Source: Epilithonimonas hominis (lineage in GTDB: Bacteria; Bacteroidota; Bacteroidia; Flavobacteriales; Weeksellaceae). Taken from it: 64,000 nt of DNA. Positions 1-64,000 of this stretch are shown in pieces. The stretch covers positions 1-64,000 of the forward strand of contig NZ_RJTU01000061.1 of the NCBI RefSeq assembly GCF_003730015.1. Direction: 5' to 3'. Numbering within the stretch: the stretch's first letter is position 1; every line of letters begins with the position of its first letter. The position numbers were made by a program, and so were the translations under genes. The notes beneath the pieces are model-generated. The model saw only the letters and a program-made list of their open reading frames with translations, did not search any database and had not been told where the DNA came from.

Positions 1-26
1 ACTGCGTGATTTGGGTTTAAATCAAA

Positions 27-1100
27 ATGAAAAAACTTGTACTAACTCTTTTGGTAAGCCTTGTATTAAATTCTGTTTATGGACAGGCTCCGTCAAACTA
101 TTATGATGGCACTGCGGGATTATCAGGAGCTTCTTTAAAGTCAAAGTTGAAAACTATCATTACCAACGGCCACCAAGATAATGGCTATGGCAATTTGCTG
201 ACAGCTTTTCAAAGCACAGATAGGGATTATTTCTACGAAAATGATGGAACTGTAATGGATATGTATTCTGAAAATCCGACAGGAACAGATCCATATATTT
301 ATAATCATGGAGTCAAACAATGTGGAAATTATAGTGTTGAAGGAGACTGTTACAACCGAGAACATGTCGTACCGCAAAGTTTATTTAATCAGAATTTACC
401 GATGAGATCTGATGTCCATTTTGTTACACCTACTGACGGAAAAGTCAACGGAATGCGATCAAATTATCCTTTTGGAAAAGTAGGATCAACCTCATTTACA
501 TCACTAAACGGTTCTAAACTGGGAAGTTCAGTATCTGCAGGTTATGCGGGGACTGTTTTTGAACCAATTGATGAGTTTAAAGGTGATATTGCCAGAATGA
601 TATTATATTTTGTAACCAGATACGAGACGCAGCTATCAGGTTTCAGCAGCGGAAACATATTAGGTAGTACAGCCTACCCTGGCTTACAGACATGGGAATT
701 AAAACAATTACTCGAGTGGAATAATTTAGATCCTGTTTCTCCTTTTGAGATAGCAAGAAATAATGCGGCATTCACTTACCAAGGTAATAGAAATCCATAC
801 ATCGATCGTCCTGAGTTCGTCGCTTTAATTTGGGGTGCTTATATGGGAGTTGCAGATGTAGATTTGTCAAAAAGTCTTGTGATCGTTCCTAATCCCGTAA
901 AAGATAATAAGATTTATGTGTTAGGCGGAAAAAATCTAGGACAATATAAAATTGCTTTGATTTATAATATGACTGGTCAATTAGTACAGACAATTGAAAA
1001 TCCATTTCAAAAAGATAATACAATTATTCTTACAGATCTTCCTAAGGGTATTTATATTTTGAAAACTGGCGATCTGAATACAAAGTTTATTATAAAATAA
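27..1100 (+). CDS. secreted endonuclease I family nuclease with type IX sorting tail
   Basis: 357 aa. Residues 1-19 form a signal peptide (KK, hydrophobic core, cut near YGQA). The nuclease core carries the endonuclease I signature: REHVVPQS at 111-118, then HFVTPTDGKVNG at about 131-142 and RSNYPFG at about 144-150, matching the His and Asn metal-site residues of the EndA/NucM family. After about residue 275 comes a C-terminal region (NPV..., then GIYILK near the end) typical of type A sorting domains used by the type IX secretion system. It therefore probably cleaves extracellular DNA or RNA, outside the cell or on its surface. Family assignment is strong; substrate preference is inferred. 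The gene stands alone, with about 470 bases before the next one. Confidence 0.9.
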   Translation: MKKLVLTLLVSLVLNSVYGQAPSNYYDGTAGLSGASLKSKLKTIITNGHQDNGYGNLLTAFQSTDRDYFYENDGTVMDMYSENPTGTDPYIYNHGVKQCGNYSVEGDCYNREHVVPQSLFNQNLPMRSDVHFVTPTDGKVNGMRSNYPFGKVGSTSFTSLNGSKLGSSVSAGYAGTVFEPIDEFKGDIARMILYFVTRYETQLSGFSSGNILGSTAYPGLQTWELKQLLEWNNLDPVSPFEIARNNAAFTYQGNRNPYIDRPEFVALIWGAYMGVADVDLSKSLVIVPNPVKDNKIYVLGGKNLGQYKIALIYNMTGQLVQTIENPFQKDNTIILTDLPKGIYILKTGDLNTKFIIK

Positions 1101-1242
1101 ATCAATAAAAAAGATTATTTATAAAATACTGTTCTAAGTCAAAAAAATTATAATATTGGTTAGATTGTAAATTATAATATCTCCCATTAGTTGAGAAGGT
1201 TTTTATGTGTAAATATTTAATACATAAATAAAGAATAACTTT

Positions 1243-1264
1243 TTTGTACCATATTTGTACCATA
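1243..1264. repeat. tandem 11-base direct repeat TTTGTACCATA x2
   Basis: Two perfect head-to-tail copies of TTTGTACCATA at 1243-1253 and 1254-1264, in otherwise AT-rich DNA. Function unknown. It could be an operator or a recombinase core, but no integrase gene is near. Confidence 0.7.
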
Positions 1265-1341
1265 AAAATATAACTATTTGATTTATAGTAGTTATTATAT
1301 TAGAAGAAGTCAAATAACTTGATGAGTCAGATCACATAGAA

Positions 1342-1371
1342 AATCCGCGAGCGAAAGCTCGGGGATTTTTT
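1342..1371 (+). terminator. rho-independent terminator-like hairpin
   Basis: An 11-base stem with one mismatch (AATCCGCGAGC / GCTCGGGGATT) around a GAAA tetraloop, followed by a run of T. It lies about 240 bases beyond the nuclease stop, so it may end that transcript or an unannotated RNA. Confidence 0.65.
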
Positions 1372-1527
1372 GTCATTTGAATAAACAAGAAATTATCAAT
1401 TCGAACAACTAATTTTAACAAAATAATAACATTTTTTTATAATATTTTAAAATTTTACGGCTCACTATTTGCAATTGTAATAAACGATTCTCATGTTTAA
1501 TTTGAGTTTTCATGGTTATTAGTTTTT

Positions 1528-1549
1528 ACCCAGCTTCGGCTGGGTTTTT
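1528..1549 (+). terminator. terminator with TTCG tetraloop
   Basis: Perfect 7-base stem ACCCAGC / GCTGGGT closed by the very stable TTCG loop and followed by five T. It rules out translation starts upstream of 1572 for the next gene, because the reading frame would run through the hairpin. Confidence 0.75.
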
Positions 1550-1571
1550 ATGTTTATCTTTAACAAAAAAA

Positions 1572-2066
1572 ATGAAAAACTATATCATACCTATCTTATT
1601 CGTTGCTAATTTTTATCAATCGCAAATTACAAATAGAGATAAAATATTCACTTTAACTAAAGAAGAATATGACAACCTAAAAACATATCTCGCATCCAAA
1701 AATATTCCTGTAAAAGATACGATAGTAATTAAATATGATTATAAAAATGATTCCTGCTGGAATCTTCTCGATGAGCAATCCGACTCGAGAATTAAAAATG
1801 TTTTGCAGAACTTTAAAAAGCACATTAAAAACTTCAATGATAAGCATCCGGAAGCGATAGCAATTAATTTTAGAGAACCTGGTCGTAATTTTAATAAATT
1901 AAAGCTTTGGGATGACTCAATAATCATTGACGAAAACCTTTTCCTTAAAAATACAATTTTCAAAAAGAAAAGAATGTGTGGAAATTCTGCCATTATACTT
2001 AATGATGGCTCTTATGTATTAAGATCTTCTGACCCTCATTTTGACTTATTAGATGCAATAAAATAA
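1572..2066 (+). CDS. hypothetical exported protein
   Basis: 164 aa from ATG 1572. The same frame is open from 1512, but that stretch is the preceding terminator, and the 1572 start begins a proper signal peptide (MKNYIIPILFVANFYQSQ). The mature part is charged and Lys/Asn-rich, with two Cys (in DSCWN and RMCGNS) and no motif I recognise. Likely periplasmic or surface-exposed. It stands alone between a terminator and the promoter of the next gene. It resembles the many short, poorly conserved exported proteins of this group; no function is proposed. Confidence 0.65.
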   Translation: MKNYIIPILFVANFYQSQITNRDKIFTLTKEEYDNLKTYLASKNIPVKDTIVIKYDYKNDSCWNLLDEQSDSRIKNVLQNFKKHIKNFNDKHPEAIAINFREPGRNFNKLKLWDDSIIIDENLFLKNTIFKKKRMCGNSAIILNDGSYVLRSSDPHFDLLDAIK

Positions 2067-2095
2067 TTGGACTTTTATAGGATTTAATATCTTTG
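2067..2095 (+). promoter_or_regulatory. Bacteroidota promoter of the nucleoid-protein gene
   Basis: TTG at 2067-2069, 18 bases, then TATCTTTG (TAnnTTTG type) at 2088-2095, 20 bases before the ATG at 2116. Confidence 0.65.
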
Positions 2096-2115
2096 CAGTC
2101 CTAAAAACAAAATCA

Positions 2116-3144
2116 ATGTTTTCAAAAATCACAGTTCATAGAGTCGGGAATAAAATCAATGGTGAGTCACTTACGCTTTCGCAGGAAGAACTTCAGCTGG
2201 AAGAAGATATGAAAGAACTGCTCGGTAATTATTTTATGAGCGCTTTCAAATCTGAGGAGCAATTTCAGTTTTACAGTGATTCTTATTTGGTTAATAATCC
2301 GGTGTACAGCTCTGTGTCGGAGATTTTTGAAGATAAAGCCAAATTTCAGTGGGAATCCGAGAATATTGCCAAACATCTTTTCAATGCGGCAGAAAATCCA
2401 AGAGTACAGGCCGGCGAATTGTTCATCGTTTACTTTGAGGGCGAGCCTATTGAAACTGAAGATGGCGAACCTAAACAAATCGATTCCATCGGTATTTTCA
2501 AAACTGAAAAAAGAGAATCTTTTCTGAAAATCTTTCCTAAGAATGAAACGTTTGATATCGACAGAGATCAAGGAATCAGCCTGTCAAAAATTGATAAAGC
2601 AGCGTTGATCTACAACAATGACAAAGAGTCCGGCTACATTCTATCCGTGGTAGATAATAACAAAAACGGCGACATCTATTACTGGTTCGAGGATTTTCTG
2701 AAGGTGAAACAGCGCGATGACGAGTACTTCCACACCCAGGAAACGCTCACGGTTTATAAGGATTTCATCACACAGAAACTACCGGAAGAATTTGAAGTTT
2801 CCAAAGCTGATCAGGCAGATTTTCTGAATAAGTCTATCAATTTTTTCAAGGAAAAAGAAGAATTCAAGTATGATGATTTTGTGAACGAAGTGTTGCAGGA
2901 CGAAAGTGTGATCGAAAGTTTTTCCAACTTCAAATCCGATTATGAGCAGGATATGCAGATTTCTATATCGGAAGATTTCCCTATTAATAATCAGGCTGTT
3001 AAAAAGCAACAAAGACATTTTAAATCCATTATCAAGCTAGATAAAAATTTCCATATCTACATCCACGGTGATCGCAAAATGATAGAAACCGGACAGGATG
3101 ACAAAGGAAAATTCTACAGACTTTACTTTGAGCAGGAGAAATAA
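2116..3144 (+). CDS. nucleoid-associated protein, NdpA/YejK (NA37) family
   Basis: 342 aa, the normal length for the family. The opening (ITVHRVGNKINGESLTLS) and the central region with repeated acidic/Lys-rich stretches and the motif SIGIFKTEKRESFLKI are typical of the 37-kDa nucleoid-associated proteins found in Gram-negatives. No signal peptide or membrane segment, as expected for a cytoplasmic DNA-associated protein. It has its own promoter and no operon partner. The C-terminus (HIYIHGDRKMIETG...KFYRLYFEQE) fits the family end. The biochemical role of the family is only partly known. Confidence 0.82.
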   Translation: MFSKITVHRVGNKINGESLTLSQEELQLEEDMKELLGNYFMSAFKSEEQFQFYSDSYLVNNPVYSSVSEIFEDKAKFQWESENIAKHLFNAAENPRVQAGELFIVYFEGEPIETEDGEPKQIDSIGIFKTEKRESFLKIFPKNETFDIDRDQGISLSKIDKAALIYNNDKESGYILSVVDNNKNGDIYYWFEDFLKVKQRDDEYFHTQETLTVYKDFITQKLPEEFEVSKADQADFLNKSINFFKEKEEFKYDDFVNEVLQDESVIESFSNFKSDYEQDMQISISEDFPINNQAVKKQQRHFKSIIKLDKNFHIYIHGDRKMIETGQDDKGKFYRLYFEQEK

Positions 3145-3217
3145 ATCTGTTACAGATTATTGTTGGGACTTAATATAATATCTGCTCTCTCAGAAAAAAA
3201 ATTCTACATTTGCATCT

Positions 3218-3577
3218 ATGTTCATTCGGGGAAACAAAATATTCAGAACGGTATTTTCGGCTTTTGTAGCCGTGAGCTACCTTTTTGTGGTCTTGTTTTC
3301 TGCCGAGCTGCATAATCATAATACGGACATTTTCAAGGATTTATCGTTCAAAAAATCCGAACTAAAAATCACCAAATCCACTCAGGATAAACAAAGTTCC
3401 GGCGACTGTCTTTCGTGTCATTTCGTAGCCACGGGCAACTCGCTACTGCCGGAGCAGTTCACATTTCATTTCGAAAATTATACCCAGGAAGTTAAAACGA
3501 TCATTTCCATACAGGAAAAAATATGGTCTCAGACCAAGTTCACTTTCCAGCTGCGTGGGCCGCCAACTATTTCCTGA
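3218..3577 (+). CDS. small membrane-anchored protein with CxxCH and RGPP motifs (HYC_CC_PP-like)
   Basis: 119 aa. Hydrophobic segment at about 11-29 (signal or anchor), then LHNHN at 31-35, CLSCHF at 64-69 and a C-terminal LRGPP at 112-116. Short proteins with a His/Cys pair and a terminal PP motif are commonly found before TonB-dependent metal receptors in Bacteroidota, and here the next gene is such a receptor. The His and Cys residues could bind a transition metal in the periplasm; that is inference. A TACATTTG box at 3205-3212 lies only five bases before the ATG, so the transcript may be nearly leaderless. Confidence 0.65.
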   Translation: MFIRGNKIFRTVFSAFVAVSYLFVVLFSAELHNHNTDIFKDLSFKKSELKITKSTQDKQSSGDCLSCHFVATGNSLLPEQFTFHFENYTQEVKTIISIQEKIWSQTKFTFQLRGPPTIS

Positions 3578-3654
3578 TTTCGTTTTTCTCAGCAACCAAT
3601 TGAGAATCTCTTTTTCGGAACAATCCCATTTATTTGCTTTTAAAATAAGTCTTA

Positions 3655-3787
3655 TTTGGCAGCTTTATCCGTCTTCCGTTCCCGCTTTTTTCTGTCATTA
3701 CGAATGCAGTTTCAAGATCTATAGACAATTTGTCCATTCGTAATAACAGAAAAAGAGCTCCACTCAAGCCGGGCTGCGTGCAATTCA
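3655..3787 (+). repeat. dispersed repeat, copy A
   Basis: Outer arms: AGCTTTATCCGTCTTCCGTT followed by CCCGCT on the left, and GAGCTCCACTCAAGCCGGGC on the right. The centre is a long hairpin: 3687-3706 pairs with 3735-3754 (19 of 20 bases, TTTTTCTGTCATTACGAATG type). Other copies lie at 26623-26703, 43205-43296 (reverse, diverged) and 50757-50887 (reverse). Confidence 0.85.
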
Positions 3788-3862
3788 CCGTTCCAAATTC
3801 GTCAATAATTAATTTTTTTATTCGATAAGTGCAGCTGCGCTTATCATCATACATTTTATAAA

Positions 3863-6247
3863 ATGAAAAACATTATTAGTCTGATGTTAGTCTTCTGTGG
3901 ACTGGCATTGGTCTCTTCCCAGAAATATACTGTAGAAGGAACCGTTCAGGATTATCATGACAAGACCATGCTGCAAAATGTTACGGTGACCATCGGACCA
4001 TATTCTGCCAAAACAGATCCGTCCGGCAAGTTCAGAATCAGACAAATCCCTGAGGGTAGTTATACTTTGCTGGCATCGCATCCGGATTGCGCGAGTTTTT
4101 CGGAAGCCATAGAAGTTAATAAAGATTTGCATCTTTCCATCAGCCTGGAACATCATGTACACGAGATCGAGTCTGTAACACTTCACGGCAATCATAAAAA
4201 CAATGGGACGCTTGTCATAAAAACGCTGGATCACACTACAATTGAAAGAAATTCGACAGAAAATTTAGGAAATTTACTGAAGAATATTTCTGGTGTGAGC
4301 GGACTGAAAACAGGGAATAACATCGTAAAACCAGTGATTCACGGACTCTACGGAAGCCGGATTTCCATTGTTAACAATGGTGTCAGGATGGCAGAGCAGG
4401 AGTGGGGCGTGGAACATGCTCCCAATATTGATGTCAATAATTTCCAGCATATAGATGTCATCAAAGGTGCATCGGCTCTTCGGTACGGAAGTGATGCTAT
4501 TGGTGGCGTTGTGGTTCTGGAGCCAGAGATTTTCCCTAAAAAAGATACTTTGAAAGGAAATATAGGACTTTCTGGAATATCCAACGGACGGGGTCTTGGT
4601 CTGGATGTCAATCTGGTAAAGGTCTGGAAAAACGGTTGGGCGGTAAAATCGGGAGGTAATCTTCAGAAGCTGGGTGATCAAAGTGCTCCACATTATAATC
4701 TGAAAAATACAGGCTCGGATTTTTCTTCTTTCAATTTTACGGTGCAGAAGAATTCCTTCAAAAGCGGAATATCATTCGATTATTATCTGACGAATCAAAA
4801 TCTTGGGATCCTGCGCGATTCGCACGTTTCTACACCGCGGGATTATGAAGCAGCGATGAACACGCCAATCCCTTTCTACTCAGGAAAGTTCAGTTATGAT
4901 ATAGATAACCCGAGGCAGCTGGTAGAACATCATCTGGCAAAAATTGCTGCATTCAATAGGTTCGAAAACATAGGAAAAATATCGGCGACATACAGTTTTC
5001 AGTATAATCACCGTCAGGAGTTTGATTTGAGGAGAGGAACACTTAGTGAGATTCCGTCCCTTGATTTGGCGCTGATGACGCATCAGTTCAATATCAATGA
5101 TCTTCTGGAAAGAGAAAAATGGTCTTTGGAAACAGGAATTGATGCAGCCTTTCAGAATAATTATTCCAATCCGGCGACGCAGGCAAGAAGACTGATCCCC
5201 AATTATGACAAATATTCAGCAGGCATTTATTCGGTGTTCAAATATAAAATCTCACCACAGCTGAATGCCGAAGCGGGAGTCCGTTATGATTACAATTATT
5301 ATGATGTTACAAAATGGTACAATAAAAGCGATTGGGAAGATTATTATGCGGCAACTTTTCCGCAGTTCTATGTAAAAAAAGATGCCAATAGAGTCTTGAC
5401 AAGACCTAAGCTGACTTTTGAGAACTGGTCTTACAACGCTGGTTTGGAATATCATCCGTCAGCCAGTTTTAATCTGAAATTCAACTATGCAAAAGTAGGA
5501 AGAACACCGAATATTGCGGAGCTTTTTTCAGACGGACTGCACCATTCTGCCGCTATTATAGAGAAAGGCAATATGAATATCAAAAATGAAGAAGGACACC
5601 AGTTCAACTTGGTTGCAGATATCAAATTTGAAGTTCTGAAAGGCTTGGAGATTTCTGCTAACCCATATTTCTTTATCACAAAGAATTTCATTAACCAGAT
5701 TCCGAACGGCGTTTTGCAACTGACACAGGCTGGGACTTTTCCTGTTTGGATCTACCAGCAGATTGATGCCAAAATGTACGGACTGGATTTTGATATTAAT
5801 CTTAACATTACGGATAATCTTTCTTATAAAGGAAGAGGCGCTTACGTCTACGGACAGGACGAAACGAACAATGAACCGCTGATTCTGATGATGCCGCTTA
5901 ATTTTTCGAATACTTTACAGTTTAAAAATCAGAAATGGCACGGATTCTATTTCAATATTGAAAATCAGACCTTTTTATATCAGAACCGATTTCCGAGTCA
6001 TAATCTGGAATATACGGACTATATAGATGGGGAAGAAGTCAATAAGACTGTGGACATCAGCACACCGCCAAGACAATATTCACTATGGAATATTCAGACA
6101 GGGATCAATCTGGCTAAGAATTTTTCTGCTGGTCTTACAGTAAACAACGTCTTCGATATTTCTTACAAGGATTATCTGAACAGAATGCGGTTTTTTGACA
6201 ACGATTTGGGAAGAAATTTCATTCTGAACTTCAGATACAAATTTTAA
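3863..6247 (+). CDS. TonB-dependent outer-membrane receptor, probably metal uptake
   Basis: 794 aa. Signal peptide 1-20 (ends VSSQ), then a CarboxypepD_reg-like beta domain at about 21-105, a plug domain at about 115-230 (LGNLLKNISGVSGLKTGNN, then VIKGASALRYGSDAIGGVV), and a beta barrel ending in an aromatic residue (FRYKF) as usual for BAM substrates. The plug sequence IHGLYGSRISIVNNGVRM resembles zinc/copper-type receptors (ZnuD-like) more than siderophore ones. It lies between a CxxCH small protein and a lipoprotein, forming a likely three-gene locus. Energy would come from the ExbB/ExbD/TonB system at 54-57 kb. Substrate is inferred, not shown. Confidence 0.85.
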   Translation: MKNIISLMLVFCGLALVSSQKYTVEGTVQDYHDKTMLQNVTVTIGPYSAKTDPSGKFRIRQIPEGSYTLLASHPDCASFSEAIEVNKDLHLSISLEHHVHEIESVTLHGNHKNNGTLVIKTLDHTTIERNSTENLGNLLKNISGVSGLKTGNNIVKPVIHGLYGSRISIVNNGVRMAEQEWGVEHAPNIDVNNFQHIDVIKGASALRYGSDAIGGVVVLEPEIFPKKDTLKGNIGLSGISNGRGLGLDVNLVKVWKNGWAVKSGGNLQKLGDQSAPHYNLKNTGSDFSSFNFTVQKNSFKSGISFDYYLTNQNLGILRDSHVSTPRDYEAAMNTPIPFYSGKFSYDIDNPRQLVEHHLAKIAAFNRFENIGKISATYSFQYNHRQEFDLRRGTLSEIPSLDLALMTHQFNINDLLEREKWSLETGIDAAFQNNYSNPATQARRLIPNYDKYSAGIYSVFKYKISPQLNAEAGVRYDYNYYDVTKWYNKSDWEDYYAATFPQFYVKKDANRVLTRPKLTFENWSYNAGLEYHPSASFNLKFNYAKVGRTPNIAELFSDGLHHSAAIIEKGNMNIKNEEGHQFNLVADIKFEVLKGLEISANPYFFITKNFINQIPNGVLQLTQAGTFPVWIYQQIDAKMYGLDFDINLNITDNLSYKGRGAYVYGQDETNNEPLILMMPLNFSNTLQFKNQKWHGFYFNIENQTFLYQNRFPSHNLEYTDYIDGEEVNKTVDISTPPRQYSLWNIQTGINLAKNFSAGLTVNNVFDISYKDYLNRMRFFDNDLGRNFILNFRYKF

Positions 6248-6287
6248 AAACAATTATTAAGTTATAAAAAAACAAAAATTTAAAACA

Positions 6288-6854
6288 ATGAAAAGTAAAT
6301 TCAATTTCAAAAAATTAGTAAGTGTTTCAGCTGCATTATTTTTAATCTTTAATGTCATCTCTTGCCAGAGAGATGAGGATGTAGCAGCAGATGATCTTCC
6401 CCAGGAAGAGCTTACCAAAATCACGCTGAGTGTGAAGGATATTGCCGCAGAGACAACTAAAGAATATAGCTACATTATTGGATCTGGAGCACCCGTTATT
6501 CCGTTAACTGATGGTAAATCCTATGAAGTGACTGTTACGTTCTGGAATGGAAGTGATAATGTGACCCAGGAAATCCGGGATGCGAAAGATGAACATTTTC
6601 TGATCTTTGATTTTCCGAAATCGACAGTTAATCTTACCAGGTTGGATGATGTAACTTCTACAGGGGAACTTGGAAAAGTAGGACTCAAAACGAAATGGGA
6701 TGTGATAAAAGTGGTAGGATCATCTTCACCACTGTTAAAGTTAACCTTGATCCACGAACCGGCATCTGCCAGTGAAGCGCAAAACGGAACAGCGTGGGGA
6801 AGTGTTTCCGGTGGAGAAACTGATGCTGAAGCAACTTTCGGACTGTCCAACTAA
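6288..6854 (+). CDS. lipoprotein downstream of TonB receptor
   Basis: 188 aa. A hydrophobic leader (about 10-23) ends in VISC, with lipobox Cys 26, followed by an acidic stretch (RDEDVAADDLPQEE), so it is a lipoprotein. The mature part is beta-rich with Thr/Ser/Gly strands (ITLSVKD, YEVTVTFWNGSDN) and no catalytic motif. It starts 40 bases after the receptor and shares its transcript, ending at the hairpin at 6876. It may be a surface partner for the receptor substrate. I do not recognise a characterised family; function is by context only. Confidence 0.7.
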   Translation: MKSKFNFKKLVSVSAALFLIFNVISCQRDEDVAADDLPQEELTKITLSVKDIAAETTKEYSYIIGSGAPVIPLTDGKSYEVTVTFWNGSDNVTQEIRDAKDEHFLIFDFPKSTVNLTRLDDVTSTGELGKVGLKTKWDVIKVVGSSSPLLKLTLIHEPASASEAQNGTAWGSVSGGETDAEATFGLSN

Positions 6855-6875
6855 AAACAGGTTTTTTCAATAATC

Positions 6876-6919
6876 AACAAAGGCATCTTTATGTTATGAA
6901 GCTGCCTTTGTTATTTTTT
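6876..6919 (+). terminator. terminator after the receptor/lipoprotein operon
   Basis: Stem AACAAAGGCA (6876-6885) / TGCCTTTGTT (6903-6912) with a 17-base loop that can extend the stem, then ATTTTTT. Confidence 0.75.
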
Positions 6920-6967
6920 CGTTTCTGATAATTATGATTTTTTTATAAGAATCTGTTGGGAATTTAA

Positions 6968-6998
6968 TTTGCAATTCTTCAAAAATTGCCTATTTTTG
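6968..6998 (+). promoter_or_regulatory. promoter of tig
   Basis: TTTG (6968-6971), 19 bases, TATTTTTG (6991-6998); ATG follows at 7019. A full match to the Bacteroidota sigma factor consensus. Confidence 0.75.
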
Positions 6999-7018
6999 CA
7001 ACCTAAAAAATTCAATTA

Positions 7019-8353
7019 ATGAACGTTACAGCAACCAACCATGACGAAGTGAGCGCATTGCTTACAGTAACATTGGAAAAATCTGATTATAAAGAAAAAG
7101 TAGAAAAACAATTGATCAACTATGCAAAAAATGCACAGGTTCCTGGATTCAGAAAAGGAAAAGTACCATTGAGTATGGTTAGAAAACAATATGAAGCAGG
7201 TATCGCTTATGAAGAAATCAATAAACAGATTTCGGAAGCTTTGAATAACTACGTTGCTGAAAATAAATTAAGATTAGTGGGGCAGCCGGTTCCACAGCCT
7301 GTAAACGATTTCAATCATAATGCAGATTCACTTTCTGTAGCATTTGAAGTGGGATATGAGCCGGAATTTACCGTGGACTTGACGCAATATGAAGCGCCAC
7401 ATTATAAAGTAGAAGCATCTGAAAAAGAGATCTCTACAAGCGTAGAAAACATGCAGAAGCGTTTCGCAGAAAGAGTTCCTGAAGAGAAGATCGGAAAGGA
7501 TTCTTATGTGGCATTAGAAGTTTCTCAAGTGGTGGAAGCAGACGCAGAAGGTGAGCATCACCATCAGCCAAAAAACGTAACGGTTTCCAAAGAACAAAAA
7601 GAAGCTTATGATCTTGTAAAGAAACTTAAAAAAGACGAGTCTGTAAAAGTTTCTAAAGAAGATCTTCAGGCAAAAGAAGAATTGGCTAAACAATTAGGTT
7701 TCAGCAAAGAGGAAGCAGAACATCTTCATCATAATGAGGTGGAAGTAACTGTAAAAGATATCTACGGATTAAACCTTGCAGAGCTTAACCAAGAGCTATT
7801 TGATAAAGTTTACGGAAAAGATGAGATCAAATCTGAGGAAGAATTGAGAGCCAGAGTGAAAACTGAATTGGATGAGTATTTCCAACAAAATGCTGATGTT
7901 CATTTCGTAAACAAAATTCTTGAGCAGGTTAATGAAAAACAAGAAGTAAAACTACCTGAGGCTTTCCTTATAAAATGGTTGATGTTCTCTAACCAGAATA
8001 TCACATCTGAAGAGCAGGCAAAAGAAATCCTTGAGAACGAAAAAAGCATTATCAAAGGTCAGATCCTGGAAGGGAAGCTGATGAATGATAATAATATTCA
8101 ATTGGATTATGCAGAAGTTCTGGGGCAAGCTGAGCAGTTGGTAAGAAACCAGTTAGCAATCTACGGAATCCACCATTTAGGAGATGATGAGGTTCAGAAA
8201 TATGCTGCTGAAATGCTTAAAGATGAAAACCAAGTGAGACAAATTTCTTCTGAAGTTGCAATGGCTAAGTTGAAAGACGTAATCCTTGAAAAATCTAAAA
8301 AGAAAGAAACTAAAATCTCTCACGATGAGTTTCTTGAAGAATTGAAGAAGTAA
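7019..8353 (+). CDS. tig: trigger factor
   Basis: 444 aa ribosome-associated chaperone. The N-terminal ribosome-binding domain carries the signature GFRKGKVP at 43-50. The C-terminal chaperone domain (from about 265, ELNQELFDKVYG) is normal. The middle, where other bacteria have the FKBP-type prolyl isomerase, lacks a recognisable FKBP signature; it is a Lys/Glu-rich stretch with two His clusters (EGEHHHQP and EHLHHNE). The prolyl isomerase activity may therefore be weak or absent, which is inference. Own promoter upstream and terminator downstream, so single-gene unit. Confidence 0.92.
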   Translation: MNVTATNHDEVSALLTVTLEKSDYKEKVEKQLINYAKNAQVPGFRKGKVPLSMVRKQYEAGIAYEEINKQISEALNNYVAENKLRLVGQPVPQPVNDFNHNADSLSVAFEVGYEPEFTVDLTQYEAPHYKVEASEKEISTSVENMQKRFAERVPEEKIGKDSYVALEVSQVVEADAEGEHHHQPKNVTVSKEQKEAYDLVKKLKKDESVKVSKEDLQAKEELAKQLGFSKEEAEHLHHNEVEVTVKDIYGLNLAELNQELFDKVYGKDEIKSEEELRARVKTELDEYFQQNADVHFVNKILEQVNEKQEVKLPEAFLIKWLMFSNQNITSEEQAKEILENEKSIIKGQILEGKLMNDNNIQLDYAEVLGQAEQLVRNQLAIYGIHHLGDDEVQKYAAEMLKDENQVRQISSEVAMAKLKDVILEKSKKKETKISHDEFLEELKK

Positions 8354-8370
8354 TTTCCTCAGAATAAATG

Positions 8371-8401
8371 AAAAACGTTCCAAATATGGAGCGTTTTTTT
8401 T
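8371..8401 (+). terminator. terminator of tig
   Basis: Stem AAAACGTTCC / GGAGCGTTTT (8372-8381 and 8388-8397, one G-T pair), followed by T. Confidence 0.8.
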
Positions 8402-8458
8402 ATTAGCATTTTTAAGTTTTTCAGAACCCTTGCGGTTGATTGAGAATTATAGATGATA

Positions 8459-9343
8459 CTAAAAATTCACAAACAATCTTGGATTAACCGGCTGATTATT
8501 TTTATGAACTTCGTAATGCAGGTGCGGCCCGGTGGAGCGACCTGTATTTCCGGATTTGGCAATAATCTGACCTACTTTTACTCTGTCATTCGTTTCTACA
8601 AGGATTTCGGAAAGATGTCCGTACAGAGTTGCCAGTCCATTGCCGTGTTCCACAATGACACAGTTGCCATATCCGCCTTTGACACCTGCAAAAATAACTT
8701 TTCCAGAAGCGGCGCATTTAACAGGACTTCCATAAGCCACAGCAATGTCTAAACCTTTGTGGAATTGCATCTGGTCTTTTTCTGCCGGAGCATTGCTGGA
8801 TGCATTTTTATCTTCTTTGATGATCGCTTGTCTTTTTATAACGTTTCCGAGACTATCCTTTTCTTCAAGTGTATTGTTTTGGGCGGAAATTATTTCCGGA
8901 GATTTAGGAGGAATAGGATTTTTACGGATACCAAAATTTGATGAGATATAACCATAGGTGGGAATTCCCAGCGGAACCTGCTGTAATTTCTGTTCAAGAT
9001 CTGCCAGATACTGGCTGTATCGGTTGCTTACTTTTGCAAGATATACTTTATTTTGCAGGCTATCCTGCGCCAGTCTGTCAATCCGAAGATCCGACACATT
9101 TTTTGATTTCAGAAAACCGTCGATGCTTCGGATGCTTTGATCTACAAGAGCCAGGTCGGTTTTCAATTGCAGATGGTCAATACTGTCCTTTTCGTTATTT
9201 ATTTTTACCAGATTTACTTCATAAAGTTTATCATCTTTGCCTGTGTATAATCTCGCAATGATCAAAGACTGAATAAAACACGCTATCAGCAAAAGTATCA
9301 GTACAATATTTTTTTTCTTTTTAGATTTGAAGAACTGAACCAT
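8459..9343 (-). CDS. membrane-anchored M23 (LytM-type) peptidase
   Basis: 294 aa. One membrane segment near the N-terminus (about 12-33, with basic KSKKKK before it), a coiled-coil-like stretch (about 40-140), and a C-terminal M23 domain (about 193-294). The zinc ligands are present: HKGLD (H and D) and HLHYE (HxH). Such proteins cut peptidoglycan cross-links or, like EnvC/NlpD, activate amidases at division. With all ligands intact, it is probably an active DD-endopeptidase facing the periplasm. Transcribed against tig, with no operon partner. Promoter-like TAATTTTG (minus strand) at 9367-9374. Confidence 0.85.
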   Translation of the reverse strand: MVQFFKSKKKKNIVLILLLIACFIQSLIIARLYTGKDDKLYEVNLVKINNEKDSIDHLQLKTDLALVDQSIRSIDGFLKSKNVSDLRIDRLAQDSLQNKVYLAKVSNRYSQYLADLEQKLQQVPLGIPTYGYISSNFGIRKNPIPPKSPEIISAQNNTLEEKDSLGNVIKRQAIIKEDKNASSNAPAEKDQMQFHKGLDIAVAYGSPVKCAASGKVIFAGVKGGYGNCVIVEHGNGLATLYGHLSEILVETNDRVKVGQIIAKSGNTGRSTGPHLHYEVHKNNQPVNPRLFVNF

Positions 9344-9530
9344 TAATACATTTTTAAAATGGAATGCAAAATTAGTAATTTTTATCTTGATTAATGATAA
9401 TCAGGATCAACGATATATTTTCTGCAAATAAAAGTTAATTATTCTTAATTTATAATTAAAGCATAATTTGATTTAGCCAAATTCATAAATAAGCTTAGAT
9501 TTGTAAATGCTAAAAAAAGCCAAACCAGAA

Positions 9531-10547
9531 ATGAAAAAGAAATTGACTAAAGCGACTAAAAATGCGAGAGTTGGAGTTTTAGGAAGCGGAAGTTTTGCAA
9601 CGGCCATTGTGAAAATGTTACTGGAAAACTGTAAAACCGTCCAGTGGTGTGTGAGAAATGAATTCGTGAAGGGAGCTATAGAGCAAAGAGGCCATAATCC
9701 TACCTATCTCACTACAGTGGCTTTCAACTTAAAAAAACTTAATATCACAACCGATATCAATGAATTGGTTTCCAATTGTGATGTCATTATTCTTGCGGTG
9801 CCTTCTATTTATCTTGCAGAATCTATGGAGAAGCTGACATGTGATTTGGAAGGAAAATTGTTTTGTTCCGCTATAAAGGGAATTGTTCCCAAGCATAATG
9901 ATATTGTTGCTCACTATCTGAGGGACAACTTTAAAATAGGTTTTAAAAATCAGGCTGTTATTGCCGGTCCTTGCCATGCAGAAGAAGTTGCAATGGAACG
10001 TCTGTCTTATCTTACGGTCGCTGTTGCAGAAGATGAAGATGCTAAAGTTCTCCAGGAGATTTTGTCTTCCTGTTATATAAAAGTGAATACAAGCCGGGAT
10101 ATTCTCGGAAACGAATATTCTGCAATTCTTAAAAACATCTATGCTATCGGAGCTGGTATTGCTAGCGGACTAGGCTATGGAGACAATTTTATTGCGGTTT
10201 ATGTTTCGAATGCAATTCGTGAAATGGAGGCATTTCTGCAAGCCATTTATCCCGAGCCGAGAGACGTGAATGACAGTGCCTATTTAGGTGACCTGATAGT
10301 TACGGCGTACTCCCTTTTCTCCAGAAACAGAAACTTGGGAAATCTAATTGGCAAAGGTTATACCGTGAAGTCTGCAATCCAGTCCATGAGTATGGTTGCG
10401 GAAGGTTATTACGCTACCAACGGAATCTACTCTATCTGCAAAGACAAAAAATTGAAGCTTCCGATAGTCAATACCATTTATGAGATATTGTATGAAGGAA
10501 AAAATGCGGAAAAGCAATTTGCGAAACTAACAGAGAAATTAACCTGA
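9531..10547 (+). CDS. gpsA: NAD(P)H-dependent glycerol-3-phosphate dehydrogenase
   Basis: 338 aa from ATG 9531 (frame open from ATG 9507, 346 aa). It reduces dihydroxyacetone phosphate to glycerol 3-phosphate for phospholipid synthesis, in the cytoplasm. The nucleotide-binding GVLGSGSFATA motif opens the protein, followed by CVRN, VIILAVPS, AVIAGPCHAEE and the catalytic region GNEYSAILKNIYAIGAGIASG with the conserved Lys. A TAGATTTG box at 9496-9503 places transcription start at about 9509, so ATG 9507 would lie upstream of or at the message start; this favours ATG 9531. Length fits the family. Confidence 0.9.
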   Translation: MKKKLTKATKNARVGVLGSGSFATAIVKMLLENCKTVQWCVRNEFVKGAIEQRGHNPTYLTTVAFNLKKLNITTDINELVSNCDVIILAVPSIYLAESMEKLTCDLEGKLFCSAIKGIVPKHNDIVAHYLRDNFKIGFKNQAVIAGPCHAEEVAMERLSYLTVAVAEDEDAKVLQEILSSCYIKVNTSRDILGNEYSAILKNIYAIGAGIASGLGYGDNFIAVYVSNAIREMEAFLQAIYPEPRDVNDSAYLGDLIVTAYSLFSRNRNLGNLIGKGYTVKSAIQSMSMVAEGYYATNGIYSICKDKKLKLPIVNTIYEILYEGKNAEKQFAKLTEKLT

Positions 10548-10619
10548 TCTTAATGAAAGTTAATTAATTATACAACAAACACAATGGAACAGATTTTGCA
10601 AAATTTGCATTCTTAAGAA

Positions 10620-10976
10620 ATGAAAAAATATTCAAACACAAAAATGAAACATTCTAAGTTTAAGCTGGCTCAGGAAGCCTTAAAGCACAAAGGATTTTTA
10701 CAAAAAATTCCAGCGGCTGTCAGAATGATAAAATCCTGGCGAAAAGGTGAGTATAAAATGAAAGTAACAGACATTTTATTACCTGCGCTAGCATTATTAT
10801 ATGTTATCTCACCAATAGATCTTATTCCGGATTTTGTTTTAGGAATAGGTGCATTGGATGATCTTGCAATATTGGCATTTGCTATTCCTCTGTTGCTAAA
10901 AGAAGTGGATAAATTTCTGCTATGGGAAAGCCAGAAAAAAAATCCAAATGTGATAGACGCAGAGATTGTTGAATAA
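10620..10976 (+). CDS. YkvA-like DUF1232 membrane protein
   Basis: 118 aa. The core LLPALALLYVISPIDLIPDFVLGIGALDDL is hydrophobic and matches the DUF1232 signature (YxxSPxDLIPD...G..DD). Two probable membrane segments at about 54-70 and 78-98, with a basic N-terminal tail. Family function is not known. It follows gpsA by 72 bases and could be cotranscribed; a shared terminator lies just beyond its stop. Confidence 0.8.
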   Translation: MKKYSNTKMKHSKFKLAQEALKHKGFLQKIPAAVRMIKSWRKGEYKMKVTDILLPALALLYVISPIDLIPDFVLGIGALDDLAILAFAIPLLLKEVDKFLLWESQKKNPNVIDAEIVE

Positions 10977-10981
10977 AAAAA

Positions 10982-11009
10982 CCAGAGAATAATTTTTCTC
11001 TGGCTTTTT
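10982..11009. terminator. bidirectional terminator between DUF1232 gene and nfu
   Basis: Stem CCAGAGAA / TTCTCTGG (10982-10989 and 10996-11003) with T runs on both strands, serving two convergent genes. Confidence 0.8.
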
Positions 11010-11011
11010 TA

Positions 11012-11260
11012 TTAGATATTTACCACAGTCTCTATTTCCGGAGCGTATTGCTTAATGGTGCTTTCTACTCCCAACTTCATTGTAGAGCTACTGATGCCAC
11101 AGCTGGAGCAGTGTCCTAACAAACGGACATAGACAGTTTTGTCTTCTACATTTACCAGCTCTATATCGCCCCCATCTTTATTAAGAAACGGACGAATGCT
11201 GTCCAATGCCTCCATTACTTTAGTAACCAATTCTTCCTGGATATCATTTGTATTGTTCAT
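11012..11260 (-). CDS. NifU C-terminal domain (Nfu-type) Fe-S scaffold
   Basis: 82 aa, consisting only of an Nfu domain: ALDSIRPFLNKDGGDIELV at the start and the cluster-binding CxxC in GHCSSCGISS. It would carry and hand over iron-sulfur clusters in the cytoplasm. It lies seven bases after the stop of the Mrp-type ATPase gene on the same strand, so the two form an Fe-S maturation operon. Confidence 0.88.
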   Translation of the reverse strand: MNNTNDIQEELVTKVMEALDSIRPFLNKDGGDIELVNVEDKTVYVRLLGHCSSCGISSSTMKLGVESTIKQYAPEIETVVNI

Positions 11261-11267
11261 AAATTTA

Positions 11268-12374
11268 TTATTTCTTTGGCGAGCAGCCTGCCATAGTCGT
11301 AATTTTTACAGCTTCTGTTGCTGGAAGATTTTTATTTCTTTCTACTAAACTTTCAACCATATTTTGGGCAGTTTTTGTATAAATGTCAGATATTTTGGAA
11401 TTTTCCTGCAGCGCCGCTGGTCTTCCTACATCTCCAGCTTCTCGGATACTTTGAATCAAAGGAATCTCTCCCAAAACAGGAATTCCAAGATCTTCTGCCA
11501 TAAACTGAGCGCCTTGTTTTCCAAAGATATAGTACTTATTATCGGGCAATTCTTCTGGTGTGAAGTACGCCATATTTTCTATCAATCCCAAAACAGGAAT
11601 GTTGATGCTTTCCATATTGAACATCGCAATTCCCTTTCTCACATCGGCCAATGCAACGTGTTGAGGTGTACTCACAATCACAGCTCCCGTAACCGGAACT
11701 TCCTGAATGATAGATAAATGAATGTCGCCAGTTCCAGGAGGAAGGTCAATCAAAAGGAAATCCAATTCGCCCCAATCTGCATCACGAATCATCTGATTCA
11801 ATGCTTTGGAAGCCATTGGGCCTCTCCAAACTACTGCTTGGTTAGCACCGGAAAAATATCCAATTGATAACATTTTTACACCGTAATTCTCGATTGGTTT
11901 CATCAGATTTCTGCCGTTCACTTCTACAGAAATTGGTTTTTGGCCTTCTGTATCAAGCATTGTAGGAACAGACGGTCCGTAGATATCTGCATCCAGCAAT
12001 CCAACTTTGAAACCCATTTTTGCTAACGTTACAGCAAGATTAGCAGAAACTGTAGATTTTCCCACGCCACCTTTTCCGGAAGCGATGGCAATAATATTCT
12101 GAATTCCCGGGATTTGTTTCCCTTTGATTTCGTTTGTCGCAGGTGTTGCAGGCAATTCAGGAGAAACAATTTTCAACTTCAAATTGATATGTTCCCCAAA
12201 CTCCGAAGCAAAAGCCTGCTTCATAGCGACTTCCAATTTCTTTTTCTCATGCATTGCAGGAGAATGTGCAGTCATATCAATATAAACATCATCACCCATC
12301 ACTTGGAAATTGCTTACAAGGTCATCTACTTCTATCTCTTTCAGAAAATCCTGAACTTTTGATTTCGTCAGCAT
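11268..12374 (-). CDS. Mrp/NBP35-family Fe-S carrier ATPase
   Basis: 368 aa. N-terminal MIP18/DUF59-like domain (about 1-85), then a deviant Walker A SGKGGVGKST at about 99-108, ADIYGPSVP, and LLIDLPPGTGD. These define the Mrp/ApbC family, which binds and transfers Fe-S clusters in an ATP-dependent way. The CxxC found in many homologues after the YF motif is not seen here; the equivalent region reads AYFTPEELPDNKYYIFG. A Cys remains in the C-terminal tail (MAGCSPKK). Cotranscribed with nfu downstream. Possible -7 box TAATTTTG (minus) at 12401-12408. Confidence 0.9.
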   Translation of the reverse strand: MLTKSKVQDFLKEIEVDDLVSNFQVMGDDVYIDMTAHSPAMHEKKKLEVAMKQAFASEFGEHINLKLKIVSPELPATPATNEIKGKQIPGIQNIIAIASGKGGVGKSTVSANLAVTLAKMGFKVGLLDADIYGPSVPTMLDTEGQKPISVEVNGRNLMKPIENYGVKMLSIGYFSGANQAVVWRGPMASKALNQMIRDADWGELDFLLIDLPPGTGDIHLSIIQEVPVTGAVIVSTPQHVALADVRKGIAMFNMESINIPVLGLIENMAYFTPEELPDNKYYIFGKQGAQFMAEDLGIPVLGEIPLIQSIREAGDVGRPAALQENSKISDIYTKTAQNMVESLVERNKNLPATEAVKITTMAGCSPKK

Positions 12375-12604
12375 AAAATTTATTATTCTTTAAGTGGCTA
12401 CAAAATTACGGATTTTAAAATTAATTTAGAATTAATTGAATTTATGATTTTGTCTATGTTGATGATTTTTGGCAGGTTAAGTTGGCTTGCTATTTTAACT
12501 TGTTTTAAATTCGCATTGATAAGATGTCTAAGATTATTTCATTAAAAAGTTATAGTCGAATTCATTTTAATCGAAAGAATGTTCAACAATTAGCCCTCAA
12601 AATT

Positions 12605-12835
12605 ATGAATGCTACTGCGATACAACAACTGAATGATAAATTAAAATCTCTTCCCGATACTTTGGTACAAGAAGTAGAACAGTTTATTGATTATTTATCT
12701 TTTAAAAATTCCCAAGAAAGAGGTATAACGGATATTCCTCAATGGCAAAAGGATTTAGTTTTGGACAGAGTCAATAATCCCCAAAAACCTGTAGATGCTT
12801 TTAAGATGTTGCAAGAATTGGAGGACGATCTATGA
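12605..12835 (+). CDS. DUF2281-like antitoxin
   Basis: 76 aa from ATG 12605; the frame is open from 12524 but the upstream part does not look like protein. Begins LNDKLKSLPDTLVQEVEQFIDYLSF, the helix typical of DUF2281/addiction-module components, followed by DIPQWQKDLVLDRV and an acidic tail. Its stop overlaps the start of the toxin gene by four bases (ATGA), the usual arrangement of antitoxin-first modules. It would neutralise the RelE/ParE partner, but that gene is broken here. Confidence 0.75.
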   Translation: MNATAIQQLNDKLKSLPDTLVQEVEQFIDYLSFKNSQERGITDIPQWQKDLVLDRVNNPQKPVDAFKMLQELEDDL

Positions 12836-13127
12836 AAACCTTCCGAGTTATTGCTGACCCCAGAGTAAAACTGGATTTACAGGATGCTAAAAATTTCTTG
12901 GAAAGAAAGCAAAAAGGACTTTCTCTAGAATTCTTCAAAGATTATAAAAAAGCACTTAAAAAATTACAAACTAATCCTTTTTTCCAAGTGAGGTACAAAG
13001 AGATACATTGTCTGCCATTGGAAGTTCTTAAATATATCCTCCATTTTAAATGGATGAACAAAATCTTACAGTTACAGTTTTTGCTGTAATTTCTACTCGT
13101 AGAGAACCTGATAAACATTGGTTGTGA
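12832..13127 (+). pseudogene. RelE/ParE-family toxin, frameshifted
   Basis: The ATG at 12832 opens KTFRVIADPRVKLDLQDAKNFLE and continues normally to KYILHF, then shifts near the AAA at 13048-13050 and reads KWMNKILQLQFLL before a stop at 13089. The next frame gives DEQNLTVTVFAVISTRREPD then KHWL and a stop at 13125-13127, which is the normal RelE/ParE C-terminus. The total of 296 bases is one short of 99 codons, so a single base is missing, possibly from an A run. The lost C-terminal strand is part of the fold, so the product is probably inactive unless this is a sequencing error. Confidence 0.85.
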
Positions 13128-13224
13128 GTCTTAATCTTTAATATATCGTAAATTAAACAAAGTCAACTTTTAATATTTATTGCTCAAAGTAGTGAGATTA
13201 GCATCGGAGTTTATAGCTTTGGTA

Positions 13225-13686
13225 TTAAAATAATTTTGCCCATCCAGAGTTAAAATCTTTTGTATTAATAAAAATCTTCTTGTCATTAGTTTTATCAAAA
13301 GTTTTTGAGACAAAAAAATGAAAATCAGTAATTTGCTTTTTAAATACTAAGTCGAAAATATATTTCGATATTTTTTTTGCAAAAAATACAACAATTAGAA
13401 CAGATAGTAATCCAATATATTTTACTTCTTTAACATTAAAAAATAATAGACCAATCAAAGTATAAAGTGCTAAGATAAATGCAAAACAAAAAATAAATAC
13501 AAATAAATAAAAAATAGGATGAACAATTAATGTTAAAGTAATATATCCAGTAGTTTTACTTATTGAGAATGCTATTTGCTTGTAATGAATTATATCTTCA
13601 TTTTTAGAATTGTTTAAAACTTCGTTGAAATTTGTTTCATTTATCTTCATAATTATATTATTAGTTTTTTTAATAAAAAATTTCAC
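13225..13686 (-). CDS. hypothetical two-segment membrane protein
   Basis: 153 aa from GTG 13686, or 141 aa from ATG 13650 (MKINETNFNEVL). The GTG start overlaps the stop of the broken gene upstream by four bases (GTGA), suggesting translational coupling. Membrane segments lie at about 49-80 (ITLTLIVHPIFYLFVFIFCFAFILALYTLIGLLFF) and 88-103. The C-terminal part is cytosolic or periplasmic, ending NSGWAKLF. Extremely AT-rich, unlike the housekeeping genes around it. No family recognised; it and its partner look like a small accessory cassette beside the toxin-antitoxin remnant. Confidence 0.55.
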   Translation of the reverse strand: MKFFIKKTNNIIMKINETNFNEVLNNSKNEDIIHYKQIAFSISKTTGYITLTLIVHPIFYLFVFIFCFAFILALYTLIGLLFFNVKEVKYIGLLSVLIVVFFAKKISKYIFDLVFKKQITDFHFFVSKTFDKTNDKKIFINTKDFNSGWAKLF

Positions 13687-13926
13687 ATATTTTTTTCAAA
13701 TTTAATACCTAAAATTTCTTCAATAGATTTTATTTGTTTTTTAGCTTGCTCTTCACTTTTTGAGATTTGAGACTTAAAAAAAAGGCATTAAATATTCATT
13801 GTTAATAATTTCAATATTCAGAAAGCCGTCATTTTCTATAATATACTGATATTTTTTCATTATTAATTTTTTTTTTAAACCTTTTGAAATTAAGTAATCT
13901 ATAAAACTGAATTTCTCTTTATCCAT
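13683..13926 (-). pseudogene. small unknown gene interrupted at an A8/T8 run
   Basis: From ATG 13926 the frame reads MDKEKFSFIDYLISKG through NNEYLMPFF and stops at the T8 run (13776-13783, A8 on the plus strand). One frame over, it continues KSQISKSEEQAKKQIKSIEE then ILGIKFEKNM and stops at 13683. The total of 244 bases is 81 codons plus one, so with seven T the gene would encode an intact 80-residue protein. It may be a real frameshift, a phase-variable tract or a homopolymer error. A T10 run lies nearby (13867-13876). Overlaps the next gene, suggesting an operon. Function unknown. Confidence 0.65.
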
Positions 13927-13952
13927 TTGTTAATTTTTTTAATTAACATTTC

Positions 13953-15188
13953 CTATCCCTCCAATTGCCCTTCCCACTTACTCACAGCAGAAGTCGCCAA
14001 AGCATTACCCAAAACATTAGTCATACTTCTTCCCATATCGCAGAAGTGGTCTATTGGTAAAATCAAAGCAATTCCCTCAACAGGAATATCAAACATCCCA
14101 CACGCTGCAACAATGATAACCAGACTTGCTCTCGGTACACCTGCAATTCCTTTACTGGTGAGCATCAGAACCAAAAGCATAATAATTTGCTGTCCAAGCG
14201 GCATATCGATTCCGTAAATCTGTGCAATGAAAATCGAAGCAAAGGTCATATACATCATGCTTCCGTCCAGGTTGAAAGAATATCCTAATGGTAATATGAA
14301 TGAAACAATCCTGTTGTTGCAACCAAATCTTTCCAGCTCTTCTACCAGCTTTGGAAAAACAGCCTCGGAACTTGTGGTGGAAAAGGCGATCAATAATGGC
14401 TCTTTGATTCTTCTCAACAATTCGAAAAGGCGTTTGCCGAGAATCATATATCCAACCAAAAGTAAAACAGCCCAAAGAACAGCCAATGCAAAGAAGAAAT
14501 CTCTCAGGTAAATAGCATAAACTTTAAAAATCTCGAACCCGTTAGTCGCAACAACGGCAGATATCGCACCGAAAACACCTAATGGCGCAACCCACATTAT
14601 ATAACCCACCATTTTCAGAATGGCGTGTGCAACAATGTCCAGACCTTTGATAACCGGCTTCGCATACTCTTCTCCCATCGCTGATAAAGCAATGCCGAAC
14701 ATCACTGAGAAAACCACAATCTGCAGCACTTCATTAGTTGCAAACGCTTCAAATAAACTTTTCGGAATGATATGTTTTACAAAATCTTCCATCGAGAAAC
14801 CTTTGCTGTTGCTCACAATTTCCGAAGCAGAAGCTGCATCCTGAATTGGTAGTTTAGTAACGTGACCAGGTTCCAGCCAATTGACCAAAGCCAAGCCTAT
14901 TGTAAGCGATATCAAAGATGCACTGATAAACCAAAGCATCGCCTTCGTTCCGACACGTCCCACCATTTTTATATCACCCATTTTTGCAATCCCTACAACC
15001 AGTGTAGAGAACACCAATGGTGCAATAATCATCTGAATCAGACGAATAAAAATCGTTCCCAGCAACTTTATGTTTTTGGCAAATTCTTCTGCGGAATCCG
15101 GATTATTGGTATGTACGATGCCGCCTAGGATCACACCTAAAACCAATGAAATAATGATTGCGAAAAAAAGTTTATTCTGACCTTTCAT
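13953..15188 (-). CDS. dicarboxylate/amino acid:cation symporter (SDF family)
   Basis: 411 aa inner-membrane carrier. Family marks: the Ser-rich hairpin STTSSEAVFPKL, the NLDGS motif in GYSFNLDGSMMYMT, and the substrate region IDHFCDMGRSMTNVLGN. About eight membrane segments plus re-entrant loops, as in GltP/DctA. It would import glutamate, aspartate or C4-dicarboxylates with Na+ or H+. Not in an obvious operon. Length fits. Which acid is carried cannot be told from sequence alone. Confidence 0.88.
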   Translation of the reverse strand: MKGQNKLFFAIIISLVLGVILGGIVHTNNPDSAEEFAKNIKLLGTIFIRLIQMIIAPLVFSTLVVGIAKMGDIKMVGRVGTKAMLWFISASLISLTIGLALVNWLEPGHVTKLPIQDAASASEIVSNSKGFSMEDFVKHIIPKSLFEAFATNEVLQIVVFSVMFGIALSAMGEEYAKPVIKGLDIVAHAILKMVGYIMWVAPLGVFGAISAVVATNGFEIFKVYAIYLRDFFFALAVLWAVLLLVGYMILGKRLFELLRRIKEPLLIAFSTTSSEAVFPKLVEELERFGCNNRIVSFILPLGYSFNLDGSMMYMTFASIFIAQIYGIDMPLGQQIIMLLVLMLTSKGIAGVPRASLVIIVAACGMFDIPVEGIALILPIDHFCDMGRSMTNVLGNALATSAVSKWEGQLEG

Positions 15189-15500
15189 AACTTTCTACAT
15201 ATTTTAATGTTTTGAACACAATGTGCACAAATTCTAATCTATTTAAATTAAGCAGTTTCAGTTTAAAGTAATGCTGTATGTCTAAATCTTAGCATTATAA
15301 AATCTGACATAAATTGAAACTGAACAAAACTAATATTTTTGAGAGAATAACCGCTTATTTTTTTAAGTTAATATTAAGTACAATTCAGTAAAGCATCTAT
15401 TTTCAAACATCAAAAATAAAATAACATTCACGCATAGTTTACATTAGAAGTCGTTCTTTGTACAAAACTGATAGCTAATGAAATCAATATCAACCCGTTT
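15189..15500. other. 312-base divergent intergenic region
   Basis: Lies between the symporter (minus) and the LpxH-like gene (plus). It holds a possible plus-strand promoter (TTG 15314-15316, 17 bases, TATTTTTG 15334-15341), about 160 bases before the downstream ATG. It also has a weak inverted repeat around TTCAGTTT / AAACTGAA (about 15258 and 15317). No gene is seen. Confidence 0.45.
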
Positions 15501-16325
15501 ATGAAAAGAGAGGTGGAAATCGTTATCATTTCTGATCTGCACCTTGGGACTTATGGCTGCAAAGCTAAGGAACTGTTGCATTACCTCAATTCCATTCAGC
15601 CTAAAACACTGATCCTGAACGGCGATATCATCGATATCTGGCAGTTTAAGAAATCCTATTTTCCTAAATCACATCTGAAGGTTGTCAAGAAATTGATTTC
15701 ATTTGCCACCAAAGAGTCAGAAGTATTTTACATTACGGGCAATCACGACGAGGCGTTCCGGAATTTTACAGATTTCGAACTGGGAAAACTCAAGCTTTGC
15801 AACAAGCACGTTTTGAAATTGGGAGATAAGAAGGCGTGGATCTTTCACGGAGATGCTTTTGATGCCTCTGTTCAGCATTCTAAATGGATTGCGAAGCTTG
15901 GTGGGAAAGGTTATGATTTACTTATAGCAATTAATAATTTGGTGAATTGGTTTCTGGAAAAGATCGGAAAAGAGAAATATTCTTTTTCTAAAAAAATCAA
16001 AAATAATGTCAAAAAAGCTGTAAAATACATTGGTGATTTTGAACTTACAGCTTCCGAACTGGCTATCGAAAATCATTTTGATTATGTGATCTGCGGACAT
16101 ATCCATCAGCCACAAATCAAGGAAGTGACTAACAAAAAAGGGAAATGTGTGTACATGAATTCTGGCGACTGGGTCGAAAACCTTACGGCTTTGGAATATA
16201 ATGGCGGCGAGTGGAAACTGTTTGTTTATGAGGATGAGAAACACACTTTAAAAAATGAAGAACCAGATGAGTTTAAGAAAATAGACAGCAAAGATTTAAT
16301 GAAAATAGTGACTCAACTTGCGTAA
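15501..16325 (+). CDS. LpxH-like metallophosphoesterase
   Basis: 274 aa. Calcineurin-type motifs in order: ISDLHLG (about 11-17), LNGDIIDIW (about 39-47), TGNHDE (about 80-85), FHGDAFD, and CGHIHQP (about 192-198). These supply the two-metal site. This subfamily is usually called UDP-2,3-diacylglucosamine diphosphatase, which makes lipid X in lipid A synthesis, at the inner membrane face. Similarity to true LpxH is partial, so another phosphoester substrate is possible. A glycosyltransferase gene follows 71 bases later; the pair suggests envelope glycolipid work. Confidence 0.78.
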   Translation: MKREVEIVIISDLHLGTYGCKAKELLHYLNSIQPKTLILNGDIIDIWQFKKSYFPKSHLKVVKKLISFATKESEVFYITGNHDEAFRNFTDFELGKLKLCNKHVLKLGDKKAWIFHGDAFDASVQHSKWIAKLGGKGYDLLIAINNLVNWFLEKIGKEKYSFSKKIKNNVKKAVKYIGDFELTASELAIENHFDYVICGHIHQPQIKEVTNKKGKCVYMNSGDWVENLTALEYNGGEWKLFVYEDEKHTLKNEEPDEFKKIDSKDLMKIVTQLA

Positions 16326-16396
16326 ATAATTTTACAGCAAATGCAAAAAAAAATACTTAAGCGACTTTATGCTAAATTGAAAAAAAAGAGTAACCG

Positions 16397-17365
16397 ATGA
16401 AAATATTATATGCCTTCCAAGGTACAGGGAACGGACATCTTGCCAGAGCTCAGGAAATTATCCCGATTCTAAAGAAGCACGCCTTGGTAGATACGCTGAT
16501 CAGTGGTCATCAGACCCAATTGAAGTCGGATTTCGACATTGATTTCCGATTTAAAGGCATCTCCCTGTTATATAATAAAACTGGGGGACTTTCTTATAAA
16601 AAAACATTGTTTCACAACAATTTTTGCAAGGCTGCAAAAGTTATTAAAGATATGGATCTGACCGCTTACGATTTAATTATTAATGATTTTGAACCACTGA
16701 CGGGATGGACGGCTAAACTTAAAAATCTGCCGATCATAGAACTGAGCCACCAGGCATCATTAACGTTCAAAGAAACCCCAAAGCCCGATAAGAAAGATTG
16801 GTTGGGAGATTTTATTCTGAAACATTATGTGCCATGTGATAAAAAAATCGGGTTCCACTTCGATAACTATAACCCAAGCATTAAAAAACCGGTTATCAGG
16901 AAAAATATCAGAAAACTGAATCCGGATAAAAAAGGGCATTATCTGGTTTATCTGCCGAGTTTTTCTGATGAGGTTATAACAAATATGCTAACAAGGATTG
17001 ACGTGGAGTGGAAGGTTTTTTCCAAATACGCCAGACAGATTCAGAAATTCAGGAATGTGGAAATCTTTCCTATTGACGAATTAAAATACCTTGAACTGTT
17101 CGAATCCTGCGAGGGAATTCTCTGCAATGCTGGTTTTGAAACACCCGCCGAAGCTCTGTTTATGAATAAGAAACTATTCGTGATTCCCATAGAAAACCAA
17201 TATGAGCAGGAATGTAATGCTTTTGCCCTTCATAAAATGGGTGTTTCAAGTTCCGAAAGACTTGATCCATCCAAAATCCGGGAATGGATTAACTCTGAAC
17301 AATTAATCGAAGTGGATTATCCGGATAATATTGAGAGTATCCTGACAAAAGAGGTGTTGTATTGA
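16397..17365 (+). CDS. glycosyltransferase, GT28/MurG-like fold
   Basis: 322 aa. Begins MKILYAFQGTGNGHLARAQE, a glycine/His loop typical of GT-B enzymes, and ends in a C-terminal domain with ILCNAGFETPAEALFMNKKL and PIENQYEQECNA, the donor-nucleotide site of the MurG/GT28 type. Belongs with the group often annotated as MJ1255/VC2487-like transferases. No signal peptide; cytoplasmic or membrane-peripheral. Probably cotranscribed with the LpxH-like gene. Sugar donor and acceptor are unknown. Confidence 0.75.
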   Translation: MKILYAFQGTGNGHLARAQEIIPILKKHALVDTLISGHQTQLKSDFDIDFRFKGISLLYNKTGGLSYKKTLFHNNFCKAAKVIKDMDLTAYDLIINDFEPLTGWTAKLKNLPIIELSHQASLTFKETPKPDKKDWLGDFILKHYVPCDKKIGFHFDNYNPSIKKPVIRKNIRKLNPDKKGHYLVYLPSFSDEVITNMLTRIDVEWKVFSKYARQIQKFRNVEIFPIDELKYLELFESCEGILCNAGFETPAEALFMNKKLFVIPIENQYEQECNAFALHKMGVSSSERLDPSKIREWINSEQLIEVDYPDNIESILTKEVLY

Positions 17366-17407
17366 ATTCGTAATTACTTCAAATTTTGGTCAAATTCATC
17401 AATAAAA

Positions 17408-20068
17408 TTATGAGCCTTTATTTCCGCCAAATCTACTCACATTCAGCAACAGAGAAAGCATGAAATAACGTCTCAGGACAAGATCTTCCCGATCTTCAAT
17501 ATAATTGTCACCAATGTTACGGATAGCATTCTGACGCTGGTTGAGCACATCATTAATACTAAATTTGAGAGTCATCTGCTTTTTGTAAAATTGATAGTTA
17601 GCGCCTGTATTCCAAAAATAGGAAGTACGATTAAAGCCAGCTGATATGTTATTATTTTTGGCGATGCTGATTTCATTAATAAAATAAAGGGAAGATTTCA
17701 TAAAATAATTAGTCATACCAAAAGAAAAGTTTTGCTGTGCAGCACGGGTTTTATCAATACGATAATTCTCAAAGTTTGAGATATTATAATTGATTCCTAA
17801 TGAACTGTTTATGTCCATAATTTCTTTTAAAACCAGCTTCAGTGTTATTTTCGGGGCGATGTTATATACTGAGTTTTTATATTCTGTTCCATTAATAAAA
17901 CCCTTTCTTTGGGCATAACTCGAGTAAAACGAAGGAGAGATTCGAAAATCATTGCCACGCCATTTCCAACTTTTGGTAAAACGGCTGTCCAAACTTAAAA
18001 CTTTATTGCCGCTGATGTTTGCATAAGTACGGAACTGCCTTCCGGCATCATCATAATAAGAATAATCCGAAACGTCATTATCGGTATAGTCAAATTTAAT
18101 TTTTGCTGAATATGTGATGTTTTTCGGGATATTTCTGTTTAGAAAATATAAGGAACTCGTGTTTTTCCAGGTGCTTTCCAAATCGGGATTTCCCTGGATG
18201 GTCACCAGTGGGTTTGAAATATCTGTGAATGGATTGAGCGACATCATTGACGGTGCATTAAAACTACTCATATTCGAAAGTTCTACTGATTTGGTTCTGG
18301 AAAATCTATAAATAAATTTGGTGTTGTAACTGGGAAAAACAAAGTTTCTACGAAAACTTTTATCTTCATTGTTGAAGACAGAATTAAAATCATTATTGTT
18401 GATTTCCAGATTTGCGTGAAAGAAAAACCTGAATCTAGTTTTATTCAAATCATAACCAACTGAACTATAAAGCGAGTTGATATTTTGATTGATGAGGTTG
18501 GACAACAGTGTGTTATAGCTGGAGTAGTCTTCTGTAGCTAAATTAAAATCATGAACTTGTCTGTCGTTTTTTAAGGATTGTGATATGTAGGTGATTTCCG
18601 TTGAAACGATAGCCGAGTCCGAAACCGGTTCGTCATATCTGGCATTAAAATTAAAATCTGTATTTTGATTTTTAGCTACAGTACGCTGATTTCTGTAATC
18701 ATTATCCAAAGGGGATTGGTTGAAAATGGTATTGGTTAAATTATAATCCGTGCTGCTGTTTCCCGTAATATTTGTACTGACGGATCCGGAAAAAGAGCGT
18801 CCCTGTTTCTCGAATTTTTTTGTAACAGCCAGTGATTGAGAGAAGTTGTTATTTATAGATTTTTGATTAATAACACCTGAGCTGGAGTTCAGTAAAATAT
18901 TATCGCGGTATGTGGATGAGTTATTTTCTGAAGCGCCCTCATTTGTATTGTTATTAAAAGAAGAGTTGAAAATCAGGTTGGTGGATTTGTTAAGCCTAAG
19001 TGTAGCATTCGTGTTAAATGAAAATCGTTTAAGATCCCTTTTGCCCGATCGTTCCGTGTTTTTATCCAATTTGTAATCAGGCAAAAAAGTGGTTCTTGCA
19101 ATTTTGGAGTAGGTTTCGGTATTTCTCTGATAAAAATTAGCATTCAACCTTTCCAGATCAAGGTTGTCAAATTTTTTAGAATAAGTTGCATTTACAATCG
19201 TTGTAGTGAAAATGCCAGTACCAGAACTAGTTTTGCCGGACAATCCACTATTGATATTATTAGAACCTGCGGACAATGAAAGCTTGGAATCCTGATTTAT
19301 TTTTGTAAAAAATAATGCACCGTCATATCTGTTGTTCGAACCATAACCTAGCCTCAGGTTGGTAATTGTTCCAAGTCGGTTTTTTTTATCCATCACAAAG
19401 TTTATGGTCAGGCTGTCAGTTATTGGAGTTCTGCCCGTCAATTCTTCTTCCTTGGTTTTGGATGTGGTAACCTGAATTTTCTTGATGATGTTTGCGGGAA
19501 TGGTTTCTAATTCTATTTTCCCGTTTTTGTCAAACAGAGGTTTTCCGTTGATGTGGATTTTGCTCACAGATTTTCCATTCACGGTTATTTTTCCATCTGC
19601 TTCAATTTCTGCACCAGGAATTTCTTTGACTAGATCATCAATTTTGCTGTCTGGCTTCACCTTCATTCTGGAAGCATTGTATTCAACCGTATCTTTTTTG
19701 ATGATGACAGGTGCCGCATTGATCTGAACCTCTTCAATATTGGTTACAAGATCTTTAATTAGTTTTAAAGTTCCAAGTTCTTCGTTCTGTGATATGTTTT
19801 TGAAAATTCTTGAAGTCGGGCGAAATTGACTGCCAGAAATTAGTAGAAATACGGTCTCATTCTGCTTTGGGGTTTTGATGCTGAAGTTTCCGTTTTTGTT
19901 TGTACCGGTATAATTGATAATTGAAGAATCCTTTTGTTTCATTAAAGAAACGGTAGCATTTTCCAGAGGATTGTTATTTTCATCGGTTACTTTTCCTTTG
20001 ATGCTAAACGTTTGGGCGTTTAGTTTTAGAAAAATGAATAATAAAATCAGTAATATTTTTCTAATCAT
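17408..20068 (-). CDS. outer-membrane beta-barrel protein with carboxypeptidase-like domain
   Basis: 886 aa. Signal peptide about 1-18 (ILLILLFIFLKLNAQ), a CarboxypepD_reg-like domain at about 20-100 (GKVTDENNNPLENATVSLM), a plug-like region (VKEIPGAEIEADGKITVNGK, then VSKIHINGKPLFDKNGK), and a long Asn/Ser-rich barrel of the outer-membrane OMP_b-brl_3 kind. It resembles TonB-linked receptors but is not paired with a SusD-like gene. Ligand unknown. It ends 42 bases from the convergent glycosyltransferase gene. Confidence 0.82.
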   Translation of the reverse strand: MIRKILLILLFIFLKLNAQTFSIKGKVTDENNNPLENATVSLMKQKDSSIINYTGTNKNGNFSIKTPKQNETVFLLISGSQFRPTSRIFKNISQNEELGTLKLIKDLVTNIEEVQINAAPVIIKKDTVEYNASRMKVKPDSKIDDLVKEIPGAEIEADGKITVNGKSVSKIHINGKPLFDKNGKIELETIPANIIKKIQVTTSKTKEEELTGRTPITDSLTINFVMDKKNRLGTITNLRLGYGSNNRYDGALFFTKINQDSKLSLSAGSNNINSGLSGKTSSGTGIFTTTIVNATYSKKFDNLDLERLNANFYQRNTETYSKIARTTFLPDYKLDKNTERSGKRDLKRFSFNTNATLRLNKSTNLIFNSSFNNNTNEGASENNSSTYRDNILLNSSSGVINQKSINNNFSQSLAVTKKFEKQGRSFSGSVSTNITGNSSTDYNLTNTIFNQSPLDNDYRNQRTVAKNQNTDFNFNARYDEPVSDSAIVSTEITYISQSLKNDRQVHDFNLATEDYSSYNTLLSNLINQNINSLYSSVGYDLNKTRFRFFFHANLEINNNDFNSVFNNEDKSFRRNFVFPSYNTKFIYRFSRTKSVELSNMSSFNAPSMMSLNPFTDISNPLVTIQGNPDLESTWKNTSSLYFLNRNIPKNITYSAKIKFDYTDNDVSDYSYYDDAGRQFRTYANISGNKVLSLDSRFTKSWKWRGNDFRISPSFYSSYAQRKGFINGTEYKNSVYNIAPKITLKLVLKEIMDINSSLGINYNISNFENYRIDKTRAAQQNFSFGMTNYFMKSSLYFINEISIAKNNNISAGFNRTSYFWNTGANYQFYKKQMTLKFSINDVLNQRQNAIRNIGDNYIEDREDLVLRRYFMLSLLLNVSRFGGNKGS

Positions 20069-20220
20069 TTGGTTTTTAGTTTTCCTTCAAATCATAAAAT
20101 TTAACATGTTTTTTTAATAGGATCCAATTTATAAAACTTATAAAATCGAAAACTATTGTGTATTTATGATTTTTTAGATAACTGAGTTCGATTTAAGATT
20201 GATGCAAAAATATAATAGGA

Positions 20221-20336
20221 ATGGGCTTTAGCCCATTTTAATGATTCGGAACGGACATTGGCTTTAGCCAAAACATATCATTGATTTTGGCTAAAGCCAA
20301 TGCTGAACTTCAATCTTTACATCGGGCTAAAGTCCG
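20221..20336. repeat. GGCTTTAGCC inverted-repeat cluster
   Basis: Sits in the 403-base gene-free stretch 20069-20471, which otherwise holds only AT-rich DNA and a terminator. Units: palindrome ATGGGCTTTAGCCCAT (20221-20236); a perfect 18-base inverted repeat CATTGGCTTTAGCCAAAA (20256-20273) / TTTTGGCTAAAGCCAATG (20285-20302); and CGGGCTAAAGTCCG (20323-20336). Two units point each way, giving a symmetric nested array, like REP/small mobile hairpin elements. Confidence 0.8.
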
Positions 20337-20424
20337 AAGCTATTAATAAAATGCAATAAATTGATTATCAGTTAATTTGAAAATACCCTACATCGAACTC
20401 ACGTTAAATAATATCAAAATAAGA

Positions 20425-20447
20425 AAACCTCCGGGTTTCGGAGGTTT
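20425..20447 (-). terminator. terminator of the BON/SH3 genes
   Basis: Stem AAACCTCCG / CGGAGGTTT (20425-20433 and 20439-20447) with loop GGTTT; the minus-strand 3' flank reads TCTTATTTTG. Confidence 0.7.
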
Positions 20448-20471
20448 CCATATTTCTTTAGGTGATTAAAA

Positions 20472-20888
20472 TTATGCCTTCAAATACCTTGAGTAAGCAT
20501 AACCTTCTTCGCCGTCTTTAGTTTTGATTTTCCACCAATCGTCAGAAGATTGTTCTACTAAAGTTACCGCTTCTCCTTTAGCCGCCTTACCCACAACAGC
20601 AGCTTCAGTAGAAGGTGCCTGTCTGATGTTCAAATTAGAATCTTCGGTAGCAACTGTAAGAGATGTTCCTGCTTCCAAACCGGAAACCTGAACGTCAATG
20701 TTAATATCTGTAGCAGTGTACGAAGTATCAATAGCACCAAGCGCATTCCATACAGCATCTTTTGACGCACTGTTAGAAGCCTTTCCTGTGATGTAAAGAA
20801 CGCCGTCCTGCTCCTGAACAGAAAGGTCAGAAAGTCCTGCTGACTGAGCTGCAGAAACTACACTAGCATATTTGTCTTGTAAACTCAT
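20472..20888 (-). CDS. BON-like plus SH3b domain protein
   Basis: 138 aa. The N-terminal half (about 1-75, LSVQEQDGVLYITGKASNSAS) looks like a BON domain; the C-terminal half (about 77-138) is a bacterial SH3 domain (SNLNIRQAPSTEAAVVGKAAKG, DDWWKIKTKDGEEGYAYSRYL). BON domains bind membranes or glycans and SH3b domains usually bind cell wall. No signal peptide is visible, which is odd for an SH3b protein. It follows a BON lipoprotein gene by six bases, so the two are an operon. Role unknown. Confidence 0.75.
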   Translation of the reverse strand: MSLQDKYASVVSAAQSAGLSDLSVQEQDGVLYITGKASNSASKDAVWNALGAIDTSYTATDINIDVQVSGLEAGTSLTVATEDSNLNIRQAPSTEAAVVGKAAKGEAVTLVEQSSDDWWKIKTKDGEEGYAYSRYLKA

Positions 20889-20894
20889 TTGTGA

Positions 20895-21380
20895 TTATTT
20901 AACTGTGATTTTGTTATCGTATTTTCCAATTTTAAGCGCATCCACCGATTCTTTCACTTTTCTTGCGTTTGCAGCAGTTGTAGATCCAGTCAGTGTAAGA
21001 GTTCCATTGATATCTTCTGCTTTTACGCCAGGGATATCTTTAAGAGCATCATTCACTTTTTGAAGAACTGCAGCATCTACCACATTCACTTCAACTGGTG
21101 CAGCTGTAGGAGCTGGTGTAACTGTCGCCATATCGTGAACATCTTTCACGCCTTGGATTTTTTTCAGAGCATCGATTGCAGCTTGCTTGTCTGCTTCAGT
21201 TGCAAAAGTTCCGCTCAGGTGAGCTTGTCCTTCTTTCACTTCCACAGAAGTTCCCGGATAAGCTGTAATCGCAGTTGTAGCTTGTGAGGTAAGTTCAGCG
21301 TCAGATACTTTCTTTTTACAAGATACGGCTGTCATTGATACCATCAATGCTAGAGCCGCAATTTTAAATGTTTTTTTCAT
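20895..21380 (-). CDS. BON-domain lipoprotein
   Basis: 161 aa. Leader MKKTFKIAALALMVSMTAVSC with lipobox Cys 21, then two BON domains: about 30-85 (AITAYPGTSVEVKEGQAHLSGT) and about 103-161 (VNDALKDIPGVKAEDINGTLTLTG). Such proteins sit in the periplasm or on the outer membrane and stabilise envelope or sense osmotic stress. First gene of the two-gene operon with the SH3b protein. Confidence 0.82.
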   Translation of the reverse strand: MKKTFKIAALALMVSMTAVSCKKKVSDAELTSQATTAITAYPGTSVEVKEGQAHLSGTFATEADKQAAIDALKKIQGVKDVHDMATVTPAPTAAPVEVNVVDAAVLQKVNDALKDIPGVKAEDINGTLTLTGSTTAANARKVKESVDALKIGKYDNKITVK

Positions 21381-21568
21381 AGGATAAAAATTAATTTATT
21401 TAAGTCGTGATTTATAACTAATAAAATTGATGCCAAACAAAGGGTAGGACCATCGTATTTTGATTTAAATTTCGTCTTTAGTAAATTTAAAAACTTTTTT
21501 AATGCAAAGATGCACATCAGAAATATTTAACAGAACTTTATAAGTTGATGAAAAAGGTGATTTCTGAT

Positions 21569-22744
21569 CTATTTTATTCTGAGAAACTCCTTTGCAAGTT
21601 CTATCAATTTTGGGTCACCGGTGTATTTCCCTTTTTCATCAGATAGCTTCACCGTTGGGATCCATTCGTTGTTAATACCTTTCACGCTGATAAGTTTCAT
21701 TACAATATTCATTGGTTTCAGTCCCACATCATTGGTAAGGTTGGTTCCGATTCCGAAAGAGATTCCTATTTTACCCCTGCAGTAATTCGTGATTTCTTCT
21801 ACTTTTTCGAGATTCAGTCCATCGGAAAAAATAATGTATTTGAATAGCGGATTGATGCCTTGCTTCGTATAGTGAGCGATTGTTTTGTCTGCAAATTCCA
21901 GCGGATCGCCGCTGTCGTGACGTACCCCATCAAACAACTTTGCGAACTTTTTATCAAACTGCTGGAAGAAAACATCTGTGGTGTAAGTATCGGACAAAGC
22001 CACGCCTAGATCGCCGCGGTAAACATTGACCCAATTTTCTAGTGCGATAGAATTCGCCATTTTAAAACCAAATTCCGCAGCGTGAAACATAAACCATTCG
22101 TGAGCGTGTGTTCCGATAGGTTTTACGTTATACATCATAGCCAGGTGTACGTTGGAAGTTCCGGTAAAAGTCGATTTTTTATCCTGAATCAAAGCATCCA
22201 TCACCAATCTGTGGACTTTGTAAGAATGTCTTCTTCTGGTTCCAAATTCGGCAAATGGCACGCCAAGCTCTGTGAGATAGATGGCTTTTTCTACAGTCTT
22301 ATTAATGACTTCTTCGTTGGTTTGTCGCTCCATATGATTCATTTCATAGTGAAGTTCACTAATGAGAGCAAGAAGAGGAACTTCCCAAAGAATTGTTCTG
22401 TACCAGAGGCCTTCTACTGATACTTTCAGGTCATTTCCGATTTGTTCTATTTTTACTTCCGATGGGTCATAATGAAAACCTTCCAGAAAATCCAGATAGG
22501 GTAGCGCTAGATATGGACAGGTGACTTTCAGATATTTTTTTTCGTCTTTGGTCAATTTTAATTCTGCCATTGCATTGACAGCCTTTCGGAGTTCATCAGC
22601 AAAACCTTGCGGGAATTCATGTTTCCCACGGTTGATGAATTCATATTTTACAATCTCGTTTGTGAATAATTTCACAACTGCATTTTGCATTGTAATTTTA
22701 TAGAAATCATTATCTAGAATAGATTTGAGCCTTACCTCGTGCAT
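21569..22744 (-). CDS. pncB: nicotinate phosphoribosyltransferase
   Basis: 391 aa, the family length. It joins nicotinate and PRPP to make nicotinate mononucleotide in the NAD salvage pathway, using ATP. Marks: NDFYKITMQNAVVKLF at the start, FGTRRRHSYKVHRLVMDAL with the catalytic His, and VRHDSGDPLEFADKTI in the PRPP/phosphate site. Cytoplasmic. Single gene with a TAGATTTG box (minus strand) at 22761-22768. Confidence 0.92.
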   Translation of the reverse strand: MHEVRLKSILDNDFYKITMQNAVVKLFTNEIVKYEFINRGKHEFPQGFADELRKAVNAMAELKLTKDEKKYLKVTCPYLALPYLDFLEGFHYDPSEVKIEQIGNDLKVSVEGLWYRTILWEVPLLALISELHYEMNHMERQTNEEVINKTVEKAIYLTELGVPFAEFGTRRRHSYKVHRLVMDALIQDKKSTFTGTSNVHLAMMYNVKPIGTHAHEWFMFHAAEFGFKMANSIALENWVNVYRGDLGVALSDTYTTDVFFQQFDKKFAKLFDGVRHDSGDPLEFADKTIAHYTKQGINPLFKYIIFSDGLNLEKVEEITNYCRGKIGISFGIGTNLTNDVGLKPMNIVMKLISVKGINNEWIPTVKLSDEKGKYTGDPKLIELAKEFLRIK

Positions 22745-23002
22745 AAAAATATCGTTTACACAAATCTAATGAATTTTGTTGACGAGATTTAGAATTGCTG
22801 AGAAATTTATCAAAAAGACAATTTCTTCTTTGAGTTGCTTTATATTTCGAAGGCACAAGGTTTTTAACTTCGTTAAATTGAGCAATCTTTGAGCCTTATA
22901 AGCACGTAGATAGAAATCATACCTTGCGATTTTGTGTTTTGCTTTGGGGATTCCAAAAGTAATTTTCAATTACAATCCTTACTTTTGTCAAAATTTTTTG
23001 AA

Positions 23003-23335
23003 ATGATAAAATCGCTGATGTATTTCGCAGTTGGAACCCTGATTAGTTTTTTTCTTAGACGTCTCACGGGCGACCCTGCGGATTTCTGGGCGGAGCTCTA
23101 CGTAGCTTCCGCTTTCGGAATCGGTTGGGGATTGGCTTATTTTGTAGACCATCCGGAATGGCCGCTTCATAAGAAAATGGGAATTTCCTTAATTGGAATT
23201 GTATTCCTGGTGGCCATCGGACTGATATTTTTCAATTTCGAAACTGCAGTTCCTTCTATTATAAAGTTTTCTACAGTTTTCGTCGCTTATTATATGATTG
23301 CAAGTTTCCGAGAAAGTAAATCTTTGAGATATTAA
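23003..23335 (+). CDS. hypothetical small membrane protein
   Basis: 110 aa from ATG 23003 (the frame is open from 22934 but a TACTTTTG promoter box at 22980-22987 lies inside that extension). Membrane segments at about 6-16, 28-47, 60-77 and 82-100: a four-span protein with few charges. No family recognised. Flanked by pncB and the convergent DUF3667 gene. Confidence 0.65.
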   Translation: MIKSLMYFAVGTLISFFLRRLTGDPADFWAELYVASAFGIGWGLAYFVDHPEWPLHKKMGISLIGIVFLVAIGLIFFNFETAVPSIIKFSTVFVAYYMIASFRESKSLRY

Positions 23336-23427
23336 TTGGCTTCTGGCAGAGGGCTTTCAGTGATTTGTTTATTAGACAATATTTAATTTAAAAAAGTCTG
23401 GTTTTTTAAGAAAATTGGCTTTTTGTT

Positions 23428-24525
23428 TTAATGGATCATCAGAAAACTGATGATGCCCAAGCCTACAACCAAAAATAAAAAGGCAAAGAAATTAATCATA
23501 AACAGAATGCTTCCAATGATAAAACTGGTTACTCCGTGGGTATGATAAACCTTATGGTGCGCTATGAAGAAATATATAATACTATAGAAGAACAAGACAT
23601 TCATCACTATGTAAATAATAATACTGATTAACGAATGTGTTACATCTGCCAATTTATCCAAAAAAGAAAATGCTAAGATTGTCAGTAACAGAAAACTGAA
23701 ATAATGGAGCGTAAAAATACCGTGATCAAAATACCACCACTTTTTTTTATCGTGGAAAATCCATAGGAAAAATGCAAAAATCGGAAGGTAAATAAACAAT
23801 GCTTTCGGCAGATTATGAAACGATACTTCGCCCAGTTTTTTTAAGATTTCACCTTTTGCAACACCTTGTTCTTTTAGTTCGAAAAATTTATGAGCAATCG
23901 GAACATTGATAAAATCATAGAAAGATGGGTTTTTAGCTTTTGCTGAATCGAATGACTTCCGGCTCGTATAACCGTTGTATTTAAAATTGTCATCCAATTT
24001 TTTACTCATATCGAAATCATTCTGAAGGCTATTTAATTTGATAGAATCTTTCAGCAAAGCATTAACTTTAGAAATGGTTACAGAGTCTTTCCCATTTATG
24101 TTTTCCCTTTTTCTGATGCTGTCCAATTGTTTGGAAGTTTCGGTTAATCTGTGTAGCGCTATTTTCTTTTCTTTGCCATCCACGATTTTTCCTTCGAAAT
24201 TAAAACTGAAAGGAGGAAAAACTGCGAATAAAAAGAACGTAATAAAACTGGTAAAGATATACAGCTTAACAGGAGGGACAAATTTTTGTCTTTTACCTTC
24301 AAGGTAAGTATTTGTTAATTTTCCTGGTTTGAACACTAGATTCTTCAACGTTCCCCAGAACTGTCCATCATAGTGGGTAAAATCTTCAATAAAATGAGTG
24401 AAAAGATAGTGGAACTGCTGTCTTGTCTTGATATTCTGTTGTCCGCAGTTGGGACAGTATTTTTCTTCAACGATATGTCCGCAGTTCAGGCAGTCTTTTT
24501 CTTCTCTCAGTTTTCCGTGGCTCAT
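23428..24525 (-). CDS. DUF3667 zinc-ribbon membrane protein
   Basis: 365 aa. N-terminal zinc ribbon CLNCGHIVEEKYCPNCGQQN (four Cys), then LFTHFIEDFTHYDGQFWGTLKNL and FKPGKLTNTYLEGKRQKFVPP, the DUF3667 signature, followed by a first membrane span and, after a charged loop of about 110 residues, four more spans near the C-terminus. Common and conserved in Bacteroidota; function not established. Single gene. Confidence 0.82.
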   Translation of the reverse strand: MSHGKLREEKDCLNCGHIVEEKYCPNCGQQNIKTRQQFHYLFTHFIEDFTHYDGQFWGTLKNLVFKPGKLTNTYLEGKRQKFVPPVKLYIFTSFITFFLFAVFPPFSFNFEGKIVDGKEKKIALHRLTETSKQLDSIRKRENINGKDSVTISKVNALLKDSIKLNSLQNDFDMSKKLDDNFKYNGYTSRKSFDSAKAKNPSFYDFINVPIAHKFFELKEQGVAKGEILKKLGEVSFHNLPKALFIYLPIFAFFLWIFHDKKKWWYFDHGIFTLHYFSFLLLTILAFSFLDKLADVTHSLISIIIYIVMNVLFFYSIIYFFIAHHKVYHTHGVTSFIIGSILFMINFFAFLFLVVGLGIISFLMIH

Positions 24526-24688
24526 TTTCCAAGATTTTTTTCAAAAATATAAAAATCATCAATGATAAATAACGTTTATTTTGATAATTTCAAAAAGTAT
24601 TCGCATATTTAATACTTAGCTAACGTATTAATTTTTAGAAAATTAAAATATTTTTCTGAGCATAATTTTTCATAAGAAAAAAAATTCC

Positions 24689-24696
24689 TACCTTTG
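24689..24696 (+). promoter_or_regulatory. -7 box of the rplM operon
   Basis: TACCTTTG (TAnnTTTG type), 46 bases before the GTG start; no clean TTTG was found at -33. Confidence 0.55.
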
Positions 24697-24741
24697 CACA
24701 CCCTTTGAGGGAAAATTATGTTTAATCGTAAACGATAAATT

Positions 24742-25197
24742 GTGAATACATTAAGTTACAAAACAGTATCAGCAAACAAAGCTACCGCTAATAAAGAATG
24801 GGTTGTGGTAGACGCTGCTGAGCAACCGTTGGGAAGACTAGCTTCTACCGTTGCAAAGATTTTGAGAGGTAAGCACAAAACGAATTACACACCGCACGTA
24901 GATTGTGGAGACAACGTAATCGTTTTGAATGCAGGGAAAGTAACACTTTCCGGAAACAAGTGGGCAGACAAAACTTACATTTGGCACACTGGATATCCAG
25001 GTGGTCAGAAGTCTATGACTGCTGAAGAGCTTAGAAAAAAAGATGCACTAAAAGTGTTGGAAAAGTCTGTAAAAGGTATGTTGCCAAAAAACAGATTGGG
25101 TTCCGCTCTTTTCAAGAACCTTTATTTATATGAAGGGACTGAGCATAAACACGAAGCTCAACAGCCAAAAGTAATCAATGTTAACGAATTCAAATAA
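24742..25197 (+). CDS. rplM: 50S ribosomal protein L13
   Basis: 151 aa from GTG 24742. Family marks: WVVVDAAEQPLGRLASTVAKILRGK and the HTGYPGG motif, followed by LRKKDALKVLEKSVKGMLPKN. Binds 23S rRNA early in large-subunit assembly. Heads the rplM-rpsI-rpsB cluster. Confidence 0.97.
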   Translation: MNTLSYKTVSANKATANKEWVVVDAAEQPLGRLASTVAKILRGKHKTNYTPHVDCGDNVIVLNAGKVTLSGNKWADKTYIWHTGYPGGQKSMTAEELRKKDALKVLEKSVKGMLPKNRLGSALFKNLYLYEGTEHKHEAQQPKVINVNEFK

Positions 25198-25203
25198 TTG
25201 AGT

Positions 25204-25590
25204 ATGTCTATAGTACACAAAATCGGAAGAAGAAAAACTTCTGTTGCAAGAGTTTACGTGAAGCCAGGAACTGGTAATATCACGATAAACGGGAAAGATG
25301 CTAAAACTTACTTCTGTACGGATGTTTTAGTTTATAAAGTAAATCAGCCATTTTTGTTGACAGAGACTGTAGGTCAGTATGATGTTACAGTAAATGTTTT
25401 TGGTGGAGGTATCACTGGTCAAGCAGAAGCAGTAAGACTTGGTGTTTCCAGAGCACTTTGTGAGATCAACGAAGAGTTCAGATTACTTCTTAAGCCACAC
25501 GGATTGCTTACAAGAGATGCAAGAATGGTGGAAAGAAAGAAACCAGGACAGAAAAAAGCAAGAAAGAGATTCCAGTTCTCAAAACGTTAA
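25204..25590 (+). CDS. rpsI: 30S ribosomal protein S9
   Basis: 128 aa from ATG 25204; a TTG six bases earlier is in frame but the ATG gives the standard length. Starts [19 protein letters not shown] and ends in the basic tail [12 protein letters not shown], whose last residues reach the ribosomal P site in the family. Six bases after rplM, so cotranslated with it. Confidence 0.97.
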
Positions 25591-25727
25591 GAAATCATTG
25601 GGCTATTGGCTTATGGCACATAGCGTTGATGAACTTTTTAAAAATTTATTTTTTAATCAAAAGCTGGAAAGCGAATTGCCAAAAGCAAGAAGCCCACAGC
25701 CACTTTGCCCGTTACGTTTAGCATCCA

Positions 25728-25754
25728 AACTTTACTCCCATCTAAAGTAAAGTT
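25728..25754 (+). promoter_or_regulatory. hairpin in the rpsB leader
   Basis: Perfect 9-base stem AACTTTACT (25728-25736) / AGTAAAGTT (25746-25754). An upstream, weaker long pairing (about 25600-25617 with 25679-25695) is also possible. In a 208-base gap between rpsI and rpsB this could be an autoregulatory or processing site; role inferred. Confidence 0.45.
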
Positions 25755-25798
25755 GATTGCAGAAAAGCGGAAAGTAAACTAACAAAAAACAAGAAAAC

Positions 25799-26560
25799 AT
25801 GGCAAAAGCAAATGTAAAAGACCTTTTAGAGGCTGGCGTACACTTCGGTCACATGACTCGTAAGTGGAATCCAAATATGGCTCCATACATTTTCATGGAG
25901 AAAAACGGTATTCACATCGTAGATTTACATAAAACAGCAGTGAAATTGGACGAGGCTTGTACAGCTTTAGAAAAATTAACTTCTGCAGGTAAAAAAGTTC
26001 TTTTCGTAGCTACTAAAAAGCAAGCGAAAGAAGTAGTAGCAAAACACGCTTCAGAACTTAACATGCCTTACATCACAGAAAGATGGCCAGGTGGAATGCT
26101 AACTAACTTCGTGACTATCAGAAAAGCGGTTAAAAAAATGAACGCTATCGATAAAATGAAGAAAGACGGTACATTCGAAACACTATCCAAAAAAGAAAGA
26201 TTACAAGTAGATCGTCAAAGAGCAAATCTTGAGAAAAACTTAGGATCTATTGCGGATATGGTGAGACTTCCTTCAGCTATTTTTGTAGTGGACATTATGA
26301 GAGAGCACATCGCAGTTACAGAAGCAAAAAAATTGGGTATCCCAGTTTTCGGTATCGTAGATACTAACTCAGATCCAAGAAAAGTGGATTTCGTAATCCC
26401 AGGAAATGATGATGCTTCTAAATCTATCGATATGATCCTTTCTGTTGTAGCAGACGCTGTAAAAGAGGGTCAGTCTCAGAGAAAAGCAGAAAAAGAAAAG
26501 TCTAAAGAAGAAGGTGAAAAAGTTTCTGCTGATGCAGATTCTGATTTCGATGCAGAATAA
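25799..26560 (+). CDS. rpsB: 30S ribosomal protein S2
   Basis: 253 aa. Typical sequence: LLEAGVHFGHMTRKWNPNMAPYIF, VLFVATKKQAKEVV, TERWPGGMLTNFVT, and PVFGIVDTNSDPR. C-terminal tail is Lys/Glu-rich and acidic. Ends at a strong terminator with no tsf gene after it, although tsf usually follows rpsB; a dispersed repeat lies just beyond. Confidence 0.97.
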   Translation: MAKANVKDLLEAGVHFGHMTRKWNPNMAPYIFMEKNGIHIVDLHKTAVKLDEACTALEKLTSAGKKVLFVATKKQAKEVVAKHASELNMPYITERWPGGMLTNFVTIRKAVKKMNAIDKMKKDGTFETLSKKERLQVDRQRANLEKNLGSIADMVRLPSAIFVVDIMREHIAVTEAKKLGIPVFGIVDTNSDPRKVDFVIPGNDDASKSIDMILSVVADAVKEGQSQRKAEKEKSKEEGEKVSADADSDFDAE

Positions 26561-26580
26561 TTAGAATTTTTTCTATAATA

Positions 26581-26615
26581 AAAAAGCGGTTCATCATTTG
26601 AATCGCTTTTTTTTG
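26581..26615 (+). terminator. terminator of rpsB
   Basis: Stem AAAAAGCGGTTC / GAATCGCTTTTT (26581-26592 and 26600-26611, one G-T pair), then T run. Confidence 0.85.
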
Positions 26616-26622
26616 TATATTA

Positions 26623-26703
26623 TTTTGGACGCCTATTTCCGCCTTCCGTTCCCGCTATCCGCCTTCAGCGGATGAGCTCCACTCAAGTCGGGCTGCGAAT
26701 TCA
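26623..26703 (+). repeat. dispersed repeat, copy B (short form)
   Basis: Same outer arms as copy A (CGCCTTCCGTTCCCGCT and GAGCTCCACTCAAGTCGGGC), but the centre is only a 17-base hairpin ATCCGC-CTTCA-GCGGAT (26657-26673). Lies between the convergent rpsB and accA genes. Confidence 0.85.
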
Positions 26704-26734
26704 ACTGACAACAACCTTTTCCAATCAATAGAAA

Positions 26735-26772
26735 CAAAAAACCCTTTCAGAGCTCGATACTCTAAAAGGGTT
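26735..26772 (-). terminator. terminator of accA
   Basis: Stem AACCCTTTCAGAG / CTCTAAAAGGGTT (26740-26752 and 26760-26772, one mismatch); the minus-strand T run follows at 26735-26740. Confidence 0.8.
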
Positions 26773-26829
26773 GAAATATTATTATCAAAGGAATCAAGCC
26801 GCAAAAAGCCAATCACCAGCAACCAAATG

Positions 26830-27786
26830 CTACCCTTTGAATTCTCCCATTGCGATAAATTTATCTTGTCTCTCTGCAACCAGTTTCTCAACCGACATTT
26901 TAGATAATGTTTTGATGTCTTTTAGAAGCACTTTCTTCACGTTGTCAAAAGTGGCTGCGTTGTCATAATGAGCGCCTCCAAGTGGTTCTGGGATGATGTC
27001 ATCAATCAACTTCTGCTTCAACATATCATCAGCGGTAAGTTTCATTGTTGTTGCTGCAGTTTCTTTGTACTCCCAGCTTCTCCAAAGTATTGCAGAACAG
27101 TTTTCTGGAGAAATCACAGAATACCAAGTATTTTCCAGCATATAAACTTTGTTTCCTACACCAATTCCTAAAGCCCCTCCACTTGCACCTTCACCAATGA
27201 TGATTGTGATAATTGGAGTTTTCAATTGGCACATTTCAAAGATATTTCTGGCAATAGCTTCACCTTGTCCGCGTTCTTCTGCTTCGAGACCAGGATAAGC
27301 ACCAGGTGTATCCACAAAAGTTACCACAGGAATATTGAATTTCTCTGCCAATTTCATCAATCTAAGAGCCTTTCTGTAACCTTCTGGGTTAGACATCCCG
27401 AAACGTCTGTGTTGTCGTTCTTTAGTTGTTCTACCTTTCTGAGTTCCGATGAGCATTACGGTATTTCCGCTGATGCTGGCAATTCCACCAATCATTGCAG
27501 GGTCATCCCCGAAATTTCTATCACCGTGCAATTCTACAAAACTCCCCGCATCAGCCAAACCGTTGATGTAGTCCAATGTGTAAGGTCTGTCCGGATGTCT
27601 GGAAAGCTGTACTCTTTGCCACGGCGTTAGGTTACCGTATATTTTCTTTTTGGTATCTTCTATTTTATCTTTTATTTTTTTACAAGATTCATCTACATTG
27701 ATTCCGCTTTCAGTGCCTAATTGAACGCATTTTTCGTATTGTTCAATTAGTTCTTTTACAGGTTGTTCAAATTCTAAATATTCCAT
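26830..27786 (-). CDS. accA: acetyl-CoA carboxylase carboxyltransferase, alpha subunit
   Basis: 318 aa. Marks: [62 protein letters not shown] and [15 protein letters not shown], the crotonase-like CoA/biotin site. With AccD (not in this window) it transfers carboxyl from biotin (AccB, 40.5 kb) to acetyl-CoA to give malonyl-CoA for fatty acid synthesis. Single gene with terminator; -7 box TATTTTTG (minus) at 27809-27816. Confidence 0.95.
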
Positions 27787-27851
27787 ATTATGTTTGGATT
27801 AAACCGTTCAAAAATAATCTTTTTTTTACAAATAGATTTTGAATCCGATAA

Positions 27852-29360
27852 TTAATTTGTCCTAATCGCTTTTTCGATTCGTGCTACCGTTTCTTCTTTG
27901 CCAATGATATTCATAATATCAGGAACATCGGGACCTTTCAGTTCTCCAACCAAAGCGAGACGAAGAGGCATCATTAGTTTTCCCATCCCGATAGAATGTT
28001 CTTCTGCAAAATGATGAATCGCTTCTTTCAAAGTTTCTGAATCAAATTCCGACGTTTCTAATTGGGTTAAGAAATCTTTCAAAATTGCAGAAGTGGTTTC
28101 GTTCCAGGCTTTTTTGGTTGCTTTTTCATCGTAAGAAGTTGGAGCTTCGAAGAAGAATTTTCCATCATTGTAAATATCAACCACAAAAGTTGCTCTTTCT
28201 TTCATCAATGAAATGATTTTCAATAATTTGTCATCAGAAAGATTCAAAGCATGAACTTCATCAATTTCTTTCAGTAAAACCAAAACCTCTTCATCAGATT
28301 TCAACTTCAAATATTCCTGATTAAACCATTTAGCTTTCTGTGGATCGAATCTTGCGCCGGCTTTATGAACTTTGTGAAGATCGAACTCGGCAATCATTTC
28401 GTCCATTGAAATAATCTCTCTATCGTTTGAGGGTGTCCAACCTAACAAAGCTGTCATATTGATAAAAGCTTCAGGGAAATAGCCAGATTCTTTATAACCT
28501 TTCCAAATTTCATCACTTTCCGGATCTTTGAAATCCATAGGAAAAACTGGGAATCCGAATTTTGCGCCGTCTCTTTTGCTTAATTTTCCTTTACCTTCAG
28601 GTTTTAGAATTAAAGACAAATGAGCAAATTCCGGTGCTTCCCAATTCATTGCTTCATATAATAAAACGTGCAAAGGCATAGATGGTAACCATTCTTCTCC
28701 ACGGATAACGTGAGAAATTTTCATTTCAAAATCATCCACAACATTGGCGAAATGATAAGTTGGCATTCCATCATTTTTGATTAGAACTTTATCATCTAGC
28801 GTATTGGTATTTACTGAAAAATTTCCTCTGATGATATCTTGAAGATTAAGAGTTCTGTCAATCGGCATTTTGAAACGAACAACATAAGGAACATTTTCAT
28901 CTAATAATTTCTGAACTTCTTCCGCGGAAAGAGAAATACTGTTTCTTAATTGTTGTCTTGTCTGATGATTGTAGGCAAAAACATCACCTCTAGCTTCGAA
29001 GTCTTTTCTGATAGCATCCAATTCTTCAGGCGTATCAAAAGCTAAATAAGCATAATCTGTTTTCAATATTTGCTCTTTGTATCTGTCGTAAATATCTCTT
29101 CTTTCAGATTGTCTGTAAGGAGCATAAGGTCCGCCAACTTTTGGGCTTTCGTCAGGAATAATCCCACACCACTCCAAAGAATTCATAATATAATCTTCTG
29201 CGCCTTCTACATATCTGGCTGTATCTGTATCCTCGATTCTGAGTACAAATTCGCCACCTTTGTTTTTTGCGAAAAGATAATCATACAATGCAGTTCTAAC
29301 ACCGCCTAAATGTAAAGCTCCCGTTGGACTTGGTGCAAAACGCACTCTTACTTTTGTCAT
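27852..29360 (-). CDS. gltX: glutamate--tRNA ligase
   Basis: 502 aa class I synthetase. HIGH-type motif in RFAPSPTGALHLGGVRTALY near the N-terminus and the KMSKS-type motif KLSKRDGAKFG in the middle. Loads Glu onto tRNA-Glu. The catalytic Rossmann half is followed by a helical anticodon-binding domain from about residue 330. Full length. Confidence 0.95.
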   Translation of the reverse strand: MTKVRVRFAPSPTGALHLGGVRTALYDYLFAKNKGGEFVLRIEDTDTARYVEGAEDYIMNSLEWCGIIPDESPKVGGPYAPYRQSERRDIYDRYKEQILKTDYAYLAFDTPEELDAIRKDFEARGDVFAYNHQTRQQLRNSISLSAEEVQKLLDENVPYVVRFKMPIDRTLNLQDIIRGNFSVNTNTLDDKVLIKNDGMPTYHFANVVDDFEMKISHVIRGEEWLPSMPLHVLLYEAMNWEAPEFAHLSLILKPEGKGKLSKRDGAKFGFPVFPMDFKDPESDEIWKGYKESGYFPEAFINMTALLGWTPSNDREIISMDEMIAEFDLHKVHKAGARFDPQKAKWFNQEYLKLKSDEEVLVLLKEIDEVHALNLSDDKLLKIISLMKERATFVVDIYNDGKFFFEAPTSYDEKATKKAWNETTSAILKDFLTQLETSEFDSETLKEAIHHFAEEHSIGMGKLMMPLRLALVGELKGPDVPDIMNIIGKEETVARIEKAIRTN

Positions 29361-29388
29361 ATATAGATATGTAATGTTTTAAAAGGTC

Positions 29389-29405
29389 ATTCCGATTATC
29401 GGAAT
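29389..29405. repeat. 17-base palindrome between gltX and the cupin gene
   Basis: ATTCCGAT-T-ATCGGAAT, perfect 8-base arms with a one-base centre. It lies 29 bases upstream of the gltX start codon and could be an operator or leader hairpin. Confidence 0.5.
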
Positions 29406-29515
29406 AAGTAATATAATCGCTTATATCCATCTGTAGATCTACAAGTTTATAATGGCGATTTCATATCAAAATTGTGGTGCAAAATTAAGAAATTTCGTTG
29501 GTTTGCCTTTTATAA

Positions 29516-29547
29516 TTTGGTTAATCTTACACGAAATAGTATTTTTG
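29516..29547 (+). promoter_or_regulatory. promoter of the cupin gene
   Basis: TTTG (29516-29519), 20 bases, TATTTTTG (29540-29547). Places the message start at about 29553, just before ATG 29560, which supports an N-terminus upstream of the frameshift. Confidence 0.7.
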
Positions 29548-29559
29548 ACGATTAAAATT

Positions 29560-29909
29560 ATGACTATGTTAGAAATTGGTGAAAGACCTTGGGGAAATAC
29601 TATGTTTTGGCAGATGAGCCAAACTATAAATTAAAAAGAATTGAAGTCAATCCTGGTCAAAAATTATCTTATCAATATCATCATAAAAGACAGGAGCAAT
29701 GGACCATTATCGAAGGTAATGCAACGATTGTTGTGGATGGTGAAGAAATTTCTTTAGCTTACGGTCAAAGTGTTTTTATCCCACTTGGTGCAAAGCACAG
29801 AATAATGAATCTTACGGATAAACCTGTTGTTTTTATAGAAGTTCAGACAGGGACTTATTTTGGTGAAGAGGATATTGTGAGATTGGAGGATGAGTATGAT
29901 AGAAGTTAA
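29560..29909 (+). pseudogene. cupin, mannose-6-phosphate isomerase type II-like, frameshifted
   Basis: From ATG 29560 or 29566 the frame reads MLEIGERPWG, then shifts at the G4 run 29591-29594 and stops. The next frame carries KYYVLADEPNYKLKRIEVNP, GQKLSYQYHHKRQEQWTIIEG and a full cupin fold (metal-type HHKRQEQW, later GAKHRI), ending at 29909. The total of 350 bases is one short of 117 codons, so one G is missing. The intact protein would be a 116-aa type-II phosphomannose isomerase/GDP-mannose pyrophosphorylase C-domain-like cupin. Either pseudogene or sequencing error; a proper promoter and terminator argue the gene was recently functional. Confidence 0.85.
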
Positions 29910-29930
29910 AAAAAAATTAAACATAAAACA

Positions 29931-29960
29931 AAAAAGGGAATAGCGATATTCCCTTTTTAT
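29931..29960 (+). terminator. terminator of the cupin gene
   Basis: Stem AAAAAGGGAAT / ATTCCCTTTTT (29931-29941 and 29948-29958), loop AGCGAT. Confidence 0.8.
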
Positions 29961-30848
29961 TTAAATTAAACTTTTGAGATAAAGTTTAATTTTTTTTGTA
30001 AAAGATAAATCTAAGAATAATTTCTTTTGAGGGTGTTTTTGTTTGAAATTTTCAATAAAATCCTGGATATTATTTGCTTCAATAAGCCAGTTTTCCCCAG
30101 AATGACCCAGGAAGTGGGTGGAAATCAACCTAATTCTCAAAATTATTTTTGTCTAAATCCATCCATTTTTTATAGAATTCCTGCACGTCAAAGTCATTTT
30201 TATGTCCCCAGTTTTTGATTTTTTCTTCAATCTCAGTAGGATTTCTTGCCCAAGATTGATGAATCATAAAATAGTATAGTTGTATAGTTCTGCCAACGTG
30301 AGGTTTTCTTGCTTTTTCATAAACAGGATTATTAGTAATCAAGAAGCACGTCTCATTGAATGGCTTGGCTGTATTACATAATAGCCGTCTTTGTTATTTT
30401 TGAAAAGTACAATTAAATTCACTAGAAAATTAATTGGTGTTTTCTTCGGATTTTTAGTAAGGAATCGGTTTTTTCTTAGAAACTTTGCCATTGTCCCAAA
30501 ATCATAAGCATATTCATCACTATCAATTTGGATATGCCAACCGCCATTTCCCATTTTTTCTGCCATCATATTCCGCTGTCTTGTTTCCAATTCCATAGGC
30601 TCACGGTTGGGAATATAAAATTGATCTTTGTAAAAAGCGATTTTATTATGAATATCAATTGCTTTGATTTCAGTAAAAAAACTTTCTGGAATTAAAATGT
30701 CATTTCCTGCCCAAGTTTTATTATCAGCATCATAACTGATTATAATGCTATCCACATGATTGTAAATTAATTTTAATGAATTGAAGATATATGCGTAATC
30801 ATAAGAAATAAGATATCCAGCTTTGATAACATTTTTTTTGTCTGTCAT
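29961..30848 (-). pseudogene. decayed glycosyltransferase-like gene
   Basis: From ATG 30848 a 169-residue piece reads YDYAYIFNSLKLIYNHVD..., with DSDEY (DxD-type metal motif), up to IQP. A frameshift at the AA at 30365-30366 (probably AAA to AA) moves to a frame reading FNETCFLITNNPVYEKARKP to NNFEN, which ends at TAG 30130-30132. A further shift near the G4A4 (30091-30098) is needed to reach the last part, EANNIQDFIENFKQKHPQKK to the stop at 29961. So the reading frame carries three lesions: true decay, not just one error. The family is a GT2-like transferase with a DxD site. Copy function is lost. Confidence 0.75.
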
Positions 30849-30904
30849 AATTTTACTACTTTCGTTTTCTTAATAAAATAGCTTGACAAAATAATAAATT
30901 AAAA

Positions 30905-32971
30905 ATGGGAATTAAAAGATTTTTAAAAAAAAGAATTAAAGATCGTAGTTTTATCAGAAATAAGAGAAAACTAAAGATTAACCATTTTGATCTTGATTTT
31001 TTTAAAAGCTATAATTTCGATTTTAGTAATTCCAATGTAAATCCGAAGGTTTCTATTATTATACCTGTTTATAATCAAATCAGATATACGCTCAATTGTC
31101 TCTACACTATTTCACAATTTGACAAGGAAGTTTCAAAGGAAATTATTATCATCAATGATAACAGTACTGATGATACTTTGGACTATTTAAATAAGATAGC
31201 TGGAATTACTGTTATAAATAATTCTGAAAACCTAGGTTTTTTAAGAAATATAAATAAAGGGATAGAGGTAGCCAAAGGAAAATATGTTTATCTTCTAAAC
31301 AATGATGTAGAAGTTCAGGAAAACTATTTATCGAGTTTACTGGAGGTTTTTGAAACTAAAGAAAGTGTGGGTGCAGTTGGCTCCAAGATGGTTTTTGCAG
31401 ACAATACTTTGCAGGAAGCAGGTTGTCTTATTTTTAAAGATTCTGAGATTGTTAATTTGGGAAGATGTTATGCCATAGATGCTCCAAAGTATAATTATCT
31501 TCGAAAAGTAGATTACTGCTCTGGATGTAGTTTATTATTCAAAAGAGAAGATATTGATGGAAAACTAAATCTCTTGGATGAAGCATTTTTACCGGCATAT
31601 TATGAGGAAACCGATCTTTGTCAAAGATTAAAATACGAACAGAAACTGGATATTTACTATCAGCCAAAGTCGGAAATTATTCATTTTGAAAATATCTCTT
31701 ATACGGGAAAAGATAGTAACAAAGAGCGTTTGTTACAGAAAAACAGAGAGACTTTTATAAGTAGATGGGATCAGTATTTTACTAATGAAAGATTTTTGGA
31801 AGATGGTAAAAGGACTAACTTCAATGCACATTACAAAAAACCAAATATTCTTATTTTAGAGGAAAACATGCCAAAACCGGATAAAGATTCTGGTTCGAGA
31901 AGGCTTTTTGAAATGATTAAGATTCTACAGAAAAATGATCATAAAATAATTTTAGCTGTAAAACAATTCGAAGAAACTGGTGATGATGTGTATATAGACT
32001 TTTTCAGAGGTATTGGTATCGAAGTATGTAAAGACTATGTAAATACGAAGGATAAAATTGTAACAGTTTCAGATCAGGTGACAGAAGCTCTTCATTATGT
32101 AGATATTGTCTGGATTTTCAGACCATTAGGATTTGATTATTGGTATAAGCAGATTAAAAATAAAATTTCTGGCAAAAAGATTATCTACGATATGGTAGAT
32201 CTTCACTACCTGAGAATGGAACGGGAAAATAATTATTTGGAAGTTACGAAAAGTAGAAAAAAGGAGATGAAGTCTTTTAAAGACAAAGAGTATTTTGGGA
32301 TGCAGAATGCAGATGCAGTAGTATCCATCAGTGATGAAGAAAAAAATATCGTCTCTAAGCAAGGAATTAATAGAGATAAAATATTTACTGTTAGTAATAT
32401 ACATAAACCTGTGACACTTCAAAATGCTGATTTCTCAAAGCGTGACGGTTTGCTTTTTATAGGCGGCTATTATCACATGCCGAATCTGGATGCCGTAAAA
32501 TTTCTATTTGAAGAGATTATGCCACTGGTTTGGGAAAAAAATAGTTCTATTAAAGTTTTCATTTTAGGCTCTAATTTTCCGGAAGATCTCAAAGAGCAAT
32601 ATCATTCTGATAATTTTCAAATTTTGGGTTATCAGGAATCGGTAGATGATTGGTTTGAAAATTCCAAAATATTTGTTGCACCATTGAGATACGGAGCCGG
32701 CGTGAAGGGAAAAATAGGGCAGGCGCTGGAGTTCGGTTTGCCGGTTGTCACGACAACGATTGGTGCTGAGGGAATGGGTCTGGAAGATAAAATTACTGCT
32801 TCCATTAGTAGTGATAGCCCAAAAGATTTTGCTGAAAAAATATTAGAATTGTACAGCAATGAAAATTTATGGCAGACTTTACATTCCAATAGTGCTTTGC
32901 CACTTTCAAAATTTTCCATTGAGTCACAGGAAAATAATATTAAAAAACTTTTTAGCTATCTGGGATTTTAA
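30905..32971 (+). CDS. two-domain glycosyltransferase (GT2 + GT4)
   Basis: 688 aa. First domain (about 45-290) is GT2: VSIIIPVYNQIRYTLNCL, with NNDV at the DxD position and ETDLC near its end. Second domain (about 310-688) is GT-B like GT4: PDKDSGSRRLFEMI, then GGYYHMPNLDAVKFL and PLRYGAGVKGKIGQALEFGLPVV. One polypeptide could add two sugars in sequence to a surface polysaccharide; substrates unknown. Tail-to-tail overlap of four bases with the next minus-strand gene. Confidence 0.85.
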   Translation: MGIKRFLKKRIKDRSFIRNKRKLKINHFDLDFFKSYNFDFSNSNVNPKVSIIIPVYNQIRYTLNCLYTISQFDKEVSKEIIIINDNSTDDTLDYLNKIAGITVINNSENLGFLRNINKGIEVAKGKYVYLLNNDVEVQENYLSSLLEVFETKESVGAVGSKMVFADNTLQEAGCLIFKDSEIVNLGRCYAIDAPKYNYLRKVDYCSGCSLLFKREDIDGKLNLLDEAFLPAYYEETDLCQRLKYEQKLDIYYQPKSEIIHFENISYTGKDSNKERLLQKNRETFISRWDQYFTNERFLEDGKRTNFNAHYKKPNILILEENMPKPDKDSGSRRLFEMIKILQKNDHKIILAVKQFEETGDDVYIDFFRGIGIEVCKDYVNTKDKIVTVSDQVTEALHYVDIVWIFRPLGFDYWYKQIKNKISGKKIIYDMVDLHYLRMERENNYLEVTKSRKKEMKSFKDKEYFGMQNADAVVSISDEEKNIVSKQGINRDKIFTVSNIHKPVTLQNADFSKRDGLLFIGGYYHMPNLDAVKFLFEEIMPLVWEKNSSIKVFILGSNFPEDLKEQYHSDNFQILGYQESVDDWFENSKIFVAPLRYGAGVKGKIGQALEFGLPVVTTTIGAEGMGLEDKITASISSDSPKDFAEKILELYSNENLWQTLHSNSALPLSKFSIESQENNIKKLFSYLGF

Positions 32972-33945
32972 GCTTCTGTAATCTGTTTGATCCAATTGGT
33001 GAAGCCATATTTTTTTACAATTTCTTCAGAAAGTTCTCGATAGGGTGTGTTGAGAAAGCTGTCTATTTGATCAAAATTTTCGTCTAAAACAAAGATATTG
33101 TCTGGATGGTAAAAGTCATAATCTTTTACTGTTTGATTATCTGTAATCACTTTTTTCTTGTAATAGATTGCTTCGAAAAAACGGATAGAAAGCCCATTAT
33201 GTACTGGATCTACAAAATCTAATAAAACATCTGCTTTTTCTACGTTTCTAAGGTTTTCCAAAAAAGTAATCCTTTCCTTTATATATTTTATTTTTGGGTT
33301 CTTGATTTCTGATTTGTTATTATATTGAATAAAAATGGACAGTTCAACTTCCATTTTTAATACTTCGGATATGAATCGGTCAATCTTTTTCTCTCTATTT
33401 TCCCAATATAATCCTACAAAGTAAAACTCGGGTTTTTGAGCATTATAATCTTTGTAAACCGGCGGAATGCAATCAAAATAAAAGTTAGTAATTGGTTTTA
33501 TATTGTTTTTTTCGTCCGCAGAATCAAAACAGAAAAATGTGTCAAAAAGATGAAAATATTTTTTCACTTCAGGGAATTTTTCGATCCCATCCCATTGGTA
33601 AGCAATTAGTTTTTTGGTTTTCTTTTTTAACTCCTGAATCACAGGAATAGGAAATGCATCCGGACGAATTACCAAAACATAATCTAACATATCAAGCTGC
33701 GAAATCTTTTTATAATATTCTCTAAGCTTATGTTCCTCAATCAGCTTCTTTTTATATTCTCTATCTTTTAAAAAAAATTTCCTGGAAAAATTGATGATCT
33801 TTTCAATGCCCTTATACTTGAATTTTGATGGATTGTCTGTAATCACAAATGGCAAAAAACCTACCTTATTCAGATTATCCATAAATAAATTAGGAAAGTC
33901 TGAATAATCTGGCATCATTAGAAGAAAAGTTTTATGGTTTCCCAT
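32968..33945 (-). CDS. glycosyltransferase-like protein (CgeB-like)
   Basis: 325 aa. No GT2 motif. Central AYQWDGIEKFPEVKKYFHLFDTFFCFD, then FYFVGLYWENREKKIDRF, and a C-terminal GLSIRFFEAIYYKKKVITDN, the pattern seen in GT4/CgeB-type capsule and LPS genes. Co-directional with two GT2 genes, one base after the preceding stop. Probably a transferase for a surface glycan; exact reaction unknown. Confidence 0.6.
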   Translation of the reverse strand: MGNHKTFLLMMPDYSDFPNLFMDNLNKVGFLPFVITDNPSKFKYKGIEKIINFSRKFFLKDREYKKKLIEEHKLREYYKKISQLDMLDYVLVIRPDAFPIPVIQELKKKTKKLIAYQWDGIEKFPEVKKYFHLFDTFFCFDSADEKNNIKPITNFYFDCIPPVYKDYNAQKPEFYFVGLYWENREKKIDRFISEVLKMEVELSIFIQYNNKSEIKNPKIKYIKERITFLENLRNVEKADVLLDFVDPVHNGLSIRFFEAIYYKKKVITDNQTVKDYDFYHPDNIFVLDENFDQIDSFLNTPYRELSEEIVKKYGFTNWIKQITEA

Positions 33946-33946
33946 C

Positions 33947-34996
33947 CTATTTCAAAAAGTTTATTTTCAGAACCAGAAGTAGTTTTCTCAGACTGTTTAT
34001 TTTATTACGAAAGAAATATTTCTCTATAATTCTAAAATTATTTAAAGATAACTTATTGATTGTTTTATAATAAATACTGTTATTCTTTGAAAGGATATTT
34101 TTTTTACCTAGAGGCACATAGCTAGTCTTTAAAGATTTTTCCATTTCAGAAATAACTTCTTTGCTTAATTTGCTACGTTCCCTAATTGCAAAGTCAAAGA
34201 ATATTTTTTTTATGTAGATCGCATACCAAGTAGCAATGACACCATATTTTTCATCACGTCCGTATTTTTTTAAAATCTCTTCCATAACAAGAATATAAGA
34301 TTTCAAATTATTGTCACTTAAGTTTTTAGTTATGGATGCGGCATTATCAATCCTGTAATAGTATGTCTCTTTATTAATGAATTTCACATTCTTTGCAACC
34401 AGCATTGTTTCAAAAAACCAAAGTTCGTCTTCGTGTAAAATACCATTTTTGAAACAAAGATTATTTTTTTTGATAAATTCTCTATTATACAATCTGTTTT
34501 GTGCAACTGGCTTAAGACCAGATTCCATTGTTATTTTTAAAACTTCAAAATGATCATTTTTAAAAGTAATTGAGCCTTCTTTTGGATGTAGCAGCTGAGA
34601 AACCTTATTTATTTCTCCTTCTATAATATTCGTTGTTACAGTAATCCCAACAATGATATCATTATCCTCGAATGAATAAACCATTGTGCTGATTGCATCA
34701 GTGGCTAGAATATCATCTTGATCCAGGAAAAAGATAAATTCTCCTTTTGCATTATCCATTCCTTTGTTTCTAGTAGCAGAAAGTCCCAGATTTTCTTGCG
34801 CAAAAACAGTTATCTTATGGCTTTCAGCTTCAAAGATTTTTATTATATTTAAAGTATTATCCTTGCTTCCATCATTGATTATGATACACTCCCAATTTTC
34901 ATAATCTTGTAATATCACAGAGTTTATACACGCTTCGATATATTCTTCCGCATTGTAACAAGGAATAATAATAGACACTAGTGGTTGAGAAATCAT
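33947..34996 (-). CDS. family 2 glycosyltransferase
   Basis: 349 aa. GT2 start VSIIIPCYNAEEYIEACINSV, INDGSKDNT, and the metal-binding FLDQDD. Likely adds one sugar to a lipid-linked glycan at the inner membrane face. Overlaps the upstream GT2 gene by four bases (ATGA), so they are translated together. Strongly AT-rich, with Lys/Asn/Ile codons dominating, unlike ribosomal genes nearby. Confidence 0.88.
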   Translation of the reverse strand: MISQPLVSIIIPCYNAEEYIEACINSVILQDYENWECIIINDGSKDNTLNIIKIFEAESHKITVFAQENLGLSATRNKGMDNAKGEFIFFLDQDDILATDAISTMVYSFEDNDIIVGITVTTNIIEGEINKVSQLLHPKEGSITFKNDHFEVLKITMESGLKPVAQNRLYNREFIKKNNLCFKNGILHEDELWFFETMLVAKNVKFINKETYYYRIDNAASITKNLSDNNLKSYILVMEEILKKYGRDEKYGVIATWYAIYIKKIFFDFAIRERSKLSKEVISEMEKSLKTSYVPLGKKNILSKNNSIYYKTINKLSLNNFRIIEKYFFRNKINSLRKLLLVLKINFLK

Positions 34997-35958
34997 TTTT
35001 TTGATATTAATTTTGTGTACAGATTAGGAAAGTAATAATACAGTCTCAGATAAAAATAGTATTCTAAGCCGATTGTTTTCGCGGGATATTTTAGAAATAA
35101 AGTAAATGATTGTCGGATGGCTTCTTTCTCATTTGTCATTTCTTCTTTGGAGGTTTGACGCAGAATCCTTTTGAGAACCATCAATAATTTCTTAACAAAA
35201 TTTTTGGCAATTTTTTGTTGGTTTTCTACTTTTCTTGTGCCTTGCCAAAACCTGAAAACGTCCATTATGGCAATGTAAAAATAATAAGCTGTTTCTGGAG
35301 AAAGGTCGTGGGAAAGACTGTTGTCTCGCTGGATGTAATGGTATAGCTTATCATTGGATCTTACCACTTTTTCTGCTTGGTCAAAAATTTTGAAAAGTGT
35401 GGAATAATCTTCAAAACATTTTAAATTTTCGGGGAAACTGAGATCTTTTATCAGACTGGATTTGTATAATTTTCCCCACGGATGACTCTGGATCACGGTA
35501 TCTTCTAACAAAAGAGATAAGGCTTTTCTACCGTCAAAAGTTGTTTCCGTGGTGGTAGGTTTCTGGAAAACAATTTGCCCGTTTTCATCTTCATAGCTGG
35601 CTTCTATAATGGCAATGTCTGCATTTTCATTTGTAAGTAATTGAAAGAGTTTTGCGCAATAATTGGCATCAACCCAATCATCAGAATCTACAAAACAGAT
35701 GTAGTCTCCGGTTGCAGATTTCAGCCCTACATTTCGGGCTTTGGAAACACCTCCGTTTTCTTGTTTGATTATTTTTATTCGTTCATCTTGGCTCTGATGT
35801 TTCGTATATATTTGCAATGATCCATCAGTGGAACCATCATCTACAATAATGATTTCTAAATTCCCATACGTTTGCCCGCATACTGAAATCAGACATTTTT
35901 CCAGCGTTTTTTCAGCATTGTAACAAGGGATAATTAGGCTAATTAATGGGTAATTCAT
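34993..35958 (-). CDS. family 2 glycosyltransferase
   Basis: 321 aa. ISLIIPCYNAEKTLEKCLISV, VDDGSTDGSL, CFVDSDDWVD: the full set of GT2 nucleotide-sugar and DxD motifs. First gene of the three-gene minus-strand transferase operon ending at 32968. Acceptor unknown. Confidence 0.88.
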   Translation of the reverse strand: MNYPLISLIIPCYNAEKTLEKCLISVCGQTYGNLEIIIVDDGSTDGSLQIYTKHQSQDERIKIIKQENGGVSKARNVGLKSATGDYICFVDSDDWVDANYCAKLFQLLTNENADIAIIEASYEDENGQIVFQKPTTTETTFDGRKALSLLLEDTVIQSHPWGKLYKSSLIKDLSFPENLKCFEDYSTLFKIFDQAEKVVRSNDKLYHYIQRDNSLSHDLSPETAYYFYIAIMDVFRFWQGTRKVENQQKIAKNFVKKLLMVLKRILRQTSKEEMTNEKEAIRQSFTLFLKYPAKTIGLEYYFYLRLYYYFPNLYTKLISKK

Positions 35959-36126
35959 TTGGTTTCAAAAATGTTTGCTTGAAAATTAAAAAACAAAGCC
36001 GCTTGCGGATCGCCTATTTTACAATATTTTATTAACTTGCAAGATAATAAAAAACTTAATAATTATCAGCGCATCGCTCTGTTTTACTAATTGTTTACTA
36101 TCCCGATTCCCATCAAAATTAAACAA

Positions 36127-36996
36127 ATGAACATTGTATATTTAGTATTTGGTACTAAAATCGAAAATTATCAGCAAGCCTATTTTTCCATTTTTACGGC
36201 TCAGTTACATAAAAACGGTGATGATAAAATTATTGTAATAACAGATGACTCCTCCCTATTCGGTTTTTTCGAAGATAAAATAGAAACAATAGTCATTAAC
36301 CAAGATACTATAAGGGATTGGGAAGGTCCTCATCAGTTTTTTTGGAGGGTAAAAATAAAAGCACTGCAGTTGGTTGCTCAGAAATATCCACAGGATTCTA
36401 TCTTGTATTTGGATTCGGATACTTTTTTCTATAAAAATACAGCTGTATTGCGTACTGCTCTTCAAAGTGGAAATCAATTTATGCACCTTAACGAAGGCAA
36501 ACTATCGCAACTTTCATCAAAAACCGAAAAACTAATGTGGAAACAGATGAAAGGGAAGTCCTATGGAAATATCATAATCAATGAAAATGTAGCAATGTGG
36601 AATGCCGGACTAATAGGCGTATCACAAAAACATTTCGAATGTCTGGAACTAACGCTTCAGATTAATGACGCCATGTGTGCAGATGGCGTTACAAGAAGAT
36701 TGATTGAACAATTTGCGTTTTCCCTTGGACTCAATCAATATTCAGAGTTACAACCAGCAGACCATATTGTTGGGCATTATTGGGGAAATAAAAAACAATG
36801 GAATGATACAATAAGTCTTTTTCTAAGAGAATGTTTTATGAAGAAGTATCATTTTGATGCAGTTGTAGAACGTATAAAAGATATGGAACTTTCTAAAATT
36901 CCTATTCGGATCAAAGAATCCAGCACTCAGAGAAAACTTAAAAATCTGATTGATAAATTTTACACCAACCAAAGACCTGTTTATGTTAAGAAGTAG
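36127..36996 (+). CDS. putative glycosyltransferase with DxD motif
   Basis: 289 aa from ATG 36127 (frame open from 36091). Begins MNIVYLVFGTKIENYQQAYFSI and has LYLDSDTFF, a DxD-like site as in GT8/GT32 enzymes, and a late GHYWGNKKQW. Overlaps the convergent GT2 gene by 11 bases at its 3' end. Probable transferase in the same glycan island; family uncertain. Confidence 0.65.
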   Translation: MNIVYLVFGTKIENYQQAYFSIFTAQLHKNGDDKIIVITDDSSLFGFFEDKIETIVINQDTIRDWEGPHQFFWRVKIKALQLVAQKYPQDSILYLDSDTFFYKNTAVLRTALQSGNQFMHLNEGKLSQLSSKTEKLMWKQMKGKSYGNIIINENVAMWNAGLIGVSQKHFECLELTLQINDAMCADGVTRRLIEQFAFSLGLNQYSELQPADHIVGHYWGNKKQWNDTISLFLRECFMKKYHFDAVVERIKDMELSKIPIRIKESSTQRKLKNLIDKFYTNQRPVYVKK

Positions 36997-37747
36997 CTTT
37001 TCTTAATGATTCATAGGTTTCATAAACATATAAACTTTGCAGATAACTAATCTTTAAACCGTTTATACCATCCAAGACCCCGAGTTTTAAAATATAAGTT
37101 TTAATAAATTTGAAAGTAGTTTTACTCCATTTCATAAAAGAACTGTATTTTTTTCCTTTTTGAGACAGTTCCAAACCTTTCAGTTGCCCATAATAAATCA
37201 TTTTATCTTTAAAACGATGATAATTCTCAAAAGAATAGTGAAGTAATTTATGCTTTAAAAATCCAATTTTTCCGTTTACTAAAAGTGTTTCGTGCACCTT
37301 TTTCAGATCATCATAATGCGCTTTTGATTTTCTGAAAAGCCTGAAGTTTTTATCGTTTTGTGTACCGGAAAAGCGTATTTTTTGCTGACCTAGAAAAAAA
37401 ATTCGGTAGATATAATAGGCATCGCAAGCATTAGGATTGTTCACGGTTTCTATAATTTCTTGTTTTCCTTTTTCCGAAATTCTCTCGTCCCCATCCAGAA
37501 AAAAGACCCAATCATTGTTTGCCAAATTGAGAGCGAGATTTCTTTGTTTCGTATAATCTTCAAATTTATTTTGAACAACTGTGACATTAGAAAAGGATCT
37601 AGCAATATCCGTTGTTTTATCTGTGCTGTAAGAATCAACAACGATAATCTCATGACAAAAATCAAAACATTCGAGAACTTCTCGAATGTTTTTTTCTTCG
37701 TTATAAGTGATGATTAAACCGCTGATTTTTTCTTTAAGGTGTGTCAT
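36986..37747 (-). CDS. family 2 glycosyltransferase, WaaE/KdtX-like
   Basis: 253 aa. SGLIITYNEEKNIREVLEC, VVDSYSTDKTTDIA, WVFFLDGDERIS: the short GT2 subtype related to WaaE/KdtX LPS-core glucosyltransferases. Starts one base after the rocD stop, so it shares that transcript. Confidence 0.85.
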   Translation of the reverse strand: MTHLKEKISGLIITYNEEKNIREVLECFDFCHEIIVVDSYSTDKTTDIARSFSNVTVVQNKFEDYTKQRNLALNLANNDWVFFLDGDERISEKGKQEIIETVNNPNACDAYYIYRIFFLGQQKIRFSGTQNDKNFRLFRKSKAHYDDLKKVHETLLVNGKIGFLKHKLLHYSFENYHRFKDKMIYYGQLKGLELSQKGKKYSSFMKWSKTTFKFIKTYILKLGVLDGINGLKISYLQSLYVYETYESLRKATS

Positions 37748-37748
37748 T

Positions 37749-38993
37749 TTAAAACTCCAAAATAGTTTTCTCGATGATTTTTACACAATCCAATAGCTGT
37801 TCTTCGGTGATTACCAAAGGTGGTGCCAATCTTATAATGTTTCCATGTGTGGGTTTGGCAAGCAATCCATTTTCTTTCAGTTGTAAGCAAAGATTCCAGG
37901 CTGTTTTGCTGTCTGGGGAATCATTGATTAGAATGGCATTCAGCAAACCTTTACCTCGTACTTTCGTTATTAAATCTGTTTTCTCAATTAATTTCTCTAT
38001 CTCAGAACGGAAAAGCTGTCCTAAATCTTCAGCTCTTTCGGATAATTTTTCTTCTTCTACGACATCTAAAGCTGCCACTGCCACTGCACAAGCAATAGGG
38101 TTTCCTCCAAAAGTTGATCCGTGTTGCCCTGGCTTGATAACATTCATAATATCGTTGTTTGCTAAAACTGCAGACACAGGATACATTCCGCCGGAAAGCG
38201 CTTTTCCTAGAATCAGAATATCAGGTTGAACATCTTCGTGATGACAGGCAATTAATCTTCCGGTTCTTGCAATTCCCGTCTGAACTTCATCTGCAATAAA
38301 CAATACATTGTATTTTTTGCACAATTCTGATGCGCCTTTCAAAAATCCTTCATCCGGAACATAGACACCAGCCTCACCTTGGATTGGTTCAGCCAAAAAT
38401 GCAGCAATATTCTGGGCGTTATTTGATAGAGTTTCTTCCAACGCTGCCAAATCATTGTAAGGTATTTTTACAAATCCAGGCGTAAAAGGCCCGTAATTCT
38501 GATTCGCATCCGGGTCATTAGAAAAAGAAACGATCGTCGTTGTTCTTCCGTGGAAATTGTTTTCACAAACGATTATTTTAGCAGCATTTTCTGAAATTCC
38601 TTTGACTTCGTAACTCCATTTTCTGGCCAATTTTACCGCCGTTTCTACAGCTTCAGCACCAGAATTCATGGGAAGTACTTTATCAAACCCAAAAAGACTT
38701 GTAATTTTTTTCTCGTATTCACCAAGATTGGAATTGTAAAATGCTCTTGATGTCAAAGCTAATTTCTTAGCCTGATTTACCAAAGCATCAATAATTTTTG
38801 GATGAGAATGACCTTGGTTTACAGCGGAATAGGCCGAAAGAAAATCGTAATATTTTTTACCTTCTACATCCCAAACAAAAACGCCTTCGCCGCGTTCCAA
38901 AACCACAGGAAGCGGATGATAATTATGAGCGCCGTGTTTTTCTTCAAGATTAATGAAATATTGTGAATTTTTTTCCTGAACTGCTGTTGACAT
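37749..38993 (-). CDS. rocD: ornithine--oxo-acid aminotransferase
   Basis: 414 aa from ATG 38993 (frame open from 39032). Class III PLP enzyme: [27 protein letters not shown], and [14 protein letters not shown] with the PLP Lys. Converts ornithine plus 2-oxoglutarate to glutamate semialdehyde. Length and sequence fit RocD well. Cotranscribed with a downstream glycosyltransferase, a pairing with no obvious metabolic link. Confidence 0.88.
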
Positions 38994-39044
38994 AACTTTA
39001 ATTTTTTGTAAAAATAATGAATTTGATTGCAATTAATGATAAGA

Positions 39045-39075
39045 AAAATGCCTAACTGTAAAAGTCAGGCATTTT
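39045..39075 (-). terminator. terminator of accC
   Basis: Stem AAAATGCCTAAC / GTCAGGCATTTT (39045-39056 and 39064-39075, one mismatch). Confidence 0.75.
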
Positions 39076-39095
39076 ATCTATAGGGATTTTATTTT

Positions 39096-40454
39096 TTAGA
39101 TATTATTATCAAAATTTTTATCCATTACAAAATCTTCCATAAATTTTGTAGTGTAATTTCCGGCAAGGAAATCTTCATTTTCCAATAATTGTCTGTGGAA
39201 AGGAATAGTCGTTTTCACCCCTTCGATGTAGAATTCTTCCAGCGCACGTTTCATTTTTGCGATCGCTTCTTCTCTGTTCTGAGCAGTAACAATTAGTTTT
39301 GCAATCATTGAATCGTAGTTTGGCGGAATTGCGTAGCCCGAATAAACGTGTGTATCTACTCTCACGCCGTGTCCTCCAGGAATATTAAGACCTTTGATGA
39401 CACCCGGAGAAGGACGGAAGTCCATATAAGGATCTTCAGCATTGATTCTACACTCAATAGCGTGCATCTTTGGGTAATAATTTTTACCACTTATTGGCGT
39501 TCCGGAAGCCAGTAAAATCTGCTCGCGAATCAAATCGTAATCTACAACCTGTTCGGTGATCGGATGTTCTACCTGGATTCTGGTATTCATTTCCATAAAA
39601 TAGAAATTCCTGTGTTTGTCCACCAAAAATTCGATGGTTCCTACACCTTCATATCCAATAAACTCCGCAGCTTTTACTGCTGCTTCGCCCATTTTCTCAC
39701 GGAGTTCATCCGTCATAAAAGGAGATGGCGTTTCTTCTATCAGTTTCTGATTTCTTCTCTGTACAGAACAGTCTCTCTCGGAAAGGTGACAGGCTTTCCC
39801 ATATTGGTCTCCAGCAATCTGAATTTCAATATGTCTAGGCTCCTCAATCAGTTTTTCCATATACATTCCGCCATTTCCGAAAGCGGCAACCGCTTCCTGA
39901 ATCGCAGAATCCCAATGGTCTTTCAGATCTTCTTCTTTCCAAACGGCTCTCATTCCCTTTCCACCGCCACCGGCAGTTGCTTTAATCATTACAGGATAAC
40001 CGATTTCTTTAGCTGTTTTCTTTGCATCTTCATAAGAATCGATTAATCCGTCAGAACCTGGAACACAAGGGATTCCGGCCGCTTTCATTGTAGCTTTTGC
40101 CGTCGCTTTGTCTCCCATTTTTTCAATTTGCTCAGGAGTCGCTCCGATAAATTTGATGCCATTTTTAGCACATATTCTTGAGAAGTTTGCATTCTCGGAA
40201 AGGAAACCGTAACCAGGGTGGATGGCATCTGCATTGGTAATCTCAGCAGCTGCAATAATATTTGGGATTTTCAGATAAGAGTCTTTGCTCATTGGAGGTC
40301 CGATGCAGACAGCCTCGTCTGCAAAACGAACGTGAAGACTATCCTTGTCTGCTGTAGAGTACACTGCAACAGTCTTGATTCCCATTTCTTTCGCCGTGCG
40401 CAGGATTCGCATAGCGATTTCCCCACGGTTAGCGATTAATATTTTTTTGAACAT
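39096..40454 (-). CDS. accC: acetyl-CoA carboxylase, biotin carboxylase subunit
   Basis: 452 aa, ATP-grasp enzyme. Marks: [46 protein letters not shown], and [14 protein letters not shown]. Carboxylates biotin on AccB with ATP and bicarbonate. Lies 94 bases after accB on the same strand: a standard accBC operon. Confidence 0.96.
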
Positions 40455-40461
40455 CTTTTTC

Positions 40462-40496
40462 GAATTTTAAATTATAAATTTTGAATTTTAAATTAT
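40462..40496. repeat. direct repeat in the accB-accC gap
   Basis: GAATTTTAAATTAT occurs twice (40462-40475 and 40483-40496) in an almost pure AT spacer. Could affect message folding between the two genes; no known role. Confidence 0.4.
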
Positions 40497-40548
40497 TTTA
40501 AATGAAAAATCTTCCATTTAAAATTTATAATCTTTAATCTAAAATTGC

Positions 40549-41025
40549 TTAAGATGGATCTACCAAAAATAAAGGTTGGTCGTATTCTACAGGAGAAGAA
40601 TCTTCTACCAATATTTTCACGATTTTTCCGCTGATTTCGGATTCTATCTGGTTGAAAAGTTTCATTGCCTCAATGACGCAAACCACTTTTCCTTCAGTAA
40701 CAGAATCGCCCACGTTTACAAATACATCTTTGTCCGGTGATGGTTTTCTGTAAAAAGTACCAATCATTGGAGACTTGATCGTGATATATTTGCTGTCGTC
40801 AGCAGTAGTTGCTGCTTCGGAAGTGATAGTAGTTGCTGAAACTTGACTTGCTGCTGGTGCAGAAACTGGTGCTTGGTAGGCAACTTGAGGAGTGACATAG
40901 CTTACAGGCTCACCTCCAAGGGGAGTTTTTATATAGATTTCAAAGTCCTTGTTTTTATACTTCACTTCTGAAACACCTGCCTTTGCAACAAATCTTACAA
41001 GATTCTGAATGTCTTTAATATCCAT
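40549..41025 (-). CDS. accB: biotin carboxyl carrier protein of acetyl-CoA carboxylase
   Basis: 158 aa. Biotinyl domain at the C-terminus with [14 protein letters not shown], where the Lys carries biotin. The middle is an Ala/Pro/Thr/Ser-rich linker. Promoter box TATATTTG (minus) at 41051-41058. Operon with accC. Confidence 0.96.
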
Positions 41026-41050
41026 AAATTTTTTAAATTATTTTGAACGC

Positions 41051-41058
41051 CAAATATA
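41051..41058 (-). promoter_or_regulatory. -7 box of accBC
   Basis: TATATTTG on the minus strand, 25 bases before accB; lies just after the rpmF terminator. Confidence 0.55.
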
Positions 41059-41060
41059 AT

Positions 41061-41099
41061 AAAAAACCACCCAAATTGATAAAATCCGAGTGGTTTTTT
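41061..41099 (-). terminator. terminator of rpmF
   Basis: Stem AAAAAACCAC (41061-41070) / GTGGTTTTTT (41090-41099), ending the DUF177-rpmF unit before accB. Confidence 0.75.
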
Positions 41100-41130
41100 A
41101 TGTTTAGTATAAGATTTTCAAAAGTAAATC

Positions 41131-41334
41131 TTAGTTTTCTTCTGTTGTTTCAACAGTTTTCTCTAGTACAACTTTTCCTTTGTAGTAAAGTTTTCCTTCG
41201 TGCCAGTGAGCTCTGTGATAAAGGTGTAGTTCACCAGTCGTAGCATCTTTTGCCAATTGAGGCGCTACAGCTTTATAGTGCGTTCTTCTTTTATCTCTTC
41301 TTGTAGACGACTGTCTTCTCTTAGGATGTGCCAT
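41131..41334 (-). CDS. rpmF: 50S ribosomal protein L32
   Basis: 67 aa. Opens [20 protein letters not shown] as in L32. The zinc-ribbon Cys residues of other L32 proteins are not present, so it is a Cys-free form. Follows the DUF177 gene by 42 bases, the classical pairing. Confidence 0.95.
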
Positions 41335-41376
41335 TGTTAATTATTTTAAAAAATTCTACCGAATTATATGTTATAT

Positions 41377-41907
41377 TTAATTATTGTTTCTCAATTTTTT
41401 CAAAGCTTCCCATCTTGGGTCTGTGCTCTGTTCTTCCTCTTCTTCGATTGGCTTCGGACTGTATTTTTCCAGTAGCTTTTTATACTCGTCATTGTCTCTT
41501 ACAGATGGCGCCACTTTTTTCATAGGGATTGATAAAACCACGGTTTCATATATAAGATTGGCGATATTAAATTCGCTGTCTTTCTGAGGAATGGTGATAA
41601 TGTCTTCATTGCTGTCATCATATTCTTCCCCGAATTTCACAAGAATTTTCAAATCGTTCATTATATTGTCAGAAAATTCATCTGTGCTGATATCGCAAAT
41701 CAGTTGAACTGTTCCTGAAACATTGATGAAAAATTCCAAAAAGGTCGTGTGCTTGTCTAGACGAACATCCACACTGATCTCTGGGTTAAAAAACTCCTGT
41801 TCAGTCTCAAATAAATCAAAGAACTCTTGATTGATTTCAAATTTGAAATCGTGCTTTCCGGTTTTTAGACCAGAAAAAGCAATATCGTAGTTTCTAAATC
41901 TGTCCAT
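41377..41907 (-). CDS. YceD/DUF177 family protein
   Basis: 176 aa. Central FINVSGTVQLICDISTDEF, acidic throughout, with PRWEALKKLRNNN at the end. DUF177 proteins lie before rpmF in most bacteria and are linked to 23S rRNA processing or large-subunit assembly; the usual Cys pair is reduced to one Cys. Own consensus promoter at 41921-41951. Confidence 0.85.
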   Translation of the reverse strand: MDRFRNYDIAFSGLKTGKHDFKFEINQEFFDLFETEQEFFNPEISVDVRLDKHTTFLEFFINVSGTVQLICDISTDEFSDNIMNDLKILVKFGEEYDDSNEDIITIPQKDSEFNIANLIYETVVLSIPMKKVAPSVRDNDEYKKLLEKYSPKPIEEEEEQSTDPRWEALKKLRNNN

Positions 41908-41920
41908 AAAAAATGGTGTG

Positions 41921-41951
41921 CAAAAATAATTTAATTTTTTGAAATAACAAA
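41921..41951 (-). promoter_or_regulatory. promoter of the DUF177-rpmF operon
   Basis: Minus strand: TTTG (41948-41951), 19 bases, TATTTTTG (41921-41928). Confidence 0.75.
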
Positions 41952-42002
41952 ATGTTTTTGGAAATACTTGAATTGCAAAAATTTACTTCAGAAATTTTAG
42001 TC

Positions 42003-43091
42003 TTATTCATCTCCAGTTGGAAGGTCTTCATCCACACCATTGGTAATGTGTGAAAGCTTTGTGAGAAGCTTGTTCTGTGTTAATTCCTTATATTCGCTTC
42101 TGTTTTTAAAAATCTTGATGGCTGTAAAAATAGCTTCAGAAAAGGAAGTTTCATCGGCTAGATTTTTTCCGGCAATATCGTACGCTACCCCGTGGTCTGG
42201 GGAAGTTCTGATAAATGGCAGACCTGCGGAATAATTAACGCCCTCTTCGTAAGCAATGGTTTTAAACGGTGTCAGTCCCTGGTCGTGATACATTGCTAAA
42301 ACTGCATCGTAAGCTTTGTATTTTTCAGGCTGGAAAAAACTGTCTGCCGGATAAGGTCCAAATGCCATAATGCCTTGGTCAAATAATTCTTTGATAGCCG
42401 GTTGTATAATCTCAATTTCTTCTCTACCGATTACGCCGCCGTCACCAGCGTGCGGATTCAGTCCAAGCACGGCAATTTTTGGTTTTTCTACACAAAAATC
42501 TTCTTTTAACGTAGAAACCAATTGCTTAACCTGTTTCTTGATTTTTTCTTTGGTGATGTGTTGCGCCACTTCCGAGACTGGAATGTGATGGGTGGAAACA
42601 GCCACTTTCAGCTCGTCTGTTACCATAAACATCACGGCTTTTTTCTGTGCTTTTTCTTCGAAGTATCCTGTGTGACCTGCGTGCGCAAAGCCGTACTTTA
42701 ACATCTCATCTTTATTGATTGGAGCGGTAACCAGCACATCGATTTCCTGATTGAGCAAGGCTTCTGTAGCGGCTTCAAGGGAAGCAATGGCCAGTTTGGT
42801 GGATTCTTCTGTAGGAACTCCAAATTCTATATTGCTGTTCTCTTTTATGAGATTGACCATGTTGATTTTTCCACCCTGAACTTCCTTTGGTGAGTTGATG
42901 TAATTGAAATTGGTCTGTAATTTGAAAACATTTTTCTGATAAGTAAAGAGTTTTCCCGACCCAAATATTACTGGTGTAAAAAAATCTGTAATGGTTTTGT
43001 CCTTCAGGGATTTCAGGATGATTTCCGGGCCGATGCCGTTGAAATCACCGATTGAAATTCCTACTCTGATTTTATGGTGTTTGGAGCTCAT
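42003..43091 (-). CDS. pdxA: 4-hydroxythreonine-4-phosphate dehydrogenase
   Basis: 362 aa. GISIGDFNGIGPEIILKSL, HAGHTGYFEEKA, MYHDQGLTPFKT and TSPDHGVAYDIAGK supply the three metal-binding His residues of PdxA. Oxidises 4-phosphohydroxy-threonine in pyridoxal phosphate synthesis. Divergent from ribE; part of a conserved pdxA/DUF177/rpmF/acc neighbourhood. Confidence 0.93.
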   Translation of the reverse strand: MSSKHHKIRVGISIGDFNGIGPEIILKSLKDKTITDFFTPVIFGSGKLFTYQKNVFKLQTNFNYINSPKEVQGGKINMVNLIKENSNIEFGVPTEESTKLAIASLEAATEALLNQEIDVLVTAPINKDEMLKYGFAHAGHTGYFEEKAQKKAVMFMVTDELKVAVSTHHIPVSEVAQHITKEKIKKQVKQLVSTLKEDFCVEKPKIAVLGLNPHAGDGGVIGREEIEIIQPAIKELFDQGIMAFGPYPADSFFQPEKYKAYDAVLAMYHDQGLTPFKTIAYEEGVNYSAGLPFIRTSPDHGVAYDIAGKNLADETSFSEAIFTAIKIFKNRSEYKELTQNKLLTKLSHITNGVDEDLPTGDE

Positions 43092-43204
43092 TTGTTTATC
43101 TTTGACTTTTAAAAAGAATTTTACAAAATTACGGTTTTTTTAGGTTGTATTTATAACTATTTGTTTACACATTCTACTAAAAAGTTGGTAAAATATGCAA
43201 CATT

Positions 43205-43296
43205 TATAGCCCCGATTGTAGTGGAAATCCTTTTTCTTTAACTTCAGAAAGAAAAACATTGCAACGTAAAGCGGGATAAAGCTCCTAAAAATCCTT
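43205..43296 (-). repeat. dispersed repeat, copy C (diverged, reversed)
   Basis: On the minus strand it reads AGGAGCTTTATCCCGC, CGTTGC, a hairpin TTTTTCTTT / AAAGAAAAA (43231-43239 with 43248-43256), then GGATTTCCACT and AATCGGGGCT. It shares AGCTTTATCC, CGTT, TCCACT and CGGG with copies A, B and D. Lies between the divergent pdxA and ribE. Confidence 0.75.
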
Positions 43297-43313
43297 TAAA
43301 ATAAGACGCACTA

Positions 43314-43910
43314 ATGTTTACAGGAATCATTGAAGCAACAGGAAATGTTGTTAAAATCGAGAAAAACGAAACTAATATAGACTTCACGTTAAGCTGTCCA
43401 TTTACGCAGGAACTGAAAATAGACCAAAGTCTAGCACACAACGGCTGCTGCCTGACGGTGGTCGAAATCAACGGGAACGAATATAAAGTGACTGCCATCA
43501 ATGAGACGCTTGAAAAAACGAATCTCGGCCATTGGAATGTGGGAACGGAAGTGAATTTGGAACGCTGTTTGAAATTCGAAGGAAGACTGGATGGTCACGT
43601 GGTGCAAGGTCACGTGGACAAAACCGGAATTGTAGAGCATATTGAGAATCTGAACGGCAGTTACATCATTACGGTTTCTTATGAAGAATCGGATGAATAT
43701 ACGACAGTTCCTCAAGGGTCAATTACAGTCAACGGAACGAGTCTAACCGTTGCAGAGAGCGGAAAAAATCAGTTTTCTGTAGCAATTATTCCGTACACCT
43801 GGGAGTTTACGAATAAAAAGCATCTGAAAAAAGGTGATGTAGTGAATCTAGAATTTGACATCATCGGAAAGTATGTTGCCAAACTTTTGAAAAAGCAAAA
43901 TGTCATTTAG
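43314..43910 (+). CDS. ribE: riboflavin synthase, alpha chain
   Basis: 198 aa. Two lumazine-binding halves: MFTGIIEATGNV with NGCCLTVVE, then LDGHVVQGHVDKTG with GTSLTVAE. Makes riboflavin from two dimethylribityllumazine molecules. Overlaps the sensor kinase gene by 11 bases. Confidence 0.94.
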   Translation: MFTGIIEATGNVVKIEKNETNIDFTLSCPFTQELKIDQSLAHNGCCLTVVEINGNEYKVTAINETLEKTNLGHWNVGTEVNLERCLKFEGRLDGHVVQGHVDKTGIVEHIENLNGSYIITVSYEESDEYTTVPQGSITVNGTSLTVAESGKNQFSVAIIPYTWEFTNKKHLKKGDVVNLEFDIIGKYVAKLLKKQNVI

Positions 43911-45354
43911 TAATTATAAAGGTTACCGTTTAAGAAACCGCGTTTTCTTAGGTTTTATGGCTATTTGTTTACTGAGTATAGTTACTTCGGGTGTTCTTTC
44001 TTTTGTGATATTGAGAAACAATGCGAAAGAACAAAGCCGTACCGATATGCAGAATAAATCCGAAGCGCTAATGTCATCTCTGGATTATGCGCTTAGCCAC
44101 TCAACGGTCAAAACACAGGATATTCCTACGGTTCTCGAGAATAAAATCTATGAGATTGCAGATATTAATAAGCACGATATTATTATTTATGATTTGAATG
44201 GGAATTACCTCCTCTCCAACAAGGAGCCAAATCTGGTGGCGCAAAAGAAGATGCCAGCGGAAGTAATCGCAGCTATTCGGAAAGACGGTAAGCGCTATGA
44301 TCACAAATCCTATGATGAAAATCTTAAAGCCAGTATTGTCTCATCCTATATGGTGCTGAAAAATAACATGCTGGAGGATATTGCTTATGTTTATTTTCCT
44401 TATTATCATAATGAAAGTGCCTACAAGGTGGTTTTTAAACACTATTTCGGATACATCGTTGGTGTCAATTTGCTGATTATTTTTCTCAGTATCTGGCTTA
44501 GCTGGATCATTTCAAATAATCTAACAAATGCGATTACACGTTTCACCTCTATGATTAGTAAAATTAATCTGTTTGATAAAAATCTCCAGCCGATCCGTTA
44601 TTATAAGAATGATGAACTAAATGCTTTAGTTAAGGCTTATAATAAAATGATCTCCGAGATTGCTGACCAAAGAGAGCGGCTAAGTTATATTGAAAAACAA
44701 TCTGCGTGGCAAGAAATGGCTAGACAAGTAGCACATGAGGTCAAGAATCCGCTGACGCCAATGAAGCTGATGATGCAGAATTTCGAGAGGAAATTTGATG
44801 CCAATGATCCTAATAACGAAACTAAAGTTAAGAATCTTAGTGAAGTAATCATTGGTCAGATTGAAGTCATCAGCAGGGTAGCAACGGCATTTTCAGAATT
44901 TGCGCAGCTCCCAAAAAGGAACGACGAAGAAATCAATTTGAATAGGGAAATCCGAAATGTTCTCACTATTTTTAGTGATGAAAATATCTTCATCCATGCA
45001 AGTCATGATAATATAATGATGAAAATAGACAAGGATTATCTGGCGAGAATTATAATCAATCTTGTGACCAATGCTAGTCAGGCGAAAGCAGATAACAGAA
45101 AGTCAGTCATCAATGTAGATATCGAAAAGATTGAAAAGCGCATAAAGATCATAGTTGACGATAATGGAGTAGGGATATCGCCAGATAAGTTGGAAAAAAT
45201 ATTTGATCCAAATTTCACTTCCAAAAACAGCGGAATGGGTATAGGTCTAACAATGGTAAAAAGAATGGTGGAAGATTATAACGGTACAGTAAGCGTATTT
45301 TCTGAAGTGGATAAAGGTGCGGTTTTTACCATTTCAATGCCGTCCAATTTATAA
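43900..45354 (+). CDS. membrane sensor histidine kinase
   Basis: 484 aa. Membrane segments at about 14-36 and 182-203 enclose a periplasmic sensor domain; HAMP at about 205-260; phospho-acceptor region RQVAHEVKNPLTPMKLMMQ with the His; ATPase domain with NLVTNASQAK and VDDNGVGISPDKLEKIFDPN (N, G1 boxes) and SGMGIGLTMVKRMVE. Looks NtrY-like. No response regulator gene is adjacent, so its partner is elsewhere. Confidence 0.9.
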   Translation: MSFSNYKGYRLRNRVFLGFMAICLLSIVTSGVLSFVILRNNAKEQSRTDMQNKSEALMSSLDYALSHSTVKTQDIPTVLENKIYEIADINKHDIIIYDLNGNYLLSNKEPNLVAQKKMPAEVIAAIRKDGKRYDHKSYDENLKASIVSSYMVLKNNMLEDIAYVYFPYYHNESAYKVVFKHYFGYIVGVNLLIIFLSIWLSWIISNNLTNAITRFTSMISKINLFDKNLQPIRYYKNDELNALVKAYNKMISEIADQRERLSYIEKQSAWQEMARQVAHEVKNPLTPMKLMMQNFERKFDANDPNNETKVKNLSEVIIGQIEVISRVATAFSEFAQLPKRNDEEINLNREIRNVLTIFSDENIFIHASHDNIMMKIDKDYLARIIINLVTNASQAKADNRKSVINVDIEKIEKRIKIIVDDNGVGISPDKLEKIFDPNFTSKNSGMGIGLTMVKRMVEDYNGTVSVFSEVDKGAVFTISMPSNL

Positions 45355-46059
45355 ATGAAGCCATTTAGATTTCAGCAATTTGAAGTTCAGCAGAGTTCTG
45401 AAGTGTTTCGAGTGGGAACTGATGCTGTTTTGCTTGGAATTTTGTCCAATGTCCATCAGGCGAGAGCGATTTTGGAAGTAGGAACCGGAACCGGAATTGT
45501 CGCTTTGATGCTGGCTCAACGCAATTCTGAGGCTAATATTTTAGGAATTGATATTAATCCTGAAGCTGTCCAAATTTCTCAAAATAATTTTTATAATTCT
45601 CCTTTTTCTGATAAAATTAAAAGTCAACTTCAGGATTTTAAAAATTTTGAAACTGATGAGAAGTTTGATTTAATTGTTTCTAATCCACCTTATTTTGAAA
45701 CCAACAGTTCTGAAAAAGATATTCTTGCAAGACAAAGATTAGAATTGGATTTCTCGGATTTGATTCAAAATGCTTCGCAATTACTTTCCGATGAAGGCTT
45801 ATTTTCTGTTATTATTCCCATTGATTCCGAAAAACAATTCACTCAAATCTGTAGCGATAATTTTTTATGTCTGCAAAGAAAAGTCATTATCAAAGGAATC
45901 AATACTTCTAAACCGAAAAGGGTAGTTTTAGAATATTCATTTCAAAAATCAGAAGTTACCGAAGAATATTTCGTTATAGAAAAGTCACCAAGAGTTTATT
46001 CCGATGAATATCTTGAGCTGACGAAAGACTTCCACATATTCAACAAAAAAACTCTTTGA
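45355..46059 (+). CDS. tRNA1(Val) (adenine(37)-N6)-methyltransferase-like
   Basis: 234 aa. FRFQQFEVQQSSEVFRVGTDAVLLG at the start, SAM-site EVGTGTGIVALMLAQR and the N6-adenine motif NPPYF. Matches TrmN6/YfiC. Starts immediately after the kinase stop. It could modify tRNA-Val A37 or a related adenine. Confidence 0.88.
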   Translation: MKPFRFQQFEVQQSSEVFRVGTDAVLLGILSNVHQARAILEVGTGTGIVALMLAQRNSEANILGIDINPEAVQISQNNFYNSPFSDKIKSQLQDFKNFETDEKFDLIVSNPPYFETNSSEKDILARQRLELDFSDLIQNASQLLSDEGLFSVIIPIDSEKQFTQICSDNFLCLQRKVIIKGINTSKPKRVVLEYSFQKSEVTEEYFVIEKSPRVYSDEYLELTKDFHIFNKKTL

Positions 46060-46079
46060 GTTTCTTCAAAGAGTCTAAA
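46051..46079. terminator. shared terminator of trmN6-like gene and ftsE
   Basis: Stem ACTCTTTGA / TCAAAGAGT (46051-46059 and 46066-46074), the left arm containing the upstream stop codon; T runs both ways. Confidence 0.7.
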
Positions 46080-46100
46080 TTTTTATAACTGGAAATTTTC

Positions 46101-46811
46101 TTATTCAAAAAGTTCAGCAGTATCAAGAACAGTTACCTGTCCGTTTTCGCATCGGATGGCTTCCCCGGGATAATTCTGAATCATATGGTAATCGTGGGTT
46201 GCCATTACTACGGCGCAATGGTTTTCTTCTGCCAGATTTTTTAGAAGAGTCATAATATCATTGGATGTTTCTGGATCAAGATTTCCTGTTGGTTCATCTG
46301 CAAGAATCAACTCTGGATGATTAAGAAGTGCTCTGGCAATCGCAGCACGTTGTTGCTCACCTCCGGAAAGCTGGTGAGGCATTTTATGCTTTTTAGTTTT
46401 CATACCAACGCTGGAAAGTACTTCATCTATTCTTGCTTCCATTTTGTGTTTGTCACTCCAGCCGGTGGCCTGAAGGACGAAGAGGAGATTTTTCTCGATA
46501 TTCCTGTCTGGTAACAACTGAAAATCCTGGAAAACGATTCCTAGTTTTCTTCTCAGATTAGGGACGTCAGACTGTTTCAATTTTTTCAAATCAAAGCCTG
46601 CAACTTGTCCGCTTCCGCCTTGTAGAGGAAGTTGTCCGTACAGTACTTTCAGAAGAGAACTTTTTCCAGACCCTGTTTTTCCAATCAGATAACAGAATTT
46701 TCCTTTTTTGATATGAAGATCCACGTCATTCAGAACTGTAAAGTTTTTCTGTACAATCTTAGCACTGCTCAAATCTATAATATCGATACCCGGGTCATTT
46801 CTGTGCGGCAT
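46101..46811 (-). CDS. ftsE: cell-division ABC ATPase FtsE-like
   Basis: 236 aa. Walker A GKTGSGKSSLLK, signature LSGGEQQRAAIARALL, Walker B LILADEPTGNLD, H-loop ATHDYH. FtsE pairs with FtsX to drive peptidoglycan hydrolases at division; ftsX is not next to it here. Promoter box TATTTTTG (minus) at 46840-46847. Confidence 0.85.
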   Translation of the reverse strand: MPHRNDPGIDIIDLSSAKIVQKNFTVLNDVDLHIKKGKFCYLIGKTGSGKSSLLKVLYGQLPLQGGSGQVAGFDLKKLKQSDVPNLRRKLGIVFQDFQLLPDRNIEKNLLFVLQATGWSDKHKMEARIDEVLSSVGMKTKKHKMPHQLSGGEQQRAAIARALLNHPELILADEPTGNLDPETSNDIMTLLKNLAEENHCAVVMATHDYHMIQNYPGEAIRCENGQVTVLDTAELFE

Positions 46812-46893
46812 AATTTGTAAATTGAAAGTTTGTAAGATTCAAAAATAGCAAAAACTTATTTTTCAGCTTTTACTTTTGGCAAATTTTAACAAC

Positions 46894-46927
46894 AAAAAAT
46901 GCTTGAAAAAAAATTCAAGCATTTTTT
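46894..46927 (-). terminator. terminator of rpmH
   Basis: Stem AAAAAATGCTTGAA / TTCAAGCATTTTTT (46894-46907 and 46914-46927), perfect 14-base arms. Confidence 0.85.
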
Positions 46928-46948
46928 GTATATGATAATTAAAGAAAA

Positions 46949-47107
46949 TTATCTCTTAGCGCGCGCTGCACTAACAGTTAAGCTCTTTCTGCCTTTCGCT
47001 CTTCTAGCTGCCAACACTCTTCTTCCGTTTGGTGTAGACATTCTTTCACGGAAACCGTGTTTGTTTCTTCTTTTTCTTTCAGATGGTTGGAATGTTCTTT
47101 TACTCAT
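46949..47107 (-). CDS. rpmH: 50S ribosomal protein L34
   Basis: 52 aa: [20 protein letters not shown] then [20 protein letters not shown] and a basic tail, the L34 sequence. Start ATG 47105-47107, stop TAA 46949-46951. It has its own consensus promoter and terminator. The dnaA/rnpA neighbourhood common elsewhere is absent. Confidence 0.96.
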
Positions 47108-47151
47108 CACTAATATATTTAGTTCGTAATTATCTTTTTATTTTCAGACTG

Positions 47152-47182
47152 CAAATATAGAGATTTTATTTTGAGTGGCAAA
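47152..47182 (-). promoter_or_regulatory. promoter of rpmH
   Basis: Minus strand TTTG (47179-47182), 19 bases, TATATTTG (47152-47159), a perfect consensus. Confidence 0.8.
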
Positions 47183-47358
47183 TATTTGAAAACTTTTTTA
47201 TGTTAATTTTTTAATTCCTATTGATTCTGATTCTTTACAACTGATTACGTGAAGCTAAACGTGTCTGTATTTCGCCCAGTTCAAAATTCAAAATGAATTT
47301 AACGTTATCAAAAAAACTTGGATTGGCTAGTTATATGAATTCCTTCAATAAATAATGA

Positions 47359-47366
47359 TAGATTTG
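47359..47366 (+). promoter_or_regulatory. -7 box of the DUF1648 gene
   Basis: TAGATTTG 21 bases before ATG 47387; a TTG at 47333-47335 is 23 bases upstream. Confidence 0.5.
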
Positions 47367-47386
47367 TAGTAAAGAACTAAACAATT

Positions 47387-47863
47387 ATGAAAACTATCTC
47401 TTTTGTACTGAAAGTTATTTCTTTTGTGGTTTTGATTTTGATCTGGATTTTTACAATTGTTAATTTTAAAAACCTGCCAGAAACCATTCCCATTCATTAT
47501 AATATTGCTGGAACGCCTGATGGTTTTGGTCCAAAAAGTACTATTTGGTTTGAAACGACTCTAACTACAGCTTTGTTTTTATTTCTAATGTATGTTTCGA
47601 AAAATCCTGATTTTCCTCTACTTAATATTCCTCAAAATATAAAAAAGAAGCCTATTCTCACGGAATTTATTGTAAGTATTCTGTTATTAATAATTATGCT
47701 GATATTTGCAGATGTTAATTATGAAAGTATTCAGAATGCTTTAGGAAAAACCAATGGATTAAGTTCAATAATGCATTATTTGTTAGGCTTGGTTTTTATA
47801 TTTGTTTGTGGACTTCTAATTTATTCTTATATAATTTCAAAACGTCAAAATTTACAAGGTTGA
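47387..47863 (+). CDS. DUF1648 membrane protein
   Basis: 158 aa with four membrane segments (about 7-26, 51-67, 92-110, 128-150). NFKNLPETIPIHYNIAGTPDGFG is the DUF1648 signature, found in SdpI-like immunity/membrane proteins. Function here unknown. Four bases before waaA, so cotranscribed. Confidence 0.78.
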   Translation: MKTISFVLKVISFVVLILIWIFTIVNFKNLPETIPIHYNIAGTPDGFGPKSTIWFETTLTTALFLFLMYVSKNPDFPLLNIPQNIKKKPILTEFIVSILLLIIMLIFADVNYESIQNALGKTNGLSSIMHYLLGLVFIFVCGLLIYSYIISKRQNLQG

Positions 47864-47867
47864 TTAA

Positions 47868-49133
47868 ATGAAATCTGTATACAATCTTTTCGTGCATGTA
47901 ATGATTTTCGGGATGAAAGTCTTTTCAGTATTCAATTCGAAAACAAAAAAAGGGATTCGTGGCAGAAAGCAGTCTGTTAGCATTGTCACAGAAAAACTTC
48001 AGGGACAAAAAGTGCTTTGGATGCACGCTGCCAGTCTTGGCGAATATGAACAAGGCTTGCCGGTCCTAGAAAAATTGAAAGAACAATTCCCCGAACATAA
48101 AACTTTGGTGACTTTTTTCTCGCCATCAGGTTATGAGAATGTGAAGAAAAGAAAACAGATTGCCGATGCGATTTGCTATTTGCCTTTTGACAGGAAAAAA
48201 GACGTGAAAGAATTTGTTTCCACTTTTGAAACTGAGATTTTCTTTACCGTGAAATATGATTACTGGTACAATCTTTTAGAAGAACTGAAAAATCGAGGGA
48301 CAAAAAATTATGTGATTTCGGCTTTGTTTTATGAGCATCAGGTTTTCTTTGAAAGTTATGGAAAGTGGTTTGTAAAACAGCTGAAACAGAACATTGATTG
48401 GTTCTTTCACCAGACTGTGAAGTCTAAGGCTTTGGCAAAAAAAATCGGACTAACTAATTCTACTGTTTCCGGCGATACAAGATTTGACAGAGTTAAACAA
48501 TTTCTCGACAGAGATAATCATTTAGAATTTATAGAAGAATTTAAAAACGGTCAGAAACTGATTGTGTTTGGAAGCAGCTGGCAGACGGAAGAAGATATTG
48601 CTCAGGTTGTTGCAAAAAAACTTCCTGAAATTAAAATCGTTATTGCACCTCACGACTTGCAGCGTGTTCCGCATCTGCAAACACTGTTCCCGAATGCTTG
48701 TCTATACAGCTCGCTCTCAAACTCTCAGACTCTCAAACTCTCAGACTCCCAAATTCTCATTATAGATTCAATTGGTAAACTTTCCAAATTGTATTCTTAT
48801 GCAGATCTGGCAGTTGTAGGTGGTGGATTTCATTCGGCGGGATTACACAATATTTTGGAAGCAGCAGTTTATGGCGTTCCTGTGATTTTTGGCAATCAAT
48901 ACAGAAAAAATCCGGAAGCAGATGCGCTGATTGATGCCAACGGCGGAAAATGTTTTGACGATTTTGTGGCAGCTTCGGTTTTCATCAGAGAAGTGATAAA
49001 AAAAGATGTTGAGAATGAAGGCGAGGAAAAGTCTTTTTTGAAACAGATGTCAGAAAATGCATACAATTTTGTGAATTCTCAGCCATATGCGACAGCGATA
49101 ATAGTGAAGAAAATCTTGGAATCAAATATTTAA
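47868..49133 (+). CDS. waaA: 3-deoxy-D-manno-octulosonic acid transferase
   Basis: 421 aa, GT30. WMHAASLGEYEQGLPVLEKL (catalytic Glu region), LVTFFSPSGYENVKKRK, FHQTVKSKALAKKIGL, and GGGFHSAGLHNILEAAVYGVPVIFG. Adds Kdo to lipid A precursor, inner membrane face. A 16-base tandem repeat at 48714-48759 encodes a Ser/Leu-rich loop just before LIIDSIGKL. That loop lies at a variable position between conserved blocks, so the enzyme is probably active. Confidence 0.93.
   Translation: MKSVYNLFVHVMIFGMKVFSVFNSKTKKGIRGRKQSVSIVTEKLQGQKVLWMHAASLGEYEQGLPVLEKLKEQFPEHKTLVTFFSPSGYENVKKRKQIADAICYLPFDRKKDVKEFVSTFETEIFFTVKYDYWYNLLEELKNRGTKNYVISALFYEHQVFFESYGKWFVKQLKQNIDWFFHQTVKSKALAKKIGLTNSTVSGDTRFDRVKQFLDRDNHLEFIEEFKNGQKLIVFGSSWQTEEDIAQVVAKKLPEIKIVIAPHDLQRVPHLQTLFPNACLYSSLSNSQTLKLSDSQILIIDSIGKLSKLYSYADLAVVGGGFHSAGLHNILEAAVYGVPVIFGNQYRKNPEADALIDANGGKCFDDFVAASVFIREVIKKDVENEGEEKSFLKQMSENAYNFVNSQPYATAIIVKKILESNI
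48714..48759 (+). repeat. 16-base tandem repeat inside waaA
   Basis: CTCTCAAACTCTCAGA twice (48714-48729, 48730-48745), plus a third degenerate copy to about 48759. The inner unit is eight bases (CTCTCAAA/CTCTCAGA). The period is not a multiple of three, so a copy-number change would shift the frame. Confidence 0.85.
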
Positions 49134-49209
49134 CTACAAAAGAAACAAAAGATAATTTCAATATTTCAATTGTTATTTATTAATAGATAATGTTTTTGGA
49201 TTTTGATAA

Positions 49210-49836
49210 TTACTTTAAGAATCCCTGGCTTCTTATATCTTTCACAATCAATTCAAAGTGATCTGGGATATTTTCGCATTTCAGCCAGTTGAAATCTAAA
49301 CCATTGTTGATGCAAAGTTTTTCAAGATATAGGTTTTCGTGTAACTGGAAATCAATATCAGTTAAGATTTTGTCAAACTCCAGCCAATAATCCTCGTCTA
49401 GTTTTTGAATTTGGATTAAGGCTTTGATAATTTTATTGATGAGGTAGATGTATAGCTTGTAAACGGCATCAAACCTCTGCCTCGATAACTTGTCGTTATG
49501 CTCCAAAATGGTATTTACAAGAAAGAGATTAAGATAAACATCCCCAAATTTATCCGTTGTGATTTTCACATGTTCCGTTATTTCTGCGCTCAGTTTTCTG
49601 ATCAAAACCAAAAAATATTTTTGATTGGCAACATATTTTGAAATCTCCGTAACTCTTTCGCTGATGATTTCTTCCATCGCATTTCGTTTATCATCAGTCG
49701 TTTCCGGATCGATGAGTTCGAAATACAGTTTTTTGGAAAGCAATTTATCTTTCTTCAATAATCGGAAAATCAGTCGGTCTTTCTCAATTGAAGAAAACTC
49801 GCTAAGAGCTTGCTTGAATTCTTTTGAATATTCCAT
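49210..49836 (-). CDS. hypothetical cytoplasmic protein
   Basis: 208 aa, no signal peptide or membrane segment; mainly charged helices (SEFSSIEKDRLIFRLLKKDK, RKLSAEITEHVKITTDKFG, DEDYWLEFDKILTDIDFQLH). No motif recognised. Its start overlaps the stop of the upstream glycosyltransferase gene by one base (TAATG), so the two are translationally linked. Confidence 0.7.
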   Translation of the reverse strand: MEYSKEFKQALSEFSSIEKDRLIFRLLKKDKLLSKKLYFELIDPETTDDKRNAMEEIISERVTEISKYVANQKYFLVLIRKLSAEITEHVKITTDKFGDVYLNLFLVNTILEHNDKLSRQRFDAVYKLYIYLINKIIKALIQIQKLDEDYWLEFDKILTDIDFQLHENLYLEKLCINNGLDFNWLKCENIPDHFELIVKDIRSQGFLK

Positions 49837-50591
49837 TAATTAAAGATTTTAGAATATTTGATAAAACCGTTGAAAGCCCAATTAGCTGTATAATACAGAG
49901 ATTTCAAAGTTGAGAATTTCATATAATCTTTGTACACCAAATATTGGTCCTTCATAATGTTTGATTTGTTTCGAGAAACGCTGTTGGGCAACATCCGGTA
50001 TTTTGATAAAGTCTTTTTCAAAGGTTTTCCTTCCGGGATCTTTTTCAAAAGTTCCAGCCACATTACGTGATCTTCTCGTTTTGTACCTTCGGGGAAATAG
50101 AATTTTCCAACTCTTTTGGAATCGTACATCGATGCTAAAAGTGATAATCTGCAGGTTTTCAAAAGATTGTTGAAATTTACAATTTTATCCGCTTCAAAAT
50201 CGCCAATTTCGGTAGGATTCAGGTTTTGATCACAACGAGAATAAGTGGAGTAGGCTAATTCTGCATTTTCTGATTTCATAAAATTGATCATTTCCTCAAG
50301 GAAATTCGGTTCCCAAAAATCATCGGCGTCCAGAAATGTTATGAATCTTCCTGTTGCGTTTTTCAAAGAAATATTCCTCGCGTGTCCGGCACCGCCATTT
50401 TTCTCTGCTTTGAAAACTTTGATTCGGGAATCGTTTTGTTTTTCTAGAATCACCACCGAATTGTCCGTTGAACAATCATCAGTAATCAACCATTCCCAAT
50501 CTTGAAAAGTTTGCTTCAAAACCGAATCAATCGTCTCCTGAAGATATTTTGAGGAATTGTAACTCGGCGTGATGATTGATATTTCGGGCAC
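49836..50591 (-). CDS. family 2 glycosyltransferase
   Basis: 251 aa. ISIITPSYNSSKYLQETIDSV, TDDCSTDNSV, FLDADDFWEPN: GT2 motifs complete. Short form, probably a single-sugar transferase for an envelope glycan. First gene of a two-gene unit with the hypothetical gene after it. Confidence 0.88.
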   Translation of the reverse strand: MPEISIITPSYNSSKYLQETIDSVLKQTFQDWEWLITDDCSTDNSVVILEKQNDSRIKVFKAEKNGGAGHARNISLKNATGRFITFLDADDFWEPNFLEEMINFMKSENAELAYSTYSRCDQNLNPTEIGDFEADKIVNFNNLLKTCRLSLLASMYDSKRVGKFYFPEGTKREDHVMWLELLKKIPEGKPLKKTLSKYRMLPNSVSRNKSNIMKDQYLVYKDYMKFSTLKSLYYTANWAFNGFIKYSKIFN

Positions 50592-50756
50592 TTGCGATTT
50601 TTTTACAAAGATAAATAAAGACGAGAAGATAAAAGAATAAAGAAAAAGGACTTCTGGTTTTAGGATATAGACTTAGCTCGATGTGACAATTTTCACACTT
50701 GTCAAAATAATTCAATGGCAAACATTGTGGTTTATGACAAAACTTGTTTCGATGCT

Positions 50757-50887
50757 AGAATCTGCACCCCGGCCTGAGTGGAGCTCTTTTTTGTTATTGC
50801 GAGTGCTGTAATTTTCTATTACCGATTGGATTCTTTCGCAATAACAAAAAAAGCGGGAACGGAGGACGGATAAAGGCGCCCAAATAA
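50757..50887 (-). repeat. dispersed repeat, copy D (reversed)
   Basis: Within the 407-base gene-free stretch 50592-50998. On the minus strand: GGCGCCTTTATCCGTCCTCC, GTTCCCGCT, central hairpin (50787-50802 with 50836-50851, perfect 16 bases, TTTTTTGTTATTGCGA type), then GAGCTCCACTCAGGCCGGGG. Otherwise the stretch holds only the leuS promoter. Confidence 0.85.
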
Positions 50888-50922
50888 TTATAAATGCTGA
50901 AATGTGATCCAAAAATTAAAAA

Positions 50923-50952
50923 TTGTCTATTTATTCCAAAATCTTAACTTTG
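50923..50952 (+). promoter_or_regulatory. promoter of leuS
   Basis: TTG (50923-50925), 19 bases, TAACTTTG (50945-50952), 46 bases before the ATG. Confidence 0.65.
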
Positions 50953-50998
50953 TGAATCTTAAAAAAAAATTATTCATTATTAATTCTTACTTTATAGA

Positions 50999-53809
50999 AT
51001 GTTTTACGACCATCAGCAGATAGAAAAAAAGTGGCAAAAATATTGGGAAGACAATCAAACCTACAAGACTTCCAACTCAACCGATAAACCGAAATTTTAC
51101 GTCCTCGATATGTTTCCGTATCCTTCCGGAGCCGGACTTCACGTGGGGCATCCGCTTGGTTATATTGCTTCTGATATCTATGCGCGATACAAAAGACATC
51201 AGGGTTTCAATGTTTTGCATCCGGTTGGTTACGATAGCTTCGGTCTTCCGGCAGAACAATATGCCATCCAGACTGGAACGCATCCAGCCATTACAACAGA
51301 ACAAAATATCACAAGATACGAGGAACAATTAAGAAAAATCGGTTTCTCTTTCGATTGGAGTAGGGAAGTTAGAACTTCGGATCCTTCTTATTATAAATGG
51401 ACACAATGGATTTTTATTCAGTTGTTTCATTCTTGGTATAATAAGAATACGGACAAGGCGGAATCCGTCGAAACCTTAATCAAACATTTTGAAGAAAAAG
51501 GAACTGAAGGTCTTAATGCCAATCAAAATGAAGAATTAAATTTCACTTCAGAAGAGTGGAAATCTTATTCTGATATTAAAAAAGAAGAAATCTTATTGAA
51601 TTATCGTTTGGCTTACAGAGCGGAAACAACTGTGAACTGGTGTCCTGCTTTGGGAACGGTTTTAGCAAATGATGAGATAAAAGACGGAAAATCCGAAAGA
51701 GGTGGTTATCCTGTTTTCCAAAAGAAAATGATGCAATGGAGTATGAGAATCTCTGCATATTCTGAAAGATTATTGCAAGGATTGAAAACTTTGGACTGGC
51801 CACAACCTTTGAAAGATTCTCAGGAATATTGGATTGGGAAATCTCAAGGTGCACAAGTTAGATTTGCTACTGAAAATGGAGAAACAATTGAAGTTTTCAC
51901 AACAAGACCTGACACTATTTTCGGAGCGACCTTTATGGTTTTGGCGCCGGAAAATCCTTTGGTTCAAAATCTGACAACTCAGGAACAGAAAACTGAAGTT
52001 GATAATTATATAGAAGAAACTTCCAAAAAGACTGAACGTGATAGAATGGCTGACGTGAAAAATGTGAGTGGTGCTTTCACGGGAAGTTATGCAATTAATC
52101 CTTTTAATGGGAACAAAATTCCGGTTTATATTTCTGATTATGTGTTGATGGGTTACGGTACTGGAGCTGTGATGGCTGTACCTGCACACGACGAGCGTGA
52201 CCATAGATTTGCGAAGAAATTTAATTTAGAAATTATTAAAGTTGTTGAATCTGATGTAGATGTTCAGGAAGAAGCTTATGATTCTAAGGATTCGGTTTGT
52301 GTGAATTCTGATTTCCTGAATGGTCTTAATTATAATGATGCGAAAGCAAAAATAATTGCTGAAATCGAAAACAGAGGAATCGGTCACGGCACTACGAATT
52401 ACAGACAGCGTGATGCGATTTTCTCTAGACAAAGATATTGGGGAGAACCGGTTCCTATATATTATAAGGAAGGTATGCCTTACACGTTGCCAAATTCTGC
52501 TTTGCCTTTGGAACTTCCTGAGGTTGAGAAATATTTGCCGACAGAAGACGGCGACCCACCATTAGGAAACGCAAAAACATTTGCCTGGGACGAAGCGAAT
52601 CAAAAAGTGGTTGATACGGATTTGATTGATGATAAAACCGTTTTCCCTTTAGAATTATCCACAATGCCAGGCTGGGCAGGAAGTTCTTGGTACTTCCTAA
52701 GATATATGGACCCGAATGATGATGAGGTTTTCTGTAAAAAAGAATTGTCAGATTATTGGGGACAAGTTGATTTGTACATCGGCGGAAGTGAGCACGCAAC
52801 TGGTCACTTATTGTATTCTCGTTTTTGGAATATGTTCTTGAAAGACAGAGGTTATATTGAGCAAAATGAGCCTTTCCAAAAATTGATTAATCAAGGAATG
52901 ATTTTGGGGATGAGTGCGTTTGTTTATAGAGTTGATGGAACCAATCAATATGTTTCTAAAAATTTAGTGAAAGATTACAAAACTCAAGCAATCCACGTTG
53001 ACGTATCTTTATTAAAAGGAACAACCGACGAATTAGATACCGAAGCTTTTAAATCTTGGAGGCCAGATTACGCAGATGCAGAATTTATTTTAGAAGACGG
53101 AAAATACATCACAGGTCGTGAAGTAGAAAAAATGTCTAAGTCAAAATACAATGTTGTAAACCCAGATGACATCTGTAATGAATACGGAGCAGATGGTTTA
53201 AGATTGTACGAAATGTTCCTTGGTCCATTAGAACAATCCAAGCCTTGGAACACGCAAGGTCTTAGCGGAGTTTATGGTTTCTTGAAAAAATTCTGGAATC
53301 TTTATTTTGATGGCGATAATTTCTCAGTTTCTGATGAAGAGCCAACGAAAGCAGAATTTAAAGTGTTGCATACATTAATAAAGAAGGTAGTTTACGACAT
53401 CGAAAACTTCTCTTTCAATACTTCTGTGTCGTCTTTTATGATTGCCGTGAACGAATTGCAGAAATTAAAATGTAACAAGCGCAATATTTTGCAACCCTTG
53501 GCTGTTATTATATCACCATATGCGCCACATATTTGCGAAGAGGTTTGGCAATTGTTGGGAAATAATGCTTCTATTGAATTTGAACAATTTCCAAGGCTAG
53601 ATGAAAGCTATCTGATTGAAGATGAGATAGATTACCCATTGAGTTTCAACGGAAAAATGAAAATGAAGCTGAAGTTGGCTGCTCATCTGACAAAGGATGA
53701 TGTGCAGACAATTGTGATGCAAAATGAAGATGTTAAAAGGATTTTAGGCGAAAATCAAGTTAAGAACTTCATCTTTGTCCCGAAGAAAATCATCAATATT
53801 GTTAGCTGA
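50999..53809 (+). CDS. leuS: leucine--tRNA ligase
   Basis: 936 aa class I synthetase, longer than the roughly 860 aa of E. coli LeuS. HIGH-type PYPSGAGLHVGHPLGY, editing domain (CP1) with TTRPDTIFGATFMVLAP and the GTGAVMAVPAHDERD motif, KMSKS in KMSKSKYNVVNPDDI, and a C-terminal anticodon part. An insertion of about 50 residues after SWYNKNTDKAESVE is part of the extra length. Residues of the active and editing sites look intact. Confidence 0.95.
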   Translation: MFYDHQQIEKKWQKYWEDNQTYKTSNSTDKPKFYVLDMFPYPSGAGLHVGHPLGYIASDIYARYKRHQGFNVLHPVGYDSFGLPAEQYAIQTGTHPAITTEQNITRYEEQLRKIGFSFDWSREVRTSDPSYYKWTQWIFIQLFHSWYNKNTDKAESVETLIKHFEEKGTEGLNANQNEELNFTSEEWKSYSDIKKEEILLNYRLAYRAETTVNWCPALGTVLANDEIKDGKSERGGYPVFQKKMMQWSMRISAYSERLLQGLKTLDWPQPLKDSQEYWIGKSQGAQVRFATENGETIEVFTTRPDTIFGATFMVLAPENPLVQNLTTQEQKTEVDNYIEETSKKTERDRMADVKNVSGAFTGSYAINPFNGNKIPVYISDYVLMGYGTGAVMAVPAHDERDHRFAKKFNLEIIKVVESDVDVQEEAYDSKDSVCVNSDFLNGLNYNDAKAKIIAEIENRGIGHGTTNYRQRDAIFSRQRYWGEPVPIYYKEGMPYTLPNSALPLELPEVEKYLPTEDGDPPLGNAKTFAWDEANQKVVDTDLIDDKTVFPLELSTMPGWAGSSWYFLRYMDPNDDEVFCKKELSDYWGQVDLYIGGSEHATGHLLYSRFWNMFLKDRGYIEQNEPFQKLINQGMILGMSAFVYRVDGTNQYVSKNLVKDYKTQAIHVDVSLLKGTTDELDTEAFKSWRPDYADAEFILEDGKYITGREVEKMSKSKYNVVNPDDICNEYGADGLRLYEMFLGPLEQSKPWNTQGLSGVYGFLKKFWNLYFDGDNFSVSDEEPTKAEFKVLHTLIKKVVYDIENFSFNTSVSSFMIAVNELQKLKCNKRNILQPLAVIISPYAPHICEEVWQLLGNNASIEFEQFPRLDESYLIEDEIDYPLSFNGKMKMKLKLAAHLTKDDVQTIVMQNEDVKRILGENQVKNFIFVPKKIINIVS

Positions 53810-54096
53810 TTGTAGATTTCCTTGGGATAGATTAAGAAAATTTATTGTAGTATATACCGAAAATTATTGAAATAAAAATCATAATTTTATCATATCAATT
53901 TTAAGTATATAATCTTAATAGTTCGAAAAGGAATAATAAATTCACAAAAACAAGGTTTTAAATTATTTAATAATGAAATTAATTGTTTTATTTGACTATA
54001 GAAAATTAGAACTTAAAGCAAAAATAATTTTGCATTTTTAAAATATTTGACTTTATTTTACACGATAAAATTTAACAATTATAATTTAGTTTTAAT

Positions 54097-54960
54097 ATGG
54101 AAATGAATGTTTCAAACACGGATGAGCAAGTAGTTGCTAGAAAAAAAGGAGGTCTTAATCCTGCGGTAATTATACCAATCTTATTTGCAATTGGTATTGC
54201 AATCTTTTTATTTGTTTTAGGTAATCCATCTAACTTTCAAGAGGATGCTCGTACAGCTGGCACAGCTTCAGTAGCATTTGCTGATATCAAAGGGACGGAA
54301 TTACACCCTCACGGATTAGGCGTTATTTATATGGGAGGAGTTCTTGTTCCTGTGTTGATTACTTTTATGATTATCGTTATTGTTTTCGCTATTGAAAGAG
54401 CTATTGTATTGAACAAAGCTTCTGGAACTGGAAATGTTGATAATTTTGTTGTAAAAATCAGAAGCTTGCTTAACAAAAACAAAATCGATGAGGCTTTGGA
54501 AGAATGCGATAAGCAACAAGGTTCTATCGGAAATGTTGTGAAAGAAGGTCTTACGACTTACAAAGCATTAGCTCACGATACAACTCTAGACAAAGAACAA
54601 AAAATGGCTGGTCTTAACAAAGCAATTGAAGAGGCTACAACTCTTGAGATGCCAATGTTAGAGAAAAATATGAACATTCTTTCTACATTAGGAACAGTTG
54701 CAACGTTGGTAGCACTATTGGGAACAGTATTAGGTATGATTCGTTCATTCCAAGCATTAGGAGAAGCAGGTGGAACACCAGATGCTGCTGCATTATCAAT
54801 CGGTATCTCTGAGGCCTTGATGAATACAGCTTTAGGTATTGGTACTTCTGCAATTGCAATTATTCTTTATAACTATTTCACATCAAAAATTGATGGTTTG
54901 ACTTACAAGATCGACGAGATTTCTATGAGCATCCAACAATCTTTTGCTGAGTTTCACTAA
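54097..54960 (+). CDS. exbB: ExbB/TolQ-family proton channel
   Basis: 287 aa. Three membrane segments: about 21-41, 79-102 and the pair around LGTVATLVALLGTVLGMIRSF (about 200-225) and GTSAIAIILYNYF. The MotA/TolQ/ExbB domain with GTVLGMIRSFQALGEAG is clear. Uses proton motive force to drive TonB. First of the exbB-exbD-exbD-tonB operon. Confidence 0.92.
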   Translation: MEMNVSNTDEQVVARKKGGLNPAVIIPILFAIGIAIFLFVLGNPSNFQEDARTAGTASVAFADIKGTELHPHGLGVIYMGGVLVPVLITFMIIVIVFAIERAIVLNKASGTGNVDNFVVKIRSLLNKNKIDEALEECDKQQGSIGNVVKEGLTTYKALAHDTTLDKEQKMAGLNKAIEEATTLEMPMLEKNMNILSTLGTVATLVALLGTVLGMIRSFQALGEAGGTPDAAALSIGISEALMNTALGIGTSAIAIILYNYFTSKIDGLTYKIDEISMSIQQSFAEFH

Positions 54961-55033
54961 GAAACTGAGTGTTTTCTTAAAATGTAGTTTTATTACATTT
55001 TAAATTTCATCAAATAGTTAAATAGACAAAATA

Positions 55034-55639
55034 ATGGCGAGAATTAAACCAAAAAGACATGGTGTAGCTCTAGATATGACAGCAATGTGTGACGTAACAT
55101 TCTTACTTCTTACATTCTTCATTATGACTACCCAGTTCAAAAAGCCCGATGTGGCACAGATAAAACCGCCTTCTTCTATATCAGAGAAGTTACTTCCTGA
55201 TGCTAGTCTTATGACTGTAAGTATTACTCCAGATGGTGTGTTTTATTTTCAGCCTGTAGATAACGGGTCAGAAAAAATACAACTTTTGGATAAAATGGGA
55301 GCAAAGTACAATATGACTTTTACAAACCCAGAAAAAGCTGCATTTGCAAAAGTAGAAGCGGTAAGCGTACCAATGGGACAATTGAAAAGTTTTTTGAATC
55401 TGCCTGCAGAACAACAAAAAACTTACAAATCAAAAGAAGGTATTCCTATGGATAGTACAAATAAGCAATTAATTGATTGGGTAGAGCAGAGTCTTGCTGT
55501 TAATCCTAACTACAAGTTAGCGATTAAAGGTGATGTGACTACAAAATATCCAAAAGTAAAAAGCTTGTTTGAAGGTTTAAGAGATATTGATTTTCTTAAA
55601 TTTTGGTTGATTACATCACAAGAGACAAATAAAAATTAA
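55034..55639 (+). CDS. exbD: ExbD/TolR-family protein (first copy)
   Basis: 201 aa. Cytoplasmic start KRHGVALDMTAMCDVTFLLLTFFIM with the membrane helix and its conserved Asp, then a periplasmic domain ending in LRDIDFLKFWLITSQ. Longer than typical ExbD (about 140). Pairs with ExbB. Confidence 0.9.
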   Translation: MARIKPKRHGVALDMTAMCDVTFLLLTFFIMTTQFKKPDVAQIKPPSSISEKLLPDASLMTVSITPDGVFYFQPVDNGSEKIQLLDKMGAKYNMTFTNPEKAAFAKVEAVSVPMGQLKSFLNLPAEQQKTYKSKEGIPMDSTNKQLIDWVEQSLAVNPNYKLAIKGDVTTKYPKVKSLFEGLRDIDFLKFWLITSQETNKN

Positions 55640-55646
55640 TCAGGAA

Positions 55647-56186
55647 ATGGCAGAAGTACAAGTAAAAGAGGATTCCGGGAAAGGCGGTAAGGTCCGCTCG
55701 AAAAAGCACAATCCCCGTGTAGATATGACTCCGATGGTTGATTTGAATTTCTTGATGTTGATGTTCTTTATGTTTACCACAACATTTAGTAAACCAAATG
55801 TGATGGATCTTGGTCTTCCGGCTAAGCCAAAGGAAAACCAGAAACCACCAGATACAGAAATCAAATTAAATAATTCAATTTCTATTATAATAGGAAAAGA
55901 TAACAAAATTTTCTATCACCAACAAGATCAAGCTGGTCTTAACGATCAAACACTTATTGAAACAAACTTTGATAGAGAAGGTATTACGAAAGTAATTGAG
56001 AGAGCAAAAGCTGGAGCCTCTGATAAAGAAAAATTCACAGTAATTATCAAGCCAACAGACGATGCAGTATATAAGAATTTTGTAGATATTCTTGATGAAA
56101 TGGCTATTACCAAAAATGAAAGATATGGGGTTACCGATATCAAACCTTGGGAGTTAGCTATTTATAAAAAGAAAGTTGGAGAATAA
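55647..56186 (+). CDS. exbD: ExbD/TolR-family protein (second copy)
   Basis: 179 aa. HNPRVDMTPMVDLNFLMLMFFMFT with the conserved Asp in the membrane helix, then a periplasmic domain (YKNFVDILDEMAITKNERYGV). Seven bases after the first exbD. Two ExbD forms in one motor are usual in Bacteroidota. Confidence 0.9.
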   Translation: MAEVQVKEDSGKGGKVRSKKHNPRVDMTPMVDLNFLMLMFFMFTTTFSKPNVMDLGLPAKPKENQKPPDTEIKLNNSISIIIGKDNKIFYHQQDQAGLNDQTLIETNFDREGITKVIERAKAGASDKEKFTVIIKPTDDAVYKNFVDILDEMAITKNERYGVTDIKPWELAIYKKKVGE

Positions 56187-56222
56187 TTTCTCTCTACAAA
56201 TATCATATTTAATATTATTAAA

Positions 56223-57047
56223 ATGGCAGACGAAAATTTGAAGTACGATCTTTCTCTTGATGAGATTGTATTTGAAAATAGAAATAAAGAATATGGTGCG
56301 TACGATCTTAGAACTGCGTATCCTAAGTTGCTTACCAGATCTTTTTTGATAGGAACGGCTTTCTTTATTCTTCTTGCGGTTTCTCCTCTTGTCTATCTGA
56401 AAATTCAGCAAATGAATGCTAAAGATGCTGTGGAGGTAGATGCAAAGTTGGTAGATATCTTAGAAGAAGAACCAATTATTGAGCAACCTAAAGAAGAAGA
56501 ACCACCACCACCTCCGCCTCCAAAAGAGCCTGAACAGCAAGAGGTAATTCAGAATGTTGTTCCAGAGCCTAAAAAGGCGCCAAAGATTGAAACACCGCCG
56601 CCACCAATTACTAAACAATTGGAGACAACGACAGGTTTGGTAGCTCAAGAAGGGGTTAAAACTCCTGCTTATACGCCACCACCACCACCACCATCTAGTG
56701 GAACGGGTAAGGTTGCCGAGGTAAAACCTGTAACTAATGAAGTTTATGAATCTGTAGATCAATCTGCAGAATACCCTGGAGGGATTAATTCTTTCAGAAC
56801 TAAATTCAGTAATAATTTTGATTCTGGAAATCTTGAAGGTGAAGGTACTTTTAAAACTGAGATTACTTTTGTTGTAGAAAAAGATGGTTCGCTTACACAA
56901 GTAAAAGCAACAGGTCCTAATTCTGACTTTAATAAAGAAGCTGAAGCTACAGTTAAAGGTATCAAAACTAAATGGACTCCTGGTAAGGTTAATGGACAAC
57001 CTGTAAGATCTAGATTTAGATTACCTGTTACAATGAATTTCCAATAA
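56223..57047 (+). CDS. tonB: TonB energy transducer
   Basis: 274 aa. Cytoplasmic N-terminus of about 40 residues (NKEYGAYDLRTAYPK), one membrane helix (about 41-60), a Pro/Glu-rich linker with several runs of PPPPPP, and a C-terminal TonB domain (TFVVEKDGSLTQVKATG, VNGQPVRSRFRLPVTMNFQ). Couples the motor to outer-membrane receptors. Ends at terminator 57074. Confidence 0.9.
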   Translation: MADENLKYDLSLDEIVFENRNKEYGAYDLRTAYPKLLTRSFLIGTAFFILLAVSPLVYLKIQQMNAKDAVEVDAKLVDILEEEPIIEQPKEEEPPPPPPPKEPEQQEVIQNVVPEPKKAPKIETPPPPITKQLETTTGLVAQEGVKTPAYTPPPPPPSSGTGKVAEVKPVTNEVYESVDQSAEYPGGINSFRTKFSNNFDSGNLEGEGTFKTEITFVVEKDGSLTQVKATGPNSDFNKEAEATVKGIKTKWTPGKVNGQPVRSRFRLPVTMNFQ

Positions 57048-57073
57048 GGATTTAATTTGTAATATATTATATA

Positions 57074-57107
57074 AAAGAGAAGTTTTTATAACTTCTCTTT
57101 TTTTATT
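57074..57107 (+). terminator. terminator after tonB
   Basis: Stem AAAGAGAAGTT / AACTTCTCTTT (57074-57084 and 57090-57100), loop TTTAT, T run. Confidence 0.8.
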
Positions 57108-57118
57108 AAATTTGTGAT

Positions 57119-57301
57119 ATGTATAAATGGCTTTCTCTAGTTGTAGGATTTCTCTACATTGCTTTCGGTATCTTTATTATTGCTTACAGATATCTGGAAA
57201 TCGTAATATCTAATATTGCTTATCCTCTGGGAGTTTTATTAATTGTTTATGGTATTTTCAGATTTGTAAGAGCTATAATTGCGCTCAAAAATGATAATTA
57301 G
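57119..57301 (+). CDS. small two-helix membrane protein
   Basis: 60 aa: two hydrophobic spans (LSLVVGFLYIAFGIFIIAY; IAYPLGVLLIVYGIFRFV) and a basic tail. Stops two bases before the next start, so it is in the same unit. Of the size of TonB-system accessory proteins; function unknown. Confidence 0.7.
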   Translation: MYKWLSLVVGFLYIAFGIFIIAYRYLEIVISNIAYPLGVLLIVYGIFRFVRAIIALKNDN

Positions 57302-57302
57302 A

Positions 57303-58169
57303 ATGAAAAAAATATTTTTTCTATTCATGGCAATTCTAGCTGTGACTTACTCGTGTTCAAAAGATAAAGACGTTGACAATCCTAACAAAGGTGAAATTAC
57401 CATAGAAGCAGACGAATCTTTCAAAAGTGTCTCAGAAGCTTTAGTAGAACGTTATACAGCACTCAACCCAAAAACCAAGATTAATCTTGTTATTAAAAAA
57501 GAAGATTTTGGATTGCTTGATCTTTTAGATAGAAAAGTAAGAGTGATTGTTATGTCTAGAGAGTTATCTCAAAAAGAAAAAGAAGCTTACGATACTAAAG
57601 TAGATTTACCTTGGAAGCCTGCAAAATTTGCTGCTGATGCCGTTTTATTTGTCGTTCCAAAAAATTCGCCTTTAGAATCTATTTCTATGGATGAGATTGC
57701 TAGCGAGCTTGAGTCTGAAAAAAAACGTTTTATTTTTGATGGAACTAATTCCAGTAATCTTAATTTTATCGCGCAAAAATTTAATAAAAACCCATCCGAT
57801 TTAAAATTTTCTATCATCAATGGAAACGAAAATGTTGTAGAACAACTTAAAAATTATCCAGACAAGATAGGTGTGATAAGCTACAATACAATTAGTCGTC
57901 CTTATGGAAAAGAAGCTGAAAAACTTCGGAACGAATTGAAAATATTAAAAGTCGTTAAGGGTAATAAAACGTATGATGTTTCCAATGATAGTTTGAAAAA
58001 TATGTCTTATCCTTTTACAAGAATTTTATATTTCTTAACCAATGAAGGTTATTATGGCCTAGGGAATGGATTTATTAGATTTTCATGCCAACAATTGGGA
58101 CAGATTGTTGTTGAAAAAGAAGGTCTCCAGCCGTATAATATTTTTAAAAGAGAGGTTCAAATGAGATAA
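57303..58169 (+). CDS. PstS-like phosphate-binding lipoprotein
   Basis: 288 aa from ATG 57303 (frame open from 57279). Lipoprotein leader ending YSC (Cys 17 or so), then a type-2 periplasmic-binding fold: ITIEADESFKSVSEALVERYTA, VVPKNSPLESISMDEIASEL and IGVISYNTISRP. Resembles PstS/SphX. It may bind phosphate or another anion; being an outer- or inner-membrane lipoprotein with the Ton motor, a role in anion sensing is possible but inferred. Confidence 0.75.
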   Translation: MKKIFFLFMAILAVTYSCSKDKDVDNPNKGEITIEADESFKSVSEALVERYTALNPKTKINLVIKKEDFGLLDLLDRKVRVIVMSRELSQKEKEAYDTKVDLPWKPAKFAADAVLFVVPKNSPLESISMDEIASELESEKKRFIFDGTNSSNLNFIAQKFNKNPSDLKFSIINGNENVVEQLKNYPDKIGVISYNTISRPYGKEAEKLRNELKILKVVKGNKTYDVSNDSLKNMSYPFTRILYFLTNEGYYGLGNGFIRFSCQQLGQIVVEKEGLQPYNIFKREVQMR

Positions 58170-58263
58170 TTGAACTTTTAATATTTATTTAACAGAAAGT
58201 TTAAACATAAATTTTTATTTTGGTCTAAATATTGCGACTAAAAGAAATTTATAGTTAAGAAAA

Positions 58264-59916
58264 ATGAAAACAGAATATATAATGAATTTATCAAAAAAGA
58301 TTGCTGTAACAGCAGCAGTAGGGTTTTTTACAAGTTTTAGTTTTGCACAATCTTTACAAGACGGAATTAATTTTGTAGATAGCCAAAAATATGCGAAAGC
58401 AAAACAAAATTTTACAGACCTTATTAATCAAAATCCTAAAGACGCCAATAATTATTTCTACTTAGGTAATACATACTTAACTCAATTCGATCCCAATTTT
58501 GATTCTGCACAAGAAAACTTCAACAAAGGACTCGCTGCAGATCCTAAAAGTTATTTGAATAAATTAGGCTTAGCTTCTGTTAAATTAGGCAAAGGTGATA
58601 AGTCAGCAATTGCAGAGATCCAACAAATTGTAAAAGACTCTAGAGAAAAAGATGCAGAAGTTCTTTTCCGTGCGGGTGAAGCATTGACATTATTTGAAAA
58701 AAATAGTTCTCCAGACTTAGCAATTACTTTTTTGAATAAAGCTATTGAGAAGGCAGATAAAAAAGGTGTTCCTGCTAACTATTATTACGCTCTAGGCGAT
58801 GCTTACAGAATCAAAAAAGATCCAGGAAATGCAATGACAGCTTATGATAAAGCAGAAGCTGTTGCTCAAAATAAAGCCTCTGTGTATACAAGAAAAGGCA
58901 CGCTTTGGATTGCTGCTCAACAATGGCAACAAGCAAAAACCAATATTGATAAAGCGATTGCAGTAGATCCAACTTATGCTCCAGCTTACAAAGCTTTGGC
59001 AGGATTTAATATCAAGTATCAGAAAAATGCAGAAGCAACTCAGAATTTGATTAATTATACAAAGTATGCGGATGAAGATCCATATACACAATTAGAAATT
59101 GCTAAGCTTTATTTTACTAATGAAGACTATGCTAATGCAAAGAAGACATTAGATGCAGTTTTCGATAAAGTAGATGATGCAATCAAATATAGATTACGTG
59201 CTTACATCCAATATGCAGATGGAGATTATGCAGGAGCTCAGCAAAATATCGAAACTTTTTTATCAAAGGCAGACAAAAACAGAATCCAGCCATCTGATGA
59301 AGGTTTGCAAGGTCTAATTGCAGCAGGTATGGCAAAGGGCGAAAAAGATGCTGCTAAAAAAGCACAATTAGATGCAATTGCTCAACAAAAAATTGCTATT
59401 GCAAAAGCTGCAAAAGACGAAACACTAAAATGGGATGAAGAACTTGCAAAAGTAAAAGGAGGAATCAATTCTGCATCTGTAGAGCAAGGTCCTACATCTC
59501 CAGCAATAGAAGCTCTTAAGAAAAAGATTGTAGAAAATCCTAGTGACACAGATTCTCTTTACAAATTAGCTACAGAGTATCAGAATGTTCAAAACTGGAA
59601 TGGCGCTATCTTAACTTGGGGGAAAATGATTTCAGCATTGCCAGAGTGGGCGCCAGCATATTACAGCCAAGGCTATGCTTATCAGCAAGCTAAAAATAAT
59701 GATATGGCTAAAGCTTCGTATGAGAAATTTATTTCTCTTGTAAAACCAGCAGAAATAGAAGCTAATAAACCGAGTTTGGGTTATGCTTATTTCTTTGTAG
59801 CATTTATGGAAAAAGATGCTAATCCTGAAAAAGCAAAACAAGATGTTGCAAAATCTCTAGAATATGAACCAACATATCAGGATGCAATTAATCTTCAAAA
59901 AGCATTGAATAAATAA
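58264..59916 (+). CDS. periplasmic TPR-repeat protein
   Basis: 550 aa from ATG 58264, or from ATG 58282 (MNLSKKIAVTAAVGFFTSFSFAQ, a proper signal peptide). Many TPR units (NYFYLGNTYL, NYYYALGDAYR, SVYTRKGTLWIAA, APAYKALAGF, APAYYSQGYAYQQ), mostly Lys/Ala-rich. A protein-protein scaffold, probably with the Ton motor and PstS-like lipoprotein upstream. Partner unknown. Confidence 0.82.
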   Translation: MKTEYIMNLSKKIAVTAAVGFFTSFSFAQSLQDGINFVDSQKYAKAKQNFTDLINQNPKDANNYFYLGNTYLTQFDPNFDSAQENFNKGLAADPKSYLNKLGLASVKLGKGDKSAIAEIQQIVKDSREKDAEVLFRAGEALTLFEKNSSPDLAITFLNKAIEKADKKGVPANYYYALGDAYRIKKDPGNAMTAYDKAEAVAQNKASVYTRKGTLWIAAQQWQQAKTNIDKAIAVDPTYAPAYKALAGFNIKYQKNAEATQNLINYTKYADEDPYTQLEIAKLYFTNEDYANAKKTLDAVFDKVDDAIKYRLRAYIQYADGDYAGAQQNIETFLSKADKNRIQPSDEGLQGLIAAGMAKGEKDAAKKAQLDAIAQQKIAIAKAAKDETLKWDEELAKVKGGINSASVEQGPTSPAIEALKKKIVENPSDTDSLYKLATEYQNVQNWNGAILTWGKMISALPEWAPAYYSQGYAYQQAKNNDMAKASYEKFISLVKPAEIEANKPSLGYAYFFVAFMEKDANPEKAKQDVAKSLEYEPTYQDAINLQKALNK

Positions 59917-59937
59917 TCTAAGTTATTAAATTATAAA

Positions 59938-59973
59938 AACTTCCCAACCTCCAAAGTTGGGAAGTTTTCTTTT
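59938..59973 (+). terminator. terminator of the TPR gene
   Basis: Perfect 11-base stem AACTTCCCAAC / GTTGGGAAGTT (59938-59948 and 59956-59966). Confidence 0.85.
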
Positions 59974-60000
59974 TAGTAATTTTGTAAAAATATCTTTAAA

Positions 60001-60723
60001 ATGAAATGTGATTTTTTGGCGATTGGTGCGCATCCAGATGATGTAGAATTGGGTTGTGGAGGAACAATTATAAAATTAATTGCTGAAGGAAAAACAGTCA
60101 GCGTTATTGATTTGACGGAAGGGGAATTAGGAACTAGAGGAACGGCTGAAACGCGTGCTGAAGAAGCAGCTAACGCAGCTAAAATATTAGGAATTAGTTC
60201 AAGAGAAAATCTTAAGCTAAAAGATGGTTTCCTTAATAATTCAGAAGATTATCAACTTAAAATCGTTGAAAAAATCAGAAAATACAAACCAGAAATTGTT
60301 TTGGCTAATGCAATTGATGACAGACATCCTGATCATGCAAAAGCTGCAAAATTAGTTTCTGATGCTTGTTTTCTTTCTGGTTTGAAGAAAATAGAAACTT
60401 TTGATAATGATCAACCACAAGAAGTTTGGAGACCAAAACATATCTTCCACTATATCCAATGGAAAAACGTGGTTCCAGAGTTTGTGATTGATATTTCTGG
60501 ATTTATGGAGCAAAAAATAGAAGCATGTTTAGCATATAAAACACAATTTTATAATCCGGAATCCAAAGAACCAGTTACACCAATTGCAACAAAAGATTTT
60601 CTGGAAAGCCTGACTTACAGAGCACAAGACTTGGGAAGGCTTTCTGGAGTGGAATATGCGGAAGGTTTTACAACTGAAAAATTGATTGCTCTGAAAAATT
60701 TCGATGGAATTATTTGTGATTAA
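60001..60723 (+). CDS. bshB1: bacillithiol biosynthesis deacetylase BshB1
   Basis: 240 aa LmbE-type zinc deacetylase. Motifs: GAHPDDVELGCGG (His and two Asp) and DRHPDHAKAA (second His site). Removes acetate from GlcNAc-malate to give GlcN-malate, a bacillithiol precursor. Length and sequence fit BshB1 best. Followed by tRNA-His, whose promoter overlaps the gene end. Confidence 0.9.
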   Translation: MKCDFLAIGAHPDDVELGCGGTIIKLIAEGKTVSVIDLTEGELGTRGTAETRAEEAANAAKILGISSRENLKLKDGFLNNSEDYQLKIVEKIRKYKPEIVLANAIDDRHPDHAKAAKLVSDACFLSGLKKIETFDNDQPQEVWRPKHIFHYIQWKNVVPEFVIDISGFMEQKIEACLAYKTQFYNPESKEPVTPIATKDFLESLTYRAQDLGRLSGVEYAEGFTTEKLIALKNFDGIICD

Positions 60724-60745
60724 CAAAGAAAATATTATATATTTG
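60713..60745 (+). promoter_or_regulatory. promoter of tRNA-His
   Basis: TTTG (60713-60716) inside the end of bshB1, 21 bases, TATATTTG (60738-60745); the tRNA begins at 60758. Confidence 0.7.
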
Positions 60746-60757
60746 CACACGCAAAAC

Positions 60758-60832
<75 letters not shown>

Positions 60833-60838
60833 CTGATT

Positions 60839-60870
60839 AAAACGCATTCAATTAGAATGCGTTTTTTTAT
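60839..60870 (+). terminator. terminator of tRNA-His
   Basis: Perfect 11-base stem AAAACGCATTC / GAATGCGTTTT (60839-60849 and 60855-60865), then T. Confidence 0.85.
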
Positions 60871-60907
60871 TTAATATTGTTTTTATACATTTAGGATTTG
60901 ATGATAT

Positions 60908-61918
60908 ATGAAAAACAACAATAATTTTGATTTTTTAAGGTTTTTGTTTTCATTCCTAGTTGTAATAGGACATTCCATACTTTTAAGCGGTAATCCAGAA
61001 TTTTGGAACGGCTTTTTTGCAGCTATGCCTAATTTTAGTGTATACTCTTTTTTCATTATTAGCGGTTTTCTTATCTATTCAAGTTTTGACAGATCAAAAA
61101 ATCTAAATATATATTTTAGAAATAGAATAAAGAGAATAGTTCCGGCTTATTTTTTTATCGTAGTTACGTTTGCTTTTTTACTATACTTTTTTTCCAGTAC
61201 AACACTCCAAAATTACTTTTCATCAGATTGGGTAAAGTATTTAGGTGCTAATTTGGTATTTGCAAATTTTCTGAAACCCTGTATTCAATATGTTTTTGAA
61301 AATAATTTACATTGTGCAGTTAATGGATCATTATGGACAATAAAAGTGGAAATAATGTTTTATTTTTTTGTTCCTATATTGTATTATTTCATCCATAAAA
61401 AAAGTCGAAAGTCACAAAATATCATTATAATAAGTATCTATTTTTTCTCTTTAATATATAGTTATTATGTCAATAAGTATTTCAATTACGAATTATCAAA
61501 ACAATTTCCTGGAAGTCTAAAATATTTTGTAGTTGGTATTTTATTGTATATCAATTTTGATTATTTCAATACAAAAAAGAATAAAATATTGATTGTATTT
61601 TTATTTCTCGGAATTATGGAATTCTTATATTCTCCAGTGCAAATTATTTTTGCCTTTTCACTAGGCATTTCGATAGTATGGTTAGCATTTTCTAAATTAC
61701 CAGTTAAGAATTTTGGAAAATATGGTGACTTTTCTTACGGAATGTATCTTATACATTTTCCTGTAATTCAGATTTTTGTACAAGAAAAAATTTATGACAA
61801 TTATTCCTTTTTCGGATTGTTTCTAAGTTATGTCGTAATTATATTTTTGTCTGTGATGATTTGGAAGTTAATAGAAGAACCTTTTTTACGAAAAAGAATA
61901 AAAAAAACGCATCTCTGA
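60908..61918 (+). CDS. membrane acyltransferase, family 3
   Basis: 336 aa, about ten membrane segments. FDFLRFLFSFLVVIGHSILL contains the catalytic-type His of the OafA/NodX acyltransferase-3 family; FRNRIKRIVPAYFF follows. Probably acetylates a surface polysaccharide or lipid. Extremely AT-rich. Single gene; target unknown. Confidence 0.85.
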   Translation: MKNNNNFDFLRFLFSFLVVIGHSILLSGNPEFWNGFFAAMPNFSVYSFFIISGFLIYSSFDRSKNLNIYFRNRIKRIVPAYFFIVVTFAFLLYFFSSTTLQNYFSSDWVKYLGANLVFANFLKPCIQYVFENNLHCAVNGSLWTIKVEIMFYFFVPILYYFIHKKSRKSQNIIIISIYFFSLIYSYYVNKYFNYELSKQFPGSLKYFVVGILLYINFDYFNTKKNKILIVFLFLGIMEFLYSPVQIIFAFSLGISIVWLAFSKLPVKNFGKYGDFSYGMYLIHFPVIQIFVQEKIYDNYSFFGLFLSYVVIIFLSVMIWKLIEEPFLRKRIKKTHL

Positions 61919-61927
61919 AGATGCGTT
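61901..61927 (-). terminator. terminator of the PUR gene
   Basis: Stem AACGCATCT / AGATGCGTT (61906-61914 and 61919-61927), loop CTGA holding the opposite gene stop; T run on the minus strand. Confidence 0.75.
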
Positions 61928-61944
61928 AAAATATTTTTTTGGTT

Positions 61945-62280
61945 TTAAACTTCGTCGTCAGACTCTATTGTAAAAGATCTGGACTTATAGTCTTTATCGT
62001 GTCTTTCTGAGATTACATCTTCACCCTTTTGCTGGATTATGAAATCCGTAGATTCATTAAATAATTCCTGAAAACTTTTGAAATCTTCTTTGTAAAGATA
62101 GATTTTATGTTTTTCAAAAGTTGCTTCGCCATTTTCCCCGAAATTCTTTTTACTTTCTGTAATGGTCAAATAATAATCACCCGCTTTGGTCTCCCGCACA
62201 TCAAAGAAATAGGTTCTTCTGCCTGCTTTCAACACTTTAGTGAAAATCTCATTCTCATGTCGTTCCTTAAATTCACTCAT
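61945..62280 (-). CDS. PUR-domain DNA/RNA-binding protein (DUF3276)
   Basis: 111 aa. KAGRRTYFFDVRETKAGDYYLTITESKK is the PUR-alpha-like repeat; a second strand set follows (KIYLYKEDFKSFQELFNE). Binds single-stranded nucleic acid in studied homologues. Own promoter; acidic tail. Confidence 0.88.
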   Translation of the reverse strand: MSEFKERHENEIFTKVLKAGRRTYFFDVRETKAGDYYLTITESKKNFGENGEATFEKHKIYLYKEDFKSFQELFNESTDFIIQQKGEDVISERHDKDYKSRSFTIESDDEV

Positions 62281-62311
62281 TGTTAAATATTTTTTTAGAA
62301 ATCTGTTCTAA

Positions 62312-62341
62312 CAAATATAATAGAATTCTCGGAATTTCAAA
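62312..62341 (-). promoter_or_regulatory. promoter of the PUR gene
   Basis: Minus strand TTTG (62338-62341), 18 bases, TATATTTG (62312-62319). Confidence 0.7.
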
Positions 62342-62418
62342 ATGTTTTGTTAAAAAAAACTCATAAACACAAGTTTTTCTTAAAATTTTAATAATTTCTA
62401 TTTCAAAATCAAATAACT

Positions 62419-64000
62419 CTAATTAAGATAAAGAATCTGGTCTGCCCGTTTTGCGCTTGATTCTCTGTGTGTTATGATAATTGAAGTGGTGGTTTTGATA
62501 TCTTTGTCAATATTCCGAAGAATGTTTTCTTCTGTTTCAGTATCCAATGCAGACAGACAATCATCAAATATCAGAATGTTAGGTTGCTTTATCATTGCCC
62601 TTGCAATGCAGATTCTTTGTTTTTGACCGCCGGATAACATCACGCCACGCTCGCCCACCAGAGTGTTATACTGATCTTTGAACTCCTCTATGTTTTTGTG
62701 GACATCAGCTTTTTTAGCCATTTCAACCACAAGGTTGTGGCTTGGATTGTCTATTGCGAAACCAATGTTATTCTCAATAGTATCGGAAAAAAGATAACTT
62801 TCCTGAGGTGTGTAACCTATCTGTTCACGATAAAGATGTAGATTATGATTCTTCAGATTTTTCCCGTCGATAAGAATTTCTCCTTCATCAGGATCAATCA
62901 GTCTACAAAGCAATTGCGCAATTGTAGATTTGCCACTTCCAGTTTTTCCCATTATTGCCAGTGATTTTCCAGCATCAATTACAAAGCTCAAGTTATCAAT
63001 AGCTTTAATCCCTGTATTCGGATAAGTGTAGCTTACATTCCGGAATTCGATCTCGCCTTTTATTGGATAGATGTCGTGGTTGGTGTTAATAATCTCGGAT
63101 TTCATATCCAGAAACTCATTCACTCTCTGCATACTGGCTTCGGCTCTTTGATTGACAGACGTGACCCAGCCCAGCATAGAAAAAGGAAAAATTAGAATAT
63201 TAATATACATAAAAAAGTCCGCAATGGTTCCCACGCTCATTTCGCCGTCAATATATTTTTGACCGCCAATCACTAGTATTGCAACATTCAGAAGACCGAT
63301 GACGAAGATGATAATCGTAAAAAAATAGGCTTCTGTCCTTGCAAGATCCAATGCTTTGTCCTGATAATCTTTTACTTTGATGCCATAATTTTTCTCAATA
63401 TATCTTTCCTTACTGAAAAATTTGATAACACGAATCCCAGAAAAACTGTCCTGAACAAAAGTTGATATGGCAGACTGACTTTTCTGCATCACCTTTGACT
63501 TTTTATTAATAATATCACTCACCTTATAAATTCCGTAAGAGAGTATAGGCAGAGGAATCAGTGTCCAAAGAGTCATCTGTAAATCCGTCATAAACATATA
63601 AATGCTTGTGATAATAAGTAATATAATCAGGTTTACTACATACATTACTCCTGGTCCCAGATACATTCTGATAGCTACAACATCTTCACTTAATCGGTTA
63701 AGAAGATCACCAATGGTCGTTTTCTTATAATCGGTAACCGATAATTCCTGATAATGTCTGTAGATTTTGTTTTTCAATTCATATTCAATCCTTCTGGATG
63801 CAACAATAATGGTTTGTCTCATCATAAATGTGAAAAAACCAGAGAGCAATGAGCAACCGATTAAAATGCCAGAGTTGATAAAAATTACTCTGAAATAAGT
63901 CCAATTGTTTCTTACATTATCTATAAGTCCCGCATCTGCAGAAAGTTTAAGCGTAGAATAATTTTTCTCGATAATATTAATTGTCTGACCGATATACTGA
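62419..64000 (-). CDS. ABC exporter, permease fused to ATPase (5' end outside window)
   Basis: The frame is open through the window end (526 residues visible), so the N-terminus is cut. The permease part has several spans (IFINSGILIGCSLLSGFFTF; VVNLIILLIITSIYMF; FFTIIIFVIGLLNVAILVI). ATPase: Walker A GKTGSGKSTIAQLL, signature LSGGQKQRICIARAM, Walker B ILIFDDCLSALD, H-loop THRES. The residue after Walker B is Asp, not the usual catalytic Glu. MsbA/MdlB-like lipid or peptide exporter. Confidence 0.88.
   Translation of the reverse strand, partial: QYIGQTINIIEKNYSTLKLSADAGLIDNVRNNWTYFRVIFINSGILIGCSLLSGFFTFMMRQTIIVASRRIEYELKNKIYRHYQELSVTDYKKTTIGDLLNRLSEDVVAIRMYLGPGVMYVVNLIILLIITSIYMFMTDLQMTLWTLIPLPILSYGIYKVSDIINKKSKVMQKSQSAISTFVQDSFSGIRVIKFFSKERYIEKNYGIKVKDYQDKALDLARTEAYFFTIIIFVIGLLNVAILVIGGQKYIDGEMSVGTIADFFMYINILIFPFSMLGWVTSVNQRAEASMQRVNEFLDMKSEIINTNHDIYPIKGEIEFRNVSYTYPNTGIKAIDNLSFVIDAGKSLAIMGKTGSGKSTIAQLLCRLIDPDEGEILIDGKNLKNHNLHLYREQIGYTPQESYLFSDTIENNIGFAIDNPSHNLVVEMAKKADVHKNIEEFKDQYNTLVGERGVMLSGGQKQRICIARAMIKQPNILIFDDCLSALDTETEENILRNIDKDIKTTTSIIITHRESSAKRADQILYLN

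Follow-up and report, generated by a model that had tools for sequence, protein, structure and literature searches.

In the window, a stretch of 64,000 nucleotides from Epilithonimonas hominis, three genes follow one another on the forward strand: a small ORF of 119 aa (3218-3577), which we refer to as the leader, a gene for a TonB-dependent receptor of 794 aa (3863-6247) and a gene for a lipoprotein of 188 aa (6288-6854). They are separated by gaps of 285 nt and 40 nt, respectively. The 40-nt gap between receptor and lipoprotein yielded no structure on folding, and the unit ends in an intrinsic terminator-type hairpin with a T-run downstream of the third gene (6872-6915, forward strand; -19.0 kcal/mol in a fold of 6855-6930). 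This hairpin was absent from our pattern-scan list, for which the loop limit was 8. Three neighbouring same-strand genes, the last two of which share one terminator, had been described in a reading of this DNA made from the letters alone (hereafter the sequence-only reading), and we could confirm both descriptions. An Rfam search over the window returned just Flavo-1 and one tRNA, both located away from the three-gene unit. The genome encodes a rho gene.

The three families, suspected earlier of belonging together, do co-occur and are adjacent. After four duplicates among the initial 100 loci (L060=L137, L062=L141, L063=L148 and L073=L110) were counted once, a leader-type ORF was found upstream in 95 and the lipoprotein downstream in 94 of the 96 distinct related receptor loci; loci and leader sequences are mutually related, so that these and the following counts do not represent independent events. 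Among 148 genomes of the taxonomic family, 95 contained a lipoprotein match, all of them within the 107 that had a receptor match (lists compared by eye), and in the class as a whole the lipoprotein family was present in 120 of 295 genomes.

Anatomy and conservation of the leader

As the sequence-only reading had stated, the small protein carries His/Cys motifs, namely HxH at residues 32-34 and CLSCH at residues 64-68 (3407-3421), the latter being the presumed metal-sensing motif by comparison with the CXXC of CruR (PMC9426467). The N-terminus is hydrophobic, as is visible in the alignment, and the C-terminus reads LRGPP-TIS, which places RGPP (3554-3565), the presumed ribosome-arrest motif, three residues from the end. 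This C-terminal RGPP is the key feature of the protein and was missing from the sequence-only reading. Residues H32, H34, C64, C67, L112, R113, G114, P115 and P116 were invariant in all 23 aligned members. A C-terminal motif of this type was present in 95 of the 96 distinct loci (RGPP in 86, RAPP in 5, KAPP in 3 and RPPP in 1), followed by 2-4 residues in 94 leaders and by 9 in one, while only 3 of 986 other ORFs of 85-190 aa from the same loci had it. The 95 distinct leaders encode the motif with 51 different 12-nt versions, indicating that conservation acts on the peptide rather than on the DNA, and 60% of leader substitutions fall on codon position 3 (835 related pairs). PMC12992588 reports robust arrest by the RAPP and RGPP motifs as well as in vitro arrest of CruR.

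The CxxC of the window leader lies exactly 45 residues before RGPP. Across the 95 distinct leaders, 88 have a CxxC in the usual register and 7 do not, and in the 88 the distance to the motif is 45 residues in 84, 44 in three and 46 in one. Cloacibacterium-type leaders retain RAPP and have lost the second Cys. Since 20 of the 83 other 45-residue spacers are less than 30% identical to that of the window leader, length is kept without sequence, a pattern more in keeping with a ruler than with a fold. Spacing is also 45 in Bordetella CruR, where lengthening by 5 spoils copper control and changes of one or two residues leave the copper response intact (PMC9426467); because CruR tolerates such small changes, the CruR data do not explain the strictness seen in the window family. 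Proteobacterial DUF2946-type leaders gave spacings of 45, 45, 45 and 46, a fifth leader being identical to one of these, and one of them stands before an annotated TonB-dependent copper receptor. The literature searched, as far as its text was available, held no account of a 45-residue ruler in Bacteroidota.

Both His/Cys motifs are plausible metal ligands and (nearly) invariant, the hydrophobic N-terminus suggests export, and gene adjacency is conserved; all of this would suit a stable metal chaperone, periplasmic or anchored in the membrane, that forms a three-part importer together with receptor and lipoprotein. We nevertheless consider such a chaperone improbable, given that RGPP, a known arrest motif rare in other ORFs, is fixed beside the stop codon and that the spacer behaves as a ruler. 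Moreover, leaders of this type also serve other receptors: in other genomes they precede receptors that are 23-27% identical to that of the window and lack the lipoprotein, and at one chromosomal site the receptor has been swapped while the leader was retained. For CruR, the available text of PMC9426467 states that its peptides were absent from proteomics. A plasmid search with the window leader gave no match.

The closest described counterpart is the CruR-BfrG-PepSY operon of Bordetella pertussis (bp2923-bfrG-bp2921), in which a copper-sensing leader likewise comes first of three genes and is followed by a long gap and a TonB receptor (PMC9426467). CruR and the window leader share a small ORF of putatively exported type, CXXC-45-R-x-P-P, three residues after the motif and an end rich in C over G, which in CruR holds the Rho site. 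They differ in that the window leader has RGPP instead of RAPP and conserved histidines in HxH and CxxCH, and falls below the DUF2946 cut-off, and in that the window unit as a whole has a ZnuD-like receptor with a carboxypeptidase-regulatory domain and a lipoprotein, not PepSY_TM, in third place. TonB receptors preceded by CruR-type or RGPP leaders have been published before: RGPP/RAPP leaders occur ahead of TonB receptors in Gram-negatives generally, as in the window unit, and the experiments described in the available text concerned Streptomyces leaders, CruR and known Sec-related leaders, with no Bacteroidota receptor leader among them (PMC12992588). A survey of CutF-like/DUF2946-like leaders covered 5,334 proteins, 40% of them from Bacteroidota after normalisation and 19% otherwise, with TonB-like proteins among the commonest next genes, and states that copper specificity does not extend to all of them; its accessible text holds no account of an operon of the window type, of a fixed spacing or of the lipoprotein, and CutF is reported to act opposite to CruR (PMC9973294).

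The window leader itself had no Pfam match of any kind; matches to DUF2946 (PF11162) were weak in 5 of 23 relatives (best E 0.021) and absent from a set of 20 relatives. L185, a more distant Bacteroidota leader that was found by the profile of the window family (E 4.4e-10), passes the DUF2946 cut-off (27.2 vs 23.7 bits). Profile-profile comparison of the leader family with either 8 or 4 proteobacterial leaders was not significant, so that the case for common descent with DUF2946 is made by this bridge sequence and the shared anatomy. RAPP/RGPP leaders that carry localisation signals were initially compiled from positions ahead of secA, secDF and yidC (PMC10987492), and an arrest leader might accordingly monitor protein export (Sec/YidC), as SecM, ApdA and ApdP do, and not metal. 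For the present family we regard this as very unlikely, since the genes downstream encode a metal-type receptor and a lipoprotein and a CxxC is held at a fixed distance from the motif in 88 of the 95 distinct leaders.

Sequences flanking the leader

Upstream of the leader, a TAnnTTTG box (TACATTTG; 3205-3212, forward strand), which we take to be the Bacteroidetes -7 promoter element, could be read 5 nt before the ATG. The leader mRNA is thus predicted to start nearly leaderless. Among the 95 distinct leaders, the distance from the nearest such box to the start was 4 nt in 58 and 5 nt in 4; the box lay elsewhere within 25 nt in 4 and further away in 4, and was absent within 60 nt in 25. Control ORFs had the box nearby in 153 of 769 cases, a single one of which had it at 5 nt and not one at 4 nt. 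No account of a near-leaderless leader start was present in the accessible text of the literature searched. Zur or Fur controls many metal receptors, and the unit might be an ordinary operon under such a DNA-binding repressor, with the small ORF being incidental. The sequence-only reading had suggested looking for a Zur/Fur box, and none could be established: the frequent 8-mers upstream of 99 leaders were A/T-rich (TAAATTAT, TAATTTTG) or TTTGTAAC-like, and this count, which is not rigorous, singled out no palindrome. The substitution pattern of a translated, conserved ORF, together with its conserved motif and spacing, argues against its being incidental, and its distance from the promoter is mostly conserved as well; we therefore give the repressor alone hardly any credence.

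At the other end of the leader, a bubble in which C exceeds G by 15.4% over 78 nt (3560-3637) covers the leader end and the start of the gap, and is a candidate Rho-utilisation region. The last 180 nt of the distinct leaders had a mean C minus G of +5.2%, positive in 89 of 95, compared with -3.6% (sd 4.9) in 705 ORFs and a slightly positive +0.8% at receptor gene ends, an excess to which amino-acid content may contribute in part. The gap itself was richer in C than in G in just 63 of 99 loci. In the window, the gap (3578-3862), which we suppose to be a zone of conditional termination, contains a strong hairpin (arms 3687-3706 and 3735-3754; z -4.24); across loci, gap length ranges from 42 to 907 nt, and folding was strong in only some of the 21 gaps folded. 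We also considered the hairpin as a dispersed repeat and rejected this, as the genome holds four near-matches, two of which are its own arms.

Receptor and lipoprotein

The receptor comprises an N-terminal CarboxypepD_reg domain, a Plug and a TonB beta-barrel, all above Pfam cut-offs. A profile comparison to solved receptors placed ZnuD first (96.6 bits) and OprC next (up to 73.8 bits), in agreement with the earlier statement that the plug resembles zinc/copper receptors; a second family profile gave the order ZnuD (85.5), colicin I receptor (70.2) and OprC (63.8). The predicted fold matched ZnuD with Z 36.6 (rmsd 2.4 over 573; Z 35.4 for another ZnuD entry) and OprC from Pseudomonas aeruginosa with Z 35.3 (rmsd 2.5 over 570). 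ZnuD of Neisseria meningitidis (4RDR, 4RDT) is hence the closest solved relative by sequence and fold, the window receptor having an extra N-terminal domain. Three of its four zinc ligands (D99, H100, E340, H499) are matched by invariant residues: E184-H185 (4412-4417) align with D99-H100 and H560 (from 5540) with H499, and all three are conserved in 25 of 25 aligned sequences (alignment A5). OprC binds copper through a Cys, whereas the Cys residues of the window receptor, at 12 and 76 only, lie outside plug and barrel.

The receptor remained below the cut-offs of the NCBIfam ZnuD model NF038289 (65.3 vs 950 bits) and the OprC model TIGR01778 (74.1 vs 472.45 bits), and its best NCBIfam matches were haem/haemoglobin models, likewise below cut-off (128.7/323.75 and 126.4/316.85 bits). 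These matches would favour haem or a metallophore as the substrate, with the leader sensing something else, and ZnuD itself formerly bore a mistaken annotation as a haem transporter (PMC4557270). With ZnuD as the best solved relative and its D99, H100 and H499 facing invariant residues, we judge such a substrate unlikely, although it is the one among the alternatives that we take most seriously.

The lipoprotein has a VISC lipobox, an Ig-like beta-sandwich model and invariant H103 and H156. Its description as a protein without known family holds: no Pfam family came near its cut-off, no NCBIfam family was found, and a comparison of 28 members with Pfam gave weak, scattered matches. A sequence profile against the PDB gave nothing convincing (best E 0.35), and Foldseek returned no match at E 0.001 or better, a search that may miss a relative. 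The best second-look match, RhoGDI with Z 6.8 (rmsd 3.5 over 107), was set aside because common arrangements reach similar values. The N-terminus CQRDED approximates the signal for surface export of lipoproteins in Bacteroidetes, C-X-K-(D/E)2-X (PMC5080379), with R for K at +3 followed by D and E; N-termini of relatives vary (CNRSDD, CRNDDD, CQRNGS), and in 7 of 97 positions +2 to +7 lack any acidic residue. Many matches to the family were marked '1 TAA inside', which we take as read-through past the natural stop, since two such genomes have ordinary full-length ORFs. We found no account of this family in the available text of the literature searched; it is class-wide and perhaps surface-exposed.

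The sequence-only reading had combined the three genes into a metal uptake system. Its receptor and lipoprotein do resemble an uptake pair, in families that adjoin and co-occur and with a receptor nearest to ZnuD/OprC by sequence and fold, but a role of the small protein as an uptake part is not supported: it is built like a regulatory arrest leader and can also head other receptors without the lipoprotein.

Proposed control of metal uptake

Taken together, our data make it probable that the small protein acts as an arrest leader, sensing metal as a nascent chain in the manner of CruR and controlling the ZnuD-like receptor and the lipoprotein. When metal is scarce, the ribosome translating the leader would stall at RGPP, three residues before the end, and cover the C-rich final stretch of the leader mRNA. 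Rho would thereby be kept from terminating within the gap, allowing production of receptor and lipoprotein. When metal is plentiful, it would bind CxxC(H), which at 45 residues from the motif should lie just outside the ribosome tunnel, and relieve the stall; Rho would then terminate transcription in the gap and shut uptake down. The receptor would import the metal or a metal complex across the outer membrane, assisted by the lipoprotein, perhaps at the cell surface.

As to the metal sensed, zinc is our leading candidate, held tentatively and at somewhat less than even confidence, and is slightly favoured over copper because three of the four ZnuD zinc ligands align with invariant residues. 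Copper appears doubtful, being disfavoured by the report that copper-related RAPP/RGPP leaders are absent from Bacteroidota and TonB-related ones present, as far as the available text of PMC12992588 goes; another ligand, including haem, seems a little more doubtful still. The most specific form of our proposal, in which a near-leaderless leader with a 45-residue ruler responds to zinc, not copper, and switches a Bacteroidia-wide ZnuD-like receptor along with a new surface lipoprotein that hands over the metal, is speculative and on balance unlikely to be right in every part.

Bacteroidota have many TonB receptors, mostly of unknown substrate. If our interpretation is correct, members of this phylum would control metal receptors via ribosome stalling with the same sensor geometry of 45 residues as Bordetella, which would provide a test for metal-responsive receptors that can be read from genomes, and a widespread unnamed lipoprotein family would be linked to metal uptake. 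Should efflux operons for zinc/cobalt/cadmium have the same ruler in their CzcI-type leaders, this would point to one ancient, metal-exchangeable sensor in Proteobacteria and Bacteroidota.

The leader-receptor-lipoprotein locus

The trio described in the sequence-only reading is real: the leader (3218-3577), the TonB-dependent receptor (3863-6247) and the lipoprotein (6288-6854) are encoded by ORFs on the plus strand, and a terminator-type hairpin downstream of the lipoprotein gene (~6872-6915, plus strand) is followed by the trigger factor gene in this 2.92 Mb genome. Elsewhere in the window, 43204-43282 matches the Flavo-1 RNA (Rfam RF01705, 73.6 bits).

Co-occurrence of the three protein families was likewise found, both across genomes of the bacterial family and in 96 distinct loci. 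The receptor was matched in 107/148 genomes (E 1e-60 or better) and the lipoprotein and the small protein in 95/148 each; when the printed lists were compared by eye, all 95 lipoprotein-positive genomes were among the 107 receptor-positive ones. We examined 100 receptor loci, comprising the window, 20 stretches and 79 of 80 named loci (L133, with a cut receptor, was dropped), which became 96 once four stretches identical to named loci were counted once. The closest named receptor loci found, with very near records possibly left out, were 80-81% identical and belong to an unclassified Flavobacteriaceae bacterium, an uncultured Chryseobacterium and Epilithonimonas tenax. A small upstream ORF with a C-terminal arrest-type motif (RGPP in 86, RAPP in five, KAPP in three and RPPP in one) was present in 95/96 distinct loci, and such an ending occurred in 3/986 same-size control ORFs from these loci; the sole locus without a leader, L070, has a transposase-like ORF in front of the receptor. 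By pattern, a lipoprotein-type ORF lay at most 400 nt downstream in 95/100 loci (91/96 with duplicates counted once), and the same lipoprotein was recognised by eye in L057, L079 and L096. L072 has no downstream lipoprotein, and the L145 stretch stops near the receptor.

A fixed ruler in the leader and its likeness to CruR

Among 23 aligned leaders, H32, H34, C64, C67 and the C-terminal L112-R-G-P-P116 are invariant and Y21, F27 and H68 nearly so. Where CxxC is in register (88 distinct leaders), the spacing between it and the motif hardly varies (45 residues in 84, 44 in three, 46 in one), and the motif lies 2-4 residues from the stop in 94/95 leaders. With duplicates included, the standard deviation was 0.21 for the spacer versus 4.5 for the segment before CxxC (4.1 among distinct leaders), the latter depending on mechanically assigned starts. 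Spacer sequence is far less constrained, 20 of the 83 other 45-residue spacers being less than 30% identical to that of the window (minimum 9%). Such sequence-free fixed spacing would be expected if CxxC must just clear the ribosome tunnel with the motif at the catalytic centre. The motif is encoded in 51 different ways among the 95 distinct leaders, and codon position 3 takes 60% of substitutions between leaders (835 related pairs), which together argue for selection on the translated peptide. The seven leaders without CxxC in register either have none at all (L066, L067, L107, L151) or carry it 51 or 52 residues from the motif (L068, L150, L152). In Cloacibacterium rupense L107 and its relatives L159, L160 and L162, RAPP and the first Cys are kept and the second Cys of CxxC is lost (CFSSH, CFNLH), possibly reflecting a change of the sensed metal.

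Bordetella pertussis CruR is the product of the first gene of the cruR-bfrG-PepSY operon and has CXXC and RAPP 45 residues apart, with RAPP three residues from its end; the terminal part of this leader is marked by a C>G bubble (PMC9426467). It is proposed that copper sensed via CXXC relieves arrest, whereupon Rho stops transcription in the gap; copper control was kept when the spacing was altered by one or two residues and lost when it was altered by five (PMC9426467). A later study demonstrated CruR arrest in vitro and names RAPP and RGPP as the most robust arrest motifs (PMC12992588). The proteobacterial DUF2946-type leaders that we inspected have spacings of 45, 45, 45 and 46 (one further sequence duplicates one of the four), compared with mostly 45 in the window family. 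The window leader had no Pfam match to DUF2946, and the profile comparison of its family with DUF2946-type leaders was not significant, but L185, a leader from another Bacteroidota family that the profile of the window family detects (E 4.4e-10), exceeds the DUF2946 cut-off (27.2 vs 23.7 bits) and bridges the two groups. We therefore call the window leader CruR-like and not a DUF2946 member; it probably works like CruR and is probably a diverged relative. The commonest curated match of the leaders, at sub-threshold level, was the NCBIfam LIC10965 family (9/23 members); in Leptospira, host-adapted cells have LIC10965 up 9.73-fold and LIC10964, a TonB receptor, up 3.46-fold (PMC3953431).

Averaged over distinct leaders, the final 180 nt contain 5.2% more C than G (positive in 89/95), compared with -3.6% (sd 4.9) in 705 ORFs of at least 200 aa, +0.8% at receptor ends and -5.0% at lipoprotein ends; the strongest 78-nt C>G bubble of the window begins at 3560, the leader-receptor gap is itself C>G in 63/99 loci, and the genome encodes rho. 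The window gap also holds a strong inverted repeat (3687-3754; 20-nt arms, 95%), which does not belong to a repeat dispersed through the genome. Upstream, the distance from the end of a promoter-type TAnnTTTG box to the leader start is 4 nt in 58/95 distinct loci and 5 nt in four, including the window; 25/95 have no such box within 60 nt. In 769 control ORFs with mechanically assigned starts, the box occurred nearby in 153, but at 4 nt in no case and at 5 nt in a single one. Given these distances, most leader mRNAs are expected to start at or beside the ATG, making them near-leaderless.

Besides CruR, earlier work includes a survey of CutF-like leaders that places many in Bacteroidota and records TonB neighbours (PMC9973294); for Gram-negatives in general, RGPP/RAPP leaders have been described ahead of TonB receptors (PMC12992588). 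In the literature searched, available in part, we found no account of the leader-receptor-lipoprotein operon or the 45-residue ruler in Bacteroidota, nor of the near-leaderless leader start or the lipoprotein family.

Receptor, metal and lipoprotein

Among solved relatives, ZnuD ranked first in both profile searches of the receptor, and OprC came second in one and, with the colicin I receptor ahead of it, third in the other. The receptor model (pLDDT 82.5) superimposes on ZnuD with Z 36.6 (rmsd 2.4, 573 aligned residues) and on OprC with Z 35.3 (rmsd 2.5, 570 aligned), in agreement with Foldseek. Reported ZnuD zinc ligands include D99, H100 and H499 (PMC4557270); after we applied an offset of 14 between chain and published numbering, the profile alignment places these against E184, H185 and H560, which are invariant across 25 receptor sequences, in a region also common to haem receptors. 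The receptor sequence offers no Cys for an OprC-type site. These ZnuD-like residues would point to zinc, while the CruR precedent and the nearly as close OprC-like modelled fold would point to copper, and we place zinc slightly ahead as the sensed or imported metal.

The leader alone does not discriminate between metals, because Cupriavidus leaders at a CzcC-type efflux operon share the ruler and two DUF2946 genes of Caulobacter appear in a Zur study. On pMOL30, the TolC gene in the CzcC position is immediately preceded by the gene of a small protein (L195:1427-1819, minus strand) that we take from its position to be CzcI. This protein and three relatives from Cupriavidus plasmids and megaplasmids (L196, L197, L199) carry CxxxC 45-46 residues before RPPP, RAPP or RGPP, which suggests that the ruler may be shared by leaders of zinc/cobalt/cadmium efflux operons. 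CzcI and CzcI2 are said to be without a C-terminal proline motif (PMC9973294). In Caulobacter, the DUF2946 genes CC1775 and CC2720 are among those lowered in a Zur study, and CC2720 lies beside czrCBA with a listed Zur-type site (PMC4176598), which would link DUF2946-type leaders to zinc.

The window lipoprotein matched no NCBIfam family, came near no Pfam cut-off and had no sequence relative in the PDB; the libraries searched hold no curated family for it. Its model is an Ig-like sandwich (pLDDT 87.4). All 28 sequences compared share C26, H103, G132, H156, G176 and D179 in addition to the start Met. The lipoprotein's N-terminal C-Q-R-D-E-D resembles the Bacteroidetes surface-export signal C-X-K-(D/E)2-X (PMC5080379), but its relatives vary here. 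The family is class-wide in Bacteroidia, its profile matching 120/295 genomes and 75/156 genera, and many distant members share an N-terminal NEEELITT-type segment (L207-L238). In 20 stretches chosen from 19 lipoprotein-positive genomes of the class, the receptor was directly upstream by profile in 13, a leader-type ORF was present in 11 and both in nine; five had neither within the stretch. A Fur-superfamily regulator gene, reaching no NCBIfam cut-off, immediately follows a family lipoprotein in L226 (5876-6313).

Leaders retained with other receptors

Seven stretches (L154-L160) came from genomes with a leader match and no receptor match at E 1e-60. Here, another TonB receptor follows the leader (split into two ORFs in L155), and the six intact receptors are 23-27% identical to that of the window. 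Trigger factor is the next gene in 6/7, as in the window, and the ORFs listed from receptor to trigger factor include no lipoprotein. Compared with window 3218-7019, the leader is kept and the receptor replaced, with the site ahead of trigger factor staying the same (6/7). In L230, a lipoprotein immediately follows the leader, with no receptor in between.

In a search of the phylum, the leader was matched in 35/395 genomes, 26 of them outside the family. Of 21 out-of-family loci inspected, 20 have a TonB receptor, as judged by eye, as the first or second gene after the leader; spacing was 44 in 16 of these leaders and 47 in one, and four lacked CxxC. Leaders L186, L190, L192 and L193 have no CxxC but one Cys, perhaps representing a different sensor variant. 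ZnuD-type receptors follow such leaders (SPDHA plug motif in L190 and L193), and in L186 another His-rich outer-membrane-type protein does.

The grouping of the three genes as a metal-uptake unit, as proposed in the sequence-only reading, is partly right; the leader's place as a part of the transporter is not supported, given its regulator anatomy and its retention with other receptors. Collectively, our data suggest that the leader is probably a regulator of the locus, and that a CruR-like metal switch is its most likely mechanism.
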